A DNA stretch of 64,000 bases, taken from contig NZ_FNPW01000002.1 in NCBI RefSeq assembly GCF_900107395.1, positions 377,826 to 441,825 on the forward strand. Reading direction: 5' to 3'. Made by a program: the position numbers and the translations under genes. Under the pieces are notes generated by a model. It was not told the DNA's origin. It saw only the letters and a program-made list of their open reading frames with translations, and did not search any database. Shown piece after piece: positions 1 to 64,000 of this stretch. The DNA is from Pseudomonas sp. NFIX28 (GTDB lineage Bacteria; Pseudomonadota; Gammaproteobacteria; Pseudomonadales; Pseudomonadaceae). How positions within the stretch are numbered: the stretch's first letter is position 1; every line of letters starts with the position of its first letter.

Positions 1-1287
1 GCCCACGGCAATCTGCACGCCCTGGCCGAGCAGCGCGCGGTTCAGGCGCAGGGTGTCGAAACCTTCCGGCAGTTCGACCCACAGCATGAACCCGCCCTGC
101 GGTCGGCTGGCGCGGGTGCCGGCGGGGAAGTAGCGGCTGACCCAGTCGATCATCAGGTCGCGGTTGCGCTGGTATTGGGTGCGCAGGCGCCGCAGGTGCG
201 GCTCGAAATTGCCGCTCTTGAGGAACTCGGCGATGGCGATCTGCGGCTGCGGCGCGGTGGAGCCGGTGCTGATGTACTTCATGTGCAGCACCCGTTCCAG
301 GTAGCGCCCGGGGGCGACCCAGCCAATGCGCAGCCCCGGCGCCAGGGTCTTGGAGAAGGAACTGCACAGCAGCACCCGGCCATCGTCATCGAACGACTTG
401 ATGGTCCGCGGGCGCGGGTAGGTGTAGGACAGCTCGCCATACACATCGTCTTCGATGATCGCCACGTCAAAGCGCTGGGCCAGGGTCAGCAGGGCCCGCT
501 TGCGCGACTCCGGCATGATATAGCCCAGCGGGTTGTTGCAGTTGGGGGTCAACTGTATGGCCTTGATCGGCCATTGCTCCAGGGCCAGTTCGAGGGCGTC
601 GAGGCTGATGCCGGTGAGCGGGTCGGTGGGGATTTCCAGGGCTTTCATGCCCAGGCCCTTGAGGGTCTGCATGGCGCCGTGAAAGCTCGGCGAGTCGACG
701 GCGACGATATCCCCGGGCTCGCAGGTAGCGCGGATGCTGGTGGACAAGGCTTCATGACAGCCGGTGGTGATCACCAGGTCGTTGGCGCCGATCTGGCAGC
801 CGGAATCGAGCATCAGGCGCGCCAGTTGTTCACGCAGTTCGTGCACACCGTAGATGGTGTCGTAATACAGGCCGGGCATGTCCTGGCGCCGGCTGATGCG
901 GGCCAGCCCGCGCAGCAGGGGCTTGAGGGTCGGGCTGGTGACGTCGGGCATGCCGCGGCCCAGCTGGACGATGTCCTTGCGCGGCACGCTGCGGATCAGC
1001 TCCAGCACCTGGTCCCACTGCGAAATCTCCACCGGCCGCTGCGCCGGCCGGCCCACCGCGGGCAATGCCGGCAACTCGCGACTGACCGGCACGAAATAAC
1101 CGGACTTGGGCTTGGGCGTCGCCAGGCCGCTGTCTTCCAGCATCCGATAAGCCTGCTGCACGGTACTCAGGCTGACCCCGTGTTCGACGCTCAAGGCGCG
1201 CACCGACGGCAGCCGGTCGCCGGGGCGATAGAAGCCTTGTTCGATACGGGTGCCCAGCAGTTCGGCGAGATTGACATACAGGGTCAT
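1..1287 (-). CDS. MocR-type regulator (GntR HTH plus aminotransferase fold), 3' end outside the window
   Basis: The visible 429 residues begin with a GntR-type winged helix (residues 1-70, with the motif RLPSVRALS) followed by a fold-type I aminotransferase domain. The PLP-lysine region is visible as SFSKTLAPGLRIGW, and NCNNPLG is the substrate-loop motif. MocR proteins use PLP as a co-effector and usually control a divergent or adjacent gene. Here the divergent neighbour is a small DUF1127 gene, with CTGTA-type repeats between the two. The stop codon lies beyond base 1. The target pathway cannot be told from the sequence; polyamine or amino-acid metabolism is only suggested by the neighbours. 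Confidence 0.88.
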   Translation of the reverse strand, partial: MTLYVNLAELLGTRIEQGFYRPGDRLPSVRALSVEHGVSLSTVQQAYRMLEDSGLATPKPKSGYFVPVSRELPALPAVGRPAQRPVEISQWDQVLELIRSVPRKDIVQLGRGMPDVTSPTLKPLLRGLARISRRQDMPGLYYDTIYGVHELREQLARLMLDSGCQIGANDLVITTGCHEALSTSIRATCEPGDIVAVDSPSFHGAMQTLKGLGMKALEIPTDPLTGISLDALELALEQWPIKAIQLTPNCNNPLGYIMPESRKRALLTLAQRFDVAIIEDDVYGELSYTYPRPRTIKSFDDDGRVLLCSSFSKTLAPGLRIGWVAPGRYLERVLHMKYISTGSTAPQPQIAIAEFLKSGNFEPHLRRLRTQYQRNRDLMIDWVSRYFPAGTRASRPQGGFMLWVELPEGFDTLRLNRALLGQGVQIAVG

Positions 1288-1320
1288 GGCGCAGCCTCGG
1301 GATAATTGATTCGGGTGACC

Positions 1321-1407
1321 AGTACAGATGGCGCAAAATTACAGGATTCAGCCCGGATAGGGGAAATTCTGTATGGAAATAATAGCGGCTCTTTGAATCT
1401 GTAATGG
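1321..1407. promoter_or_regulatory. candidate operator array between the MocR gene and the DUF1127 gene
   Basis: Copies of a CTGTA/TACAG core recur here: AGTACAGATGG at 1321, ATTACAGGATTCA at 1338-1350, TTCTGTATGG at 1367 and TGAATCTGTAATGG at 1394-1407. The 1338-1350 and 1394-1405 copies are inverted repeats of each other apart from one extra base. MocR dimers typically bind paired sites of this kind in the divergent promoter, so this is the likely operator. No binding data are available. Confidence 0.45.
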
Positions 1408-1467
1408 TTTTTGGCACCCGCGCATGATGTCTGCTCATAGCGACCCAAGTAAACAGGAGCAGCAAAA

Positions 1468-1713
1468 ATGAACGGCTTGAGCGATGTGCGTCTGTCGTTA
1501 CACAGTCAGGAACTGGCGGCTGGGCAGGAGCGGGCAGCAGGGGCGACGTCCGCGCGCAATGCGCCATCCGGCCTCGGCGCCTGGGGCCTGTACTGGCATC
1601 GACTGCGTACACGCAAGGCGCTGCTTGAACTGAGTACCGAACAGTTGCGCGATATCGGCCTGAGTCGCGAACAGGCGCGGCAGGAAGGGCTCAAGCCGTT
1701 CTGGCGGCTTTGA
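1468..1713 (+). CDS. small DUF1127 (YjiS-like) protein
   Basis: This is an 81-residue protein whose C-terminal half has the DUF1127 pattern: aromatic and basic residues (YWHRLRTRKALLELS) followed by TEQLRDIGLSREQARQE. Proteins of this family are small, arginine-rich and common in pseudomonads; some have been linked to RNA turnover or phosphate and carbon metabolism, but the role of this one is not known. An AGGAGCA ribosome site precedes the ATG. It is divergent from the MocR gene and is followed by a strong terminator, so it is probably monocistronic and a likely target of that regulator. Confidence 0.8.
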   Translation: MNGLSDVRLSLHSQELAAGQERAAGATSARNAPSGLGAWGLYWHRLRTRKALLELSTEQLRDIGLSREQARQEGLKPFWRL

Positions 1714-1727
1714 AAGTCCCCGCGGTT

Positions 1728-1856
1728 TAGCCGCTGGCGCAGCCTGCGATCGGTTGCGCGGCAACCGCAAAAGGCCGCATCCGATTTCACAGGAAACCGG
1801 ATGCGGCCTTTTTTTCGCCTGCTGCGCAGTCGATCGCAGCCTGGCGCCAGCGGCTA
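1728..1856. repeat. REP-like inverted repeat enclosing a terminator
   Basis: The arm at 1728-1752 begins TAGCCGCTGGCGC and ends CTGCGATCG. The arm at 1831-1856 is its near-perfect reverse complement. The pair resembles the GTAGCCGCTGCCGA-type palindrome also seen at 57561-57669. Between the arms lies an intrinsic terminator, so the element may have been placed, or kept, around it. Confidence 0.65.
1769..1815. terminator. bidirectional intrinsic terminator
   Basis: The stem AAAAGGCCGCATCCG pairs with CGGATGCGGCCTTTT around a 14-base loop and has T-rich and A-rich flanks on both sides. It can end transcription of the convergent DUF1127 gene and the FAD oxidoreductase gene. Confidence 0.85.
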
Positions 1857-1861
1857 CAGGT

Positions 1862-3175
1862 TCAGACCAGCTCTTTCAACCGATGCCAGAGCATCCCCAG
1901 TGCCAGCAGCGGCGAGCGCAGGTGCTTGCCGCCTGGGAAGGTGATGTGCGGGACCTGGGCGAACAGGTCGAAACCGCCGCTCTGTTGGCCGCTGATGGCT
2001 TCGGCCAGCAACTTGCCGGCCAGGTGCGTGGCATTCACCCCGTGGCCCGAATAGGCCTGGGCGTAATACACATTGGGCTGGTCCTTGAGGCGGCCGATCT
2101 GCGGCAGGCGGTTGGCGCCGATGCCGATCATGCCGCCCCACTGATAGTCGATCCTTACTGCTGCCAGCTGCGGGAATACCTGCAGCATCTTCGGGCGCAT
2201 ATAAGCGGCGATGTCTTGTGGGTCGCGGCCGGAATAATGGCAGGCACCGCCGAACAGCAGGCGGCGGTCAGCCGAAAGGCGGTAGTAATCCAGGGCCACG
2301 CGCTGGTCGCAGACCGCCATGTTCTGTGGCAACAGGGAATGGGCCAGCTCCTCGCTCAAGGGTTCGGTGGCGATGATGTAGCTGCCGGCCGGCAGGACCT
2401 TGCCACCCAGTTGCGGGTTGAGGTCGTTGAGGTAGGCGTTGCACCCCAGCACCAGGGTGTTGGCGCGCACCGCACCCTGGGCGGTATGGACCTTGATCTG
2501 CGGCCCGTAGTCGATGCGGGTCGCGGCCGAGTGTTCGAACAGGCGTACGCCCAGCTGTTGCGCCACTGCGGCTTCGCCCAGGGCCAGGTTCAACGGATGC
2601 AGGTGGCCGGAGCCCATGTCGATCAGGCCGCCGACATATCGGTCGGAGCCCACCACGCTGTGCATTTCATCGGCTTGCAGCAGGCGTGTTTCATGGCGAT
2701 AGCCCAGGTCGCGCAACTCCTGGGCATCTTCGGCGAAACCTTCGAGGTCGCGCGGTTTGTTGGCCAGGTCGCAATAGCCCCAGGTCAGGTCGCAGGGAAT
2801 TTGGAAATGCTCGATGCGTTGGCGGACGATTTCCACCGCTTCCAGGCCCATCAGTTTCATCTGGCGTACGCCGTCTTCGCCGATGATGGGGGCGAATTGT
2901 TCGAGGCCGTGACCCACCCCGCGAATCAATTGCCCGCCGTTGCGCCCGCTGGCGCCCCAGCCGATCTTGCGCGCCTCCAGCACAATCACGCTGAGCCCGC
3001 GCTCGGCCAGCTCGATTGCGGTGTTGAGCCCGGAGAAGCCGCCGCCAACCACGCATACGTCCGCCGTATGCTCGCCAGCCAGCGCCGGATAGTCGGGCTG
3101 CGGCAGGCTGCTGGCGGCGTAATAGGAAGCGGGGTGCGAATGGCCTGGCCCCGACGGCTGAACACGGGTGTTCAT
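1862..3175 (-). CDS. FAD-dependent amine oxidoreductase, PauB4/PuuB-like
   Basis: This 437-residue protein of the DAO (DadA/PuuB/OrdL) family has an N-terminal dinucleotide-binding motif, VVGGGFSGLNTAIELAERG, and the adjacent GASGRNGGQ flavin signature. P. aeruginosa carries the gamma-glutamylputrescine oxidoreductase gene pauB4 at this position beside dadR, so oxidation of gamma-glutamylated polyamines is the best guess. I chose the ATG at 3175 because an AGGA ribosome site lies 8 bases upstream; a second ATG at 3184 is possible. The presence of pauR about 4 kb away supports a polyamine role. A general D-amino-acid or glycine oxidase is the alternative. Confidence 0.8.
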   Translation of the reverse strand: MNTRVQPSGPGHSHPASYYAASSLPQPDYPALAGEHTADVCVVGGGFSGLNTAIELAERGLSVIVLEARKIGWGASGRNGGQLIRGVGHGLEQFAPIIGEDGVRQMKLMGLEAVEIVRQRIEHFQIPCDLTWGYCDLANKPRDLEGFAEDAQELRDLGYRHETRLLQADEMHSVVGSDRYVGGLIDMGSGHLHPLNLALGEAAVAQQLGVRLFEHSAATRIDYGPQIKVHTAQGAVRANTLVLGCNAYLNDLNPQLGGKVLPAGSYIIATEPLSEELAHSLLPQNMAVCDQRVALDYYRLSADRRLLFGGACHYSGRDPQDIAAYMRPKMLQVFPQLAAVRIDYQWGGMIGIGANRLPQIGRLKDQPNVYYAQAYSGHGVNATHLAGKLLAEAISGQQSGGFDLFAQVPHITFPGGKHLRSPLLALGMLWHRLKELV

Positions 3176-3324
3176 GTGGATCATCCTGATTCGTAGTGTT
3201 TGGAAAATTTGACGGAGCATAAGCCGGACCTTTCCGGCGCGGCAACACTGGTCGGCCAGTGCTGTCTGCAACAAGGCTTTTAGGGCAGAATCGCCGCTTC
3301 CCCATACCCCCGGTAAACGCTCCG

Positions 3325-3678
3325 ATGAGCTGCAACAGCCAGAAAATCCGCATGCTCCGACAGCAGATCCCCTCGTTCGAATGCGTGCCCGGCTGTCATG
3401 ACTGCTGCGGCCCGGTTACCACCTCGACCGAAGAAATGTCGCGCCTGCCGCGCAAGACCCGGGCCGAGCAGGACGCGGCGATGGAGGAGCTGAACTGTGT
3501 GCACCTGGGGCCCAACGGCTGCACGGTGTATGACGAGCGGCCGCTGATCTGCCGCCTGTTCGGCACCACGCCGAGCCTGCCATGCCCCAACGGTCGGCGT
3601 CCGGTGGAAATGATCCACCCGCGGGTGGAAAAACAGATCCATGAATACATGGCGAGCACCCGGCAGGTGCTGGTCTGA
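3325..3678 (+). CDS. YkgJ-family cysteine-cluster protein
   Basis: This 117-residue protein has the conserved cysteine array of the YkgJ (zinc or iron-chelating) family: CVPGCHDCCGP near the N-terminus, then NCVHL, NGCTVYDERPLICRLFG and a final PCPNG. The cysteines are presumed to bind iron-sulfur or zinc; the biological role is undefined. The ribosome site before this ATG is weak and the start is uncertain. It stands alone between the divergent FAD oxidoreductase gene and a REP pair. Confidence 0.75.
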   Translation: MSCNSQKIRMLRQQIPSFECVPGCHDCCGPVTTSTEEMSRLPRKTRAEQDAAMEELNCVHLGPNGCTVYDERPLICRLFGTTPSLPCPNGRRPVEMIHPRVEKQIHEYMASTRQVLV

Positions 3679-3687
3679 CCCGAAGCC

Positions 3688-3761
3688 ATCGCGGGCAAGC
3701 CTCGCTCCTACAGATTGCACCGGTCCCGTAGGAGCGGCCGGTCGACGCTCGATTGCCCGCG
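3688..3761. repeat. paired REP elements
   Basis: The arm at 3688-3712 (ATCGCGGGCAAGCCTCGCTCC) faces an arm at 3728-3761 that starts GTAGGAGCGGCC and ends ATTGCCCGCG. Together they form a hairpin-capable pair between convergent genes. The second arm carries an insert containing GTCGACGCTCG that is also found at 10597-10633. Confidence 0.75.
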
Positions 3762-3801
3762 TAGCGATTACCCTGACAACACTGGTCTCAGCTCGTTGTA
3801 G

Positions 3802-4290
3802 TCAATCCGGAATCGGCAGGTTCAGGCTCTCTTTCACCTCTTCCATCACGATATAGCTCTTGGACTCACGCACGTGGGGCAGCTTGAGCAGGATGTCGCC
3901 CAGCAGTTTGCGGTACGAGGCCATTTCGGATATCCGTGCCTTCACCAGATAGTCAAAGTCCCCCGACACCAGGTGGCATTCCAGTACGTGAGGCAGCTTC
4001 AGCACGGCACGGCGAAATTCCTCGAAGGTGTCGCCGGACTTGTAGTCCAGGCTGATCTCGACGAACACCAGCAGGCTGCCCTTGAGGTGCTGCGGGTTGA
4101 GCCGGGCGTTGTAGCCCATGATGATGCCTTCGCGCTCCAGGCGGCGGACCCGTTCGGTGCACGGCGTGGTCGACAGCCCGACCTTCTCCCCGAGCTCGGT
4201 AAAAGAGATGCGTCCATCTGCCTGCAGGATGCGCAAGATATTGCGATCTATCTTGTCTAGCTCGCGCTTTGTCTGATGGTTGGTACGCAT
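3802..4290 (-). CDS. dadR: Lrp/AsnC-type regulator of D-alanine catabolism
   Basis: This 162-residue Lrp-family protein has an N-terminal AsnC-type helix-turn-helix (residues 12-60, including GRISFTELGEKVGLSTTPCTERVRRLE) and a C-terminal RAM/ligand-binding domain. It is divergent from dadA. In P. aeruginosa the orthologue (DadR, PA5308) activates the dad operon in response to L-alanine. The intergenic dyads at 4323-4380 are candidate operators. Length and start fit the family. Confidence 0.93.
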   Translation of the reverse strand: MRTNHQTKRELDKIDRNILRILQADGRISFTELGEKVGLSTTPCTERVRRLEREGIIMGYNARLNPQHLKGSLLVFVEISLDYKSGDTFEEFRRAVLKLPHVLECHLVSGDFDYLVKARISEMASYRKLLGDILLKLPHVRESKSYIVMEEVKESLNLPIPD

Positions 4291-4322
4291 AGGGGATGCG
4301 CCTCCGTGAAAAGGGTTTTTGC

Positions 4323-4380
4323 CGAGAATTCTCGCCAAATATAGGCGTTTATATAGTGAAAAGCACTGGTCATTGCTTTT
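4323..4380. promoter_or_regulatory. candidate DadR operators upstream of dadA
   Basis: A perfect 12-base palindrome, CGAGAATTCTCG, lies at 4323-4334. A second dyad pairs AAAAGCA (4359-4365) with TGCTTTT (4374-4380), and a TATACT -10-like hexamer follows at 4381-4386. Lrp-family proteins bind AT-rich dyads of this size, so the two are likely DadR sites controlling both divergent genes. Confidence 0.45.
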
Positions 4381-4446
4381 TATACTGCGCGCATCTTCGC
4401 TCTGAATAACAAACGTCAGCGGTTGTCCGCGATGAGGGATATGAAA

Positions 4447-5748
4447 ATGCGCGTTCTGGTCTTGGGTAGCGGCGTAATCGGTACCACCAGTGCCTACTAT
4501 CTGGCCCGTGCCGGTTTCGAAGTGACTGTTGTCGACCGTCAGCCGGCCGTAGCCATGGAAACCAGCTTCGCCAACGCTGGCCAGGTTTCGCCCGGTTATG
4601 CCTCGCCCTGGGCCGCGCCGGGCGTGCCGCTCAAGGCCATCAAGTGGCTGCTGCAACGCCACGCGCCGCTGGCGATCAAGGCCACCGCCGACATCGACCA
4701 ATACCTGTGGATGGCGCAGATGCTGCGCAACTGCACCGCTGCCCGCTACGCCGTGAACAAGGAGCGCATGGTCCGCTTGTCCGAGTACAGCCGCGACTGC
4801 CTCGACGAGTTGCGCCTGGAGACCGGCATCGCCTACGAAGGCCGCAGCCTGGGCACCACCCAGCTGTTCCGTACCCAGGCGCAACTGGATGGTGCGGCCA
4901 AGGATATCGCCGTGCTCAAGGAGTCCGGCGTGCCATTCGAGTTGCTGGACCGCGAGGGCATCGCCCGCGTCGAGCCGGCCCTGGGTCAGGTCACCGACAT
5001 CCTGGCCGGTGCCCTGCGCCTGCCGAACGACCAGACCGGCGACTGCCAGATCTTCACCACGCGCCTGGCGCAAATGTGCATCAAGCTGGGCGTGGAATTC
5101 CGTTTCGAACAGGACATCCAGCGCCTTGATTACGCCGGTGACCGCATCAACGGCGTATGGATCGACGGCAAGCTGGAAACCGCCGACCGCTACGTGCTGG
5201 CCCTGGGCAGCTATTCGCCGCAACTGCTCAAGCCGCTGGGCATCAAGGCCCCGGTGTATCCGCTCAAGGGTTACTCGTTGACCGTGCCGATCACCAACCC
5301 GGCGATGGCTCCGACTTCGACCATCCTCGACGAAACCTACAAGGTCGCGATCACCCGTTTCGACAACCGTATTCGTGTTGGCGGCATGGCGGAAATCGCC
5401 GGTTTTGACCTCTCGCTGAACCCGCGTCGGCGTGAAACGCTGGAGATGATCGTCAACGATCTTTATCCTCAGGGCGGTGACCTGTCCCAGGCCAGTTTCT
5501 GGACCGGCCTGCGTCCTACCACCCCGGACGGCACGCCTATCGTCGGCGCCACGCCAATGCGCAACCTGTTCCTGAATACGGGCCACGGCACGCTTGGCTG
5601 GACCATGGCCTGTGGTTCCGGTCGTCTGCTGGCCGATCTGATGGCGAAGAAAAAGCCGCAGATCAGCGCCGAAGGTCTCGATATTTCTCGTTACGGTAAT
5701 CCTCAGGAGCCTGCAAAACATGTCAATCCAGCGCCAGCTCACCAATGA
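4447..5748 (+). CDS. dadA: D-amino acid dehydrogenase small subunit
   Basis: This 433-residue flavoenzyme oxidises D-alanine and other D-amino acids to the 2-oxo acid and ammonia at the inner membrane, passing electrons to the respiratory chain. The N-terminal [19 protein letters not shown] is the FAD-binding fold, and the conserved C-terminal block [14 protein letters not shown] followed by [16 protein letters not shown] is present. The ATG at 4447 has GAGGG 8 bases upstream, whereas the ATGs at 4423 and 4441 are poorly placed. It leads an operon with a Rid gene, which overlaps its last 29 bases, and dadX. Confidence 0.96.
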
Positions 5749-6073
5749 GCGCATGAGCCAGATCGTCGTTCACAGCGGTACCGTGTATCTGGCCGGGCAA
5801 GTCGGCGACGACCTGAACGCCGGGATTGAGCAGCAGACCCGCGAGACCCTCGCCAACATCGAGCGCTTGCTGGATCTGGCCGGTACCGACAAGTCGCGCT
5901 TGCTGTCGGTGACCATCTACCTGAAGGACATCGATGCGCACTTCGCCGGGATGAACAGCGTATGGGACCAGTGGCTGCCAAAAGGCGTCGCCCCAGCCCG
6001 CGCGACTGTCGAAGCCAAGCTCTGCGAACCGCAAATCCTGGTCGAGCTGTCCGTCGTGGCTGCTCTGCCTTAA
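5720..6073 (+). CDS. Rid-family (RidA/YjgF-like) deaminase
   Basis: This 117-residue Rid protein has the family signature near its C-terminus ([20 protein letters not shown]). Rid proteins hydrolyse reactive enamine/imine intermediates released by PLP or flavin enzymes. Its place between dadA and dadX suggests it clears 2-iminopropionate formed during alanine oxidation or racemisation. AGGAG lies before the ATG. The reading frame begins 29 bases inside dadA, which implies translational coupling. Confidence 0.9.
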
Positions 6074-6164
6074 GCAAGATCCCTCTCCCGGTGCCACTGA
6101 TGGTTAACGTTGTCGGCCGGCACCGGTTTTTTCTTCCCACATGACCGCCTAGAAGTCTGCCGCC

Positions 6165-7241
6165 ATGCGTCCTGCCCGTGCCCTGATCGATCTTCAAGCC
6201 CTGCGTCACAACTACCAACTGGCCCGCGAAGCGTCGCCGGACGCCCGTGCGCTCGCGGTGATCAAGGCCGATGCCTATGGCCATGGCGCGGTGCGCTGCG
6301 CCCAGGCGCTGGAAGCCGAGGCCGACGGTTTCGCCGTGGCCTGTATCGAAGAGGCCCTGGAGTTGCGGGCGGCGGGGATTCGCGCGCCGATATTGCTGCT
6401 CGAAGGGTTTTTCGAGGCCGACGAACTGGACCTGATCGTCGAGCACGATTTCTGGTGCGTGGTGCATTCGTTGTGGCAGCTGGACGCCATCGAGCAAGCC
6501 ACGATCGCCAAACCGCTGACGGTATGGCTCAAGCTGGATTCGGGCATGCACCGCGTGGGCCTGCACCCCAAGGACTACCAGCCGGCCTATCAACGGCTGC
6601 TGGCCAGCGGCAAGGTGGCGAAGATCGTATTGATGAGCCACTTCGCCCGCGCCGACGAGCTCAGCTGCAGCAGCTGCGACGAGCAGGTCGCGGTGTTCGA
6701 GGCGGCGCGCCAGGGCTTGTCGGCCGAGATCAGCCTGCGCAATTCGCCGGCCGTGCTGGGCTGGCCGAATATCCCCAGCGACTGGGTGCGCCCCGGCATC
6801 ATGCTGTACGGCTCGACCCCGTTCGAAGAGGCGCATCCGCTGGCGGCACGTCTGCAACCGGTGATGACCCTGGAATCGAAGGTAATCTGCGTGCGCGAAT
6901 TGCCGGCCGGCGAGCCGGTGGGGTATGGCGCCAAATTCGTCACGCCACGGCCGATGCGTATCGGCGTGGTGGCCATGGGGTACGCCGACGGTTATCCGCG
7001 GCATGCGCCGACCGGTGCGCCGGTGCTGGTGGCGGGGCAGCGTACCCAGCTGCTCGGCCGGGTTTCCATGGACATGTTGTGCATCGACCTGACCGACGTG
7101 CCGCAGGCCGGGCTGGGTTCGACCGTCGAGCTGTGGGGCAGGAATATCCTCGCCAGCGAGCTGGCGGCAGCCGCCGATACCATTCCGTACCAGCTGTTTT
7201 GCAACCTGCGCCGGGTGCCGCGCATCTATTCCGAGGGCTGA
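6165..7241 (+). CDS. dadX: catabolic alanine racemase
   Basis: This 358-residue fold-type III PLP enzyme interconverts L- and D-alanine to feed DadA. The PLP lysine is K34 in [11 protein letters not shown], and the opposing catalytic tyrosine is Y254 in EPVGYGAKF. It is the third gene of the dad operon, 91 bases after the Rid gene. Location rather than sequence separates it from the biosynthetic paralogue Alr. Confidence 0.95.
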
Positions 7242-7369
7242 ATACCTCGATGCCGCGCCGGAAGTCGCCTTCCCCTCCGGGATTGGGGCCCAAGTGTTGT
7301 AAATACTGAACGCTATCGCCATGATAACGCTCAACTACAACAACGCCTGATCCCTAGGAGGCTGCCGCA

Positions 7370-7918
7370 TTGGACGTCGGTGAACGACTGCAATCCATCC
7401 GTAAACTCAAAGGCCTTTCCCAGCGTGAACTCGCCAAGCGCGCGGGCGTCACCAACAGCACTATTTCGATGATCGAGAAGAACAGCGTCAGCCCCTCGAT
7501 CAGTTCGCTGAGAAAGGTTCTTGGCGGCATTCCCATGTCGATGGTCGAGTTTTTTTCGGAAGAAATCCTCCAGGAAAAACCTACTCAGATCGTCTACAAA
7601 GCCAACGAGTTGATCGATATTTCCGATGGTGCGGTGACCATGAAGCTGGTCGGTCGGGCGCATCCGAGCCGGGCGATCGCTTTCCTCAACGAGATCTATC
7701 CGCCGGGTGCCGATACCGGTGAAGAAATGCTCACCCATGAAGGCGAAGAAACCGGGATTCTCGTGGAAGGACGCCTGGAACTGGTGGTAGGCCTCGAGAC
7801 ATTCGTGCTCGAAGCCGGTGACAGCTACTATTTCGAAAGCACCAAGCCGCACCGTTTCCGTAATCCCTTCGATGCCCCAGCGCGACTAATCAGCGCAGCC
7901 ACGCCCGCGAACTTCTAA
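7370..7918 (+). CDS. pauR: XRE-cupin regulator, PauR/PuuR-like
   Basis: This 182-residue protein has an N-terminal XRE helix-turn-helix (residues 5-60, with QRELAKRAGVTNSTISMIEKN) and a C-terminal cupin sensor domain. It matches the repressor of polyamine catabolism, PauR (PA5301), in length, architecture and position after dadX. The start is TTG, preceded by a perfect AGGAGG 8 bases upstream; no closer in-frame ATG exists. The expected ligand is putrescine or another polyamine. A PauB4-like oxidase gene lies 4 kb upstream. Confidence 0.88.
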   Translation: MDVGERLQSIRKLKGLSQRELAKRAGVTNSTISMIEKNSVSPSISSLRKVLGGIPMSMVEFFSEEILQEKPTQIVYKANELIDISDGAVTMKLVGRAHPSRAIAFLNEIYPPGADTGEEMLTHEGEETGILVEGRLELVVGLETFVLEAGDSYYFESTKPHRFRNPFDAPARLISAATPANF

Positions 7919-8089
7919 TAGAAGAGGCGTCCTGCAAGGATTGCAGCGGTGCCCGAAGCAGCCTTTTGCCCTGCTCTAATTCCCCTTTGAATCTAGGGTT
8001 GTTTCGGAGTGACGGGCTAACCGTTATACTTGCGCCCGCCCGCGAAACCGTGGCCGTGGGCGTGACTAGCCACCATTGAGGGTGTACGC

Positions 8090-8515
8090 GTGAACCTAAT
8101 TATGAAAATGCTGGCTGCACCAGCAACCGTATTGGCCCTCTGGGCTGTCAGCGCTCAAGCTGCAACCAACGACGACATTGCCAAGCGCCTCGAGCCGGTT
8201 GGCCAGGTCTGCGTCCAGGGGCAGGAATGCAAGGGCATGGAAGTCGCTGTTGCCGCAGGTGGCGGCGGTGCGAAGACTCCAGACGAAGTGATCGCCAAGC
8301 ATTGCAATGCTTGCCACGGCTCCGGCCTGCTGGGAGCGCCGAAAATCGGCGACGCCGCAGCCTGGAAAGAACGTGCCGATCACCAGGGCGGCCTCGACGG
8401 CCTGCTGGCCAAGGCCATCACTGGCTTGAACGCAATGCCGCCTAAAGGCACTTGCGCCGACTGCTCCGACGACGAGCTCAAAGGCGCCATCCAGAAAATG
8501 TCCGGCTTGAAATAA
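8090..8515 (+). CDS. cycB: cytochrome c5
   Basis: This 141-residue periplasmic monohaem cytochrome starts at GTG behind GAGGG. A signal peptide ends at SAQA (about residue 24). The haem site is C72-x-x-C75-H76 in KHCNACHG, and the methionine ligand is probably in NAMPPKG. The C-terminal CADC is the pair that forms the disulfide typical of cytochrome c5. An extra cysteine pair, VCVQGQEC, lies in the N-terminal extension. The role is small electron carrier in respiration. A terminator follows directly. Confidence 0.9.
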   Translation: MNLIMKMLAAPATVLALWAVSAQAATNDDIAKRLEPVGQVCVQGQECKGMEVAVAAGGGGAKTPDEVIAKHCNACHGSGLLGAPKIGDAAAWKERADHQGGLDGLLAKAITGLNAMPPKGTCADCSDDELKGAIQKMSGLK

Positions 8516-8530
8516 GCCTGCATTTTCCGC

Positions 8531-8558
8531 AAAAAAGCCGCTTACGAGCGGCTTTTTT
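8531..8558 (+). terminator. intrinsic terminator of cycB
   Basis: AAAAAAGCCGCT pairs with AGCGGCTTTTTT around a TACG tetraloop, 16 bases after the cycB stop. Confidence 0.93.
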
Positions 8559-8650
8559 CATGCCTGCGATTCGGCTGGGACTGTTCATCGCGGCGAAGAC
8601 CCGGCAAGCTCGATCCAACCTCAATTCATGGAAGGCTTCAGGAGGATCGG

Positions 8651-10576
8651 ATGGTGCAGTCATGTTCTATCGAGCAGGCGGTCGATGAGGTCCTGGCACG
8701 CTTGCCGGCGCATATTCACATGGGCATGCCGCTGGGGCTGGGCAAACCCAACCGGTTTGCCAATGCCCTGTATCGTCGCATCGCGCAACTGCCCGAGCGC
8801 CGGTTGACCATCTACACCGCCCTGAGCCTGGGCCGCCCGCCGTTGGGCGATGGCCTGCAACGGCGCTTCCTCGAGCCGTTCATCGAGCAGGTATTCGGTG
8901 ATTACCCCGAGCTGGAGTTCCTCGCCGACCTGCACCGTAGCCAGGTGCCGGCCAATATCCATATCGAACAGTTCTTCATGCAGCCCGGCAGCCTGCTCAA
9001 CAGCCCGGCGGCGCAGCAGGATTACGTCTGCAGCAACTACAGCCATGCCGCGCGCGACATCAATAACGCAGGCCTGAACCTGGTTGCCCAGTTGGTGGCC
9101 CGGGACCCGCAGCAGGCCGGTCGCCTGAGCCTGAGCTGCAACCCGGATATCACCCTCGACCTGTTACCGATGATCGAACAGCGGCGCGCCGCCGGCGAAA
9201 CCATCCTGCTGCTGGGCCAGGTGCATCGCGACCTGCCCTACATGCCGGGCGACGCTGAGATCGACGCCGCCACCTTCGACCTGCTGCTCGACGAAGAGGA
9301 AGCCAGCACGCTGTTTTCCACGCCGAACATGCCGGTGGGGTTCCAGGATCACTTCATCGGCCTGCATGCCAGCACCCTGGTGCGCGACGGCGGCACGTTG
9401 CAGATCGGCATCGGTTCCATGGGCGATGCGCTGACGGCGGCATTATTGGCGCGCCAGGCGGACAACGTCGGTTATCGGGCCCTGCTGGCGGACCTGGAGA
9501 TCCAGTGCTGGAAGCCGCTGATCGAGCGCGAAGGCGGAGTGGAGCCTTTCGCCAAGGGGCTTTATGGCTGCAGCGAGATGTTCGTCAACGGCCTGCTGGC
9601 CCTGGCCGATGCCGGCATTGTGCGGCGCAAGGTCTACCCCTCGGTGGCGCTGCAGCAACAAGCCAATGCCGGGACGCTGGATGAGGCCCAGGCGCTGGGC
9701 GGGGTGTCGGTGCATGGCGGGTTTTTCCTTGGGCCGCGCAGCTTCTATCAGCGCCTCAGGGAGCTGCCCAAGAGCAAGCTCGCCGAGTTCAACATGACCG
9801 CCATCAGCTACATCAACGAGCTGTACGGCGACGAAGAACTCAAGCGCTTGCAGCGCCAGGATGCGCGCTTCATCAACAGTTCGATCATGGTCACCCTGCT
9901 GGGAGCCGGGGTCGCGGACCAACTGGAAGGCGGCCGGGTGCTCAGTGGCGTCGGCGGGCAGTACAACTTCGTCGCCCAGGGCCATGCGTTGCATGGCGCG
10001 CGCTCGATCCTGATCCTGCGCAGCTGGCGCGAATCCGCAGGCCTGGTCAGCTCCAACATCGTCTGGGAATACAGCCACTGCACCATCCCGCGGCATCTGC
10101 GGGACATTGTGGTCACCGAGTACGGCATTGCCGATCTGCGTGGCAAGAGCGATGCAAAGGTCATCGAAGCGCTGCTCAATGTCAGCGACTCGCGTTTCCA
10201 GCCGGGCCTGATCGAACAAGCGCAGAAGGCCGGCAAGCTGCCCAGGGATTTCCGCCTCGATCCGCGTTTTACCGACAACCACCCGCAACGCCTGCTGACG
10301 ATCCAGGCGCAGCACCGGCATCTGTTTCCGGAGTATCCGTTGGGCAGCGATTTCAGCGCAGAGGAGCGGGACCTGCTGCGGGCGCTGAACTGGCTGAAGA
10401 GCAAGTTCAAGCTCAGCGAGATTCTTGAGCTGGGCAAGGCGGCGCTGGATGCGCCGCCGCCCGAGGCTTTCCCGGCGCATTTGCAGCGCATGCAGCTGGT
10501 GAAGCCCGATGGCTGGCGCGAGGAGATCTATCAGCGTTTGCTGCTGGCGGCGCTGCAGGAGACGGCGCAGGCGTGA
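8651..10576 (+). CDS. acetyl-CoA hydrolase/transferase family protein
   Basis: This 641-residue protein has an AcCoA_hyd_C-type C-terminal half (SNIVWEYSHCTIPRHLRDIVVTEYGIADLRGKS) and a diverged N-terminal CoA-transferase domain. Related enzymes move CoA between acyl-CoA and free acids (acetate, succinate, 4-hydroxybutyrate). It is longer than the usual 500-550 residue members, with an additional mid-region and about 60 C-terminal residues. The ATG is supported by AGGAGG 7 bases upstream. It appears monocistronic. The substrate cannot be named. Confidence 0.78.
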   Translation: MVQSCSIEQAVDEVLARLPAHIHMGMPLGLGKPNRFANALYRRIAQLPERRLTIYTALSLGRPPLGDGLQRRFLEPFIEQVFGDYPELEFLADLHRSQVPANIHIEQFFMQPGSLLNSPAAQQDYVCSNYSHAARDINNAGLNLVAQLVARDPQQAGRLSLSCNPDITLDLLPMIEQRRAAGETILLLGQVHRDLPYMPGDAEIDAATFDLLLDEEEASTLFSTPNMPVGFQDHFIGLHASTLVRDGGTLQIGIGSMGDALTAALLARQADNVGYRALLADLEIQCWKPLIEREGGVEPFAKGLYGCSEMFVNGLLALADAGIVRRKVYPSVALQQQANAGTLDEAQALGGVSVHGGFFLGPRSFYQRLRELPKSKLAEFNMTAISYINELYGDEELKRLQRQDARFINSSIMVTLLGAGVADQLEGGRVLSGVGGQYNFVAQGHALHGARSILILRSWRESAGLVSSNIVWEYSHCTIPRHLRDIVVTEYGIADLRGKSDAKVIEALLNVSDSRFQPGLIEQAQKAGKLPRDFRLDPRFTDNHPQRLLTIQAQHRHLFPEYPLGSDFSAEERDLLRALNWLKSKFKLSEILELGKAALDAPPPEAFPAHLQRMQLVKPDGWREEIYQRLLLAALQETAQA

Positions 10577-10596
10577 GGTCGACGCCTGCCCGCGTC

Positions 10597-10672
10597 ATCG
10601 CGGGCAATCGAGCGTCGACCGGCTGCTCCTACAGGCGCGGGTGGTCTCTGTAGGAGCGAGGCTTGCCCGCGA
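10597..10672. repeat. paired REP elements
   Basis: The arm at 10597-10633 (starts ATCGCGGGCAATCGAGCGTC, ends GCTCCTACA) faces the arm at 10649-10672 (TGTAGGAGCGAGGCTTGCCC). They lie between the convergent acyl-CoA enzyme gene and xpt. The arms are the same two variants as at 3688-3761, in reversed order. Confidence 0.75.
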
Positions 10673-10688
10673 TCAGAGGCGAAGCCTC

Positions 10689-11315
<627 letters not shown>

Positions 11316-13325
11316 CTAGCGCTTTAACATCGCGCGTATATCCGCCAGTGCGCTATTGCCGCGAACGGCTTTGACTTCGGTCGGCGTGTCGTCGTTGCCT
11401 TCCCAGGCCAGGTCGTCCGGGGGCAATTCATCGAGGAAGCGGCTGGGCGCGCAGTCGATGATCTCGCCGTATTGCTTGCGCTTGGCGGCAAAGGTGAAGG
11501 CCAGGGTCTGGCGCGCGCGGGTAATGCCCACGTAGGCCAGGCGGCGTTCTTCCTCGATGGTGTCGGCTTCGATACTGGAGCGGTGGGGGAGGATTTCCTC
11601 CTCCATGCCCATGATGAACACATAAGGGAATTCCAGGCCCTTGGAGGCATGCAGGGTCATCATCTGCACGCCTTCGGCGCCGTCTTCCTCTTCCTGCTGG
11701 CGCTCCAGCATGTCGCGCAGCACCAGCTTGCCAATGGCGTCCTCGACGGTCATTTCGCCGTCTTCGTCTTTTTCCAGGGTGTTCTTCAAGGCTTCGATGA
11801 GGAACCAGACGTTGCCCATCCGGTAGTCGGCGGCCTTGTCGCTGGAGCTGTTGGTGCGCAGCCAGTTCTCGTAGTCGATGTCCATGACCATGCTGCGCAG
11901 GGCGGAGATCGGGTCTTCGCCGGCGCACTGCTCGCGCACCTTGTCCATGAAGCGCTTGAAGCGCGCCAGGCGGTCGGTGAAGCGACTGTCCAGGTGCTCG
12001 CCGAGGCCGATTTCATCGGTGGCGGCGTACATCGAGATCTTGCGTTCGGTGGCGTAGTTGCCGAGTTTTTCCAGGGTGGTGGAGCCGATTTCCCGGCGCG
12101 GCACGTTGATCACCCGCAGGAAGGCGTTGTCGTCGTCCGGGTTCACGATCAGGCGGAAGTAGGCCATCAGGTCCTTCACTTCCTGGCGCCCGAAGAAGCT
12201 GTTGCCGCCGGACAGGCGATAGGGAACCTGGTGATGCTGCAGCTTCAGCTCGATCAGCTTGGCCTGGTAGTTACCACGGTAGAGGATCGCGAAGTCGCTG
12301 TACGGCCGGTCGGTGCGCAGGTGCAGGCTGAGGATTTCCATGGCCACCCGCTCGGCCTCGGCGTCCTCGTTGCGGCAGCGGATCACGCGGATCTCGTCGC
12401 CGTGGCCCATCTCGCTCCACAGCTGCTTTTCGAATTCGTGGGGGTTGTTGGAGATCAGCACGTTGGCGCAGCGCAGGATGCGGCTGGTGGAGCGGTAGTT
12501 CTGCTCGAGCATCACCACCTTCAAGGACGGGTAGTCCTCCTTGAGCAGCATCAGGTTTTCCGGGCGGGCGCCGCGCCAGGCGTAGATCGACTGGTCGTCG
12601 TCGCCCACCACGGTGAACTGGTTGCGCTTGCCGATAAGCATTTTCACCAGCAGGTATTGGCTGGCGTTGGTGTCCTGGTATTCGTCCACCAGCAGGTAGC
12701 GCACCTTGTTTTGCCACTTCTCGAGGATGTCGGCGTGCTCCTCGAACAGCTTCACCGGCAGCAGGATCAGGTCGTCGAAGTCCACCGCGTTGAACGCCTT
12801 GAGCGTGCGCTGGTAGTGGGTGTAGACGATGGCCGCGGTCTGTTCCTTGGGGTTGCGCGCGTTTTCCAGGGCCTGGGCCGGCAGGATCAGGTCGTTCTTC
12901 CAGGCGCCGATCATGTTCTTGATTTCGTCGACGCCGTCGTCGCCCGAGTATTCCTTTTGCATGATGTCGGTCATCAGGGCCTTGACGTCGGTCTCGTCGA
13001 AGATCGAGAAACCGGGTTTGTAGCCCAGCCGCGCATGCTCCTTGCGGATGATGTTCAGCCCCAGGTTGTGGAAGGTCGACACGGTCAGCCCGCGGCCCTC
13101 GCCACTGCGCAGCAGGGTGCCGACCCGTTCCTTCATCTCCCGCGCGGCCTTGTTAGTGAAGGTCATGGCGACGATGTACTGCGCGCGAATGCCGCAGTTC
13201 TGGATCAGGTGGGCGATCTTGCGCGTGATTACACTGGTCTTGCCGGAGCCAGCACCGGCGAGCACCAAAAGAGGGCCGCCGACGTAGTTCACGGCTTCTT
13301 GCTGCCGGGGATTGAGTCGGGACAT
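11316..13325 (-). CDS. rep: ATP-dependent DNA helicase Rep
   Basis: This 669-residue superfamily 1A 3'-5' helicase helps replication forks pass protein roadblocks. Motif I is AGAGSGKT (residues 23-30). Motif II is LLVDEYQDT, motif III VVGDDDQSIYAWRGA, motif IV LEQNYRST, motif V TLHASKGLEF and motif VI YVGITRARQ. All are intact and in order. The length equals the Rep family rather than UvrD. Confidence 0.96.
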   Translation of the reverse strand: MSRLNPRQQEAVNYVGGPLLVLAGAGSGKTSVITRKIAHLIQNCGIRAQYIVAMTFTNKAAREMKERVGTLLRSGEGRGLTVSTFHNLGLNIIRKEHARLGYKPGFSIFDETDVKALMTDIMQKEYSGDDGVDEIKNMIGAWKNDLILPAQALENARNPKEQTAAIVYTHYQRTLKAFNAVDFDDLILLPVKLFEEHADILEKWQNKVRYLLVDEYQDTNASQYLLVKMLIGKRNQFTVVGDDDQSIYAWRGARPENLMLLKEDYPSLKVVMLEQNYRSTSRILRCANVLISNNPHEFEKQLWSEMGHGDEIRVIRCRNEDAEAERVAMEILSLHLRTDRPYSDFAILYRGNYQAKLIELKLQHHQVPYRLSGGNSFFGRQEVKDLMAYFRLIVNPDDDNAFLRVINVPRREIGSTTLEKLGNYATERKISMYAATDEIGLGEHLDSRFTDRLARFKRFMDKVREQCAGEDPISALRSMVMDIDYENWLRTNSSSDKAADYRMGNVWFLIEALKNTLEKDEDGEMTVEDAIGKLVLRDMLERQQEEEDGAEGVQMMTLHASKGLEFPYVFIMGMEEEILPHRSSIEADTIEEERRLAYVGITRARQTLAFTFAAKRKQYGEIIDCAPSRFLDELPPDDLAWEGNDDTPTEVKAVRGNSALADIRAMLKR

Positions 13326-13508
13326 GACGAAAAAAGGGGTCTGTAACGAAATGGGCGGGCATTTTAACAGGCTGGACGGATTCTGCTGCTATCTCCGACT
13401 TGTGACGCAGCACGCTATCTAAATTTGCCGGTTTTGATACTTTCCCTCAGGATGCGCGCTGAATATGCGTCTAATGTTCGAGTTAGAGCGGTACAATAAA
13501 TTGCGTTT

Positions 13509-13527
13509 GATAATCAATATCATTTGT
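13509..13527. promoter_or_regulatory. possible Fur box
   Basis: GATAATCAATATCATTTGT matches 13 of 19 positions of the GATAAT-based Fur consensus, in an AT-rich stretch 65 bases before the TTG of the GGDEF/EAL gene. The divergent rep gene starts 180 bases away on the other side. Confidence 0.4.
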
Positions 13528-13591
13528 CATTGCTTATCGACGCGTCATAATGCCCGCCGCCAACTTCTATTCCAGAGTCTAGGGAGCTAGC

Positions 13592-15265
13592 TTGTCCAAG
13601 CCTGTCGAACCCTTGCGCTTGCTGCTGCTGGCCGAAGAGCCGGCGTGGGCAGCGTTGTTGCGCGAGTGTCTCGCTCCGTTGGGAGACTCGGTGGTGCTGA
13701 TCAGTGCCCCGACCTGGGAATCCGTCAGCCGTCTGTTCGACGAAGATCGCTCCGCAATTCTGTTAACCGTTCCCCAACTGCAACCGGCTCCCGGCCGTTG
13801 CAGCTTGCCAACGGTATTGCTCCTGGAGCAGGAGCCGCAGAGCACGCCCGCCGGCGCCAGCGACTGGCTGGTGAACAAGAACCTCACCGCCGATACGGTG
13901 CGCCGATGCCTGCGCCATGTGCGCGAGCGCGGGGTGCTGGAAAATACCCTGCTGCGCCTGGCCGAGCAGGACCCGCTGACCGGCATCGCCAACCGCCAGG
14001 GTTTCCAGACCCTGCTGGCGGCGCGCCTGGCGGAAAACGAAGGGCGCGGCCTGGCCCTGGGGCACCTGGACCTCGACAACTTCCGCCACGCCAACGATGC
14101 CCTGGGCCACCAGGCCGGCGACCGATTGATCCTGCAAGTGGTCTCGCGGCTCAAGAGCCAGCTTGAGGCCGGGGACCAGCTGGCGCGCCTGGGCAGCGAC
14201 GAATTCGCCTTGCTGATCGACACTCGCCGGGCGCCGCAACGCGCTGAGTGGATGGCCGAACGCATCGTCGAAGTCATGGCCGAGCCGTACTGGATCGATG
14301 GCGAAAGTCTGTTGATCGGCTGCAGCCTGGGCATTGCCCATGCCCGGGCGAATGCCGGCGCCGACCCGCTGATGTGGCACGCGCACATCGCCATGCAGCA
14401 GGCCAAAAGTACCCAGGGCTGTACCTTTCATATCTTCAACGAACGCATCAACCGCAATGCCCGCAGCCTCGCCGACCTGGAAAGCGAACTGCGCCGGGCC
14501 CTGCGCCGCGACGAGCTGGAGCTGCATTACCAGCCGCGCCTGAACCTGCATGACGGGCAGATTGTCGGCCTCGAGGCCTTGGTGCGCTGGCGCCACGGCG
14601 AGCGCGGGCTGTTGCCGCCAAGCGAATTCGTGCCGCTGGCCGAGCAGAGCGGCCTGATCGTGCCGCTGGGCTACTGGGTGATTTCCCGGGCGCTGCGCGA
14701 CATGCAGGCCCTGCGCGAACGCGGCCTGGCGCCGCTGCACATGGCGGTCAACCTGTCGTTCCGCCAGTTCCAGGACAGCCAGCTGCTGTCGACCCTCAGC
14801 CGGCTGATTGCCGAGCGTGGCGTCGAGGCGCAATGGCTGGAATTCGAGCTGACCGAGACCGCGGTGATGCGCCGCAGCGACCTGGTCAAGCAGACCATGG
14901 ATGCGCTGGGGCGGTTGGGGGTGCGGTTTTCCCTGGACGATTTCGGCACCGGCTTCTCGTCTTTCGTGCACCTCAACAGCCTGCCGATTGCCCTGCTGAA
15001 GATCGACAAGAGTTTTGTCGGCGGCATGGAGCAGCGCGACGAGAACCGCAAGCTGGTGCACGCCATGATCAACCTGGCCCACAACCTCCATCTCGAAGTG
15101 GTGGCCGAAGGCGTGGAAACCCCCGAGCAACTGGCCTTGCTGCGCAGCTTCGGTTGCGACCAGGCCCAGGGTTACCTGATCAGCAAGCCGCTGCCGTTGG
15201 CGGAACTGGTGGAATATCTGACGTTCGGCAGAAGCCAGCAGGTCCTGCTCGGCGAGGTTATCTGA
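13592..15265 (+). CDS. GGDEF-EAL protein, probable c-di-GMP phosphodiesterase (PA5295/ProE-like)
   Basis: This 557-residue protein has a receiver-like N-terminus without a clear phospho-acceptor aspartate (1-115), a GGDEF domain (about 125-285) and an EAL domain (about 300-550). The cyclase motif is altered to GSDEF (201-205). The phosphodiesterase motifs look intact: EAL at 328-330, NLSFRQF, ELTET, DDFGTGFSSF, KIDKSFV and VAEGVET. Net c-di-GMP hydrolysis is therefore expected. It starts at TTG behind AGGGAG. In P. aeruginosa the gene between rep and a MATE exporter, as here, encodes the phosphodiesterase ProE. A possible Fur box lies upstream. Confidence 0.85.
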   Translation: MSKPVEPLRLLLLAEEPAWAALLRECLAPLGDSVVLISAPTWESVSRLFDEDRSAILLTVPQLQPAPGRCSLPTVLLLEQEPQSTPAGASDWLVNKNLTADTVRRCLRHVRERGVLENTLLRLAEQDPLTGIANRQGFQTLLAARLAENEGRGLALGHLDLDNFRHANDALGHQAGDRLILQVVSRLKSQLEAGDQLARLGSDEFALLIDTRRAPQRAEWMAERIVEVMAEPYWIDGESLLIGCSLGIAHARANAGADPLMWHAHIAMQQAKSTQGCTFHIFNERINRNARSLADLESELRRALRRDELELHYQPRLNLHDGQIVGLEALVRWRHGERGLLPPSEFVPLAEQSGLIVPLGYWVISRALRDMQALRERGLAPLHMAVNLSFRQFQDSQLLSTLSRLIAERGVEAQWLEFELTETAVMRRSDLVKQTMDALGRLGVRFSLDDFGTGFSSFVHLNSLPIALLKIDKSFVGGMEQRDENRKLVHAMINLAHNLHLEVVAEGVETPEQLALLRSFGCDQAQGYLISKPLPLAELVEYLTFGRSQQVLLGEVI

Positions 15266-15319
15266 GGGCACTTCCCGGCAGGCGCGGGCAATGGGCGGCA
15301 GCCCAACTGCTCCTTGCGG

Positions 15320-16735
15320 CTACGGGATGTCCCGGGCGGCCTGGAAGTTATCCCGCGGCGCAGGCTCCGCGCCTTCCCGGCGAATCATCCGTTGCATTTT
15401 CCATTCAAAGGCCAGGGTCAGGCTGATGGCGGCGCATGCCAGCCCCGATGCCAGGCCCCACCACACGCCGGTCGCGCCCCAGCCCAGGGTGAAGGCCATC
15501 AACCAGGCTGCCGGTGCACCGATCAGCCAGTAGCAGCCCAGGCCCACGAGGAAAGTGGTCTTGGCATCCTTGAGCCCGCGAATCGCGCCCATGGCGATGG
15601 TCTGCGTGCCGTCGAACAGCTCGAACCAGGCCGCGACCGCCAGCAGGCTGACCGCGAGGTTGATGACATCGCGAAAGGCCGGGTCGTCATGGTCGAGGAA
15701 CAGCCCGATCAACTGGTTCGGCAGCAGCCAGAAGACCATGGCGAAACCCAGCATAGCCGCGCCGCCAAAGGCAATCCCGACCCGACCGGCCAGGCGCGCA
15801 TGCAGCAACTGCCCGGCGCCGTAGTGCTGGCCGATGCGCATGGTGATCGCGTAGGAGATCCCGGCCGGCACCATGAACGCCACGGAGACGATCTGCAGGG
15901 CGATCTGGTGCGCCGCCAGTTGGGTGCTGCCCATGGTGCCCATGCACAGCGCGGCGAAGGCGAACAGCCCGACTTCCACCGCGTAGGTACCGCCGATGGG
16001 CAGGCCCAGGCGCCACAGCTCCCGCAGGTAGTGGCGGTTGGGCCGGGCCAGGCCCTGGCGCAGCGGGTAGGCGGCATAGGCTGGGTGACGCTTGATGTGC
16101 CAGGCCAGCGCCAGGGCCATGCAGTTGGCGACGATGGCGGTGACCAGGCCGACCCCCACCAGGCCCAGTTTCGGCAGGCCGAACATGCCGGTGATCAAGG
16201 CGTAGTTGAGCAGGAAGTTGGCCACGGTGCCGGCCAGGCTGATGACCATCACCGGCGTGGCGCGGCCGATGGCGCTGGTGAAGCCGCGCAGGGCCATGAA
16301 ACTCAGGTAGCCGGGCAGGGCGAACGGCAGGATCAGCAGGAACTGGCCGGCGGACTGCACGTTGGTTTCGGTCTGGCCGAACAGCAGCAACACCGGTTTG
16401 AGGTTCCACAGCAGCAGGCCGGCGACCAGCGCCATCAGCCATGCCAGCCAGAGCCCGGCCTGGGTCAGGCGGGCGGCGCCTTCGATGTCGCCGGCACCCT
16501 GGCGAATCGCGACCAGGGTGCCGACCGCCGCGATCACGCCGATGCAGAAGATCGACACGAACGAATAGGTGGCCGCGCCCAGGCCGCCGCCGGCCAGGGC
16601 TTCGGGGCTGAGGCGGGCCATCATCAGGGTGTCGGTCAGCACCATCAGCATGTGCGCCAACTGCGAGGCGATCAGCGGCCCTGCCAGCCGCAGGATGGCC
16701 CAGAGTTCGGTGCGTGCTGGATGCTGCATGGTCAT
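15320..16735 (-). CDS. MATE-family multidrug exporter
   Basis: This 471-residue membrane protein has the two MatE halves and about 12 membrane segments (for example LAHMLMVLTDTLMMARL, then a paired segment near residue 250). NorM-type members export cationic drugs in exchange for Na+ or H+. ATGs at 16735 and 16729 are both possible. It is convergent with the GGDEF/EAL gene and divergent from a LysR gene, as in P. aeruginosa PA5294/PA5293. Confidence 0.88.
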   Translation of the reverse strand: MTMQHPARTELWAILRLAGPLIASQLAHMLMVLTDTLMMARLSPEALAGGGLGAATYSFVSIFCIGVIAAVGTLVAIRQGAGDIEGAARLTQAGLWLAWLMALVAGLLLWNLKPVLLLFGQTETNVQSAGQFLLILPFALPGYLSFMALRGFTSAIGRATPVMVISLAGTVANFLLNYALITGMFGLPKLGLVGVGLVTAIVANCMALALAWHIKRHPAYAAYPLRQGLARPNRHYLRELWRLGLPIGGTYAVEVGLFAFAALCMGTMGSTQLAAHQIALQIVSVAFMVPAGISYAITMRIGQHYGAGQLLHARLAGRVGIAFGGAAMLGFAMVFWLLPNQLIGLFLDHDDPAFRDVINLAVSLLAVAAWFELFDGTQTIAMGAIRGLKDAKTTFLVGLGCYWLIGAPAAWLMAFTLGWGATGVWWGLASGLACAAISLTLAFEWKMQRMIRREGAEPAPRDNFQAARDIP

Positions 16736-16886
16736 CGGTCTCGATTCCGAGGAGGGAGTGAAGAGGGTTGATTCTCGGCGCTCTCGGCGACTTGCACAAA
16801 GGGATAAAAACGATTGGTAGCATGATTAAAACTCATGCAAGGCGGATTCTGGTAAGTTGCCGCCATCGCGCCCGTGGAGAGCTGCC

Positions 16887-17807
16887 ATGCCCCGTCGTCT
16901 TCCGCCCCTGTATGCCTTGCGTGCCTTTGAAGCCGCCGCGCGGCACAGCTCGTTCACCCGCGCGGCCGAGGAACTGTCGATCACCCAGAGCGCAGTCAGC
17001 CGGCATATCCGCACCCTGGAAGATCACTTCGCCTGCCGGCTGTTCCAGCGTAGCGGGCGCAACCTGCAATTGACCGAAGCCGCGCGCCTGCTGCTGCCGG
17101 GCATTCGCGAGGGCTTCACCGCCCTTGAGCGTGCCTGCAATACCCTGCGCGCCGAAGACGACATCCTGCGCATGAAGGCGCCCTCGACCCTGACCATGCG
17201 CTGGCTGCTGGCGCGCCTGAGCCGGTTCCGGCATTTGCAGCCGGGCAACGAGGTGCAACTGACCAGCGCCTGGATGGACGTCGATTCGGTGGACTTCAAC
17301 CAGGAGCCCTTCGACTGCGCGGTGCTGCTGAGCAATGGCCATTTCCCGCCGGGCTGGGAGGCCAGCTACCTGTTTCCCGAACTGCTGATTCCGGTGGGCG
17401 CGCCGAACCTGCTCAACGACCAGCCGTGGGATGTGGCGCGACTGGCCGCCACCGAGCTGCTGCACCCGACCCCGGATCGCCGCGACTGGCGCAACTGGCT
17501 GGAGCGCATGGGGTTGTCCGAACAGGTTTCGCTCAAGGGCGGGCAGGTCTTCGACACCCTGGAGCTGGGCATGATCGCCGCGGCCCGGGGCTACGGCGTG
17601 TCCATGGGCGATTTGCTGATGGTGGCCGAGGATGTGGCCCAGGGGCGCCTGAGCCTGCCCTGGCCGACGGCGGTGGCCAGTGGCGAGAATTACTATCTGG
17701 TCTGGCCCAAGACCCGTCCTGGCGGCGAACGTTTGCGCCGCCTCAGCGACTTTCTCCAGAACGAGGTGCGGGCCATGCAATTGCCCGCCGTCGAGCGCCT
17801 TGGCTGA
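16887..17807 (+). CDS. LysR-type regulator, GcvA-like
   Basis: This 306-residue protein has an N-terminal LysR helix-turn-helix (RAFEAAARHSSFTRAAEELSITQSAVS) and a C-terminal substrate-binding domain. The N-terminal RRLPPLYALRAFEAAAR pattern is that of the GcvA/AmpR subgroup. The start at 16887 is chosen for the GGAGAG ribosome site 7 bases upstream. It is divergent from the MATE gene, its most likely target. Confidence 0.85.
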   Translation: MPRRLPPLYALRAFEAAARHSSFTRAAEELSITQSAVSRHIRTLEDHFACRLFQRSGRNLQLTEAARLLLPGIREGFTALERACNTLRAEDDILRMKAPSTLTMRWLLARLSRFRHLQPGNEVQLTSAWMDVDSVDFNQEPFDCAVLLSNGHFPPGWEASYLFPELLIPVGAPNLLNDQPWDVARLAATELLHPTPDRRDWRNWLERMGLSEQVSLKGGQVFDTLELGMIAAARGYGVSMGDLLMVAEDVAQGRLSLPWPTAVASGENYYLVWPKTRPGGERLRRLSDFLQNEVRAMQLPAVERLG

Positions 17808-17996
17808 AACGATGAAGGCCCCATGACCACGGGGCCGCGCGATACCTGTGCGCTTCGCTCAAGTATTGATCGGTGCCGCCGAATCCTTGGAAGTGGAACC
17901 TTCGTTCTGACCGGTTCCGAGACCTCATTCTTATTAGAACCATTGCCGAGCGTGTGACGCGATCAGGACGATCCGGTCTCTCGGCCAGGAGCTGTC

Positions 17997-19970
17997 ATGT
18001 CTCAACCTCGTGCCCGGATCGCCTCGCAGCTTGGTCTCGCACTCGCCGTGGTACTGGCGATCGTGATCAGCGGCAGTACCGTTTTCGCCCTGCGCTCGCT
18101 GGACGCCGCCAACCTCGCCACCCGGGAAGAACACCTGGCCAGTGAGGCCCGGCTGCTGGCCGACCAGCTCAACACCTTCCACAGCACCTTGCGCGAAAGC
18201 ACCCAGCGCCTGAGCGGGTTGTTCGAAAAGCGTTTCAGCGGCGGCCTGAGCCTGCACCCGGACCAGCCGGTGACCGTGGCCGGTACCCGGACCCCGGGCC
18301 TGTACCTGGGTGACGTGGTGCTGAACAACAACTTCGAGGAAGTCGACGAGTTCAAGCAGATGACCGCCGGCGTGGCGACCGTGTTCGTGCGCAGCGGCGA
18401 CGACTTCATCCGCGTCAGCACCTCGTTGAGCAAGCAGGACGGCAGCCGGGCCATCGGCACCCTGCTGGACCACGCGCACCCGGCCTACCAGAAACTCATG
18501 GCGGGGCAGAGTTATGTCGGCCGCGCGCTGCTCTTCGAGCGCCTGTACATGACCCAGTACACGCCAGTGCGGGACAGCGCCGGCCAGGTGATCGCGGTGC
18601 TGTTCGTCGGCTTCGACTACACCGACGCGCAGAACGCCCAGTTCGCCAACCTCAAGCGCTTCCGCATCGGCCAGACCGGTTCCCTGGCATTGCTCGACGA
18701 ACAGCAAAAATGGCTGGTCCCGCCGGCCGGCGTACAAGCCCTGGAGCAGGCGGCGACCGTCACCGAACTGGCCGGGCAATCAGGCAAGGGGCGTTTCTGG
18801 AGCGACAAGGCCGAGGACTTCTACAGCGTCGCCGTCCCTTTCGAGGGCGGCCCCTGGTCGGTGGTGGCGAGCATGCCGAAGGCCGAGATTCGCGCCGTGA
18901 CCTGGAGCGTCGGTACGCGCCTGGTCATCGGCAGCCTGTTGGCGATGCTGCTGGCGGTGGGTGCCACGGTCTGGCTGCTGCGCAGCAAGCTTGCGCCGCT
19001 GGGTGACCTGGTGCGCCAGGCCGACGCCTTGGGCAAAGGCGACCTGAGTGCGCGCCTGAATGTCTCCAGCCAGGATGAGATCGGCCAGTTGGCGGGCAGC
19101 TTCAACCAGATGGGCCAGGCCCTGTCGACCATGGTCGAGCACATCCGCCAGGCCGCCGCGCAAGTCAATGGCCGGGCCCAGGCGCTGTCCGGGCTATCGA
19201 GTGGGGCATACGAGGGCATGGAGCAGCAGTCGGGCGAGATCAGCAGCATGGCCGGGGCGGTGGAAGAGTTCAGCGCCACCTCGCTGAACATCGCCGACAA
19301 CATGGGCAACACCGAGCGCCTGGCCCAGGAAAATGCCCAGCAGACCCGGATCGGCCGCACCTCGATGGAGGAAGCCTCGGCCTCGCTGGAGCAAATCGCC
19401 GGCGCCTTGAACAGCACCGCCACGGTGATCGATACCCTGGGCCAGCGCTCCGAGGAAATCGGCGGCATCGTCGGGGTGATCACCGCGATTGCCGACCAGA
19501 CCAACCTGCTGGCGCTCAACGCCGCCATCGAAGCCGCGCGTGCCGGCGAGCAAGGCCGCGGCTTTGCCGTGGTTGCCGACGAGGTGCGCAACCTGGCGTC
19601 GCGAACCCGCGAAGCCACCGACGAAATCTCGGTGATGATCAACAGCATCCAGCAGGAAACCGGCAACGCCATCGCCACCATGGAGCAGGGCAACGTGTTG
19701 ATGCGCGAAGGCCTGTCGCGCAACGCCAATGTCGCCTCGGCCCTGGCGCGCATCGACGAGCAGAGCCGCTCGGCCGGCGAGCAGTTCGCCGCGATCACCA
19801 CCGCGACCCAGGAGCAGAGCAGCACCGCGACCCTGCTCAGCAGCAACCTGCAGAGCATCGCCCTGGCCAATAGCGAACAGCGCGAAGTGGTGTCGAACCT
19901 GGCGATCACCGCCAAGGAACTGGAGAAGCTGGCGGCCGACCTGCGCCAGGAGGTCGACCGCTTCCGCTGA
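17997..19970 (+). CDS. methyl-accepting chemotaxis protein with Cache 3/Cache 2-type sensor
   Basis: This 657-residue chemoreceptor has a membrane segment at residues 9-32, a long periplasmic Cache-type sensor (about 33-300), a second membrane segment (about 302-325), a HAMP domain (326-380) and a signalling domain. The CheA/CheW-binding hairpin tip is visible as [37 protein letters not shown], given here only as the family signature around residues 495-535. There is no C-terminal CheR-binding pentapeptide. The ligand is unknown. It is a free-standing gene followed by a REP pair. Confidence 0.92.
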
Positions 19971-20301
19971 CCGCATCGCGGGCAATCCCATCCTCCGTAG
20001 GAGCGAGGCTTGCCCGCGATCACATCAGACCTGCCAGCGCATTCCTCAGCCTTGTCCCCCTGGCCCCGGATCCACGCGCTTGCCGATATCCCGCAAGCGC
20101 GCCAGTTAGTCGACCCTGGTCGGCGCTTCATCCAGGCCGCCGCCTCGCGATCCGGCAGCCAGATCCGCAGCCGCGACAATTGAAGATTCGCTGAGTCCTG
20201 GGTAGGCGTTCACGTGAGCTCGCCTGTTGCGGAAATTAAGTTGCTGAAACGTTTCATCAGCGCTATAAAAATTCCCACAACTCCAATAAAGGCACCTGCT
20301 C
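19971..20301. other. gene-free stretch with a REP pair and a possible coding remnant
   Basis: A REP pair lies at 19975-20021 (CGCATCGCGGGCAATCC facing GTAGGAGCGAGGCTTGCCC). Bases 20030-20180 have coding-like composition on the minus strand but no intact frame or recognisable domain. Bases 20190-20301 are more AT-rich and probably hold the promoter of the following gene. Confidence 0.5.
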
Positions 20302-21516
20302 ATGACCCCGCTCCGTTTGCTGCTCGCTACTTCCGCATTCACCGCTGCTTCCCATGCCATGGCCTGGGACTACGTTCTGCTCGATACCGATAAGGCCGCC
20401 GAGGATTTTCGTGTCACCAGCCAACAGCTGGGCGTGAAGACCGACCCACCTTTTTCCGTGACCCTGCGCACCCTGCATGGCGGGCGGCAGGAGGGCGTGA
20501 GCATTGTCGACATCGACAACGGGGCGATGCAGCTCTCGGTGGTGCCGACCCGCGGCATGAACGTGCTGCAGGCTTCCGTCGGCCAGGTGCGCATGGGCTG
20601 GGATTCGCCGGTCAAGGAGGTGGTCAACCCGGTGTTCATCGAGCTCAACGGTCGCGGCGGCCTGGGCTGGCTGGAAGGTTTCAACGAGCTGGTGACCCGC
20701 TGCGGCTATGAGTGGGTCGGGCATCCGGGCATGGATAACGGCGAGCTGCTGACCTTGCACGGTCGGGCGGCGAATATCCCGGCGAACAAGGTCACCCTGC
20801 ATATCGACGAGAAGCCGCCATACGCCATCAGCCTGCGCGGCGAGCTCAAGGAGCAGGCGTTCAAGAAGGTCGATTTCTCGGTGGCCACCGAGCTGGTAAC
20901 CGAGCCGGGCAGCACCCGTTTCGCCCTCAACGACACCCTGACCAACAACGGCGACTACCCGAAGGAATACCAGGCGCTGTACCACAGCAACTTCAGCACG
21001 CCGTTCCTCGAAGAGGGGGCGAAGTTCGCCGCGCCGGTGAAGCAGGTGTCGCCGTTCAATGACAAGGCCAAGGGCGATCTTGCCGATTGGCAGGCCTACC
21101 GCGGCCCGACCCGGGATTACGATGAGACCGTCTACAACGTGGTGCCCTACGCCGATGCCCAGGGCGACACCCTGACGGTGCTGCACAACAAGGCCGGTAG
21201 CCTGGGCGTGGCGGTGGGCTTCAATACCCGGCAGTTGCCGGTGTTCTCCCTGTGGAAAAACACCGATACCCAGGGCCAGGGCTACGTGACCGGCCTGGAG
21301 CCGGGCACCAGTTTTTCCTACAACCGCCGCTACCAGCGCCCGCTGGGCCTGGTGCCGACCATTGGCGCCAAGGAGCAACGGCAGTTCCAGATCCATTACA
21401 GCTTGCTGGCCGACAAGGCGGCTGTGGATAAAACCCTGGCCGAGATTCGCCAGATCCAGAACGGCCGCCAGACTGAAGTGCGGCCGACGCCGCTGGTGGA
21501 CCTGAGCAAGGAATAA
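20302..21516 (+). CDS. periplasmic DUF4432 (aldose 1-epimerase-like) protein
   Basis: This 404-residue protein has a signal peptide (MTPLRLLLATSAFTAASHAMA) and a galactose-mutarotase-type beta-sandwich. Conserved DUF4432 features include VVPTRGMNVLQA, WLEGFNELVTRCG, LHGRAANIPA, QALYHSNFSTPFLEEG and LEPGTSFSYNR. The family is related to sugar epimerases, but the natural substrate is not known. It is monocistronic and convergent with comM. Confidence 0.8.
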   Translation: MTPLRLLLATSAFTAASHAMAWDYVLLDTDKAAEDFRVTSQQLGVKTDPPFSVTLRTLHGGRQEGVSIVDIDNGAMQLSVVPTRGMNVLQASVGQVRMGWDSPVKEVVNPVFIELNGRGGLGWLEGFNELVTRCGYEWVGHPGMDNGELLTLHGRAANIPANKVTLHIDEKPPYAISLRGELKEQAFKKVDFSVATELVTEPGSTRFALNDTLTNNGDYPKEYQALYHSNFSTPFLEEGAKFAAPVKQVSPFNDKAKGDLADWQAYRGPTRDYDETVYNVVPYADAQGDTLTVLHNKAGSLGVAVGFNTRQLPVFSLWKNTDTQGQGYVTGLEPGTSFSYNRRYQRPLGLVPTIGAKEQRQFQIHYSLLADKAAVDKTLAEIRQIQNGRQTEVRPTPLVDLSKE

Positions 21517-21522
21517 GCGCTT

Positions 21523-23016
21523 TCAACTCGCGGCCGGCCGGTATTGCAGGGCCTCGGCCAGGTGTTCGCGGCTGATCTGCTCGACCTGCTCGAGGTCCGC
21601 CAGGGTACGGGCAACCTTGAGCAGGCGGTGGGCGGCGCGCAGGGACAGGGTCAGGCGTTCACAGGCGCTTTCCAGCCAGTGCTCGTCGGTTGTGGATAAC
21701 TGGCAATGCCGGCGCAGGCCCGGGAGATCGAGAAAAGCATTGGCGCAGCCCTGGCGCCGTTGTTGCCGCTCCCGGGCGCGGGCCACCAGGGCCGCGGCTT
21801 GCGCGGTGTTATCCCCAGCCTGGGGCTTGGGGTTGAGGGCCGTGCTTTCCCGGGCCACCGTCAGGTGCAGGTCGATGCGGTCGAGCAGCGGCCCGGAGAG
21901 CTTGTTGCGATAGCGCTGGATCTGCTCCGGGGTGCAGCGGCAGCGGCCACTGGGCTCGCCAAGATATCCACAGGGGCAGGGGTTCATCGCCGCCACCAGT
22001 TGGAAGCGCGCCGGAAAATGCACCCGGTCGCGGGCGCGGGCGATAACGATCTGCCCGGACTCCAGCGGCTCGCGCAGCACTTCCAGCACTTTGCGGTCGA
22101 ACTCCGGCAACTCGTCGAGGAACAGCACGCCGTGGTGGGCCAGGGTGATTTCCCCGGGTTGCGGTTTCGAACCGCCGCCGACCAGCGCCGGCCCCGACGC
22201 CGAGTGGTGAGGCTGGCGGAAGGGCCGTTGTGGCCAATGGCTCAGGGGAACATGGCTGGTGACCGACTGGATGGCTGCCACTTCCAGGGCTTCCTGCTCT
22301 TCCAGCGGTGGCAGCAGGCCGGGCAGGCGGCTGGCCAGCAAGGTCTTGCCGGTGCCCGGCGGGCCGCTGAACAGCAGGTTGTGCGCCCCGGCCGCGGCCA
22401 CTAGCAGCGCACGCTTGGCGGCCAGTTGGCCCTGCACTTCATTCAGGTCGGGGTAGGGGCGGTCCTGGTAGAGCAGGCCGTCCGACGCATAAGGCGCGAT
22501 CGGCGTATGGCCGTTGAAGTGGGCCACGGCTTCCAGCAAATGGTCGACCGCGATCACTTTCAGCCCTGAGGCCAGGCAGGCTTCCTCGGCATTCGCGCGC
22601 GGCACCATCAGCGTGCGCCCGGCCTGGCGCGCCGCCAGGGCCGCCGGCAAGACCCCGCGCACCGGGCGGACCGCACCGGAAAGCGCCAGCTCGCCCAGGC
22701 ACTCGACGTCCTCCAGGGCCAGGGTCGGCACCTGCACGCTGGCGGCGAGAATGCCCAGGGCGATGGCCAGGTCGAAGCGCCCACCGTCCTTGGGCAGGTC
22801 GGCCGGGGCGAGATTGAGGGTGATGCGCCGGGCCGGAAAGTCGAAGCCGGCATTGAGAATGGCGCTGCGCACCCGGTCCTTGCTTTCCTTGACCGCCGCT
22901 TCGGGCAGGCCCACCAGGGTCAGGGCCGGCAGGCCGTTGGCCAGATGGACTTCGACCGACACCGCCGGCGCTTGCACGCCGGTCTGGGCACGGCTGTGGA
23001 CAATGGCCAGAGACAT
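21523..23016 (-). CDS. comM: ComM/YifB-type AAA+ ATPase (Mg chelatase-like)
   Basis: This 497-residue protein has an N-terminal ChlI-type subdomain (SLAIVHSRAQTGVQAPAVSVEVHLANGLP), a Walker A FSGPPGTGKTLLASRLPGLLPP, a Walker B LFLDELPEF and a C-terminal ChlI domain with the short zinc-like motif CPCGYLG plus CRCTPEQ. ComM is a hexameric helicase that promotes branch migration during natural transformation. The start at 23016 leaves out a weak upstream extension. In P. aeruginosa its neighbour is ubiK; here a seven-gene operon intervenes. Confidence 0.93.
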   Translation of the reverse strand: MSLAIVHSRAQTGVQAPAVSVEVHLANGLPALTLVGLPEAAVKESKDRVRSAILNAGFDFPARRITLNLAPADLPKDGGRFDLAIALGILAASVQVPTLALEDVECLGELALSGAVRPVRGVLPAALAARQAGRTLMVPRANAEEACLASGLKVIAVDHLLEAVAHFNGHTPIAPYASDGLLYQDRPYPDLNEVQGQLAAKRALLVAAAGAHNLLFSGPPGTGKTLLASRLPGLLPPLEEQEALEVAAIQSVTSHVPLSHWPQRPFRQPHHSASGPALVGGGSKPQPGEITLAHHGVLFLDELPEFDRKVLEVLREPLESGQIVIARARDRVHFPARFQLVAAMNPCPCGYLGEPSGRCRCTPEQIQRYRNKLSGPLLDRIDLHLTVARESTALNPKPQAGDNTAQAAALVARARERQQRRQGCANAFLDLPGLRRHCQLSTTDEHWLESACERLTLSLRAAHRLLKVARTLADLEQVEQISREHLAEALQYRPAAS

Positions 23017-23124
23017 GACTCGTTCCTTGAGGCTGGGAAACCGCGTCCTGCGGTTGTGCAAGCCTAGCCCCGGCCGGAGCTTCGTCGCGCCGGAAAATCG
23101 GCTCAGGATGTTGCAGCGGGCGGC

Positions 23125-23874
23125 TCAGCCGCGCCAGTCGTGGGACCAGCCCGGCTGTGCGATGCGCGCTTCGTACAGGGCGATATCCGACTGATTGTCG
23201 ACTTCCACCCAGCCGCCGCGAATGGCCACGGCGGTGATGGCGGTGCCGGCCTGGAGCAGGGCGCGCAGCAGGCTGGTCATGTCCAGCTGGTCGATCTGCT
23301 GCTGGCTCATGCCGGACAGCAGTGTCCGGACCTGGCTCCAGCCGTCGGGGGTGAATTTCAGCAGGCCCATGTATTGGCCTTCGATTTCCTCGCGGCTGGC
23401 GGTTTTTTCACCGATGCCCAGCAACTGGCCGGCCTGTTGGCGGAAGCTTTCGGCATCGCTGAGGGGGTCATCGAAGCGCGCCGACCACAGGTCCCACCAA
23501 TCGAGGTCGTAGGTGATGCTCAGGGGCGCCTGGGAGGCCATCAGGTCGCGGACGATGTCCGGGCGGTAGACGATGTCGCCGTAGCACACCAGGGTCGGCC
23601 CGCTGGACAGCAGGGCGTCGGCGCGCATCAGGCTGCGCACCATGTTGCTGCTGGCCCAATGCGGGTTGTACAGCCGGCTCTGGCCGTAGCCTTCGAGGGC
23701 TTCGCTGCAATAACCGCTGACCAGGTGCACCTCGTCGACTCCGGCGTTGTCCAGGGCTTGCAGCTGCCATTCGAGCAGCGGCTTGCCAGCCAGGCGGGCC
23801 AGGGGCTTGGGTTGCGTGGCGGTCAGGTGTTTCAGGCGGGAGCCGCGGCCGGCGGCGAGAATTACGGCTTTCAT
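23125..23874 (-). CDS. MobA/GlmU-like nucleotidyltransferase, candidate CTP:phosphoglutamine cytidylyltransferase (Cj1416-like)
   Basis: This 249-residue protein carries the N-terminal nucleotidyltransferase signature LAAGRGSRLKHLT followed by the conserved KPLARLAGKPLLEW lysine segment, and VCYGDIVY as the metal-binding aspartate region. It is the last gene of the seven-gene operon, 6 bases after the amidotransferase-like gene. C. jejuni Cj1416 makes CDP-L-glutamine from CTP and L-glutamine phosphate and belongs to this family. The gene order kinase, hydrolase, cytidylyltransferase is the same as Cj1418-1417-1416. A sugar-phosphate or choline-phosphate transferase is the alternative if the neighbours are ignored. 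Confidence 0.75.
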   Translation of the reverse strand: MKAVILAAGRGSRLKHLTATQPKPLARLAGKPLLEWQLQALDNAGVDEVHLVSGYCSEALEGYGQSRLYNPHWASSNMVRSLMRADALLSSGPTLVCYGDIVYRPDIVRDLMASQAPLSITYDLDWWDLWSARFDDPLSDAESFRQQAGQLLGIGEKTASREEIEGQYMGLLKFTPDGWSQVRTLLSGMSQQQIDQLDMTSLLRALLQAGTAITAVAIRGGWVEVDNQSDIALYEARIAQPGWSHDWRG

Positions 23875-23880
23875 GTCAGG

Positions 23881-24513
23881 TCACTCAAAGAGCCATTGGC
23901 ACAGTTGTCGATCGGCTTCGTGCAGGGTTGTTTCGCGCTCGGGGTGCCACATGATGCCGGCCACCTTGAGGTGGGTATGCACCAGGGCCTCGCAGTTCCC
24001 GGCAGCGTCCACGGCCCAGGGGCGCAGGGCGGCGGGCAGCGGCTCGAGCAACTGTTTGCCGTGGAAGGAATTGACCGAGCGCGAAGCGGCCTGGCCCTGT
24101 AGCCAGGGCAGCCCGTCGGCGGCCAGCAAGTTGATGCGGTGGCGCTGCGCGACGTGCACGCTGCGGTCGGCCTCGGTCAGCTGGCCGCCGAAAAAGCTGT
24201 GGATCAGTTGCAGCCCGCGGCACACCCCGAGCACTGGCAGCCGCTCGGCCAGGCAGTGGGCAAGCAGCGCCTGTTCGCTCCGGTCGCGCAACGGGTCGTC
24301 GCCGAGGTCGTCGCCACCACTGAAAATCAGCCCTTGCACGCCCTGGTCCCGGGCATAGGCCACGGTGTCGTCGCCCAGGTTGGGCAACAGCAGCCATTGG
24401 TGGCCGCAGCCCAGCTCGCTGAAAAAGCGGTACCAGTCCCTGGCCAGGCCATCGCGCGGTTCATGGTAGGCCTGCGGGTTGCAGGTTCGCAGGGTGATAC
24501 CGAGGCGTTTCAT
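23881..24513 (-). CDS. class I glutamine amidotransferase-like hydrolase (peptidase C26), candidate Cj1417-like gamma-glutamyl-CDP-amidate hydrolase
   Basis: This 210-residue protein has the catalytic triad of the gamma-glutamyl hydrolase/PuuD group: C98 in LGVCRGLQ, then H190 and E192 in MWHPERE. SGGDDLGDDPLRDR is the family's glycine-rich substrate loop. In C. jejuni, Cj1417 of this family cleaves CDP-L-glutamine to cytidine diphosphoramidate and glutamate. It overlaps the glutamine-kinase-like gene by 4 bases. Without the context it would be called gamma-glutamyl-GABA hydrolase. Confidence 0.78.
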   Translation of the reverse strand: MKRLGITLRTCNPQAYHEPRDGLARDWYRFFSELGCGHQWLLLPNLGDDTVAYARDQGVQGLIFSGGDDLGDDPLRDRSEQALLAHCLAERLPVLGVCRGLQLIHSFFGGQLTEADRSVHVAQRHRINLLAADGLPWLQGQAASRSVNSFHGKQLLEPLPAALRPWAVDAAGNCEALVHTHLKVAGIMWHPERETTLHEADRQLCQWLFE

Positions 24514-26909
24514 GGCTGCACCGGGTTCAGGGTCTTGTCGCGGCAGTTCAGGGCGATCCGTGGGCTGCGCAGGATCCGGTTGAACAGCTGCTCGCCGCAG
24601 CCGATGGCCGCCGGGATGCCGAACTCGGCGCAGCGGATGGCCATGTGCGAATTGGCCCCGCCGTATTGGGTGACGAGCCCGACGATGCCCCGGGTAAAGA
24701 CCCAGTCGTAGCCGGGGTCGGCGTTTTCGATGCAGACGATCTTGCCTTTGAGCGGTGCCGAGGCCGGGGTGTCCTGGCGCAAGTGCATGCCGTTGGCTTC
24801 GATGTTCTGCCGGGTGATGAAGTTGGGCAGGCTGCGATGCAGCGGCGCGACGAACACATCGTCGACCGTGCTGATCAGATGCCCGAGTTTCAGCGAGATG
24901 CCCTGTTCATAGCTGCGCCGTGCCTGGCTGGCCGACTCCAGCAGGACGCGGTCGGTGTCGTCCATCAGCGGTGCGGTGAGGCTGTCGAGCAAGGGGTGGA
25001 TATCCAGAAAGGACAGGTCTTCCCGGGCCAGGCCGACGTCGGCGCCCCAGTTCACCAACAGTTGCAGGGCATCGGACAGGTCGCGGGTGAACACCAGCTT
25101 GGCGTATTCCCGGGCCTGGATGGCCTGGCTGGCATAGTCCAGCAGGTGTTCGGCGGTCAGCGGCCAATTTTGCTCGTCGATCAGCCGTTGCAGGGCCTGG
25201 CGTTCTTCGGTTTGCAATTGGAATGTCGCCTGCGGGCCTTCGCCGAGTGCCAGCTCGACGGTCGTTGCGGCGAACAGGTCGTGGCGTTCGTCATATCGCA
25301 ACGAGGTGATGTCGTAGGTGCCGGGGCGCAGATGGCCGAACTTGGCGACGAAGGCCGGCAGGGCCCGGGCGTCGGCGCAGACCTGGGCGTATTCGCCGAT
25401 CAGTTCGGTAGTGACGGTGCGGATCGACTGCTTCCAGGCCAGCAGGCGCTCATCGCTCAGGGCGCCTCGGCGACAGGCCGAGCGCAGCAGGGCTTCGGCG
25501 ATGAAGGCATGCCGGGCGAGTATGGCGAACGGCAGCGTGCCTTCCTCGCGGCAGTCGTGCAGCAGGCGCTGGATGCTATCGAGACCTGCCGGCAGGGCAT
25601 CGAGACGGCGGCTTTGCTGGCGGCTTTCGTGAGTGCGCACCTGATCGAGCAAGGGCGGCAGCGCTCCGGCGCCAGCGCCGGTCAGCGCCCGCAGCGTCAA
25701 CTGGTCGAGGGCCGCGCGATAGGCCTGTTGTTCGGCGGTGCTGAGGCAGTCGCCGTACCGCTCGGCGAAGTCGGCGTCGAAGGTGAAGTCCAGGCAGGTC
25801 TGGACGATGTCGAATTCGATCTTGTCGTGCCATTGCGGGTGGGCTTGCAGGCGCTGCAGCCAGGCGTCGACCAATTTACTGCACAGCCCCGGCTCCAGGC
25901 CCGCCGGCAGGAGGGAGTTGAAGCTGCAGCGCACGTCGATGTACGGGTGATGGCCCAGCATCACCATCAGCGCCTGGTGCCGCGGATGGTGATAACCCAT
26001 CAGGGCGCGCGCTTCGCGCCAGGTCGAATCCGTCACCAGGCGGCGATACAGCGATGCCGCCAGCGGGCGCGGGGTGGTGCCGATGATTTCCGCCGGGTTC
26101 CAGTCGGGCATGACCCCCAGCAAGGTGCTGTCGCCATACAGGCCGGCCTGGGGGGCCAGGCGTTTGCCGAGGAAGCCCTGGAGGTGCTCGAGCTGGCGCG
26201 CCACCCGCCGTTCGGTGACCGGGTGCCAGGTGTTGCACAAGGTGATGCGCCGCACTTGCAGCACATACACCTGCTGGTGGCGGTCGACGGCGAATTCGAT
26301 GTCCAGCGGCACCTTGCCGCACAGCGTTTCCAGTTCCCTGCAGGCATCGATCACTGCCTGCAGGCGCGGGGAGCGCAGTTGGCTGCTGGCGGTGTCGCGG
26401 TAGACCAGCACGGTTTTCTGGATGCCCTGGCCGCCGGTGATGGTGTCGGTCAGCCCGCTCTCATCGTCGTAATTCACCACGTAGTAAGGGGCGCCGTGCT
26501 CCAGGTCGTGGGTCATGACCACGCCGCTCATCTGGATCGAGGTCAGCATCGGCTGGATCAGGATCTGGTTGTCCTCGCAGCGGTGTTCGGCAAAGGACGC
26601 GATCACCTGCTCGATGGCTGCGCTCAAGGCCTGTGGCGCGGTGGCGCTGACATTCAGGCAGCTGGTGAACAGGCCGGCCATCGAACTGTTGAAGCCGTCC
26701 TCGTTTTGCGCGCTGCTGCGCACGATCACGCAACCGCCATGCTCCATCCGGGCAATGTTCTGCAGCACGTCCGCGGGGGCCTCTTGCCACTGGCGCGCGG
26801 TGAAGAAATACAGCGGCAGGATCCGCGAGCGGGTGACCCGTGGTTGCAGGCGCTCCAGGGTTTCAGACTTGGTCCCGAAACGAACGGTGTTGTCGGCAGC
26901 CTGGTTCAT
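24510..26909 (-). CDS. PEP synthase-like protein, candidate L-glutamine kinase (Cj1418-like)
   Basis: This 799-residue protein has an N-terminal ATP-grasp/PPDK_N segment (VRSSAQNED at 63-71, then SMAGLFTS) and a C-terminal phosphohistidine domain with H755 in YGGANSHMAIRCAEFGIP. The middle region does not resemble the PEP/pyruvate TIM barrel of true PEP synthase. That architecture, including the swivelling histidine, is shared by C. jejuni Cj1418, which phosphorylates the amide nitrogen of L-glutamine while ATP goes to AMP and phosphate. It overlaps both neighbours by 4 bases. The activity is inferred from family and context, not shown. Confidence 0.78.
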   Translation of the reverse strand: MNQAADNTVRFGTKSETLERLQPRVTRSRILPLYFFTARQWQEAPADVLQNIARMEHGGCVIVRSSAQNEDGFNSSMAGLFTSCLNVSATAPQALSAAIEQVIASFAEHRCEDNQILIQPMLTSIQMSGVVMTHDLEHGAPYYVVNYDDESGLTDTITGGQGIQKTVLVYRDTASSQLRSPRLQAVIDACRELETLCGKVPLDIEFAVDRHQQVYVLQVRRITLCNTWHPVTERRVARQLEHLQGFLGKRLAPQAGLYGDSTLLGVMPDWNPAEIIGTTPRPLAASLYRRLVTDSTWREARALMGYHHPRHQALMVMLGHHPYIDVRCSFNSLLPAGLEPGLCSKLVDAWLQRLQAHPQWHDKIEFDIVQTCLDFTFDADFAERYGDCLSTAEQQAYRAALDQLTLRALTGAGAGALPPLLDQVRTHESRQQSRRLDALPAGLDSIQRLLHDCREEGTLPFAILARHAFIAEALLRSACRRGALSDERLLAWKQSIRTVTTELIGEYAQVCADARALPAFVAKFGHLRPGTYDITSLRYDERHDLFAATTVELALGEGPQATFQLQTEERQALQRLIDEQNWPLTAEHLLDYASQAIQAREYAKLVFTRDLSDALQLLVNWGADVGLAREDLSFLDIHPLLDSLTAPLMDDTDRVLLESASQARRSYEQGISLKLGHLISTVDDVFVAPLHRSLPNFITRQNIEANGMHLRQDTPASAPLKGKIVCIENADPGYDWVFTRGIVGLVTQYGGANSHMAIRCAEFGIPAAIGCGEQLFNRILRSPRIALNCRDKTLNPVQP

Positions 26910-27634
26910 GACGCGTCCTCATGCTTGTCCACCGTCAGCAACGCCAGGTGTTTGAGCAGCGGGTGGATGATGAAGTAGGGCGGCTTCTCGGCCTCGGCCG
27001 GCAGGGGCCGCAGGGCTCGCTCGCCTTCGCGTCGCCAGTGGCGCAAGACTTCCACCAGCAGGTCGGCGCGGATCGCATTGTCGTACAGGTAGTCGACGTC
27101 CATGCCGGGCGGCGGCAGCGGATAGGCCTTGCGCGCCAGCACCGGGCCGGTGTCGATCTGCTCATCGAGCAGCAGGGCGCTGGCGGCGCATTCGCGCTGT
27201 TCGATGATCTGGTAATACAAAGTGGTGCTGCCGCGATAATCCGGCAGCCAGCCGGAGTGGATATGCAGCACCGGATAGCGGCTCAGCAGGGCCGCGGGCA
27301 CCAGTTGCCCGCCGTAGCCAGAGTAGACCAGCAGGTCTGGGGCCTGGCGGGCAATGCATGCCAGCAGTTGCGGGTCGTCGAGCGCCTGGGTCGGGCATAC
27401 CTCGTGGGGCCAGCCCAGCGCGGCCAGGCAGGTCTCGACGTCCTGGCTCAGGTCTGGGCAGAAAAGCCCGGCAAGCGGTTGTACCCGCAGCTCACGGGTA
27501 GTTTGCAAGGCGCCGCCGCCCTGGCCGTAGACAATCACGGCTTCAGGCTCGATACCCGCCGCCGCCAAGCCTTGCAGATAGGCGACCGAACGCGCGGTGC
27601 GGGCGCAGAGGACCAACAGGCGCGCGCGACTCAT
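26906..27634 (-). CDS. formyltransferase-family protein
   Basis: This 242-residue protein has the catalytic core of folate-dependent formyltransferases: HIHSGWLPDYRGS (124-136) and a terminal LLLDEQIDTGPVL with D161. The canonical first asparagine of the N-x-H motif is a histidine here (H124-I-H126), so true formyl transfer is not certain. Methionyl-tRNA and sugar N-formyltransferases share the fold. There are 4-base overlaps on both sides. It may formylate or hydrolyse an amine on the operon's product; this is inference. Confidence 0.7.
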   Translation of the reverse strand: MSRARLLVLCARTARSVAYLQGLAAAGIEPEAVIVYGQGGGALQTTRELRVQPLAGLFCPDLSQDVETCLAALGWPHEVCPTQALDDPQLLACIARQAPDLLVYSGYGGQLVPAALLSRYPVLHIHSGWLPDYRGSTTLYYQIIEQRECAASALLLDEQIDTGPVLARKAYPLPPPGMDVDYLYDNAIRADLLVEVLRHWRREGERALRPLPAEAEKPPYFIIHPLLKHLALLTVDKHEDAS

Positions 27635-28197
27635 AAGCCGGCCTGCCGGGCGACGCTGGCCAGTACCTGTTGCTCCTGGCCCAGCAGCCAGGCCAGGTAG
27701 GCGCCCTGGTCCGGTTCCAGGCGCGCCTGTTGCGACACCAGCGTGTCGGTCAGTTTCAGCAGGCCGCTGAGGTAATAGGCCGCGCCGCTCGCTTGCCAGC
27801 CGTGGAGCATGCATTCGGCCAGCAACAGGTAAGGCTGTAGGCAGCTGTAGCTGCTCTGCGGCAGCGGACGGTGCGGCGCTGCGGCTTCGTAGCCGGCATA
27901 CAGGCGTTTGCTCACTTCGAACTTCTTCAGCAGGCGCGGCAGCCAGTAAGCGGCCAGCGGGCCGGATACGCCGGCACGCATTTCCAGGCACAGGTGGCTT
28001 AGCAGCGTTTTGCTGTCTTCGGCATGCGCCGCGCCGTGCGGGTGCAGCGCGGGCAAGGCCGGCGCCGGCAGGGCGGCACATGCGGCCAGGCGCGAGGCGC
28101 GCCAGGCGTCGACGAAGGCGTGGCCCTGGAAACTGCTGTAGCGGTAGGTTTGCGGGGTTTCCAGCAGGTCCCCGTCGCTGTAGGCGTAGTTCAGCAT
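27631..28197 (-). CDS. unrecognised protein of the phosphoramidate-type operon
   Basis: This 188-residue protein has no domain that I can name. It lacks a signal peptide or membrane segment and is rich in leucine, alanine, tyrosine and tryptophan. Its C-terminal two thirds look like amphipathic helices (LAAYWLPRLLKKFEVSKRLYAGYEAA, LLLAECMLHGWQ, AAYYLSGLLKLTDTLVSQQARLE), which suggests an all-helical repeat fold. It overlaps the kinase-like gene by 7 bases and the formyltransferase-like gene by 4, so it is part of the operon and probably of its function. Confidence 0.75.
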   Translation of the reverse strand: MLNYAYSDGDLLETPQTYRYSSFQGHAFVDAWRASRLAACAALPAPALPALHPHGAAHAEDSKTLLSHLCLEMRAGVSGPLAAYWLPRLLKKFEVSKRLYAGYEAAAPHRPLPQSSYSCLQPYLLLAECMLHGWQASGAAYYLSGLLKLTDTLVSQQARLEPDQGAYLAWLLGQEQQVLASVARQAGL

Positions 28198-28718
28198 GGC
28201 GACGGATACCCGCAGAGCTGGCGAATGCGTTCTACGTAACCGGCGATATCTTCGGGCTGGTGACGGTTGTGCAGCACCAGGTCCGGACGTTGCGGCGGCG
28301 GGTATTCAATGTCCACGCCCACCACGTTGCTCTGTTCGCCTCGCAGGGCGGACTGGTAGAGGCCCTTGTTGTCACGGCTGACCAGGGTGCTCAGCGGCAC
28401 ATCGACGAACACTTCGCGGTAGCTGGAGAACCGCTGCCGGTTGTCGTCGCTGATGTCCTGGAACATCGACAGGATGCAGCAGACCACATCGATGCCCTGG
28501 CCATCGAGCCAGCCGCACAGGGCCTGGATCCGCTCGGCATTGACCCGGCGTCCGGCGACGCTATAGGCGTCCGCCTGCTGGTCATGGCGAAACAGCGCGC
28601 GAATCTCGTCGCCGTCGACGAATACCGTCTGCGGCCGTTGCGCTTTCAAGCTGGCGTACAAGGCCTGGCCAATGGTGGTTTTACCTGCGCCCGACATGCC
28701 GACCAGCCAGATCACCAT
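28191..28718 (-). CDS. adenylylsulfate kinase-like protein, candidate CDP-amidate kinase (Cj1415-like)
   Basis: This 175-residue P-loop kinase of the CysC family has Walker A GMSGAGKTT (7-15), the VFVDGDEIR segment that binds the nucleotide 3'-hydroxyl side in APS kinases, and VFVDVPLSTLVSRDNKGLY. No sulfate-assimilation genes lie nearby. C. jejuni Cj1415 is an APS-kinase homologue that phosphorylates the 3'-hydroxyl of cytidine diphosphoramidate, which fits the surrounding genes. An ordinary APS kinase is the alternative. It lies 4 bases after the first gene of the operon. Confidence 0.78.
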   Translation of the reverse strand: MVIWLVGMSGAGKTTIGQALYASLKAQRPQTVFVDGDEIRALFRHDQQADAYSVAGRRVNAERIQALCGWLDGQGIDVVCCILSMFQDISDDNRQRFSSYREVFVDVPLSTLVSRDNKGLYQSALRGEQSNVVGVDIEYPPPQRPDLVLHNRHQPEDIAGYVERIRQLCGYPSPC

Positions 28719-28722
28719 GCTT

Positions 28723-29784
28723 TCACCCCTGCTTGAGTATGTTTTCGATGTTGCGCAGCGCCAATACCGCCAGCTCCGCCGAGAAACCGTAGCTGGGAGC
28801 GAAGTAATGGCGGCGCAGACGCTGGCGGACCGCAGCCTGTTGTTGCCAGAGGGCCTCGTCCCCCAGCAGGTCAGCCAATTGCCAGCGCGCCTCGGGGTCG
28901 AGGTTGACGATGTCGTTGCGCAACAGCACGTCGGGCGACTCTTCGCCGGTCAGCGCATCCCGCTCGGCGCCCGGCACGTTCAACAGCAGCAGGTTTTTGT
29001 CCAGGTACAGGGCGCCGAACGCGGTTCCGCCGTAGTCCGAAACCACATAGTCGGCGCATCGGAACAGGCTCAGGTTGTCATAGACCCGGGTGATCACCGC
29101 CGTGAACGGGTATTGCCCGAGAATGCCCAGCGCCTCGGGATCGGCCGCGGCCGACAGCGGGTGGGTTTTCACGATGACGTTGTAGCGATCGCACAACCCG
29201 GCCATGGCGTCGGCGAAGCGGCTGATCGACGACAGTTCCAGCCAGGTCGGCAGCCACAGAACGGTCTTTTTCGCCGGGTCCAGGGCCAGGTCCGCCGGGC
29301 GCGTGCCTTGCAGCGAGGCTTCGCGGAAGTAGGCGTCGTAGCGCGGGTAGCCCATCTGGAAGGTCACCGCATCGCAGCATTCGCGCAAGCGCTCGGCCTG
29401 CCACGGGCCGAAGCACAGGATCAGGTCGTAGTGCTGGTTCCAGCTGGAAAAGTTGTGTTTGTACTTGCCCAGCGCATACATGAAACGCACCTGGCGATGG
29501 CCCAGCGCCTTGATCATCGGCTGCGAGCCGTGGTCGTACATGCTGTGGTTGGACACCACCACGTCATAGCGGTGGCTGGCCTTGATCACATCCAGGCTGC
29601 CGTGACAGCTGTAGCCCAGGGCGCCAATCAGTTCGCGGCTTTGCGCACGCTCTTCACGGGAGCCATGCAGGACCACATCGAAAGCGTCGGCCCCCAGCAG
29701 GCTCCAGACCGCCTGATAGTGATTGAGCATCTCGGCGGTATGAACGAAGAAAGCCAAGCGACTGAAGGGTTTTGGCGCGGTCAT
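28723..29784 (-). CDS. CDP-glycerol glycerophosphotransferase-like transferase
   Basis: This 353-residue protein has the C-terminal block of the TagF/TagB-like family: KTHPLS near residue 230, then CADYVVSDYGGTAFGALYLDKNLLLLN. Members of this GT-B-like family use CDP-linked donors to transfer phosphoglycerol or other phospho-groups to polysaccharides. As first gene of the operon it is the best candidate to transfer the phosphoramidate-type group from a CDP carrier to an acceptor. No membrane segment is seen. The ATG at 29784 is preferred to a GTG at 29802. Confidence 0.72.
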   Translation of the reverse strand: MTAPKPFSRLAFFVHTAEMLNHYQAVWSLLGADAFDVVLHGSREERAQSRELIGALGYSCHGSLDVIKASHRYDVVVSNHSMYDHGSQPMIKALGHRQVRFMYALGKYKHNFSSWNQHYDLILCFGPWQAERLRECCDAVTFQMGYPRYDAYFREASLQGTRPADLALDPAKKTVLWLPTWLELSSISRFADAMAGLCDRYNVIVKTHPLSAAADPEALGILGQYPFTAVITRVYDNLSLFRCADYVVSDYGGTAFGALYLDKNLLLLNVPGAERDALTGEESPDVLLRNDIVNLDPEARWQLADLLGDEALWQQQAAVRQRLRRHYFAPSYGFSAELAVLALRNIENILKQG

Positions 29785-29953
29785 GGGGGCTACCTGGTAC
29801 ACGACGGAAATAAGTCGAGGGCAAGCATTCTCGTTATTTTGTGGCGTTGCGGGTCATGGCGCGCCGGAGGGGGCCAGGATCGCAAGCGTCAGACATGTTA
29901 TCGGCAGGGCAGGGTGAAATGAACGGGCAGGGCTGAAAATCTTTGTTGGCAGG

Positions 29954-29995
29954 CCCCGGCGCGACCGGTAGCAAGGTTGCACGGTCAAGCCGGGG
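29954..29995. terminator. possible terminator-like hairpin downstream of ubiK
   Basis: CCCCGGC and GACCG (29954-29967) pair with CGGTC and GCCGGGG (29982-29995) around a 14-base loop, with a 2-base internal bulge. The hairpin begins 24 bases after the ubiK stop and has no T-run, so it may be a pause or protein-binding site instead. It separates ubiK from the phosphoramidate-type operon. Confidence 0.4.
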
Positions 29996-30018
29996 CGCAG
30001 GAGTGCGGCTGAATGGGC

Positions 30019-30279
30019 TTATTGCTCGCTCGGATTGAGCTTCGATTCCAGCTCGGCGACCTTCGCCTCGAGGCTTTCCAGGCGGGCCCGGGTGCGGGCC
30101 AGGACGACCATCTGGCTGTCGAATTCTTCCCGGCTGACCAGGTCCAGCTTGCTGAAGCCACTTTGCAGCAGGGCCTTGAACTGGCTTTCGATTTCGGCGC
30201 GGGGCAGTGGGGTGTCGCCGCTGAACAGACGGGCGGCATGGCCGCTCAGGGCATCGAGGAGGTCTTTGGGCGCGAGCAT
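30019..30279 (-). CDS. ubiK: ubiquinone biosynthesis accessory factor UbiK
   Basis: This 86-residue coiled-coil protein of the BMFP (YqiC) family has an N-terminal amphipathic helix (APKDLLDALSGHAARLF) and a C-terminal coiled coil (RTRARLESLEAKVAELESKL). UbiK assists the Ubi metabolon under aerobic conditions. The ATG at 30279 is the family start. It is divergent from glnK, as in P. aeruginosa. Confidence 0.92.
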   Translation of the reverse strand: MLAPKDLLDALSGHAARLFSGDTPLPRAEIESQFKALLQSGFSKLDLVSREEFDSQMVVLARTRARLESLEAKVAELESKLNPSEQ

Positions 30280-30348
30280 GGGAAGTGTCCTGAAAACAAT
30301 GGCGGGCAGTGTATCACGCACTGTCTATAGTCAATCGGCAGGCGGAGA

Positions 30349-30365
30349 TGCACGCTTTTCGCGCA
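30349..30365. promoter_or_regulatory. NtrC-like enhancer site 1
   Basis: TGCACGCTTTTCGCGCA matches the TGCACC-N5-GGTGCA consensus at 9 of 12 defined positions. It is centred 33 bases from the second site, about three helical turns. Confidence 0.55.
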
Positions 30366-30381
30366 TAGCGTCGGGCAGTGG

Positions 30382-30398
30382 CGCACCGTTGTTGTGCG
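30382..30398. promoter_or_regulatory. NtrC-like enhancer site 2
   Basis: CGCACCGTTGTTGTGCG is a dyad with CGCAC and GTGCG arms in NtrC spacing. It lies about 75 bases upstream of the sigma-54 promoter. Confidence 0.6.
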
Positions 30399-30472
30399 TA
30401 TCCGTGGTGATGCTGGCGAAGTGATTTCCGCTGCGACGGCCAAGGGACTGAAATCAGTGGGTTTTCACGATA

Positions 30473-30487
30473 TGGCAAGGTTTCTGC
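30473..30487 (+). promoter_or_regulatory. sigma-54 promoter of glnK-amtB
   Basis: TGGCAAGGTTTCTGC has the -24 GG and -12 GC dinucleotides at exactly the spacing of TGGCACG-N4-TTGC. It lies 209 bases before the glnK ATG. Confidence 0.7.
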
Positions 30488-30527
30488 TTAGTCGCTGATG
30501 ACCCATGCACTGATGCAGTCGCTGTGA

Positions 30528-31034
<507 letters not shown>

Positions 31035-31069
31035 GCCGCCCCAAACCCAACGCCCCAGGAGAAAACAAT

Positions 31070-32407
31070 ATGACTCTGCGTAAAAACGCAGGGCTAGGAG
31101 CCCTGTTGACCTTCGTAATGCCCTGCCTGGCCATGGCGGCGGACGAAGCGGCTGCTCCAGCCCTCAATTCCGGCGACACCGCCTGGATGCTGACCTCGAC
31201 GGCCCTGGTGCTGTTCATGACCATTCCCGGCCTGGCGCTGTTCTACGGCGGCATGGTGCGCTCTAAAAACATTCTTTCCGTGATGATGCAGTGCTTCGCC
31301 ATTACCGGTCTGATCAGCATCCTGTGGGTCATTTATGGCTACAGCATTGCGTTCGACACCACCGGCATGGAGCAGGGCGTCGTCAACTTCAACTCCTTCG
31401 TCGGCGGCATGGGCAAGGCATTCCTGGCCGGCGTCACCCCGGCGAGCCTGACCGGCCCGGCGGCGCTGTTCCCCGAAGCGGTGTTCATCACCTTCCAGAT
31501 GACCTTCGCCATCATTACCCCGGCGCTGATCGTCGGTGCCTTCGCCGAGCGGATGAAGTTCTCCGCGATGCTGATCTTCATGGCCATCTGGTTCACCCTG
31601 GTCTATGCACCGATCGCGCACATGGTCTGGTCCGGCAACGGCGGCCTGATGTGGGACTGGGGCGTGCTGGACTTCGCCGGCGGCACCGTGGTGCACATCA
31701 ACGCCGGTATCGCCGGCCTGGTGGCCTGCCTGGTACTGGGCAAGCGCAAGGGTTTCCCGACCACCCCGATGGCGCCGCACAACCTGGGCTATACCCTGAT
31801 GGGCGCGGCCATGCTGTGGATCGGCTGGTTCGGCTTCAACGCCGGTTCCGCCGCGGCCGCCAACGGCACCGCCGGCATGGCGATGCTGGTGACCCAGATC
31901 GCTACCGCCGCCGCAGCGCTGGGCTGGATGTTCGCCGAGTGGCTGACCCACGGTAAGCCAAGCGCACTGGGCATCGCCTCGGGCGTGGTGGCCGGCCTGG
32001 TGGCGATCACGCCTGCCGCCGGCACCGTCGGCCCAATGGGCGCCCTGGTGATCGGCCTGGCAGCGGGCGTGGTGTGCTTCTTCTGCGCCACCACCCTGAA
32101 ACGCAAGCTGGGCTACGACGACTCCCTGGACGCCTTCGGCGTGCACGGTATCGGCGGTATCCTCGGCGCGATCCTCACCGGTGTGTTCGCCGCACCAGCG
32201 CTGGGTGGCTTCGGCACCGTGACCGACATCGCCGCGCAAGTGTGGATTCAGTGCAAAGGCGTGGGCTTCACGGTCATCTACACCGCGATCGTGACCTTCG
32301 TCATTCTCAAGGTGCTGGATATGATCATGGGGCTGCGTGTCACCGAGGAAGAAGAGTCGGTCGGCCTCGACCTGGCGCAACACAACGAGCGCGGTTACAA
32401 CCTGTAA
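31070..32407 (+). CDS. amtB: ammonium transporter
   Basis: This 445-residue channel has a cleaved signal sequence (residues 1-23, ending CLAMAA) and eleven membrane helices. The twin pore histidines lie in YAPIAHMVW and in FGVHGIGGI. The C-terminal tail binds GlnK. It is co-transcribed with glnK and followed by a terminator. Confidence 0.96.
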
Positions 32408-32416
32408 TCCCGCGAG

Positions 32417-32448
32417 AAAAAAATGCCCGGCTTGCCGGGCATTTTTTT
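32417..32448 (+). terminator. intrinsic terminator of glnK-amtB
   Basis: AAAAAAATGCCCGGC pairs with GCCGGGCATTTTTTT around a 2-base TT turn, starting 9 bases after the amtB stop. Confidence 0.95.
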
Positions 32449-32616
32449 GCCTGCGTTTTGTCATTGAGAGAGCTGAAAGGTTTTTTCCAGAGCTTGTCAG
32501 CCAGTTTGGCGAGCGCTTTTTTTTCGGGTCAATGGCTTACAGCATTGGAGGAATATTCGGCACTTTGTTTTTTTCCAGAGCACGCTAGAATGCGCGCCGA
32601 ATGTGCGGAGAACTGT

Positions 32617-33042
32617 ATGTGGCAACAGACTCTGATTACCCTGCGGGCAAGGCCCCGGGGCTTTCATCTGGTAACGGACGAGTTGCTCGCCGGCCTGCCT
32701 GAACTGAAGGCATGTCGGGTCGGTCTGTTGCATTTGTGGCTGCAGCATACCTCGGCCTCGTTGACCATCAACGAGAATGCCGACCCTGCGGTTCGTCGTG
32801 ACTTCGAACGCTTTTTCAACACCCTGGTGCCTCAAGGCATGGCCGGGTATGAACATGACGACGAAGGGCCCGATGATCTGCCGGCGCACTTCAAGGCCAG
32901 TTTGCTAGGCTGTCAATTGAGCTTGCCGGTCTCGGCGGGTCGCTTGGCGTTAGGCAGCTGGCAAGGCGTTTATCTGGGCGAGCACCGTGATCATGGCGGT
33001 GCCCGCAAAGTCCTTGCCACCTTGCACGGTGATAAGGCATAA
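32617..33042 (+). CDS. YjbQ-family (UPF0047) protein
   Basis: This 141-residue protein has the family core [21 protein letters not shown] and HFKASLLG, with [19 protein letters not shown] near the C-terminus. The conserved histidines suggest a metal site. Homologues complement thiamine-phosphate synthase mutants weakly, hence the database name, but the true role is unclear. ATG at 32617 follows CGGAG. The neighbours match P. aeruginosa PA5286. Confidence 0.88.
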
Positions 33043-33144
33043 GCCGCTGGTTATCAGCGGATGTTGATTTTTTTCCAGCGGCCTTCGACAGTCGGCTCAG
33101 CTGGGCTATAACTAATCTGCTTTTCGCAAGTCATGAGGTAGAAC

Positions 33145-33468
33145 ATGAGCGACGATGATCTGGAAAACGACGACCTCGAAGTAGGCGACGAAGACGAAAC
33201 CGAAGAAGGTCTTGAAGCGACCGCCGACGATGTGGTGGAAGACGATGGCAGTGATGTTCCTGCCCCGACCGCCAAAGGCAAGGCCAAGGCTGCCGTATCG
33301 GTAGACGAACTGCCGAGTGTCGAAGCCAAGAACAAAGAGCGTGATGCACTGGCGCGCGCCATGGAAGAATTCCTGGCCCGTGGCGGTAAAGTGCAGGAAG
33401 TCGAGGCCAATGTGGTCGCCGACCCGCCCAAGAAGCCTGATAACAAGTACGGTAGCCGGCCTATCTAA
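33145..33468 (+). CDS. sutA: RNA polymerase-binding regulator SutA
   Basis: This 107-residue acidic protein has a disordered N-terminus of Asp/Glu stretches and a conserved C-terminal half (ELPSVEAKNKERDALARAMEEFLARGGKVQE, ending PPKKPDNKYGSRPI). SutA is a Pseudomonas factor made during slow growth that binds RNA polymerase and alters transcription initiation. The identification rests on remembered sequence and gene position. AGGTAG lies before the ATG, and a terminator follows. Confidence 0.8.
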   Translation: MSDDDLENDDLEVGDEDETEEGLEATADDVVEDDGSDVPAPTAKGKAKAAVSVDELPSVEAKNKERDALARAMEEFLARGGKVQEVEANVVADPPKKPDNKYGSRPI

Positions 33469-33489
33469 GCGCCAGCCACTTGCTTGCTG

Positions 33490-33518
33490 AAAAAGCCCGC
33501 CGTCGCTGCGGGCTTTTT
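33490..33518 (+). terminator. intrinsic terminator of sutA
   Basis: AAAAAGCCCGC pairs with GCGGGCTTTTT around CGTCGCT, 22 bases after the sutA stop. Confidence 0.92.
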
Positions 33519-33571
33519 CATGGGCGTCTGTTGGGCGATGGCGCGACGTCGCGGTAACCGCGAGGGTGCCG

Positions 33572-34276
33572 TCAGCTGCCGCGGTGCCAGCGCGCCAGCA
33601 GTTTCGGCAGTTCGGTCAGGCTGCGGATTTCCGCGTCCGGCAGCCGGTCGGCCTCCCAGGTCTTGCCGGTCGGGTTAAACCAGATGGCCCGCAGGCCGGC
33701 CTGCTGCGCCCCGGCAATGTCGTCGCCGGGGTGGTCGCCGATGTGCACGGCGGTGTCCGGTGTCGCCTCGCCTCGTTGCAGGGCCTCGTGAAACAGCCGC
33801 GAATCGGGCTTGGCAATGCCGATGTCTTCGGCGCACAGGGCGAACTTGAAATAATCCGCCAGCCCCAGGCGGCGCACGTCGGCGTTGCCGTTGGTGACTA
33901 CGCCCAGTGCGAAGTGGTTGGCCAGCGCCTCCAAGGTCGGCAGCACCTCGGGAAAGATCTCCAGCTGATGCCGCGCCTGCAGGAACACTTCAAAACCCTG
34001 CTCGGCCAGTGCGTTGGCCCGGTCCTGGGCGTAGCCGGCTTCCTCCAGCGCATGGAACAGGACTCGGCGACGCAGCGCGCTGATGCGGTACCTGAGCCCC
34101 GGGTCGTTGTTCAGCACCCGTTCGCGAATGGCCCACAGATGTTCCACCGGCACGCCGCCCAGCTGCGGGGCGTGGTCGGTCAGCCACTGGCGCAGCACGG
34201 CTTCGGCGCTGACGATCACGGGCGCGGTATCCCACAGCGTGTCGTCGAGGTCGAAGGTGATCAGCTTGATCGTCAT
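33572..34276 (-). CDS. yigB: HAD-family hydrolase, YigB-like
   Basis: This 234-residue HAD phosphatase has motif I FDLDDTLWD (residues 8-16), motif II VVTNGN, motif III KPD and motif IV GDHPGDDIAGA. The E. coli relative YigB dephosphorylates FMN. It overlaps the start base of xerC's stop region and lies downstream of xerC as in P. aeruginosa and E. coli (dapF-DUF484-xerC-yigB). Confidence 0.9.
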   Translation of the reverse strand: MTIKLITFDLDDTLWDTAPVIVSAEAVLRQWLTDHAPQLGGVPVEHLWAIRERVLNNDPGLRYRISALRRRVLFHALEEAGYAQDRANALAEQGFEVFLQARHQLEIFPEVLPTLEALANHFALGVVTNGNADVRRLGLADYFKFALCAEDIGIAKPDSRLFHEALQRGEATPDTAVHIGDHPGDDIAGAQQAGLRAIWFNPTGKTWEADRLPDAEIRSLTELPKLLARWHRGS

Positions 34277-35172
34277 TACTCACCGCCTTTGTTGCGTTTG
34301 GCCCGTGGGTGGGCGCTGTCGTAGACCGCTGCCAGGTGCTGGAAATCCAGGTGGGTATAGATCTGCGTGGTCTTGATATCCGAGTGCCCCAGCAGCTCCT
34401 GCACCGCGCGCAGGTCCTGGGAGGATTCCAGCAGGTGGCTGGCGAAGGAATGGCGCAGCATGTGCGGATGCAGGTTCTGTCCCAGCTCGCGCTCGCCGGC
34501 GGCCTTGACCCGCAGCTGGATCGCCCGGGGGCCCAGGCGGCGGCCCTGTTGGCTGACGAACACCGCGTCGTCCGGCGGGTTGCTCAGCGCCCGCAGCGGC
34601 AGCCACAGCTGCAATGCCTCGCGGGCCTTCTTGCCGATCGGCAGGACCCGGGTCTTGCTGCCTTTGCCGTGCACCTGCACCAGGCCATCGGCCAGGTCCA
34701 ACTGTTCGAGGTCCAAACTGGTCAGCTCCGACAGGCGCAGCCCGGAGGAGTAGAACAGCTCGAGAATCGCCTGGTCGCGGTGCGCGAGGAAATCGTCCTC
34801 CACGGCGCCGTCGAGCAATTGCAGGGCGCGGTCGGTGTCCAGGGTCTTGGGTAGGCGGCGTTCACCCTTGGGCGGCGCCAGGCCGTTGGCCGGGTCGTGA
34901 TTGCACAGGCCTTCGCGGTTCAGATAGTGATACAGGCCGCGCACCGCGGAGAGCAGGCGCGCCAGGCTGCGGGAAGATTGGCCCTGCTGGTGCAGGCGCG
35001 CGATCATGCTGCGCAGACCCTGGATGTCCAGGTCGGACCAGCTGCAAACCTGCTGCTTGGCGCAGAAGGCCAGGACTTTTTCCAGGTCGCGGCGGTAGGC
35101 CTGCAGCGTATGGGGCGACACTTGGCGCTCACTGCGCAGGTGCTCGCAGTAGGCGTCCAGTTGTCGTTCCAT
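34276..35172 (-). CDS. xerC: tyrosine recombinase XerC
   Basis: This 298-residue recombinase acts with XerD at dif to resolve chromosome dimers. The active-site set is complete: R146, K170, H237, R240, H263 and the nucleophile Y272. The N-terminal SAM-like domain covers residues 1-90. It shares one base with the yigB gene and lies 2 bases after the DUF484 stop. Confidence 0.95.
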
Positions 35173-35174
35173 GG

Positions 35175-35900
35175 TCAGCGAACCGAGCGTAGTGAGTGAG
35201 TGAAGCGCGGCAGCACACGGCCCATGACTTCGGCGATATAGCTGAGGAACAGTGTCCCCACCGAGCTTTTGTAGTGCTGCGGGTCGCGGCTGGCGATGGC
35301 CAGCACGCCGTGCATGCCCTGGTGGGCGATGGCGACCACGGCGCTCGAGCCGATCTGCCGGCGCTGTTCTTCGCCGAACAGGAAGTCCAGTTCATGCTCG
35401 CGCAGGCTGCCGCTGACGCTCTTGCCTTCGGTCAGCAAGCCGCCAATGGCGGCCTGGGCGTCGGCCGCGGTGACCCAACGGCCCACCGGCATGGCGTTGT
35501 CGCTGAACAGGATCAGGCTCACGAAAGGCACCTGGAAATCCTGGCGCAGGCTGTCTTCGACGCTCATCACCACGTCTTCCAGGCTGTTGGCATCCATCAG
35601 CGCCAGGATCAGGCGGCGGGTCTTCTCGAAGAGCCGGTCGTTGTCCCGGGCCACATCCATCAGCTGCGAGAGCCGATGGCGCATCTCGATGTTGCGCTCG
35701 CGCAGGATCTTCATCTGCCGTTCCACCAGCGAGATGGTATCGCCACGCTGATGGGGAATGCGCAGCGCCGGGAGCAGTTCTTCATGTTCGACGAAGAAGT
35801 CCGGATGCGCCTCCAGATAGGCGGCGATCGCCGCCGCTTCGAGGTTTTCGGAAGGCGACTCGTCGGGCTTTTCGGCTGGAACCTGAGGCTGATCAGTCAT
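35175..35900 (-). CDS. DUF484 (GAF-like) protein
   Basis: This 241-residue protein has an N-terminal segment typical of DUF484 ([28 protein letters not shown]), a short coiled coil ([27 protein letters not shown]) and a GAF-like domain (about 90-235). Its function is unknown. The gene always accompanies dapF and xerC in gammaproteobacteria, as it does here. Confidence 0.92.
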
Positions 35901-35913
35901 GGTTTTCGCTCAT

Positions 35914-36744
35914 TCAAAGACGCACCTGTCCTTCGTATACGCGCACTGCCGGGCCGGTCATTTTCACCGGTTGGCCTGGGCCTGCCCATTCGATGGACAG
36001 GCGCCCGCCCGGCAGGTCGATCAATAGCGGCGAATCCATCCACCCCTGGCTGATCGCGGCCACTGCGGCGGCGCAGGCGCCGGTACCGCAGGCCTGGGTT
36101 TCCCCGGCGCCACGTTCCCAGACCCGCAGCTGCGCGCGCTGGCGGTCGATGACCTGGATGAAGCCGACATTGACCCGAGCCGGGAAGCGCGGGTGATGCT
36201 CGATCTTCGGCCCCAGCTCATGCACCGGCGCGCTGTTGATGTCGTTGACCCGCAGCACCGCATGGGGGTTACCCATGGACACCGCGGCCAGCTCGACGGT
36301 CTGGCCGTCGACTTCGACCTGGTAGCTCAGGGCCTGGGCCGGCGCCACGAATGGAATCTGCTCGGGCACCAGGCGCGGCGCGCCCATGTCGACGCTGATC
36401 TGACCGTCGTTGCGCACATCCAGTTCGATGATGCCGCTTTTGGTCTCGACGCGGATCTGGCGCTTGGTGGTCAGGCGCTTGTCCAGGACAAAACGGGCGA
36501 AACAGCGGGCACCGTTGCCGCATTGCTCCACTTCGGAACCGTCGGCATTGAAGATCCGGTAGCGGAAATCCACATCCGGGTTGCTCGGCGCCTCGACGAT
36601 CAGCAGTTGGTCGAAACCGATGCCGGTATGGCGATCGCCCCATTGCTTGGCATGTTTGGGCAGGATGTGCGCGTGCTGGCTGACCAGGTCGAGGACCATG
36701 AAGTCATTGCCCAGGCCGTGCATCTTGGTAAAACGCAGCAGCAT
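35914..36744 (-). CDS. dapF: diaminopimelate epimerase
   Basis: This 276-residue enzyme converts LL- to meso-diaminopimelate. The two catalytic cysteines are C75 (EQCGNGAR) and C219 (QACGTGAC). ATG at 36744 is preceded by CCGGAG. It lies 4 bases after lysA, and together they supply meso-DAP and lysine. Confidence 0.97.
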
Positions 36745-36748
36745 GGTT

Positions 36749-37996
36749 TTACTCCGGCAGCAGGCTTTCGCCAGCAAACAACTCGGCTACCGTCTCGCGG
36801 CGACGCACTTCAACAGCCTGTTCACCATCGACCAGCACTTCGGCAGCGCGACCGCGGGTGTTGTAGTTGGAGCTCATGACGAAACCGTAGGCACCGGCCG
36901 AATGCACGGCCAACAGGTCGCCTTCCTCCAGCGCAAGCGAACGTTCCTTGGCCAGGAAGTCGCCGGTTTCGCAGATCGGACCGACGATGTCGTAGATACG
37001 TGCCTGGCCATCGCGTGGGCGCACGGCGCTGACGTCCATCCAGGCCTGGTACAGGGCCGGGCGGATCAGGTCGTTCATCGCCGCGTCGACGATGGCGAAG
37101 TCCTTGTGTTCGGTGTGCTTGAGGTACTCGACCCGGGTCAGCAACACGCCGGCGTTGGCGACGATGAAACGACCGGGTTCGAAGACCAGTGCCAGGTCGC
37201 GGCCGTCGAGGCGCTCGCGCACGGCCTTGATGTAGTCGGCGGCCAGCGGTGGCTCTTCATCGCGATAACGCACGCCCAGGCCGCCACCGAGGTCGATATG
37301 GCGCAGGTAGATACCGCATTCGCCCAGGCGGTCGACCAGGTCCAGCAGGCGGTCGAGGGCATCGATGAAGGGGGCCAGGGTGGTCAGTTGCGAGCCGATA
37401 TGGCAATCGACGCCGACCACTTCCAGGTTCGGCAACTGAGCCGCGCGGATGTACACGTCTTCGGCATCGGCGATGGCGATGCCGAACTTGTTTTCCTTCA
37501 GACCGGTGGAAATGTACGGGTGGGTGCCGGCGTCGACATCCGGGTTGACCCGCAGCGAGACCGGCGCGCGAACGCCCAGCTCGGCTGCGACCTGTTGCAG
37601 GCGCTCCAGCTCGTCGCTGGATTCGACGTTGAAACAGTGCACGCCGACTTCCAGGGCGCGACGCATGTCGTCACGGGTCTTGCCGACACCGGAGAAGACA
37701 ATCTTGTCGGCCGCGCCGCCGGCGGCCAGGACGCGTTCCAGCTCGCCCCGGGAAACGATGTCGAAACCGGCGCCCAGTCGCGCCAGGACATTGAGTACGC
37801 CCAGGTTGGAGTTGGCCTTTACCGCGAAGCAGACCAGATGCGGCATGCCGGCGAGAGCATCGGCGTACGCGTGGTACTGCGCTTCAATGTGCGCTCGGGA
37901 ATAGACGTAGGTCGGCGTGCCAAAGCGTTCGGCAATGGCGGACAACGCTACACCTTCCGCGAACAGCTGCCCGTCGCGGTAGTTAAAAGCGTCCAT
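36749..37996 (-). CDS. lysA: diaminopimelate decarboxylase
   Basis: This 415-residue fold-type III PLP enzyme converts meso-DAP to lysine. The PLP lysine is K60 in [10 protein letters not shown]. Other conserved elements are [27 protein letters not shown] and the catalytic [11 protein letters not shown]. It follows lptM by 9 bases. Confidence 0.97.
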
Positions 37997-38005
37997 GGAG
38001 TTCCC

Positions 38006-38158
38006 TTAGTTGGTGTCGTGCTTGTGCGACTGCGAGTGACCCTGGTCTTCAGCGGATTTGCTGTCATCGGGAAGATACAGCGGACCTTTTTGGCCGCAGG
38101 CAGTGACAAGGCAGGCAACCGCGACGAGCGCAGCAAGGGAAGAGATCAGGCGCTTCAT
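38006..38158 (-). CDS. lptM: small lipoprotein LptM (YifL)
   Basis: This 50-residue lipoprotein reads MKRLISSLAALVAVACLVTA, then the lipobox cysteine (LVTAC, C21), then GQKGPLYLP and a short hydrophilic, histidine-rich tail. The C-GQKGPLYLP block is diagnostic of LptM, which helps disulfide maturation of the LptDE complex. It is the first gene of the lysA-dapF run, as is common in gammaproteobacteria. Confidence 0.93.
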   Translation of the reverse strand: MKRLISSLAALVAVACLVTACGQKGPLYLPDDSKSAEDQGHSQSHKHDTN

Positions 38159-38397
38159 GGCGAAATCCTTGAGAATGCGTTAATTGCGCCCGAGTATACC
38201 GGCCACCCGACGGCTTGCCTATGCGCTGGAACACCCGTCCGGCGGGCCTTTGCCCTGGGCGAAGGCGCTGGGCGCGGCACTTGCGGGGATATTTTCCCCG
38301 CTGCCCGCGCCCTTGATCGGTATCCTTTGCATTCGCCCGGATGCGCCCGTATCTTGCGGCGCTTGAGCGTGAGTAGACACTTTTCGAGGTTCCCGCA

Positions 38398-38730
38398 ATG
38401 AGTTTGACTGAAGCCCGTTTCCACGATCTGGTCGATGCCACCCAGCAGACGCTGGAGGACATTTTCGAGGACAGCGACCTGGATATCGACCTGGAGAGCT
38501 CCGCCGGTGTGCTCACCGTCAAGTTCGAAAACGGCAGCCAGGTGATCTTCAGCCGCCAGGAACCGCTGCGCCAGCTGTGGCTGGCCGCGCGCTCCGGTGG
38601 TTTCCACTTCGACTACGACGAAGAAAGCGAGCGCTGGATGTGCGACAAGAGCGAAGAGCAGCTGGGCGAAATGCTCGAACGCATCGTTCTCGAGCAGGCC
38701 GACATCAAGCTTGAGTTCGAAGGGCTCTGA
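38398..38730 (+). CDS. cyaY: frataxin-like iron donor CyaY
   Basis: This 110-residue frataxin homologue binds iron and tunes IscS-dependent Fe-S assembly. The N-terminal helix (SLTEARFHDLVDATQQTLEDIFED) and the acidic ridge, followed by QEPLRQLWLAARSGGFHFDYD, are typical. It is divergent from lptM, as in P. aeruginosa. Confidence 0.95.
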   Translation: MSLTEARFHDLVDATQQTLEDIFEDSDLDIDLESSAGVLTVKFENGSQVIFSRQEPLRQLWLAARSGGFHFDYDEESERWMCDKSEEQLGEMLERIVLEQADIKLEFEGL

Positions 38731-38734
38731 GACC

Positions 38735-38968
38735 GTGACGCAGACCGCCGCCGCGCGCCCGCCCAAGCCGCTGTACAGCAACGTCAGCCCGGCGGTGGCC
38801 TCGCCCTGCGTCAGCCTGTGCCGGCTGGATGAGGCAAAAGTCTGCAAGGGCTGTTTCCGGCATGTCGAAGACATTCGCGAATGGCGCTCGGCGGACGACG
38901 AGCGACGGCGAGTGATCTGCCGCCAGGCGCTGGAGCGCAAGCGGGCGGCGGCGCCCGGCCTGGGCTAG
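38735..38968 (+). CDS. DUF1289 cysteine-rich small protein
   Basis: This 77-residue protein starts at GTG 4 bases after the cyaY stop. It has the DUF1289 cysteine pattern SPCVSLCRLDEAKVCKGCFRHVEDIREW, which probably binds a metal. The family is often next to Fe-S or redox genes; its function is unknown. It is likely co-translated with cyaY. Confidence 0.85.
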   Translation: MTQTAAARPPKPLYSNVSPAVASPCVSLCRLDEAKVCKGCFRHVEDIREWRSADDERRRVICRQALERKRAAAPGLG

Positions 38969-39050
38969 CGCAGGCACGGAAGCCCGGCGGCTTGTTTATT
39001 TGTGCTGCTGTGGTAGTGTCCGGTTACGCCTCGCCACATCGAGGCCAGTG

Positions 39051-39087
39051 AAAACCCCGTCCTATCTGGATGGGGTTTTGCTTTTTT
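39051..39087 (+). terminator. intrinsic terminator upstream of rnk
   Basis: AAAACCCC (39051-39058) pairs with GGGGTTTT (39072-39079) and a run of T follows. It lies 83 bases after the DUF1289 stop and just before rnk. Confidence 0.75.
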
Positions 39088-39115
39088 GTGCCGAAAAAAG
39101 GAGTCTGCCTGGATC

Positions 39116-39529
39116 ATGAGCACCGCACCTTCCATCATTCTCACCCGCCTCGACGTACAGCGTCTGGAGCGCCTGATCGACAGCCTGGACGACACGCTGC
39201 CTGGCGTCATTGCGCTGCAGACCGAGCTGGATCGCGCTGAAACCCTGGTGGGCCACGATGAAGTCCCAGCCGGTGTCGTGACCATGAATTCGCGTGTGCA
39301 TTGCCGCGAAGAGGGCAGCGGCAAGGACTATCACCTGACGTTGGTGTATCCACAGGACGCCAATGCCGACGAAGGCCGGATCTCGATCCTGGCGCCGGTG
39401 GGCAGCGCCTTGCTCGGCTTGCAGGTCGGGCAGTACATCGACTGGCCGGCCCCCGGCGGCAAGACCCTGAAACTGACCTTGCTGGAAGTGGAATACCAAC
39501 CCGAGGCGGCTGGCGACTTTCACCTCTGA
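39116..39529 (+). CDS. rnk: regulator of nucleoside diphosphate kinase
   Basis: This 137-residue protein has an N-terminal coiled coil (RLDVQRLERLIDSLD) and a C-terminal GreA/B-like domain (SRVHCREEGSGKDYHLTLVYPQDANADEGRISILAPVGSALLG). Rnk binds RNA polymerase in the secondary channel and can substitute for AlgQ in P. aeruginosa NDP kinase control. It is convergent with cyaA. ATG at 39116 is the family start. Confidence 0.92.
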   Translation: MSTAPSIILTRLDVQRLERLIDSLDDTLPGVIALQTELDRAETLVGHDEVPAGVVTMNSRVHCREEGSGKDYHLTLVYPQDANADEGRISILAPVGSALLGLQVGQYIDWPAPGGKTLKLTLLEVEYQPEAAGDFHL

Positions 39530-39546
39530 CCGCTACTCCTGACCGG

Positions 39547-42396
39547 CTAGACCTGCTCGAGCGCGTCGTTCAAGGCGCGCTCCAGGTCCGCCTTGTAGCG
39601 CAGGTAAAGATTGCTTGAGCCGTGGTGGTCGCCGAGCAGGCCCGACAGGTCCAGGTCGGTGATGTAGCAGCGATAGCGTTCGGTTGCGTGACGCTGGCCA
39701 ACGATCTCCTGGGCGACCGCGGCAAACAGCTGGTTGCCATGCTCCAGCTCGGAAAACTCCCGTTGATTGCAATACAGGGTGACCTGCACCTGTCCCGGTG
39801 CGGCCTTGCCGATAATCCCCTGCACGTCATAGAACGGCTTGTTCGCCGGTGTCTGCGGCATCGGGCGCGGCTCGACCCGGCGGGCCCTTGTGCCGCCTGA
39901 GGGCAATATCTGGTAATACAAAATGTCCAGCGGGACCAGGGCTTGCGCGGCATCCATCGGCAGTTGGGCATCGCGCCGGTAGAGGATCGACTGCAGGAAG
40001 CGTTGCAGGGGAACCAGCAGGCTTTGTTCGTCGTGATAAGGCAGGCGTTGCTGCCAGAGCGCATCGAATTCATCCAGCACGTACAACTCGGCTTGGGCCT
40101 CGACGACGCGGTAGAACACCTGGATGCAATCGGGCTGGCCCATCGGCAGGATCAGGGCCAGGTCGTGCTCTTCCAGGGCCATTGGGTCCAGGTGCAGCGG
40201 GCTGTAGCTCGATTGTTCTTCGCCAAGGTAGTCGATCAGCGCCGGCAGGCTGGCCAGTGCCACATGATTGACCTGGCCCGGCACCAGCTCCAGCACGTGG
40301 TAATGCTGCTGCACCTGGATCAGATAGCGGTGGTTGAGCTGGCTGAGCAGCAGGTTCTGCGCCATGTCGAACAGCTCTTCGACGCGCTGGGCGATGAACT
40401 GGGCCCGGTTGTGGCAAAAGCAGCGGACCCTCAGTCTCGGTTGTTCGAGGCCGCGCGGCAGGCTGTTGAGGTAGTCGCGCAAGCAGTCGAGCAGGGCATG
40501 GGTGCCGTCGTAACGGCCTACCAGGACTTCGTTCCAGCTGGTGAGTGTCACTTGGTCGAGGGTCAGCACCAGGTTTTCCCGCACCCCGGCGTAGCTCAGG
40601 GAATCGGTGCGCTCAGTGGTCATCAGGATGTTCAGGTCGCGGTGATGCTTGAGCGGATCGCGGCCCACATTCACCAGGATCAGCACCTCGCTGGGCACGC
40701 TGGTGTGCAGCAGGCGCTCTTCGCTGACGGTGCCCAGGGGCAGGGCAATGGTCTGTTGCAGGCTGCCCAGCAGGTTGAACAGCTCGAACTCGCTCAGGTC
40801 GCTGCTGCCCGGATGCAGCGCCAGGCGCGTGCTGCTGTCGATCACGCCGTTGCGATGGCACCAGGTCAGCAGTTCCAGCAGTTCGCGGCTGCGCTTGATC
40901 GGCGCGAAGTGTTCCCACTCCAGGGCATTCAGGCTGCCGTTGTACAGGCCCCAATGGGTTTGCCCCGGCTCTTTCTTGTTGGGCGACTGGACCAGGGTCA
41001 GGGTGTCTTCGGCCAGGTCCGGGGCGATGCCGGGGTTGATGAACTCGATCTTGCCAGCCTTGCGCTCGAAGGCGGCATACAGCCGGCGGCCGAGGACATT
41101 CAGGTCGCGCTTGTTGATCAGCCCGAGGGTCTGCTCGGTACGGGCGAACTGGGTCAGGAAGCGGTAGCTGTAGTTCAGTTCGTTGACCAGGGCCCGGCGT
41201 TCGGCGCTGACCTGGCGGACTTTCCACTGGCTGCGGCTGTCGAGCATCGCCAGTTGGCGTTGATCCCAGCCCCATTCATGGGCCAGCCGTTCGAGCAGCG
41301 AGCGCTGCCAGCCCGGATTACGCGCGCCGTTATGGCCGGTGAGCTTGCGGTTGACCTTCAAATACAGGCTGCGCCGTACCAGTTCCAGGCGCTCCGGCTC
41401 GCCACGGGCCTTGAGGTATTCCTCGATGCGTCGGTAGACCACGATGTACGGGTCCAGCTCGTCGAGGTCCAGGCGGTTGGCGAACACCGCCTGCTTGAAG
41501 CGCAGGCTCAGGCATTCCACCCGGGGATGCTCGCTGGCATAGACCTCGGTCAGCAGCAGTTTGAGTACGGACTTGTAGGGCGACTCGATGCCCTTGAACA
41601 GCTGCCAGAGTCCGGCGCCGATGAATTCGCCCGGCGGGATATGGGCCAGATGGCCAAGATCGAGGTTTTCATCGGCGCGGATGAAGCGTTTGGACAGCAG
41701 CGTATGGGTGTATTCCTGATAGCGGGCTTCTTCGTACACCGGTACCAGCCACCACAGCGGTGTGCGCCCGGCCAGCCAGATCGCCGTGCGATAGAACTCG
41801 TCCAGCAGCAGGTAGTGCTGGGTGGTGCCGCAGTCGTCCGAACTCAATTGGGTGTCGCGATCGCCACGGACAAAGCGGCTCGGGTCGATCAGGAAGAAAT
41901 GCGCCTCGGCGCCCTGGCCGGCAGCCCAGGTTTCCAGCAGCAGGCACTTCTTGCGCAGCTCGGCGAGTTCATTTTCGCCGAGGTCGGGCGCATGGCAGAC
42001 CCACACGTCCATATCGCTCTGGTCGGCCTGGGCCAGAGTACCCAGGCTGCCCATCAGGAACAGACCATGGATAGGACGCGGCGCATTGCTTGGCCGAGCC
42101 TTGTAGGAAAACGAGCGGGTCAGGCGCTGGGCTTCGTTGAGCGTGGGCGTATCGGGCTCATAGTTCGACAGCCCGGCCGGTGTAGCACCCGACACGTAAC
42201 CCGGCAATAACGGGTGGTTGACGTGAAAGAACAGCGGCAACAGGTTGAGCACCAGTTGCTGGCGTGGCGACAACCCCTCCATGGCCCGGCCCAGGCGCCC
42301 TTCGTTGAGCTTGAGAAAGCGCGCGCGCAGTTGGCTGAGAACCTTGCGATCGATTCCCTCGTCCAGATCTGGGCGGATTTCATGGGTGCGGGTCAT
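39547..42396 (-). CDS. cyaA: class I adenylate cyclase
   Basis: This 949-residue protein is the enterobacterial-type (class I) adenylate cyclase. The catalytic N-terminal half includes the nucleotidyltransferase motif GSLGTLAQADQSDMDVWVCH (about 116-135) with the metal-binding aspartates, and the large C-terminal half is regulatory. It makes cAMP for Vfr/Crp-type regulators. It stands alone, convergent with rnk. Confidence 0.95.
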   Translation of the reverse strand: MTRTHEIRPDLDEGIDRKVLSQLRARFLKLNEGRLGRAMEGLSPRQQLVLNLLPLFFHVNHPLLPGYVSGATPAGLSNYEPDTPTLNEAQRLTRSFSYKARPSNAPRPIHGLFLMGSLGTLAQADQSDMDVWVCHAPDLGENELAELRKKCLLLETWAAGQGAEAHFFLIDPSRFVRGDRDTQLSSDDCGTTQHYLLLDEFYRTAIWLAGRTPLWWLVPVYEEARYQEYTHTLLSKRFIRADENLDLGHLAHIPPGEFIGAGLWQLFKGIESPYKSVLKLLLTEVYASEHPRVECLSLRFKQAVFANRLDLDELDPYIVVYRRIEEYLKARGEPERLELVRRSLYLKVNRKLTGHNGARNPGWQRSLLERLAHEWGWDQRQLAMLDSRSQWKVRQVSAERRALVNELNYSYRFLTQFARTEQTLGLINKRDLNVLGRRLYAAFERKAGKIEFINPGIAPDLAEDTLTLVQSPNKKEPGQTHWGLYNGSLNALEWEHFAPIKRSRELLELLTWCHRNGVIDSSTRLALHPGSSDLSEFELFNLLGSLQQTIALPLGTVSEERLLHTSVPSEVLILVNVGRDPLKHHRDLNILMTTERTDSLSYAGVRENLVLTLDQVTLTSWNEVLVGRYDGTHALLDCLRDYLNSLPRGLEQPRLRVRCFCHNRAQFIAQRVEELFDMAQNLLLSQLNHRYLIQVQQHYHVLELVPGQVNHVALASLPALIDYLGEEQSSYSPLHLDPMALEEHDLALILPMGQPDCIQVFYRVVEAQAELYVLDEFDALWQQRLPYHDEQSLLVPLQRFLQSILYRRDAQLPMDAAQALVPLDILYYQILPSGGTRARRVEPRPMPQTPANKPFYDVQGIIGKAAPGQVQVTLYCNQREFSELEHGNQLFAAVAQEIVGQRHATERYRCYITDLDLSGLLGDHHGSSNLYLRYKADLERALNDALEQV

Positions 42397-42571
42397 TCAA
42401 ACAGGCTCGCGAAGCTTGAACGTGGGAGGCATGGATGCGAAGGAGTTTACAGCCAGTCGAGGGCGAGTCTTAAGCTGAATTTGATTTTTGACGTCAGATT
42501 CCCAACGTCCGCTTGGAGCTTGCCCGCGGAATCCGACAGGCGGGGATTCCGAGGGCTGTAGGGGAGAGCGG

Positions 42572-42817
42572 TCAGGCGGCTTCTTTGACTGTCAGGATGG
42601 TCAGCAGGCCTTGGGCATGCTCGGCGGCATCGCGGCCCAGGCTGGTCAGGTAACCACCATCGGGCTGGGTAATGAGCTCTTTCTCGAACAGGCGTTGTGC
42701 GGCGGCGATGGCTTGGGGGGCAGCGGTCTGATGGATTTTCAGGCCTTCCTGGGAACTGTCCAGGTTGAAGAGTGCAAGGATTTCCAGTTCGGCAACCAAC
42801 TCAGGGGTATACGACAT
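42572..42817 (-). CDS. TIGR02647-family small protein
   Basis: This 81-residue protein (MSYTPELVAELEILALFNL...) matches the TIGR02647 family of gammaproteobacteria. The helix-turn-helix-like pattern QAIAAAQRLFEKELITQPDGGYLTSLGRDAAEHAQ suggests a winged-helix fold, but no regulatory role is established. GTCCTT lies before the ATG. Confidence 0.82.
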   Translation of the reverse strand: MSYTPELVAELEILALFNLDSSQEGLKIHQTAAPQAIAAAQRLFEKELITQPDGGYLTSLGRDAAEHAQGLLTILTVKEAA

Positions 42818-43003
42818 AAGGACTCCAGACTTTCTAGGAATTAGACGACAGCGTCCTTAAGGTGACCGCAGTTGCGCAGCCTGTCCAGTGTCCGCTGCGG
42901 ACTTTTACGCCTCTGGGCGGCGGTATTTGGCCGCAGGGCGCAAATCAGTGTAGCCAAGGGTCGCAATCGCGCCGGCGGGTCGCGGCGCGAGGCGGGGCGG
43001 GGC

Positions 43004-43291
43004 TTATTTCTTCTCGGGCGGCAGCTCGGGCAGCGCACGCAGGGCGGCTTCGTACCATTGGGTATCGAACGCGCGGTCTTCTTCGAGGATCGCGTCGATT
43101 TCCACTGCCAGGACGTGAGCCATGAGGTTGAGGATTTCGTCACGCTCGTAGCCGACCAGGGTCAGCTTGTTGAAAGTGGCCCTGGCCGCTGGCGGGTTGT
43201 CGCTTTCGATCTGGTTTTCGATCGCTTCGATCAGGGTGTTTTCGGCGAACTCTTCATCGTCGTTATCGTCGTGCTGGGTTGGCTCGCTCAT
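43004..43291 (-). CDS. conserved small acidic protein of Pseudomonas
   Basis: This 95-residue protein has an acidic N-terminus (SEPTQHDDNDDEEFAENT) and a helical C-terminus (ARATFNKLTLVGYERDEILNLMAHVLAVEIDAILEEDRAF). I do not recognise its family. The gene keeps this position between cyaA and argH in pseudomonads. AGGAG lies before the ATG. Confidence 0.78.
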   Translation of the reverse strand: MSEPTQHDDNDDEEFAENTLIEAIENQIESDNPPAARATFNKLTLVGYERDEILNLMAHVLAVEIDAILEEDRAFDTQWYEAALRALPELPPEKK

Positions 43292-43416
43292 GGCAGGCTC
43301 CTCAAGGAAAGGTCGCCAGTCTACCTGTATTCAGGAGCCTGATGCTGCTGGCCAGTCGGCTGCCGAGGATCTATAAAAGTGGCTGCCAACCCCGTACCCG
43401 GCCTGGAGGCTGCGTG

Positions 43417-44073
43417 ATGCTCAAGCTTTATGGATTCGCCGTCAGCAATTACTACAACATGGTGAAACTGGCATTGCTGGAAAAAGGTCTGCCCTTCGAA
43501 GAAGTGCCGTTCTATGCCGGGCAAAGCCCCGAGGCATTGGCCATCAGCCCGCGCAGCAAAGTGCCGGTGCTTGGGGTGGAGCAGGGCTTTATCAATGAAA
43601 CCAGCGTGATCCTCGAATACCTCGAAAGCCAGCCAGGGCCTGCCTTGTTGCCAAGCGACCCGTTCGAGCGCGCCCAGGTGCTGGCGCTGGCCAAGGAAAT
43701 CGAGCTTTACATCGAACTGCCGGCACGCGCCTGTTACGGCGAGGCATTTTTTGGGACGGCAGTGCCTGAAGCCATCAAGGAAAAGTCCCGCAACGAATTG
43801 CTGCTGGGGTTCGCCTCACTGGCCAGGCACGGCAAGTTCGCCCCTTATGTGGCGGGCGGCAGCCTGAGTGTGGCGGACCTGTATTTCCTGTACAGCGTGA
43901 GCCTGGCCTGCGCAGTGGGGCAGAAAGTGTTCGGTGTGGATTTGCTGGCGCAGATACCGGCAGCCAAAGCCTTGATGGCGCGACTGGAGCAGATGCCCAA
44001 CGTGCAGCGGGTGGCGGCGGATAAAGATGCGGCGATGCCGCAGTTCCTGGCGATGATCGCCAGCAAGAAGTAG
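43417..44073 (+). CDS. glutathione S-transferase family protein
   Basis: This 218-residue protein has a thioredoxin-like N-terminal domain (MLKLYGFAVSNYYNMVKLALLEKG; KVPVLGVEQGFINETSVILEYLE, where NETS carries the glutathione-binding serine) and an all-helical C-terminal domain. GGAGG lies 9 bases before the ATG. The substrate is unknown. It is convergent with argH. Confidence 0.88.
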   Translation: MLKLYGFAVSNYYNMVKLALLEKGLPFEEVPFYAGQSPEALAISPRSKVPVLGVEQGFINETSVILEYLESQPGPALLPSDPFERAQVLALAKEIELYIELPARACYGEAFFGTAVPEAIKEKSRNELLLGFASLARHGKFAPYVAGGSLSVADLYFLYSVSLACAVGQKVFGVDLLAQIPAAKALMARLEQMPNVQRVAADKDAAMPQFLAMIASKK

Positions 44074-44098
44074 GAAGGTTTCAGGTCGCTGACTGCGG

Positions 44099-44125
44099 GC
44101 AAGCAACGTTGGGAATGTTGCTTGC
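44099..44125. terminator. hairpin between convergent GST and argH genes
   Basis: GCAAGCAAC pairs with GTTGCTTGC around GTTGGGAAT. No long T-run follows on either strand, so termination strength is uncertain. Confidence 0.5.
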
Positions 44126-44137
44126 TCGCGCTGGCTT

Positions 44138-45532
44138 TTAGCGGCTGGCCAGTAGCGCCTGGCCGCGAACCACTGCAGCCCTGACCTGAGCCGGGGCGGT
44201 GCCACCGATGTGGTCACGGGCGTTGACCGAGCCTTCGAGGGTCAGCACGGCAAACACGTCCTGGTCGATCTGATCGCTGAACTTGCGCAATTCTTCCAGG
44301 CTCATTTCCGCCAGGTCCTTGCCGGTTTCCACGCCGTACTTCACCGCGTGGCCAACGATCTCGTGGCAATCACGGAATGGCAGGCCGCGGCGCACCAGGT
44401 AGTCCGCCAGGTCGGTGGCGGTGGAGAAGCCGCGCAACGCCGCTTCGCGCATCATCGCGTGCTTGGGCTTGATCGCCGGGATCATGTCGGCGAAGGCGCG
44501 CAGCGAGTCGCGCAGGGTGTCGGCGGCGTCGAACAGCGGTTCCTTGTCTTCCTGGTTGTCCTTGTTGTAGGCCAGGGGCTGGCCCTTCATCAGGGTCAAC
44601 AGGCCCATCAGGGCGCCGAATACGCGACCGCTCTTGCCACGAACCAGCTCTGGAACGTCGGGGTTCTTCTTCTGCGGCATGATCGAGCTGCCGGTGCAGA
44701 AACGGTCAGGCAGATCGATGAACTGGAACTGCGCGCTGGTCCACAGCACCAGCTCTTCGGAGAAGCGCGACAGGTGCATCATGGCCACGCTGGCCGCGGC
44801 GCAGAACTCAATGGCGAAATCGCGATCAGACACGTTGTCCAGCGAGTTGCCGCCGACGGCGTCGAAGCCCAGCAGCTGGCAGGTCAGCTCGCGATCGATC
44901 GGGTAGGTGGTACCGGCCAGAGCGGCGCTGCCCAGGGGCATGCGGTTGGTGCGCTTGCGGCAGTCGACCAGGCGCTCGTAATCGCGGCTGAGCATCTCGA
45001 ACCAGGCCAGCATGTGATGCCCGAAGGTCACAGGCTGCGCGGTTTGCAGGTGGGTGAAGCCCGGCATGATGGTGCCGGCTTCGCGCTCGGCCTGCTCCAG
45101 CAGGCCTTTTTGCAGGCGAGTGATTTCCGCCAGGATCAGGTCGATTTCGTCACGCAGCCACAGGCGGATATCGGTGGCGACCTGGTCGTTGCGGCTACGG
45201 CCGGTGTGCAGCTTTTTGCCGGTGACGCCGATGCGGTCGGTCAGGCGCGCTTCGATGTTCATGTGCACGTCTTCCAGGTCGACGCGCCAGTCGAAAGTGC
45301 CCGCCTCGATTTCACCCTGGATGGTTTTCAGGCCGTCGATGATGCTGTCGCGTTCGGCATCGGTCAGCACACCGACCTTGGCCAGCATGGTGGCGTGGGC
45401 GATCGAGCCCATGATGTCGTGACGATAGAGGCGCTGGTCGAAGGTGACGGAGGCGGTAAAGCGGGCGACGAAGGCGTCGACGGGCTCACTGAAGCGGCCG
45501 CCCCAGGACTGATTGGTCTTGTCAGTGCTCAT
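44138..45532 (-). CDS. argH: argininosuccinate lyase
   Basis: This 464-residue enzyme cleaves argininosuccinate to arginine and fumarate. The fumarase/ASL signature [15 protein letters not shown] (around residue 275) and the [12 protein letters not shown] segment are intact. It lies beside algR as in P. aeruginosa, but without the usual algZ gene between. Confidence 0.96.
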
Positions 45533-46124
45533 GAATTCGCTCGTGATCGGCTGGAAGGGAAATGAGGTGAAAAGTTGCCGCGGATAATAACAGGGTTGCC
45601 AATCCTGTAGCTGGCGCCGGTCGGCAGGTTTTTATTTCCGTCGCGGGCCCGCGGGGCGCTTGTCGCTGCCCTTGGGCGCGCAGAGACTAGGCGAGCGAAG
45701 GCGGGGTGCGAGTGGTGATGTAACGATATTTCTCGATTGAGCAATATCGTCTTGGCAACCGTCTACAGTTGGACTGAAGGAACAGCGCAATCTCGGAAAT
45801 TCCATCGAGCTGGTCGCTGATCACACAACCGTTGTCGCATGCGCTCCGGTCTCGATGCCACCTCGCGATTTGCGAGGGAGGCGGTCGGGGTGGAAGCCGA
45901 CTATAAGAAAGGGGGGTGTTTGTGTCTTGTATCAGCAGTCCCCATGACCATGTCGTGCAGTGGCGGGCCCTGAACGGTGTCGAGCAGGCCCGGGTAAATA
46001 ATGGTGCTTCTCGTAGGGCACTTTTTGGCCCTCGCACTAGTCTTAGCGTGGATCGCCGTGACGGACGTCACTTCACCTGTCTACGCTATCCTTGTGCGAG
46101 ACTCACGCAGGAATCCAGCGCAAT
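45533..46124. other. argH-algR intergenic region without algZ
   Basis: This 592-base gap lies between the divergent argH and algR. In P. aeruginosa the histidine kinase gene algZ (fimS) lies here. No kinase frame or remnant is visible. Features seen are a perfect 8-base dyad at 45723-45750 and a single CCGTTGTCG (45846 region), similar to an AlgR half-site. The rest looks like ordinary leader sequence. Confidence 0.6.
45723..45750. promoter_or_regulatory. perfect inverted repeat in the argH-algR region
   Basis: ACGATATT (45723-45730) is the exact inverse complement of AATATCGT (45743-45750), separated by 12 bases (two helical turns centre to centre). It looks like a dimeric regulator site. 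The protein is unknown. Confidence 0.4.
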
Positions 46125-46871
46125 ATGAATGTCCTGATCGTTGATGACGAACCCCTAGCCCGCGAGCGACTGAGCCGGATGGTCAGTGAGCTTGAGGGAT
46201 ACAGTGTCCTGGAGCCCAGCGCCACCAATGGCGAAGAGGCATTGGCCCTGATCGACAGCCTGAAGCCGGATATCGTGCTTCTCGACATCCGCATGCCGGG
46301 TCTCGATGGCCTGCAGGTCGCCGCCCGCTTATGCGAGCGTGAGGCGCCGCCAGCCGTGGTGTTTTGTGCCGCCCCCGATGAATTCGCCCTCGAGGCTTTT
46401 GATGTCAGCGAGGTAGGGCACCTGCTCAAACCGGTGCGTTCCGAGCATCTGCTCGAAGCGTTGAAAAAGGCCGACCGTCCCAACAGGGTCCAGTTGGCGG
46501 CCCTGACCCGGCCCGCTGCCGAAAGCGGTAGCGGCCCCCGCAGCCATATCAGTGCGCGCACCCGCAAAGGCATCGAGCTGATCCCGTTGGATCAGGTCGT
46601 CTATTTCATTGCCGACCACAAATACGTGACCCTGCGCCATGAGAGCGGGGAAGTCCTGCTGGATGAACCCCTGAAGGCGCTGGAAGATGAGTTCGGCGAG
46701 CGTTTCGTGCGCATCCATCGCAACGCCCTGGTGGCCCGCGAGCGCATCGAACGCCTGCAGCGTACGCCGCTGGGGCATTTCCAGCTGTTTCTCAAGGGGC
46801 TCAACGGTGATGCGCTGATCGTCAGCCGACGGCATGTGGCCGGTGTACGCAAGATGATGCAACAGCTCTAG
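46125..46871 (+). CDS. algR: LytTR response regulator AlgR
   Basis: This 248-residue regulator has a receiver domain (acidic pair D7-D8, phospho-acceptor D54 in VLLDIRMPG, conserved lysine in LLKPVRS) and a C-terminal LytTR DNA-binding domain (LIPLDQVVYFIADHKYVTLRHESGEVLLDEPLKALE). AlgR controls alginate, motility and surface functions in Pseudomonas. Length matches the P. aeruginosa protein exactly. There is no adjacent kinase gene. Confidence 0.95.
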   Translation: MNVLIVDDEPLARERLSRMVSELEGYSVLEPSATNGEEALALIDSLKPDIVLLDIRMPGLDGLQVAARLCEREAPPAVVFCAAPDEFALEAFDVSEVGHLLKPVRSEHLLEALKKADRPNRVQLAALTRPAAESGSGPRSHISARTRKGIELIPLDQVVYFIADHKYVTLRHESGEVLLDEPLKALEDEFGERFVRIHRNALVARERIERLQRTPLGHFQLFLKGLNGDALIVSRRHVAGVRKMMQQL

Positions 46872-46882
46872 AACCAGGGCGG

Positions 46883-46907
46883 CCGGGCGGGAAACGCATC
46901 CGCCCGG
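46883..46907 (+). terminator. possible terminator of algR
   Basis: CCGGGCGG pairs perfectly with CCGCCCGG around GAAACGCAT, 12 bases after the algR stop, but without a T-run. Confidence 0.45.
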
Positions 46908-47011
46908 GAGGTTCCTGCGGCCGGGGAGGGGCTGCGCTTCCTGATACAAATCAAAGCTGATTTGGCTGAGCTGTTATCATCTGCCGTATTTTCTTCAGTA
47001 CGGATTGATCC

Positions 47012-47953
47012 ATGTCCTCTCGCGAAATCCGCATCGCTACTCGCAAAAGTGCCTTGGCCTTGTGGCAAGCCGAATACGTCAAGGCTCGTCTGGAAGCCGC
47101 TCACCCGGGGTTGATCGTGACGCTGGTGCCCATGGTCAGTCGCGGCGACAAGCTGCTTGATTCACCGTTGTCGAAAATCGGCGGCAAAGGGTTGTTCGTC
47201 AAGGAACTGGAAACCGCGCTGCTGGAGAACGAAGCGGATATCGCCGTGCACTCGATGAAAGACGTGCCGATGGACTTCCCCGAAGGCCTGGGCCTGTTCT
47301 GCATCTGCGAGCGTGAAGACCCGCGCGACGCCTTTGTTTCCAATACCTACTCCAGCCTTGACGATCTGCCCGCGGGCAGCGTGGTGGGCACCTCCAGCCT
47401 GCGTCGCCAGGCGCAACTGCTGGCTCGTCGTCCGGACCTGCAGATCCGTTTCCTGCGCGGCAACGTCAATACTCGCCTGGCCAAGCTCGACGCCGGTGAG
47501 TACGACGCCATTATCCTGGCCGCTGCGGGCCTGATCCGCCTTGGCTTCGAAGACCGCATCAGCTCCTCCATCAGTGTCGACGACAGCCTTCCCGCTGGTG
47601 GCCAGGGCGCGGTGGGCATCGAATGCCGCACGGCCGACAGCGAGATCCATGGGCTGCTGGCGCCGCTGCATCATGCCGATACGGCAGACCGGGTTACCGC
47701 CGAGCGGGCCCTCAACAAACATCTGAATGGCGGCTGCCAGGTACCGATCGCCTGCTATGCGGTGCTCGAAGGCGACCAGCTGTGGCTGCGTGGCCTGGTC
47801 GGCGAACCGAGTGGCGGCGTGCTGCTCAGCGCCGAGGCCCGTGCCCCGCGCACTGCGGCGACGGCACTTGGCGTGCAGGTTGCGGACGACCTGCTGGCTC
47901 AGGGGGCCGACGATATCCTGCGCGCAGTCTATGGCGAGGCCGGCGAAGAGTGA
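47012..47953 (+). CDS. hemC: porphobilinogen deaminase
   Basis: This 313-residue enzyme polymerises four porphobilinogen units to hydroxymethylbilane. The dipyrromethane cofactor is held by C242 ([12 protein letters not shown]) and the catalytic aspartate is D84 (SMKDVP). It heads hemC-hemD-hemX-hemY. The order algR-hemC-hemD is that of P. aeruginosa. Confidence 0.96.
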
Positions 47954-48717
47954 GCGACTGGCGTGTGCTGCTGACCCGGCCCACGGACGAGTCGGTGCTG
48001 CTGGCTGAGACCCTGGGCGAAGCGGGGGTGTTCAGCAGCAGCCTGCCGTTGCTGGAAATCGCAGCCCTGCCTTTAGGCGAAACCCAGCGCGCCCGGATGC
48101 TTGAGCTGCAGCTGTATTGCGCGGTGATCGTGGTCAGCAAGCCGGCCGCGCGAATGGCCGTGCAACTGCTCGAGCAGTTCTGGCCGCGGCCACCGAGCCA
48201 GCGCTGGTTCAGCGTGGGCGCCGCCACGGCGCAGATCCTGGCCGATCATGGGCTGTTGGTCTTTTTCCCCGAGCAAGGCGATGACAGCGAAGCCTTGCTT
48301 GAACTTCCCCAGTTGCGCGAGGCTATTGCGCGCCCTGACCCGCGGGTGCTGATCGTGCGTGGGCAAGGCGGTCGCGAGCTGCTGGCTGAGCGCTTGCGCG
48401 GCCAAGGTGCTAGTGTCGATTATCTGGAACTGTACCGCCGCGACCTGCCGCATTACGCCGATGGGGTCCTGATGCAACGCATCCAAGCGGAACGCTTGAA
48501 TGGGCTGGTGGTCAGCAGTGGGCAGGGTTTCGAGCACTTGCAGCGATTGGCCGGCGAGGCCTGGCCGCAAGTGGCACGGCTGCCGTTGTTTGTACCGAGC
48601 CCCCGCGTCGCCGAGATGGCGCGTGCCGCCGGGGCCGATAAAGTTGTGGATTGTCGTGGCGCCAGCGCCGCGGCCTTGCTAACGGCGTTACGGGAGCAAC
48701 CCGTGCCCGTTCTCTAA
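47950..48717 (+). CDS. hemD: uroporphyrinogen-III synthase
   Basis: This 255-residue enzyme closes and inverts ring D of hydroxymethylbilane. The sequence is diverged, as usual for Hem[43 protein letters not shown] and [11 protein letters not shown] fit the family. It starts at GTG in a 4-base overlap with the hemC stop (GTGA), which implies translational coupling. Confidence 0.93.
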
Positions 48718-48734
48718 ACGCAAAGGATGGATAC

Positions 48735-49874
48735 GTGAGCGAAACAGCCTTGCCTAAAGATGATGTCCAGCCAGCAATCGATGCGCCGGCTGAACCCGCA
48801 ACCCCTGCCCCGCAACGCCGTGGCAACGGGTTGGCGATCCTCGCCCTGCTGCTGGGGGCGGCCGGTGTCGCTGCCGGCGGCTGGGGTGTCTGGCAGGTGC
48901 GCAGCCTGCAGGCCAACAATCAACAGCAGCTGGGACAATTGCAGGCCCTGAGCGACGAGGCCCAGAGCCTGAAGCTCAACGGGCAGCGCCTGGCCGAGCG
49001 CCTGGAGCAGTTGCCGGCGGCTAATGAACTGGAAGAGCGCCGCCGCCTGGTCGCGCAATTGCAGGGCGACCAGCAGCGGCTCAATCAGAAGCTCGAGAGC
49101 GTGCTGGGCGCCAGCCGCAAGGACTGGCGTCTGGCCGAGGCGGAGCATCTGTTGCGCCTGGCCAGCCTGCGTCTTTCGGCCCTGCAGGACATCAGCAGCG
49201 CCCTGGCCCTGGTGCAGGGTGCCGACGAGATCCTGCGCGAGCAGAATGACCCGGGTTCGTTCGCCGCCCGCGAGCAGTTGGCCAAGAGCCTTGCGGCCCT
49301 GCGCAGCACCGAGCAGCCGGATCGCACCGGGCTGTTCCTGCAGCTGGGCGCGCTGCGCGACCAGGTGGTCGAGCTGACAGAGCTGGCTCCTGAGTACCGC
49401 GACCGCGGCGATTCGCTGCTGGGGCTGACCGCCGATGGCGATGGCGCGAGCCGCTGGGCGCAATGGTGGGATCAGATCTCGCGTTACATTCGTATCGATT
49501 TCAATGCGGACAAGAACGTGCGGCCGTTGCTCGCCGGTCAAAGCCTGACACAGGTGCGCCTGGCCTTGAGCCTGGCCCTGGAGCAGGCCCAGTGGGCTGC
49601 GCTGAATGGCCAGGCGCCGGTGTATACCCAGGCGCTGGCGGAAGCCCGTGACGTATTGAAGGGCAACTTCAATCAGGACAATCCGCAGAGCAAGCTGATG
49701 CTGGAGCGCGTGTCCGAGCTGAGCAAGCAGCCGGTTACCGTGCAGACGCCAGACCTGACCAACGCCCTGGGCGCGGTTCAGGCCTATCTGGAGCGGCGCA
49801 ACCTGAGCGCCGAGGAGTCGGTGAAGCCACTGGCCAAACCTGCTGCGAATGCCCCGCAGGAGACCAGTCCATGA
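48735..49874 (+). CDS. hemX: HemX-family membrane protein
   Basis: This 379-residue protein starts at GTG with AAGGATGG upstream. It has an N-terminal cytoplasmic Pro/Ala stretch, one membrane segment (about 33-55) and a long coiled coil (about 60-125), then the HemX domain. Despite an old annotation as uroporphyrinogen methyltransferase, no methyltransferase motif is present. Its role is probably structural in tetrapyrrole synthesis. Confidence 0.9.
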   Translation: MSETALPKDDVQPAIDAPAEPATPAPQRRGNGLAILALLLGAAGVAAGGWGVWQVRSLQANNQQQLGQLQALSDEAQSLKLNGQRLAERLEQLPAANELEERRRLVAQLQGDQQRLNQKLESVLGASRKDWRLAEAEHLLRLASLRLSALQDISSALALVQGADEILREQNDPGSFAAREQLAKSLAALRSTEQPDRTGLFLQLGALRDQVVELTELAPEYRDRGDSLLGLTADGDGASRWAQWWDQISRYIRIDFNADKNVRPLLAGQSLTQVRLALSLALEQAQWAALNGQAPVYTQALAEARDVLKGNFNQDNPQSKLMLERVSELSKQPVTVQTPDLTNALGAVQAYLERRNLSAEESVKPLAKPAANAPQETSP

Positions 49875-51109
49875 AGCGCCTGTATGTGATTCTGTTCCTG
49901 GTGATCGCCGCCTCGGGATTGCTGGGGTTGGCGATTGCCGAGCATTCCGGGTACGTCCTGATTGCCTATGACAGCTTCCGCTATGAGTCGAGCCTGTGGG
50001 CGACCTTGGCACTGATTGCGGTGATCTGGCTGGTGATTTGGGGTATCAAGGTGTTGATCGAGCTGGTGATGACCTCCAGCGGCGTGGTCAATCCCTGGTC
50101 GCGACGCAACCGCAGCCGGCGCGTGCAGATTGCCATCGAGCAAGGCCAGATGGACCTTGCCGAAGGCCGCTGGGCCAATGCCCAGAAGCATTTGCATCGT
50201 GCCGCGGAAGCCGAACGCCAGCCTCTGCTGTATTACCTCGGCGCAGCGCGGGCGGCTAACGAGCTGGGAAACTACGAGCAGTGCGACAGCCTGCTGGAGC
50301 GTGCCCTCGAGCGCCAACCCCAGGCCGAGCTGGCGGTTGCCTTGAGCCATGCCCAGTTGCAGACCGACCGGGGAGACACCGAAGGCGCCCTGAGCACCCT
50401 GCAAGCCATGCACGAGCGTCATCCGCACAGCGTCCAGGTGCTGCGACAGCTGCAGCGCCTGCATCAGCAACGGGGCGACTGGTCGGCGGTGATTCGCCTG
50501 CTGCCCGAACTGCGCAAGGACAAGGTCCTGCCCGCCAGCGAACTGGCCGAGCTGGAGCGTCGTGCCTGGGGCGAGAACCTGACGCTCGCGGCGCATCGCG
50601 AAGAAGACGGCGCGGCTGGCCTGCAATCGCTCAATCGCGCCTGGCAGCAATTGACCGCGGCGCAACGCCAGGAGCCGCAACTGGTGCTGGCCTACGCCGA
50701 GCAACTGCGGCAACTGGGCGCCGAGGCCGAGGCCGAAGAGGTGCTGCGTGTCGCGCTCAAGCGCAAGTACGACAGCCATCTGGCGCGGCTGTACGGTTTG
50801 CTGCGTGGCAGTGATCCGGCGCGGCAGTTGCAATTCGCCGAGCAGTGGCTGAAGGACCATCCGAACGATCCGAGCTTGCTGCTAACTTTGGGGCGTCTGT
50901 GCCTGCAAACCAGCCTCTGGGGCAAGGCGCGGGACTACCTGGAAAGCAGCCTGCGCCTGCAACGCAACCCTGAGGCCTGCGCCGAGCTGGCGCGACTGTT
51001 GGCACAGTTGGGCGATACCGAGCGCAGCAACCAACTGTTCCAGGAAGGCCTGGGGCTGTTGGACGAGCGCCTGCTGGCATCGCCCTTGCCGGTGCCCGCC
51101 AGGGTCTGA
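49871..51109 (+). CDS. hemY: HemY-family TPR membrane protein
   Basis: This 412-residue protein has two N-terminal membrane segments (3-25 and 40-60) and TPR-like repeats (about 100-390). It is the proteobacterial HemY (not protoporphyrinogen oxidase); its role in haem metabolism is unclear. It overlaps hemX by 4 bases. Confidence 0.92.
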   Translation: MKRLYVILFLVIAASGLLGLAIAEHSGYVLIAYDSFRYESSLWATLALIAVIWLVIWGIKVLIELVMTSSGVVNPWSRRNRSRRVQIAIEQGQMDLAEGRWANAQKHLHRAAEAERQPLLYYLGAARAANELGNYEQCDSLLERALERQPQAELAVALSHAQLQTDRGDTEGALSTLQAMHERHPHSVQVLRQLQRLHQQRGDWSAVIRLLPELRKDKVLPASELAELERRAWGENLTLAAHREEDGAAGLQSLNRAWQQLTAAQRQEPQLVLAYAEQLRQLGAEAEAEEVLRVALKRKYDSHLARLYGLLRGSDPARQLQFAEQWLKDHPNDPSLLLTLGRLCLQTSLWGKARDYLESSLRLQRNPEACAELARLLAQLGDTERSNQLFQEGLGLLDERLLASPLPVPARV

Positions 51110-51114
51110 ACCGC

Positions 51115-51150
51115 AGGGTTGGGCCGGCCCGAGAGGGGCGGCCCACCCTT
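51115..51150 (+). terminator. terminator-like hairpin after hemY
   Basis: AGGGTTGGGCCG pairs with CGGCCCACCCTT around a GC-rich loop, 5 bases after the hemY stop. No T-run follows. Confidence 0.5.
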
Positions 51151-51273
51151 CAAAAATCTTCCGATCAGGCCACTATGGCCCTTTAATCGCGTCCGGTCTT
51201 GTCAGGTCGCGCCTTGAAAGGGCCGAGCGCTTTCTCTACCGTGGCTGCCTGTTTCTTCCGTTGTGGATACACC

Positions 51274-51795
51274 ATGTCGCTGGCCGGCTCACGCTTGCTG
51301 TTCTCCCTTGTGTTGTTTACCGGTGCCTTGGCCCTGTGGGCTTCGTTTCACCTGGAATCCCGGGTTGGGCTCGAGCCTTGCCTGTTGTGGGTGCTGCAAC
51401 GTTTCTTCGTACTGCTGTTGACCTCGATCAGTCTGGTTGCGGTGCTGCATGGCCCACAATACCCGGCAAGTGCCCTGTATTGGCTGCTGGAACTGTTCTG
51501 CAGCCTGGCGGGTGTCGTTACGGCAGGGCGCCATGTGCTGCTGCAGAATATTCCTTCGGATCAGTTGCTGGCGTGCTTGCCAGACATGCCGTTCATGCTT
51601 GGCAATCTGTCTTGGGGGCGGGCGCTGCAGTTGGTTTTCACCGGGACTGCGCAGTGCGCGCATGTGACCTGGACGCTGCTGGACATGAGCGCCGCGGAGT
51701 GGAGCCTGCTGTTTTTCATCGGTGTGATGATTTTGAGTGCCTATCGGCTGTTGCGTCTTCTGCCGCGAAGCCGGCGCAGGGCGGCCGGGGCATAG
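51274..51795 (+). CDS. DsbB-family protein with altered first CXXC (DsbH-like)
   Basis: This 173-residue four-helix membrane protein is a DsbB homologue at the position of P. aeruginosa dsbH (PA5256). The second cysteine pair, C101 and C128 (VFTGTAQCAHVTW), is present. In the quinone-linked first motif, LEPCLLWVLQRF, the second cysteine is W39 (codon TGG at 51388-51390), so only C36 remains. One base change from TGC or TGT would give TGG. The family normally re-oxidises DsbA; this one may be inactive or work differently. Confidence 0.82.
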   Translation: MSLAGSRLLFSLVLFTGALALWASFHLESRVGLEPCLLWVLQRFFVLLLTSISLVAVLHGPQYPASALYWLLELFCSLAGVVTAGRHVLLQNIPSDQLLACLPDMPFMLGNLSWGRALQLVFTGTAQCAHVTWTLLDMSAAEWSLLFFIGVMILSAYRLLRLLPRSRRRAAGA

Positions 51796-52003
51796 GACGT
51801 CGATTTGCGAAGGGGCGCAAGATTAAACACTTGTATGAACTTTATCTCCTGCGTACCTTGAAGCGCTTGTCGAGCGGGCATAATCTGGCCCGCACGTATC
51901 ACTGCAATTACGTTGCTCGATGCTGTTCTGCCTGGCCGGATATCGATGTTCAGTCCAGTGGCGGATTCAGAGCGGCATGACCCATAAGGGAAGAGAGATC
52001 GCC

Positions 52004-52462
52004 ATGCTCGAAAGTTGTCAGAATGCTCAGGAACGCTGGGGTGGAGTGCATCTGCTGATCGATCGCTGGTTGCAGGAGCGTCACGAACTGGTTCGGGCCT
52101 ATGATGCTCTCGGCGAGGAGCCTGAGACGTTGGCTGAAAATCGACAACCGCTGCAAGAGTTCTGCGGGATCCTGGTCGATTACGTTTCCGCCGGGCACTT
52201 CGAAATCTACGAACAGCTGACCGGCGAGGCCAAGGCCTTCAATGACAAGCGCGGGCTTGAGCTGGCCGAAACCATTTATCCACGGATCGATGTCATCACC
52301 GAAAAGCTGCTGGCGTTCAACGACCTGTGCGACGAAGGAAAATGCGTGGCGGAGAAGTTCAAGGAACTGGGCGGCCTGCTGCATGAGCGTTTCGAACTGG
52401 AAGATTGCCTGATCGAAGTGCTGCACAACGCTCACAAGGAAGAGGCCGCCGTTCAGGCCTGA
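52004..52462 (+). CDS. algQ: Rsd/AlgQ anti-sigma-70 factor
   Basis: This 152-residue protein has the Rsd/AlgQ core ([54 protein letters not shown]). AlgQ binds region 4 of RpoD and in P. aeruginosa affects alginate and virulence genes. ATG at 52004 follows GGAAGAGAG. A terminator follows. Confidence 0.93.
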
Positions 52463-52483
52463 CTTGTAGCTTGAGAGTTACCG

Positions 52484-52510
52484 AAACGGTGCGCATTGCG
52501 CGCCGTTTTT
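52484..52510 (+). terminator. intrinsic terminator of algQ
   Basis: AAACGGTGCGC pairs with GCGCGCCGTTT (one wobble pair) around ATT, followed by TTTTT. Confidence 0.85.
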
Positions 52511-52525
52511 CGTTTCTGCGTCACC

Positions 52526-53191
52526 CTAGCCGGTGGTCCCGAGCAGCTCGATTTCAAACACCAGTGGCGTGTAAGGCGCAATCAGGTCGCCCGCACCGTC
52601 GGCGCCGTAGGCCTGGGCCGAAGGAATCACCAGGCGCCACTTCGCGCCCGTCGGCATCTGTGGCAGGGCGCTGCGCCATCCAGCGATCACGCTGTCCAGG
52701 CGAAACCACTGCGGCTGCTGGTTTTGGTCGAACACCGTGCCGTCAGGCAGGCGCCCGGTGTAGCGAACCTGTACCGAACCATTGGGGCCCGGCCGGGCTC
52801 CGTTGCCGGGCGCCAGCTCGGTGAGCAGGATGCCGTTTTCCAGTTCGCGTACACCCGGGCGGTTTTTTTCGGCCGAGAGAAAACGTTGTTCGTTTTCCAG
52901 CGCCACTTCGATTCGCGGCTTGTCCGCTTGCTCGCCAACCTGCGCTTCGTGCTGGGCAAGGATCTGTTCGATGCGCTCATCCTTGAGGGCCAGCGGCTTG
53001 CCCTGGTAGGCCTGTTTCAAGCCTTCGACCAACGCCTGGATCTGCAAGTCGGGGACCTCCTGGCGCAGGCGTTCGCCGAGGCTGGCACCCAGGCTGTAGG
53101 CGAGGTCGTGAGCATCGTTTTTCTGCGAATCTTCGGCGGCCTGAGCCAGTGGTAACAACACGCACAAGGATAAAAAAAGGTAACGCGACAT
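52526..53191 (-). CDS. periplasmic FKBP-type peptidyl-prolyl isomerase
   Basis: This 221-residue protein has a signal peptide (MSRYLFLSLCVLLPLAQA), an FKBP N-terminal dimerisation domain (about 25-115) and a C-terminal FKBP domain (VQVRYTGRLPDGTVFD; VIAGWRSALPQMPTGAKWRLVIPS; PYTPLVFEIELL). It is the counterpart of P. aeruginosa PA5254, between algQ and algP. Confidence 0.93.
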   Translation of the reverse strand: MSRYLFLSLCVLLPLAQAAEDSQKNDAHDLAYSLGASLGERLRQEVPDLQIQALVEGLKQAYQGKPLALKDERIEQILAQHEAQVGEQADKPRIEVALENEQRFLSAEKNRPGVRELENGILLTELAPGNGARPGPNGSVQVRYTGRLPDGTVFDQNQQPQWFRLDSVIAGWRSALPQMPTGAKWRLVIPSAQAYGADGAGDLIAPYTPLVFEIELLGTTG

Positions 53192-53384
53192 GGGCGTTCT
53201 CCGGCCTGAGATGAGGTGGATTATGCCAGTGTGGATATGGCGGCTGGTGAGTAACTTTCTTGTGCGCGAAGAACATTTTCGATCCTCTGCAACGCATGGC
53301 ATTCGATACTGTCAACATGCCCTAGCGGCGGTAGCAGCAGAGGTCTAGTATGAGCCGCAACTCACGTCAGCCAGGAGGTAAACC

Positions 53385-54539
53385 ATGTCGGCCAATAAGA
53401 AGCCTGTAAATACTCCGTTGCATTTGCTCCAGCAGCTTTCGAGCAGCCTGCTCGAACACTTGGAAAACGCTTGTTCCCAAGCCTTGGCTGATGCTGAGAA
53501 ACTGCTCGCCAAACTGGAAAAGCAACGCGGTAAGGCACAAGAAAAACTGCACAAGTCGCGCACTAAATTGCAGGACGCTGCGGCGGCCGGCAAGGCCAAG
53601 GCCCAGGCCAAAGCCAAGGACGCAGTGAAAGAACTTGAAGACCTGCTCGATGCACTTAAAGCACGGCAATCCGAAACCCGCGCCTACATTCTGCAACTCA
53701 AGCGCGACGCTCAGGAAAGCCTGAAACTGGCCCAGGGCGTAGGCCGTGTGAAAGAAGCCGCAGCCAAAGTACTGAGCACCCGCTCCGCCAAGCCGGCAGC
53801 CGCTCCAGCACAGAAAGCCGCAGCCAAGCCAGCGGCAAAAGCTCCTGCCAAACCTGCCGCCAAGGCACCGGTAAAAACTGCCGCTAAACCTGCTGCCAAG
53901 CCAGCCGTAAAAACCGCCGCCGCCAAGCCCGCAACTGCCAAGCCAGCAGCTAAACCGGCTGCTGCAAAAGCTCCTGCCAAGCCAGTCGCCAAACCTGCTG
54001 CGAAAACAGCAGCTGCCAAACCGGCCGCGGCGAAACCTGCAGCCAAGCCGGCTGCAAAACCCGCTGCAAAACCAGCGGCCAAAACTGCAGCGGCCAAGCC
54101 AGCGGCTAAATCCGTAGCGGCAAAACCAGCTGCCAAGCCAGCCGCCAAACCAGCTGCGGCAAAAGCTCCGGTGAAAGCAGCAGCCAAACCTGCAGCCAAG
54201 CCCGCTGCCAAGCCGGCAGCAGCCAAGCCAGCGACGGCGGCTAAACCTGCCGCTGCCAAGCCAGTCGCCGCTAAACCTGCTGCTGCAAAACCAGCGGCAA
54301 AACCTGCGGCTAAACCTGCGGCCAAACCGGCTGCAAAACCTGCTGCCAAGAAGCCAGCCGCAGCCAAGCCTGCTGCTGCCAAACCGGCAACCGCTCCTGC
54401 GGCCGCCAAGCCGGCTACCCCGGCAATCCCGGCTGCCAAGCCTGCGGCACCGGTATCTTCGCCAGCTCCAGCAGCGGCGGCTGCGCCGGTTTCGGCTCCA
54501 ACCGCTCCTGCCAGCACCACGCCAACCAGCGCTTCCTAA
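53385..54539 (+). CDS. algP: histone H1-like protein AlgP
   Basis: This 384-residue protein has an N-terminal coiled-coil domain (about 1-125, rich in Lys/Glu/Ala) and a long C-terminal tail of KPAA-type repeats from about residue 135. AlgP (AlgR3) of P. aeruginosa is a DNA-binding, histone-H1-like activator of algD. The tail, encoded by about 640 bases of near-repeats, is prone to length change. CCAGGAGG lies before the ATG. Confidence 0.95.
   Translation: MSANKKPVNTPLHLLQQLSSSLLEHLENACSQALADAEKLLAKLEKQRGKAQEKLHKSRTKLQDAAAAGKAKAQAKAKDAVKELEDLLDALKARQSETRAYILQLKRDAQESLKLAQGVGRVKEAAAKVLSTRSAKPAAAPAQKAAAKPAAKAPAKPAAKAPVKTAAKPAAKPAVKTAAAKPATAKPAAKPAAAKAPAKPVAKPAAKTAAAKPAAAKPAAKPAAKPAAKPAAKTAAAKPAAKSVAAKPAAKPAAKPAAAKAPVKAAAKPAAKPAAKPAAAKPATAAKPAAAKPVAAKPAAAKPAAKPAAKPAAKPAAKPAAKKPAAAKPAAAKPATAPAAAKPATPAIPAAKPAAPVSSPAPAAAAAPVSAPTAPASTTPTSAS
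53800..54440. repeat. algP: tandem KPAA-type coding repeats of algP
   Basis: The unit encodes AKPAA or AAKPAAKP and recurs tens of times with synonymous changes (for example AAGCCAGC, AAACCTGC, AAACCGGC). Synonymous drift suggests age, while runs of identical units suggest recent slippage. Confidence 0.9.
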
Positions 54540-55000
54540 GCGCCGGTCACCGCGACGCGCAGTGCCTGCAGCGCGTCGCGGTTGAGGTTGGCGGCTTCGG
54601 CCGCCAATCCTTGCAGCCAGTCCTCCAGATCCCGCGCTTCATCCTCCGGCCATCCCTCTGCCAGCGCTTGCAGGCGGCTCAGCAGTTGCCGTTCGGCTTC
54701 CAGTTCCAATGCCTTGACCTGTTCACGCAACACCGCCAATTGCGGATCCGCGCTCGCGGCCGGGCGCCATTGCGTGCGCAGCTGTCGTAACGGGCTGACG
54801 ACGGCGTCGTGCCAGGGCTGGCCCAGGGTTCGCAGCTGTTGCAGGCGCTGTGCGTTGCAAGCCACCCCGCGGGTGCCGAGCCAGACCGCGCAGAGCAAAA
54901 GACAGACATTGGCCCCGGCCGCCTGAAGGTCCAGGCAGGCTCTTTCGACGCCTGGGTGTGCGTAGGTCTTGAGGGTGAAGCTCCACAGGTCAGAGGACAT
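54536..55000 (-). CDS. TIGR02444/DUF2390 protein
   Basis: This 154-residue protein (MSSDLWSFTLKTYAHPGVERACLDLQ...GANVCLLLCAVWLG) matches the TIGR02444 family. It looks helical and cytosolic with no known function. It ends in a 4-base overlap with the convergent algP. Confidence 0.85.
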   Translation of the reverse strand: MSSDLWSFTLKTYAHPGVERACLDLQAAGANVCLLLCAVWLGTRGVACNAQRLQQLRTLGQPWHDAVVSPLRQLRTQWRPAASADPQLAVLREQVKALELEAERQLLSRLQALAEGWPEDEARDLEDWLQGLAAEAANLNRDALQALRVAVTGA

Positions 55001-55050
55001 AGTGCTACTCGCGCCAGTTGCGAACGAAGCTGGTAGACTCCGCCGCCATT

Positions 55051-56961
55051 ATGATTCGACTTCAGAACCTGACTTTACAGCGTGGTCCGCAACGTCTGCT
55101 AGAAGACGCCGAGCTGACCCTGCACGCCGGCCAGAAAGCCGGCCTGATCGGTGCCAACGGCGCCGGCAAATCCAGCCTGTTCGCCTTGCTGCGTGGCGAG
55201 TTGCACCCGGATTCGGGCGACTGCTTCCTGCCCGCCGACTGGCGCATCGCCCATATGCGCCAGGAGGTCGATACCCTCGAGCGCCTGGCGGTCGACTATG
55301 TGCTCGATGGCGACCTGCGTCTGCGCGAGGTCCAGCGTGAGCTGGCCGCCGCCGAGGCCGCCCATGACGGCGCGGCCCTGGCACGCCTGCATGCCGAGCT
55401 GGACAGCGCCGACGGTTATACCGCCGACGCCCGGGCGCGCAAATTGCTGGCCGGCCTGGGCTTCAGCAACGAGCAGATGGACCGTCAGGTCGGCGATTTT
55501 TCCGGCGGCTGGCGGATGCGCCTGAACCTTGCGCAGGCGCTGATGTGCCCATCGGACCTGTTGTTGCTCGACGAACCGACCAACCACTTGGACCTCGATG
55601 CGATCCTCTGGCTGGAGGACTGGCTCAAGGGCTACCCCGGTACCTTGCTGCTGATTTCCCACGACCGCGATTTCCTCGACGCCGTGGTCGACCATGTGGC
55701 GCACGTCGACCAGCGCAAGATCACGCTCTATCGCGGTGGCTACAGCGCCTTCGAGCGGGCTCGTGCCGAACGCCTGGCGCAACAGCAGCAAGCCTACGAG
55801 AAGCAGCAGGCGCAACGCGCGCACATGGAAAAGTACATCGCGCGCTTCAAGGCCCAGGCCACCAAGGCCCGTCAGGCCCAGAGCCGGATCAAGGCCCTGG
55901 AGCGGATGGAAGAGCTGTCCGCCGCTCATGTCGACTCTCCGTTCGATTTCGTTTTCCGCGAGTCGCAAAAGATCTCCAGCCCGCTGCTCGACCTGTCCGA
56001 TGCCCGCCTGGGTTACGGCGACAAGACCGTGCTGGAGAAGGTCAAGCTGCAACTGACTCCGGGTGCGCGCATCGGTCTGCTCGGCCCCAACGGTGCCGGT
56101 AAATCGACTCTGATCAAGAACCTTTCCGGCGAGCTGTCGCCGCTGGGCGGCCGCCTGACCCGTGGCGAGAACACCGTGGTCGGCTATTTCGCCCAGCACC
56201 AGCTGGACTCGCTCGATGCCAAGGCCAGCCCGTTGCTGCATTTGCAGCGCCTGGCGCCGACCGAGCGCGAGCAGACCCTGCGCGACTTCCTTGGTGGCTT
56301 CGACTTCCGTGGCGCGCGTATCGACGAGCCGGTGCTGAACTTCTCCGGCGGCGAAAAGGCGCGCCTGGCCCTGGCCCTGATCGCCTGGGATCGCCCGAAC
56401 CTGCTGCTGCTCGACGAACCGACCAACCACCTGGACCTGGAAATGCGCCTGGCGCTGACCATGGCCCTGCAAGAGTTCACCGGCGCGGTCTTGGTGGTTT
56501 CCCACGACCGTCACCTGCTGAAAAGCACCACCGACAATTTCTACCTGGTAGCCGACGGCAAGGTCGAGGAGTTCGACGGCGACCTGGACGACTATGCGCG
56601 CTGGCTGGTGGATTACCGCCTGCGCAACGCGCCGGTCAGCAGCATCGCGGCCAACCCGGACAAAACCGACAAAAAGGCCCAGCGCCAGGCCGCCGCGGCC
56701 CTGCGCCAGCAGTTGGCTCCGCACAAGCGTGAGGCCGACAAGCTGGAAACCGAGCTGGGCAAGGTCCACGAGCGGTTGGCAAAAATCGAAACCAGCCTCG
56801 GCGACAGTGGCCTCTATGAAGCCGCTCGCAAGGATGAATTGCGCGATCTGCTGGCTGAGCAGGCCAAGCTGAAAGTGCGCGAAGGCGAACTGGAAGAGGC
56901 CTGGATGGAAGCCCTGGAACTGTTGGAAAGCATGCAGGCGGAACTGGAAGCCTTGTCCTGA
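55051..56961 (+). CDS. ABC-F ATPase, YheS-like
   Basis: This 636-residue protein has two ABC domains and no membrane segment. The first has Walker A GANGAGKSS, signature FSGGWRMRL and Walker B LLLLDEPTNHLDLDAI; the second has GPNGAGKST, FSGGEKARL and LLLLDEPTNHLDLEM. The linker and C-terminal coiled coil (about 540-635) are those of YheS/Uup-type ABC-F proteins, which act on the ribosome. ATG at 55051 gives the family length. Confidence 0.93.
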   Translation: MIRLQNLTLQRGPQRLLEDAELTLHAGQKAGLIGANGAGKSSLFALLRGELHPDSGDCFLPADWRIAHMRQEVDTLERLAVDYVLDGDLRLREVQRELAAAEAAHDGAALARLHAELDSADGYTADARARKLLAGLGFSNEQMDRQVGDFSGGWRMRLNLAQALMCPSDLLLLDEPTNHLDLDAILWLEDWLKGYPGTLLLISHDRDFLDAVVDHVAHVDQRKITLYRGGYSAFERARAERLAQQQQAYEKQQAQRAHMEKYIARFKAQATKARQAQSRIKALERMEELSAAHVDSPFDFVFRESQKISSPLLDLSDARLGYGDKTVLEKVKLQLTPGARIGLLGPNGAGKSTLIKNLSGELSPLGGRLTRGENTVVGYFAQHQLDSLDAKASPLLHLQRLAPTEREQTLRDFLGGFDFRGARIDEPVLNFSGGEKARLALALIAWDRPNLLLLDEPTNHLDLEMRLALTMALQEFTGAVLVVSHDRHLLKSTTDNFYLVADGKVEEFDGDLDDYARWLVDYRLRNAPVSSIAANPDKTDKKAQRQAAAALRQQLAPHKREADKLETELGKVHERLAKIETSLGDSGLYEAARKDELRDLLAEQAKLKVREGELEEAWMEALELLESMQAELEALS

Positions 56962-57542
56962 TGGAAGCGTTCAAGCTGCCTTTGCCGGCCATGTGGATCG
57001 AGCCGTTGTGGGTCACCGTGCAGATCTTGCTGATCCTGCTGGCCGGTTACATTGCCCAGCGTTTCGTCGCACGCTGCCTGACCCGCCTGGGTGAGCGCTA
57101 TCCCTTCCCGCCGCAGCTGCTGATGCCGCTGCGTGGCGGCTTGCGCTGGCTGATCATGGGCAGCGCGCTGATCTTCGTCCTGGGGCGGCTCGGGGTTTCG
57201 GCGACGGTACTCTGGACGGCCCTGTCCGGTTTTGTCGCCGTTGCGGCGGTGGCCTTCTTCGCCATGTGGAGCGTGCTGTCCAACCTGCTCTGCGCGATCC
57301 TGATCTTTACCGTGGGCCCGTTCCGCATCGGCGATGTGGTCGAGCTGGTGGACACCCTCGACAAGCCGGGCATCAAAGGCCGCGTCGTGGCAATCAACCT
57401 GCTGTACACCTCGCTGATCGAGGCCGAGGAAGCCGGCACCGGCGGCGTCATGGTGCAAGTGCCCAACAGCCTGTTCTTCCAGCGCTCGGTACGTCGCTGG
57501 CGCGGCAGCGATGCGCTGTCGATAGGCTCCGGCGAGAAATAG
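56961..57542 (+). CDS. small MscS-family mechanosensitive channel
   Basis: This 193-residue protein has three membrane segments (about 14-36, 62-82 and 90-120) and then an MscS beta-domain (FRIGDVVELVDTLDKPGIKGRVVAINLLYTSLIEAEE; VQVPNSLFFQRSVRRW). It is shorter than MscS (286 residues) and lacks the C-terminal cage. Its ATG overlaps the stop of the ABC-F gene by one base. Confidence 0.9.
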   Translation: MEAFKLPLPAMWIEPLWVTVQILLILLAGYIAQRFVARCLTRLGERYPFPPQLLMPLRGGLRWLIMGSALIFVLGRLGVSATVLWTALSGFVAVAAVAFFAMWSVLSNLLCAILIFTVGPFRIGDVVELVDTLDKPGIKGRVVAINLLYTSLIEAEEAGTGGVMVQVPNSLFFQRSVRRWRGSDALSIGSGEK

Positions 57543-57560
57543 TCTCCCTGCGCCGTCTCT

Positions 57561-57669
57561 GTAGCCGCTGCCGAGCATCGCGAGGCTGCGATCGGCTGCG
57601 AAGCAGACGTGCTCTTGAGATCGCAGGAAGCTCCTGCGGACCTGAGCGCAGCCTTCGGCGGCGGCTACA
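57561..57669. repeat. REP-like inverted repeat of the GTAGCCGCTGCCGA type
   Basis: The arm at 57561-57594 begins GTAGCCGCTGCCGAGCATCG. The arm ending at 57669 is its inverted, diverged partner (GCGCAGCCTTCGGCGGCGGC). It is the same sequence class as 1728-1856. Confidence 0.7.
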
Positions 57670-57765
57670 GTCGGTCGGCGATATCTGTCCGACAAAAATC
57701 TATGGTCATCCGCCCGCCAGCGCATTAGCTTAAGCGTCCACGACGAATTCGAGCCGAGGTGTGCG

Positions 57766-58398
57766 ATGGTTCTTGAGACATGGCTGGCGTTTTTGGCCGC
57801 CTGCTGGGTGATCAGCCTTTCCCCGGGGGCCGGCGCGATTGCGTCGATGTCCTGCGGCCTGCAATACGGTTTCTGGCGCGGTTACTGGAACGCCCTGGGC
57901 CTGCAACTGGGCCTGGCCATGCAGATTGCGATTGTCGCGGCCGGCGTGGGGGCGATTCTTGCGGCATCCGCGACCGCCTTCTACGCGATCAAATGGTTCG
58001 GCGTGGCCTACCTGGTCTACCTCGCGGTCAAGCAGTGGCGCGCGCTGCCCAGCGATCTGAGCGACGACGCCGCGATCCGTCCGATCGGCAAACCCCTGGC
58101 GCTGGTGTTCCGCGGTTTCCTGGTCAACATCAGCAACCCCAAGGCGTTGGTGTTCATGCTCGCGGTCCTGCCGCAGTTCATCGATCCCCACGCGCCGCTG
58201 GTGAAGCAATACCTGATCCTTGGCGCCACCATGATTTTCGTCGACCTGATTGTCATGGCCGGCTACACCGGCCTGGCCTCCAGGGTCTTGCGCCTGCTGC
58301 GTACGCCTACCCAGCAACGGCGTATGAACCGCACCTTCGCCGGTCTGTTCCTCGGTGCCGCGGGGTTGCTGGCGACCCTTCGCAAAGCGCCGGCCTAA
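57766..58398 (+). CDS. LysE/RhtB-family exporter
   Basis: This 210-residue protein has six membrane segments and the LysE-family motifs SLSPGAGAIASMSCGLQYGFWRG and FLVNISNPKALVFMLAVLPQF. It exports amino acids or related molecules; the substrate is unknown. A strong terminator follows. Confidence 0.9.
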   Translation: MVLETWLAFLAACWVISLSPGAGAIASMSCGLQYGFWRGYWNALGLQLGLAMQIAIVAAGVGAILAASATAFYAIKWFGVAYLVYLAVKQWRALPSDLSDDAAIRPIGKPLALVFRGFLVNISNPKALVFMLAVLPQFIDPHAPLVKQYLILGATMIFVDLIVMAGYTGLASRVLRLLRTPTQQRRMNRTFAGLFLGAAGLLATLRKAPA

Positions 58399-58412
58399 GA
58401 GACTGGCCATAT

Positions 58413-58442
58413 AAAAAAAGCGCCCTTGCGGGCGCTTTTTTT
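58413..58442. terminator. intrinsic terminator after the LysE-family gene
   Basis: AAAAAAAGCGCCC pairs with GGGCGCTTTTTTT around TTGC. It can act in both directions. Confidence 0.95.
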
Positions 58443-58657
58443 GTGCGTGCGTCTCAGCCGGGCAAACCCATGAATCGCTCCTCGGCGGCACCAGGATTTA
58501 TTTCATGTTCGTTCAGGAAGCCCCGGACCCCAGGTGATTCAAGGCTTTGGCCCAGCATCAAGCGCCGCTGAGCCTGGGCGGCGGCATGACAGCGCTTGAG
58601 TGAAACTCATTGGAAGTGAACAATGTGTTACTTCGTATTTCCATTTGAGATTCGTTC

Positions 58658-60556
58658 ATGACTGCCCCCTCCCGTTTTCTGGCGTGGCTCGTGCTGCCAG
58701 TATTGGCCCTGTGCAGCTCCAACCTGCTGGCGGACACCGTAGAAGGCGCGCCCAAGGCGCTGCATCTGCTCGACTACATTGGCGCGGACTATCCACCGAC
58801 GGTCGAGGCGGGCAAGGTCATCGACGACTCCGAGTACCGTGAACAGGTCGAGTTTCTCGGCGTGTTGCAGGGGCTGGTCGCCGATTTGCCGGCCAAGCCG
58901 GAAAAAGCCGAGCTGGAGCAGGGCGTCGCCGGCCTCAACGACGCGGTCAAGGCCAAGGCGGACGGCGCTCTCGTCGCCCGTCAGGCGCGGCAGCTGGGCG
59001 CCAGGCTGGCGGTGGCCTACGAGGTCAGCCAGGCCCCGATCATCACTCCGGACCCGAGCCGTGGCGCGCCGTTGTATGCCCAGCATTGCTCGGTGTGCCA
59101 TGGCGACACCGGTGCCGGCGACGGCCCGGCGGGTGTTGGCCTGACCCCGCCACCGGCCAACCTGCGGGATGCGGCGCGCACGGATCACCTGAGCCTCTAC
59201 GCGATCTACAACACTCTCGGCCTGGGCGTCGAAGGCACCGACATGCCGTCGTTCGCCGATCAGCTGGACGACCGCCAGCGCTGGGACTTGGCGACCTATA
59301 TCGCCGGTTTCACCGCCGACCCGGCCGCGGCGAAGGGCGACAAGAGCTACAACCTCGCCGACCTGGCCCGTCAGACCCCAAGCGAAGTAGAGGCCGCCGA
59401 AGGCCCGCAGGCCGCAGCCACCTTCCGTGCCCAGCGGGCCCAGCCGCCACAGGTCAAGCGTGGCCCGGCGCAGTTGCTCGATTACACCGCCTCGACCCTG
59501 GACAAGAGCATGGCCGCCTACCGCACCGGTGACCGCGAACAGGCCTACGACCTGTCGGTGGCGGCGTACCTGGAAGGCTTCGAGCTGGTGGAAAGCTCCC
59601 TCGACAACGTCGACGCCACTGTGCGCAAGGACACCGAGAAAGCCCTGATGGCCTACCGCCAGGCGTTGCAGGACGGCTTGCCGGTGGAGCAGGCCGAGCA
59701 GCGCCTGGATGCCGCCAAGGCCAAGCTGACAGAGTCGGCGGGCCTGTTGGGCAGTGACGGCTTGAGTTGGTCGCTGAGCTATATTTCCGGCCTGCTGATT
59801 CTGCTGCGCGAAGGCCTGGAAGCGATCCTGGTGCTGGCGGCGATCCTGGCCTTCCTGCGCAATACCGGCCAGCAGTCGGCGGTGCGCAGCGTCAACATCG
59901 GCTGGGCCCTGGCCTTGCTGGCCGGCCTGGCGACCTGGGCGCTGGCGGCGTATGTGATCGACGTCAGCGGCTCCCAGCGCGAGTTGCTGGAAGGCGCCAC
60001 GGCCTTGTTCGCCAGTGTCATGGTGCTGTGGCTCGGCGTGTGGATGCATGACCGCCGGCACGCGGCGGCCTGGCAGGACTACATCAAGAGCAGCCTGGTG
60101 GGTGGCGGCGGACGTTTCGGCTTTGCGGTGCTGGCGTTTTTCTCGGTCTATCGCGAACTGTTCGAAGTGATCCTGTTTTACGAAACCTTGTGGCTGCAGG
60201 CGGGCCCGGCGGGTCATAACGCGGTGCTGGCCGGCGGCGCCACGGCGCTGGTGCTGCTGTTCGGCCTGGCCTGGGTGATCCTGCGCGGCTCGGCCAAGCT
60301 GCCGCTGGCCCTGTTCTTCGGCATCAACGCAGCGTTGCTGTGCGCCTTGTCGGTGGTGTTTGCCGGGCATGGCGTCAAGGCGCTGCAGGAGGCCGGGGTC
60401 TTCGGCACGCGGCCGGTGGCATTCTTCGACTTCGATTGGCTGGGGATCCACGCCGATGCCTACTCGCTGGCGGCACAGGCGGTGGCGATCGTGGCGATCA
60501 TCGTGCTTTACAGTCGCAGCCGCATCGCCGAAAAACGCCGGGCTCAGGTTTCCTGA
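58658..60556 (+). CDS. cytochrome c-FTR1 iron permease fusion
   Basis: This 632-residue protein has a signal peptide (to about residue 25), a periplasmic monohaem domain with C144-x-x-C147-H148 (QHCSVCHG) and a C-terminal FTR1 permease with seven membrane segments. The two REXXE iron motifs are R384-E388 (REGLE) and R499-E503 (RELFE). The fused haem suggests that ferrous iron is oxidised before uptake, as in other FTR1 systems. No clear Fur box was seen in the 259-base gap upstream. Confidence 0.88.
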   Translation: MTAPSRFLAWLVLPVLALCSSNLLADTVEGAPKALHLLDYIGADYPPTVEAGKVIDDSEYREQVEFLGVLQGLVADLPAKPEKAELEQGVAGLNDAVKAKADGALVARQARQLGARLAVAYEVSQAPIITPDPSRGAPLYAQHCSVCHGDTGAGDGPAGVGLTPPPANLRDAARTDHLSLYAIYNTLGLGVEGTDMPSFADQLDDRQRWDLATYIAGFTADPAAAKGDKSYNLADLARQTPSEVEAAEGPQAAATFRAQRAQPPQVKRGPAQLLDYTASTLDKSMAAYRTGDREQAYDLSVAAYLEGFELVESSLDNVDATVRKDTEKALMAYRQALQDGLPVEQAEQRLDAAKAKLTESAGLLGSDGLSWSLSYISGLLILLREGLEAILVLAAILAFLRNTGQQSAVRSVNIGWALALLAGLATWALAAYVIDVSGSQRELLEGATALFASVMVLWLGVWMHDRRHAAAWQDYIKSSLVGGGGRFGFAVLAFFSVYRELFEVILFYETLWLQAGPAGHNAVLAGGATALVLLFGLAWVILRGSAKLPLALFFGINAALLCALSVVFAGHGVKALQEAGVFGTRPVAFFDFDWLGIHADAYSLAAQAVAIVAIIVLYSRSRIAEKRRAQVS

Positions 60557-60574
60557 CGTACTCGCTTCGCGCAT

Positions 60575-60639
60575 GATCGCGGGCAAGCCGTGCTTCTACA
60601 GGTCATCGAGATCTGTAGGAGCGCGGCTTGCCCGCGATG
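60575..60639. repeat. paired REP elements
   Basis: The arm at 60575 (ATCGCGGGCAAGCCGTGCTTC) faces the arm ending at 60639 (TGTAGGAGCGCGGCTTGCCC). They lie between the FTR1 gene and the YaiI-type gene. Confidence 0.75.
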
Positions 60640-60658
60640 CTTTCAGAGGAATAACGCA

Positions 60659-61114
60659 ATGCGTGTGTGGATCGATGCCGACGCCTGCCCCAAGGCGGCG
60701 AAGGATCAGGTAGTCAGGTTTGTCCTCAAGCGCCAGTTCGAGCTGGTGCTGGTGGCGGGGCAGCCGCAGATCAAGCCGGCCTTTGCCTGCGTCAAGCTGA
60801 TCGTGGTGCCTAGCGGCCCGGATGCGGCCGACGATTATCTGGTGGAGCACGCCCTGCCGGGCGAACTGGTGATCTGCAGCGACGTGCCCCTGGCCGACCG
60901 GTTGGTGAAGAAGGGTGTCGCGGCCCTCGACCCGCGGGGCAAGGAGTTCGATGCGCAGAACATGGGCGAGCGGTTGGCGGTGCGTAATCTGTTTACCGAT
61001 CTGCGCGAGCAGGGGCAGGTCGGGGGTGGGCAAGGCCCTTATGGGGACCGGGAGAAGCAGGCTTTCGCCAATGCCCTGGACCGGATCCTGACGCGGCTGG
61101 CGCGTCAGGCCTGA
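60659..61114 (+). CDS. YaiI/YqxD (UPF0178) protein
   Basis: This 151-residue protein has the PIN-like family signature MRVWIDADACPKAAKDQ, then VPSGPDAADDYLVEHA and VICSDVPLADRLVKKG. The aspartates resemble a metal nuclease site, but no activity is established. GAGGAA lies before the ATG. Confidence 0.9.
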   Translation: MRVWIDADACPKAAKDQVVRFVLKRQFELVLVAGQPQIKPAFACVKLIVVPSGPDAADDYLVEHALPGELVICSDVPLADRLVKKGVAALDPRGKEFDAQNMGERLAVRNLFTDLREQGQVGGGQGPYGDREKQAFANALDRILTRLARQA

Positions 61115-61161
61115 CGATTGTGCGAGGCGAGGGCGCTTGCCTGCTCGCCACGCTTGCCGGG

Positions 61162-61830
61162 TTATTCGTCGTTTTCGTGGGTCAGTTCCAGCACTCGATC
61201 CACCAGCTTATTGATGCCGGCCGCGGCTTCGCTGATGGATTGCGCGAGCATGTAGGCCGGGGTGCTGACCAGCTTGCGCGCCTTGTCCTCGATGATGTCG
61301 CTGACGGCGCATTCTGCGTGGGTCGCGCCCATCTTGCCCACGGCGGCAGCGGTATCGGCGTCGTTGCCGATGGTGCAGGTAACGCCCGGGCCGTAGATTT
61401 TCGCCGCCAGTGCCGGCGAAATGCAGATCAGGCCCACCGGCTTGCCGGCTTCGGCGAAGGCCTCGGCCAACGCCAGGACATCCGGCTGGACCGTGCAGCC
61501 AGGTCCTTCCACGGCGAAATTGGACAGGTTCTTGGCCGCGCCAAAGCCGCCCGGCACAATCAGCGCGTCGAAGTCTTCGGCATTGGCGTCGCGGATGTCT
61601 TTGACCTGGCCGCGGGCGATGCGCGCCGACTCCACCAGGACGTTGCGCGACTCGGGCATCTCTTCGCCGGTCAGGTGGTTGATCACATGCAGCTGGGCGA
61701 TGTTCGGGGCGAAGCACTGCACCTGCGCGCCGCGCTGATCCAGGCGCAGCAGGGTGATGACGCTTTCATGGATCTCGGCACCGTCATAGACGCCACAGCC
61801 GGAAAGGATCACTGCAACTTTTTTGCTCAT
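61162..61830 (-). CDS. elbB: glyoxalase ElbB (DJ-1/PfpI-like)
   Basis: This 222-residue protein matches E. coli ElbB: KVAVILSGCGVYDGAEIHESV at the N-terminus, then IVPGGFGAAKNLSNFAVEGPG and GLICISPALAAKIYG with the nucleophile-type cysteine. It is a DJ-1 superfamily member with reported weak glyoxalase activity; its physiological role is unclear. Confidence 0.93.
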   Translation of the reverse strand: MSKKVAVILSGCGVYDGAEIHESVITLLRLDQRGAQVQCFAPNIAQLHVINHLTGEEMPESRNVLVESARIARGQVKDIRDANAEDFDALIVPGGFGAAKNLSNFAVEGPGCTVQPDVLALAEAFAEAGKPVGLICISPALAAKIYGPGVTCTIGNDADTAAAVGKMGATHAECAVSDIIEDKARKLVSTPAYMLAQSISEAAAGINKLVDRVLELTHENDE

Positions 61831-62180
61831 GGTTTTTTCTCCAGATTCATGGCGTTAAATGTCCACTAATTTGCCGCCCGTGGCCATAGGGCTATCTCGC
61901 CGCCCGACCTAATCTTCGACCAGCATTGCGCCCAGGCGTGTCATGAATTTCAATCTTTATGCGGTGCCGTTTTCTGGGTCTCGATGGCGCAAGCCTGAGC
62001 TGGGCCGGTTCCGCAAGTTCGGGTGGAGCGGTGCTGGAGAGTCGCCCGGGGGCACTGAAGAGAGGGAGCTGCTGCGGCTGGCGTCGGTGAGGCTATGGCC
62101 GGCCGGCGCCTTGGGCGGGGTCGGCCTGGCCGGCTGCGGCCTGCTCGGCGGCATTGCGCTTTGCTGCTGGCTGAGCCGTC
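61831..62180. other. gene-free stretch between elbB and the DedA gene
   Basis: This 350-base gap contains a promoter-like AT-rich part near elbB and then GC-rich sequence. A 96-codon frame at 61943-62233 is not supported (see rejected items). I see no RNA gene or clear operator. Confidence 0.5.
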
Positions 62181-62813
62181 TTATTCGACGGGCGTCCTGG
62201 GCTTGCAGCTGTCGTTCTGTTCGTTCTGCTTGACCTGCTCGGCCTCGTAGATCGCCTTGGCCAGCCGCGCATTCTTGAAGCGGCGACGCAGCCACAGGGC
62301 AAAACCCAGCACCAGCAAGGCGCCGAGCACCCACAGTTCGTATTTCTTGATGCTGCCCAGCATGCCTTCGAGCACGGCGCCGAAGTGATAGGCCGCAGCG
62401 GCCAGGGCGGCGGCCCAGATCGCGGCGCCAATGCCGTTGAGCAACAGATAACGTCCCGGCGGATATCCCGACAATCCGATGGCCACCGGCATCACGGTAC
62501 GCAGGCCGTAGACGAAGCGAAAGCTCAGCACCCAGATATCCGGATGCTTGCGGATATGCTCCAGCGCCCGATCGCCCATCAATTGCCAGCGCGGCTTGCG
62601 TGCCAGCAACTTGCGCCCGTGCTTGCGCCCCAGGAAGTACCACAGCTGGTCGCCGGCATAGCTGCCGAAGAACGCCACGACCACCACCAGGTTGATGTCC
62701 ATGTATCCGCGAAACGCGAGGAAGCCGGCCAGGACCAGGATGGTCTCGCCTTCGAAGAATGTGCCGAGAAAGAGGGCGAAGTAGCCGAATTCCTGAAGAA
62801 ATTGTTGGAGCAT
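62181..62813 (-). CDS. DedA-family membrane protein
   Basis: This 210-residue protein has five to six membrane segments and the DedA motifs FFEGETILVLAGFLAFRGY and FRFVYGLRTVMPVAIGLSG, with the conserved basic residues. DedA proteins are putative lipid scramblases/undecaprenyl phosphate flippases needed for envelope integrity. It is the counterpart of P. aeruginosa PA5244, next to hemB. Confidence 0.9.
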   Translation of the reverse strand: MLQQFLQEFGYFALFLGTFFEGETILVLAGFLAFRGYMDINLVVVVAFFGSYAGDQLWYFLGRKHGRKLLARKPRWQLMGDRALEHIRKHPDIWVLSFRFVYGLRTVMPVAIGLSGYPPGRYLLLNGIGAAIWAAALAAAAYHFGAVLEGMLGSIKKYELWVLGALLVLGFALWLRRRFKNARLAKAIYEAEQVKQNEQNDSCKPRTPVE

Positions 62814-62894
62814 TGTCTGGATGCTGGCGAAATGAACGCGCAGCCTAACCCTTCAAGCCCATGGAGGAAAGTATCCAAATGTGTCTCGACGTGA

Positions 62895-64000
<1,106 letters not shown>

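What the first reader, a model, noticed from the sequence alone, without database searches (positions are those of the whole stretch)
23125..29784. A complete cytidine diphosphoramidate-type pathway in a Pseudomonas operon
Seven minus-strand genes are coupled by 4-7 base overlaps or 4-6 base gaps. Four match, by family and active-site motifs, the enzymes of phosphoramidate capsule modification in Campylobacter jejuni: PEP-synthase-like L-glutamine kinase (H755), amidotransferase-like hydrolase (C98-H190-E192), nucleotidyltransferase, and APS-kinase-like kinase. The order kinase, hydrolase, cytidylyltransferase equals Cj1418-1417-1416. I know of no described phosphoramidate system in the fluorescent pseudomonads. 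The expected product is a P-N bonded group on a surface glycan or small molecule.
Basis: partly seen in the sequence, partly recalled or inferred. Interest (0 to 1): 0.95.

Follow-up and report, generated by a model that had tools for sequence, protein, structure and literature searches.

The report
Phosphoramidate pathway for Pseudomonas surface glycans
A seven-gene Pseudomonas operon encodes relatives of all four enzymes with which Campylobacter builds an activated phosphorus-nitrogen group, and it is predicted to attach that rare group to a surface sugar, likely the one decorating the flagellum.

Summary
In detail: seven minus-strand genes (A-G, 23125-29784), coupled by -7 to +6 bases. The four-enzyme reading holds too. 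Against C. jejuni GP013's phosphoramidate genes, kinase E is homologous over its length (34%), G and B are the best matches in the window's genome, and key residues of E and F are conserved. F falls below its family's curated cut-off. The kinase is in 35 of 398 Pseudomonas genomes; all 35 have E-F-G contiguous.

New here: (1) in 6 loci the pathway lies between flgL and fliC, in the flagellin glycosylation island; 5 hold all of A-G. (2) The window's genome has a second locus (PhyH, GT61, FdtA, aminotransferase, QdtF-like) on another contig; homologues adjoin A-G in two relatives. Its GT61 gene is in 6 of 398 genomes, including all five with the >=67%-identical kinase. (3) C and D, fused in one relative, never accompany the Campylobacter-type methyltransferase; D has His where formyltransferases have catalytic Asn.

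Best reading: CDP-phosphoramidate is made and moved by A onto a 3-amino-3,6-dideoxyhexose glycan, likely on flagellin, with a cap unlike Campylobacter's O-methyl. Activity, acceptor and cap are untested.

The parts
28723..29784 (-). A: predicted phosphoramidate transferase (PF04464, CDP-glycerol glycerophosphotransferase-like), 353 aa
   Evidence: PF04464 35.7 bits, cut-off 22.1; a PF04464 protein passes the cut-off in the one representative tested of types II, III, IV and VI and, marginally (22.5), in Vibrio alfacsensis; glycerol-3-P cytidylyltransferase TIGR01518 not over cut-off in the genome. Donor and acceptor inferred.
28191..28718 (-). B: CDP-amidate-kinase-like (APS kinase superfamily), 175 aa
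   Evidence: NF004041/PRK05541 147.5 bits (cut-off 127), as for the C. jejuni enzyme (290.6), and below the apsK TIGR00455 cut-off; best match in own genome to the C. jejuni kinase, 113.9 against 51.8 and 47.4 bits
27631..28197 (-). C: all-helical protein without a Pfam or NCBIfam match, partner of D, 188 aa
   Evidence: no family at E <= 0.01; 30 proteins found, the window's own cluster included; AF2 pLDDT 91.9; no significant Foldseek match; fused to D in G905, L150:9537-10874
26906..27634 (-). D: formyltransferase-fold protein with His in place of the catalytic Asn, 242 aa
24510..26909 (-). E: predicted L-glutamine kinase (PEP-synthase-like), phosphohistidine H755, 799 aa
   Evidence: NF004508 945.4 bits, cut-off 501; 34% identical to the C. 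jejuni enzyme over residues 9-792, E 3.5e-129; H755 invariant
23881..24513 (-). F: predicted gamma-glutamyl-CDP-amidate hydrolase, C98-H190-E192, 210 aa
   Evidence: best NCBIfam hit NF045546 97.7 bits, E 9e-28, cut-off 250 not reached; triad invariant
23125..23874 (-). G: predicted CTP:phosphoglutamine cytidylyltransferase, 249 aa
   Evidence: best match in own genome to the C. jejuni cytidylyltransferase, 135.7 bits against 37.1 for the next; alignment

Best explanation
The operon encodes relatives of the four Campylobacter enzymes that make activated phosphoramidate (E, F, G, B), together with a predicted transferase (A) and a linked C-D pair, and is predicted to put a phosphoramidate group on a 3-amino-3,6-dideoxyhexose-containing surface glycan, likely that of flagellin. 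Inferred steps: E phosphorylates the amide nitrogen of glutamine; G joins the product to CMP from CTP; F removes glutamate to leave CDP-phosphoramidate; B phosphorylates the ribose 3' hydroxyl; A transfers the phosphoramidate to the glycan. In this genome the sugar is predicted to come from a second locus (FdtA ketoisomerase, aminotransferase, QdtF-like N-formyltransferase, GT61) on contig C30. C-D is predicted to act where Campylobacter and other relatives use an O-methyltransferase, giving an uncapped or differently capped phosphoramidate.
For: Shown: homology of E, F, G and B to the C. jejuni set, conserved key residues of E and F, and best-match placement of G and B. E-F-G contiguous in 35 of 35 Pseudomonas genomes. 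In 6 of 6 type III/IV loci (L068-L073) the pathway lies between flgK-flgL and a giant glycosyltransferase followed by fliC-fliD-fliS; all 6 also carry FdtA, aminotransferase and acetyltransferase matches, and 5 hold all of A-G. Two relatives carry partner genes directly beside A-G: L062 with PhyH, GT61, FdtA, aminotransferase and QdtF-like; L063 with PhyH, GT61 and FdtA only. The partner GT61 gene is found in 6 of 398 genomes, including all 5 with a >=67%-identical kinase, though unlinked to A-G in 3 of the 5 (hypergeometric 7e-11, relatedness ignored). In the sixth genome, G357, PhyH-GT61-FdtA-aminotransferase lie among flagellin-island genes, with three called genes between them and fliC. 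The partner enzymes match solved QdtF (E 1e-84), FdtA-type (2e-41) and QdtB-type enzymes. D or a D-like protein (15 loci) and the Campylobacter-type methyltransferase (16 loci) never share a locus; 4 of 35 have neither.
Against: No activity or product has been seen. F misses its family's curated cut-off (97.7 against 250 bits), and none of 398 Pseudomonadota genomes has a match over it. In the window's own genome neither half lies in the flagellin island: A-G are at comM/glnK, the partner locus is about 6.5 kb past flgM-flgN, and the flgL-fliC island holds a separate set with a NeuB-family gene. In G092 (L119) and the type II loci (L062, L063, L122) no match to my flagellar sets was seen beside the partner genes. 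G357 has the partner genes without a kinase match. The QdtF-like gene is matched in only 3 of the 6 GT61-bearing genomes (G000, G381, G089). Against a simple C-D-for-methyl swap: 4 of 5 type III loci carry another methyltransferase-domain gene (MT20, about 400 aa), C is certain in only 10 of the 15 D loci, and relatedness was not corrected for. The role of C is unknown; D lacks the catalytic Asn. The C. jejuni transferase genes were not recognised in the stretch fetched, so A was not compared with them.
Confidence: 0.6

Rival explanations
1. The same pathway, but the phosphoramidate goes onto lipopolysaccharide (core or O-antigen) or another surface polymer, not flagellin.
For: Phosphoramidate without O-methyl has been reported chemically in the LPS of Xanthomonas campestris and of Shewanella MR-4 (passages in PMC3907429; PMC8042644; PMC3210612). 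FdtA/QdtA, QdtB and QdtF enzymes serve O-antigens elsewhere (recalled; entry titles name Salmonella O60 and Providencia). Type I and II loci are not beside flagellar structural genes.
Against: 6 of 6 type III/IV loci lie between flgL and fliC, and in G357 the partner genes lie close to fliC. The genes flanking A-G in the window that I named (comM, ubiK, glnK, amtB, names recalled) are not LPS genes.
Confidence: 0.25
2. The operon makes a secreted small-molecule phosphoramidate, such as an antimetabolite.
For: In Agrobacterium vitis (L107) E-F-G adjoin a CDP-alcohol phosphatidyltransferase-family gene and a LysE-family gene, with a tRNA-ligase-like gene nearby, a layout that suggests a small molecule.
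Against: None of the seven window genes matches an exporter, carrier protein or ligase; A is of a glycan-acting family; the co-occurring partner genes make nucleotide sugars.
Confidence: 0.07
3. Ordinary paralogues (PEP synthase, APS kinase, GABA-type hydrolase, sugar nucleotidyltransferase) that share an operon by chance and make no P-N bond.
For: General Pfam families only; F under its curated cut-off.
Against: 35 of 35 contiguity across diverged lineages, homology to the C. jejuni kinase over 784 residues, and a separate PEP synthase and two APS-kinase-like genes elsewhere in the genome.
Confidence: 0.03

Closest known systems
C. jejuni cj1415-cj1418 O-methyl phosphoramidate (MeOPN) capsule pathway
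   Same: Four homologous enzymes; order kinase-hydrolase-cytidylyltransferase; conserved key residues of kinase and hydrolase
   Different: 29-42% identity; A and C-D added, Campylobacter-type methyltransferase not found; not in a capsule locus; in relatives inside flagellin glycosylation islands
Pseudomonas flagellin glycosylation islands (flgL-fliC), e.g. the modified-viosamine glycan of P. syringae and the 209-Da phosphate-containing modification of PAO1 (passages in PMC3958885)
   Same: Position in six relatives; deoxyamino-sugar genes; large glycosyltransferase beside fliC
   Different: Adds a CDP-phosphoramidate supply. No title or abstract start in the listings seen describes one for such an island (some searches listed only part of their hits). 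A link to the PAO1 modification was not tested.
dTDP-Qui3NFo / dTDP-Fuc3NFo pathways (FdtA/QdtA, QdtB, QdtF/FdtF)
   Same: The partner locus matches each solved enzyme type, with the ankyrin tail of QdtF
   Different: Tied by co-occurrence to the phosphoramidate operon; QdtF-like gene matched in 3 of 6 genomes only
CDP-glycerol:poly(glycerophosphate) glycerophosphotransferases (PF04464)
   Same: A passes the Pfam cut-off
   Different: Glycerol-3-phosphate cytidylyltransferase (TIGR01518) not over cut-off in the genome; expected donor is CDP-phosphoramidate or its 3'-phosphate

Membership tests
L-glutamine kinase (NF004508/PRK05849, the family that holds the C. jejuni kinase) | Full-length match over the curated cut-off (501 bits) | tested here: met
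   945.4 bits, residues 3-797; C. jejuni kinase 1173.1
L-glutamine kinase (NF004508/PRK05849, the family that holds the C. jejuni kinase) | Phosphohistidine in the mobile domain | tested here: met
   H755 in GGANSHMAIR, invariant in 6 of 6 aligned, C. jejuni included
L-glutamine kinase (NF004508/PRK05849, the family that holds the C. jejuni kinase) | Phosphorylates glutamine | not testable with these tools
   needs an assay
gamma-glutamyl-CDP-amidate hydrolase (NF045546) | Score of at least 250 bits | tested here: not met
   97.7 bits, although the best NCBIfam hit; C. jejuni 330.7; 0 of 398 Pseudomonadota genomes reach it
gamma-glutamyl-CDP-amidate hydrolase (NF045546) | Cys-His-Glu triad | tested here: met
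   C98, H190, E192 invariant in 7 of 7
CTP:phosphoglutamine cytidylyltransferase (Cj1416 type) | Best match in the genome to the C. jejuni enzyme | tested here: met
   135.7 bits, next 37.1
CDP-amidate kinase (Cj1415 type, PRK05541 subfamily) | Over the PRK05541 cut-off and distinct from the genome's other APS-kinase-like genes | tested here: met
   147.5 against 127; apsK TIGR00455 106.3 under 138.7; the two other APS-kinase-like genes of the genome score 51.8 and 47.4 against the C. jejuni enzyme, B 113.9
MeOPN (O-methyl phosphoramidate) system | Cj1419/1420-type methyltransferase in the locus | tested here: not met
   no tblastn match in window 15001-36000 to seeds that include one C. jejuni enzyme
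MeOPN (O-methyl phosphoramidate) system | Cj1421/1422-type transferase | not tested
   these genes were not recognised in the C. jejuni stretch fetched
Formyltransferase (PF00551) for D | Fold and Pfam cut-off | tested here: met
Formyltransferase (PF00551) for D | Catalytic Asn-x-His...Asp | tested here: not met
   His at the Asn position in 48 of 48 aligned; His and Asp kept. That this Asn is catalytic is recalled.
CDP-glycerol glycerophosphotransferase (PF04464) for A | CDP-glycerol supply in the genome | tested here: not met
   TIGR01518 best 43.5 bits, cut-off 165.4; only this one family was searched

The most novel reading that the evidence does not exclude
Pseudomonads decorate flagellin glycans with phosphoramidate, a P-N group known so far from capsules and LPS, through a pathway split between two genomic loci. 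A formyltransferase-fold protein with a rebuilt active site (D) and its helical partner (C) put a new cap, for example N-formyl (+106.98 Da in all), on the phosphoramidate in place of the O-methyl of Campylobacter.
Probability: 0.25. Interest if true: 0.88.

Novelty: new variant of a known kind. Interest (0 to 1): 0.74.

Why it matters
A 2022 review speaks of a 'C. jejuni-specific glutamine kinase' (passage in PMC9561416). Here the kinase-hydrolase-cytidylyltransferase core is found in 35 of 398 Pseudomonas genomes and on the four plasmids whose loci I read (Vibrio, Azospirillum, Agrobacterium, a deltaproteobacterium), so P-N decoration may be a widespread surface chemistry. It gives a lead to genes for the phosphoramidate groups found chemically in Xanthomonas and Shewanella LPS, and a testable idea for unassigned phosphorus-bearing flagellin modifications such as the 209-Da one of PAO1. 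Flagellin glycans affect virulence and surface interaction in Pseudomonas (passage in PMC8036289), and capsular phosphoramidate is recognised by a Campylobacter phage (title in reference lists). The C-D pair marks what looks like an undescribed enzyme type.

Tried and rejected
Rejected: PEP synthase for E (the own PEP synthase is on contig C20; it shares only 54 residues with E). APS kinase for B. CDP-glycerol use by A (one family searched). D as the N-formylase of the 3-amino sugar in this genome: the QdtF-like enzyme of the C30 locus keeps Asn-x-His and fits that role. The window genome's own flgL-fliC island as home of the operon: no match to A-G was recognised there.
Full report
1. Observation. 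The seven ORFs, their strand and their tight junctions are as described. I call them A (PF04464), B (APS-kinase-like), C (no family), D (formyltransferase-like), E (kinase), F (hydrolase) and G (nucleotidyltransferase), from 29784 down to 23125. The flanks are comM on one side and ubiK-glnK-amtB on the other (these names are recalled; the same flanks appear in relatives).

2. Is the core a CDP-phosphoramidate pathway? I obtained the C. jejuni GP013 locus. Its order is two methyltransferases, kinase, hydrolase, cytidylyltransferase, APS-kinase-like, followed by two genes that I take from recall to be kpsC and kpsS. Cj numbers are given by homology and order; PMC3907429 (passages) names cj1415-cj1418 as the four genes required for MeOPN biosynthesis. 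Identities to the window by blastp: E 33%, F 29%, G 34%, B 42%. NF004508 holds both kinases over its cut-off (945 and 1173 bits, cut-off 501) and PRK05541 both B proteins (147.5 and 290.6, cut-off 127), while both B proteins stay under the apsK cut-off (106.3 and 126.9, cut-off 138.7). F is a distant relative of the curated hydrolase family (97.7 against 250; C. jejuni 330.7). In the window's own genome G and B are the clear best matches to the C. jejuni enzymes. H755 of E and C98/H190/E192 of F are invariant in the alignments. The reaction order (glutamine phosphorylation, cytidylylation, loss of glutamate, 3'-phosphorylation) is recalled from the Campylobacter work. PMC6429109 (passages) names N-phospho-glutamine as the first product and 3'-phospho-CDP-phosphoramidate as a proposed intermediate.

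3. Distribution. The kinase is in 35 of 398 Pseudomonas genomes at E <= 1e-50. I fetched all 34 other loci and, with the window, found E-F-G contiguous in 35 of 35. Types: I, A-G at comM/ubiK (3: window, L060, L061). II, A-G with partner genes beside them (2: L062, L063). III, A-G in the flagellin island with A-D on the other strand (5: L068-L071, L073). IV, flagellin island with methyltransferase (1: L072). V, c41-B-methyltransferase-E-F-G (15; 9 of them beside comM). VI, E-F-G with A-like and D-like genes (5: L064-L067, L144). VII, E-F-G without a match to A or B (4: L077, L078, L146, L147). Outside the genus, 14 plasmid records match the kinase at E <= 1e-40, 12 of them over at least 80% of it; in the 4 that I read (Vibrio, Azospirillum, a deltaproteobacterium, Agrobacterium) E-F-G are contiguous.

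4. Flagellin. For all six type III/IV loci I read both sides: flgK-flgL lie on one side and a giant glycosyltransferase, fliC, fliD and fliS on the other (Pfam checked on L068 and L120). In all six, FdtA, a DegT aminotransferase and a hexapeptide acetyltransferase accompany the pathway.

5. The partner locus. In the window's genome FdtA occurs once above the Pfam cut-off, on another contig, with PhyH, a GT61 protein, an aminotransferase and a QdtF-like formyltransferase, about 6.5 kb past flgM-flgN. Its products match solved FdtA-type, QdtB-type and QdtF enzymes. Homologues adjoin A-G in L062 (all five) and L063 (PhyH, GT61, FdtA). The GT61 gene is in 6 of 398 genomes: the five with a >=67%-identical kinase, and G357. 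The chance of such overlap is 7e-11 if genomes were independent, which they are not. In three of the five the two loci are unlinked. The QdtF-like gene was matched in 3 of the 6 (G000, G381, G089). In G357, which has no kinase match, the PhyH-GT61-FdtA-aminotransferase set lies among homologues of the window genome's flagellin-island genes, with three called genes between it and fliC. The giant flagellar glycosyltransferase of type III carries a GT61 domain too, weakly similar to the partner protein. I infer one pathway split over two places.

6. A, C and D. PF04464 proteins accompany E-F-G in types I-IV and VI and in Vibrio, and glycerol-3-phosphate cytidylyltransferase is not over cut-off in the genome, so A is my candidate transferase; that is inference. 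D has the formyltransferase fold but His in place of the Asn in 48 of 48 aligned. C is all-helical without a significant match. C and D are fused in G905. C and D are both matched in 10 loci (types I-III); a D-like gene is in the 5 type VI loci (4, L064). None of these 15 carries the Campylobacter-type methyltransferase, which is in 16 loci (types IV and V); 4 loci have neither (Fisher 1.9e-6 on 15/16/0/4, not corrected for descent). Against a simple swap, 4 of 5 type III loci carry another methyltransferase-domain gene (MT20). On the kinase tree type III falls among methyltransferase-bearing lineages, and the methyltransferase-bearing Smac51 plasmid kinase groups with types I/II with weak support (83/70). 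This suggests swaps, and that C-D acts at the capping step; what it adds is unknown.

7. Limits. No product is known. The window's own locus is not in the flagellin island, and LPS remains a real alternative, since phosphoramidate is reported in Xanthomonas and Shewanella LPS. Types were assigned by tblastn at 1e-6 with at least 35% of the query covered, within about 20 kb. Gene calls came from a simple codon-based script.

Noticed in passing
window 21523-23061 (comM) and L135-L140, L143, L145, L148: Two different phosphoramidate clusters use the same neighbourhood: type I lies between ubiK and comM (3 of 3 loci), type V on the other side of comM in 9 of 15 loci. Possibly a recurrent insertion site.
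   Followed up: partly
L107:11908-16997 (Agrobacterium vitis plasmid): E-F-G followed by a LysE-family gene and a CDP-alcohol phosphatidyltransferase-family gene, with tRNA-ligase-like, TauD and asparaginase genes nearby: looks like a small-molecule phosphoramidate cluster.
   Followed up: no
L150:9537-10874: C and D fused into one 445-aa ORF in a 2.0 Mb gammaproteobacterial genome, in an E-F-G-B-(C-D) cluster without a detected A.
   Followed up: partly
L064-L067, L144: Type VI loci: E-F-G with an A-like protein and a D-like protein of about 455 aa; in L064 also a 60KD_IMP-family and a sulfatase-family protein; surface polymer unknown.
   Followed up: no
L074-L076, L135-L143, L145, L148, L149: A protein of about 390-416 aa (c41) precedes B-methyltransferase-E-F-G in 15 of 15 type V loci; no Pfam match in the two tested; candidate O-methyl-phosphoramidate transferase.
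   Followed up: no
L104:8437-15739 (Vibrio alfacsensis plasmid): E-F-G lie next to cysN-cysD, which are on the opposite strand.
   Followed up: no
phage record MT837632.1, 682-2994: A 9.5 kb contig filed as a bacteriophage from human faeces encodes a homologue of the kinase over 97% of its length (33%); it may be a misfiled bacterial contig.
   Followed up: no
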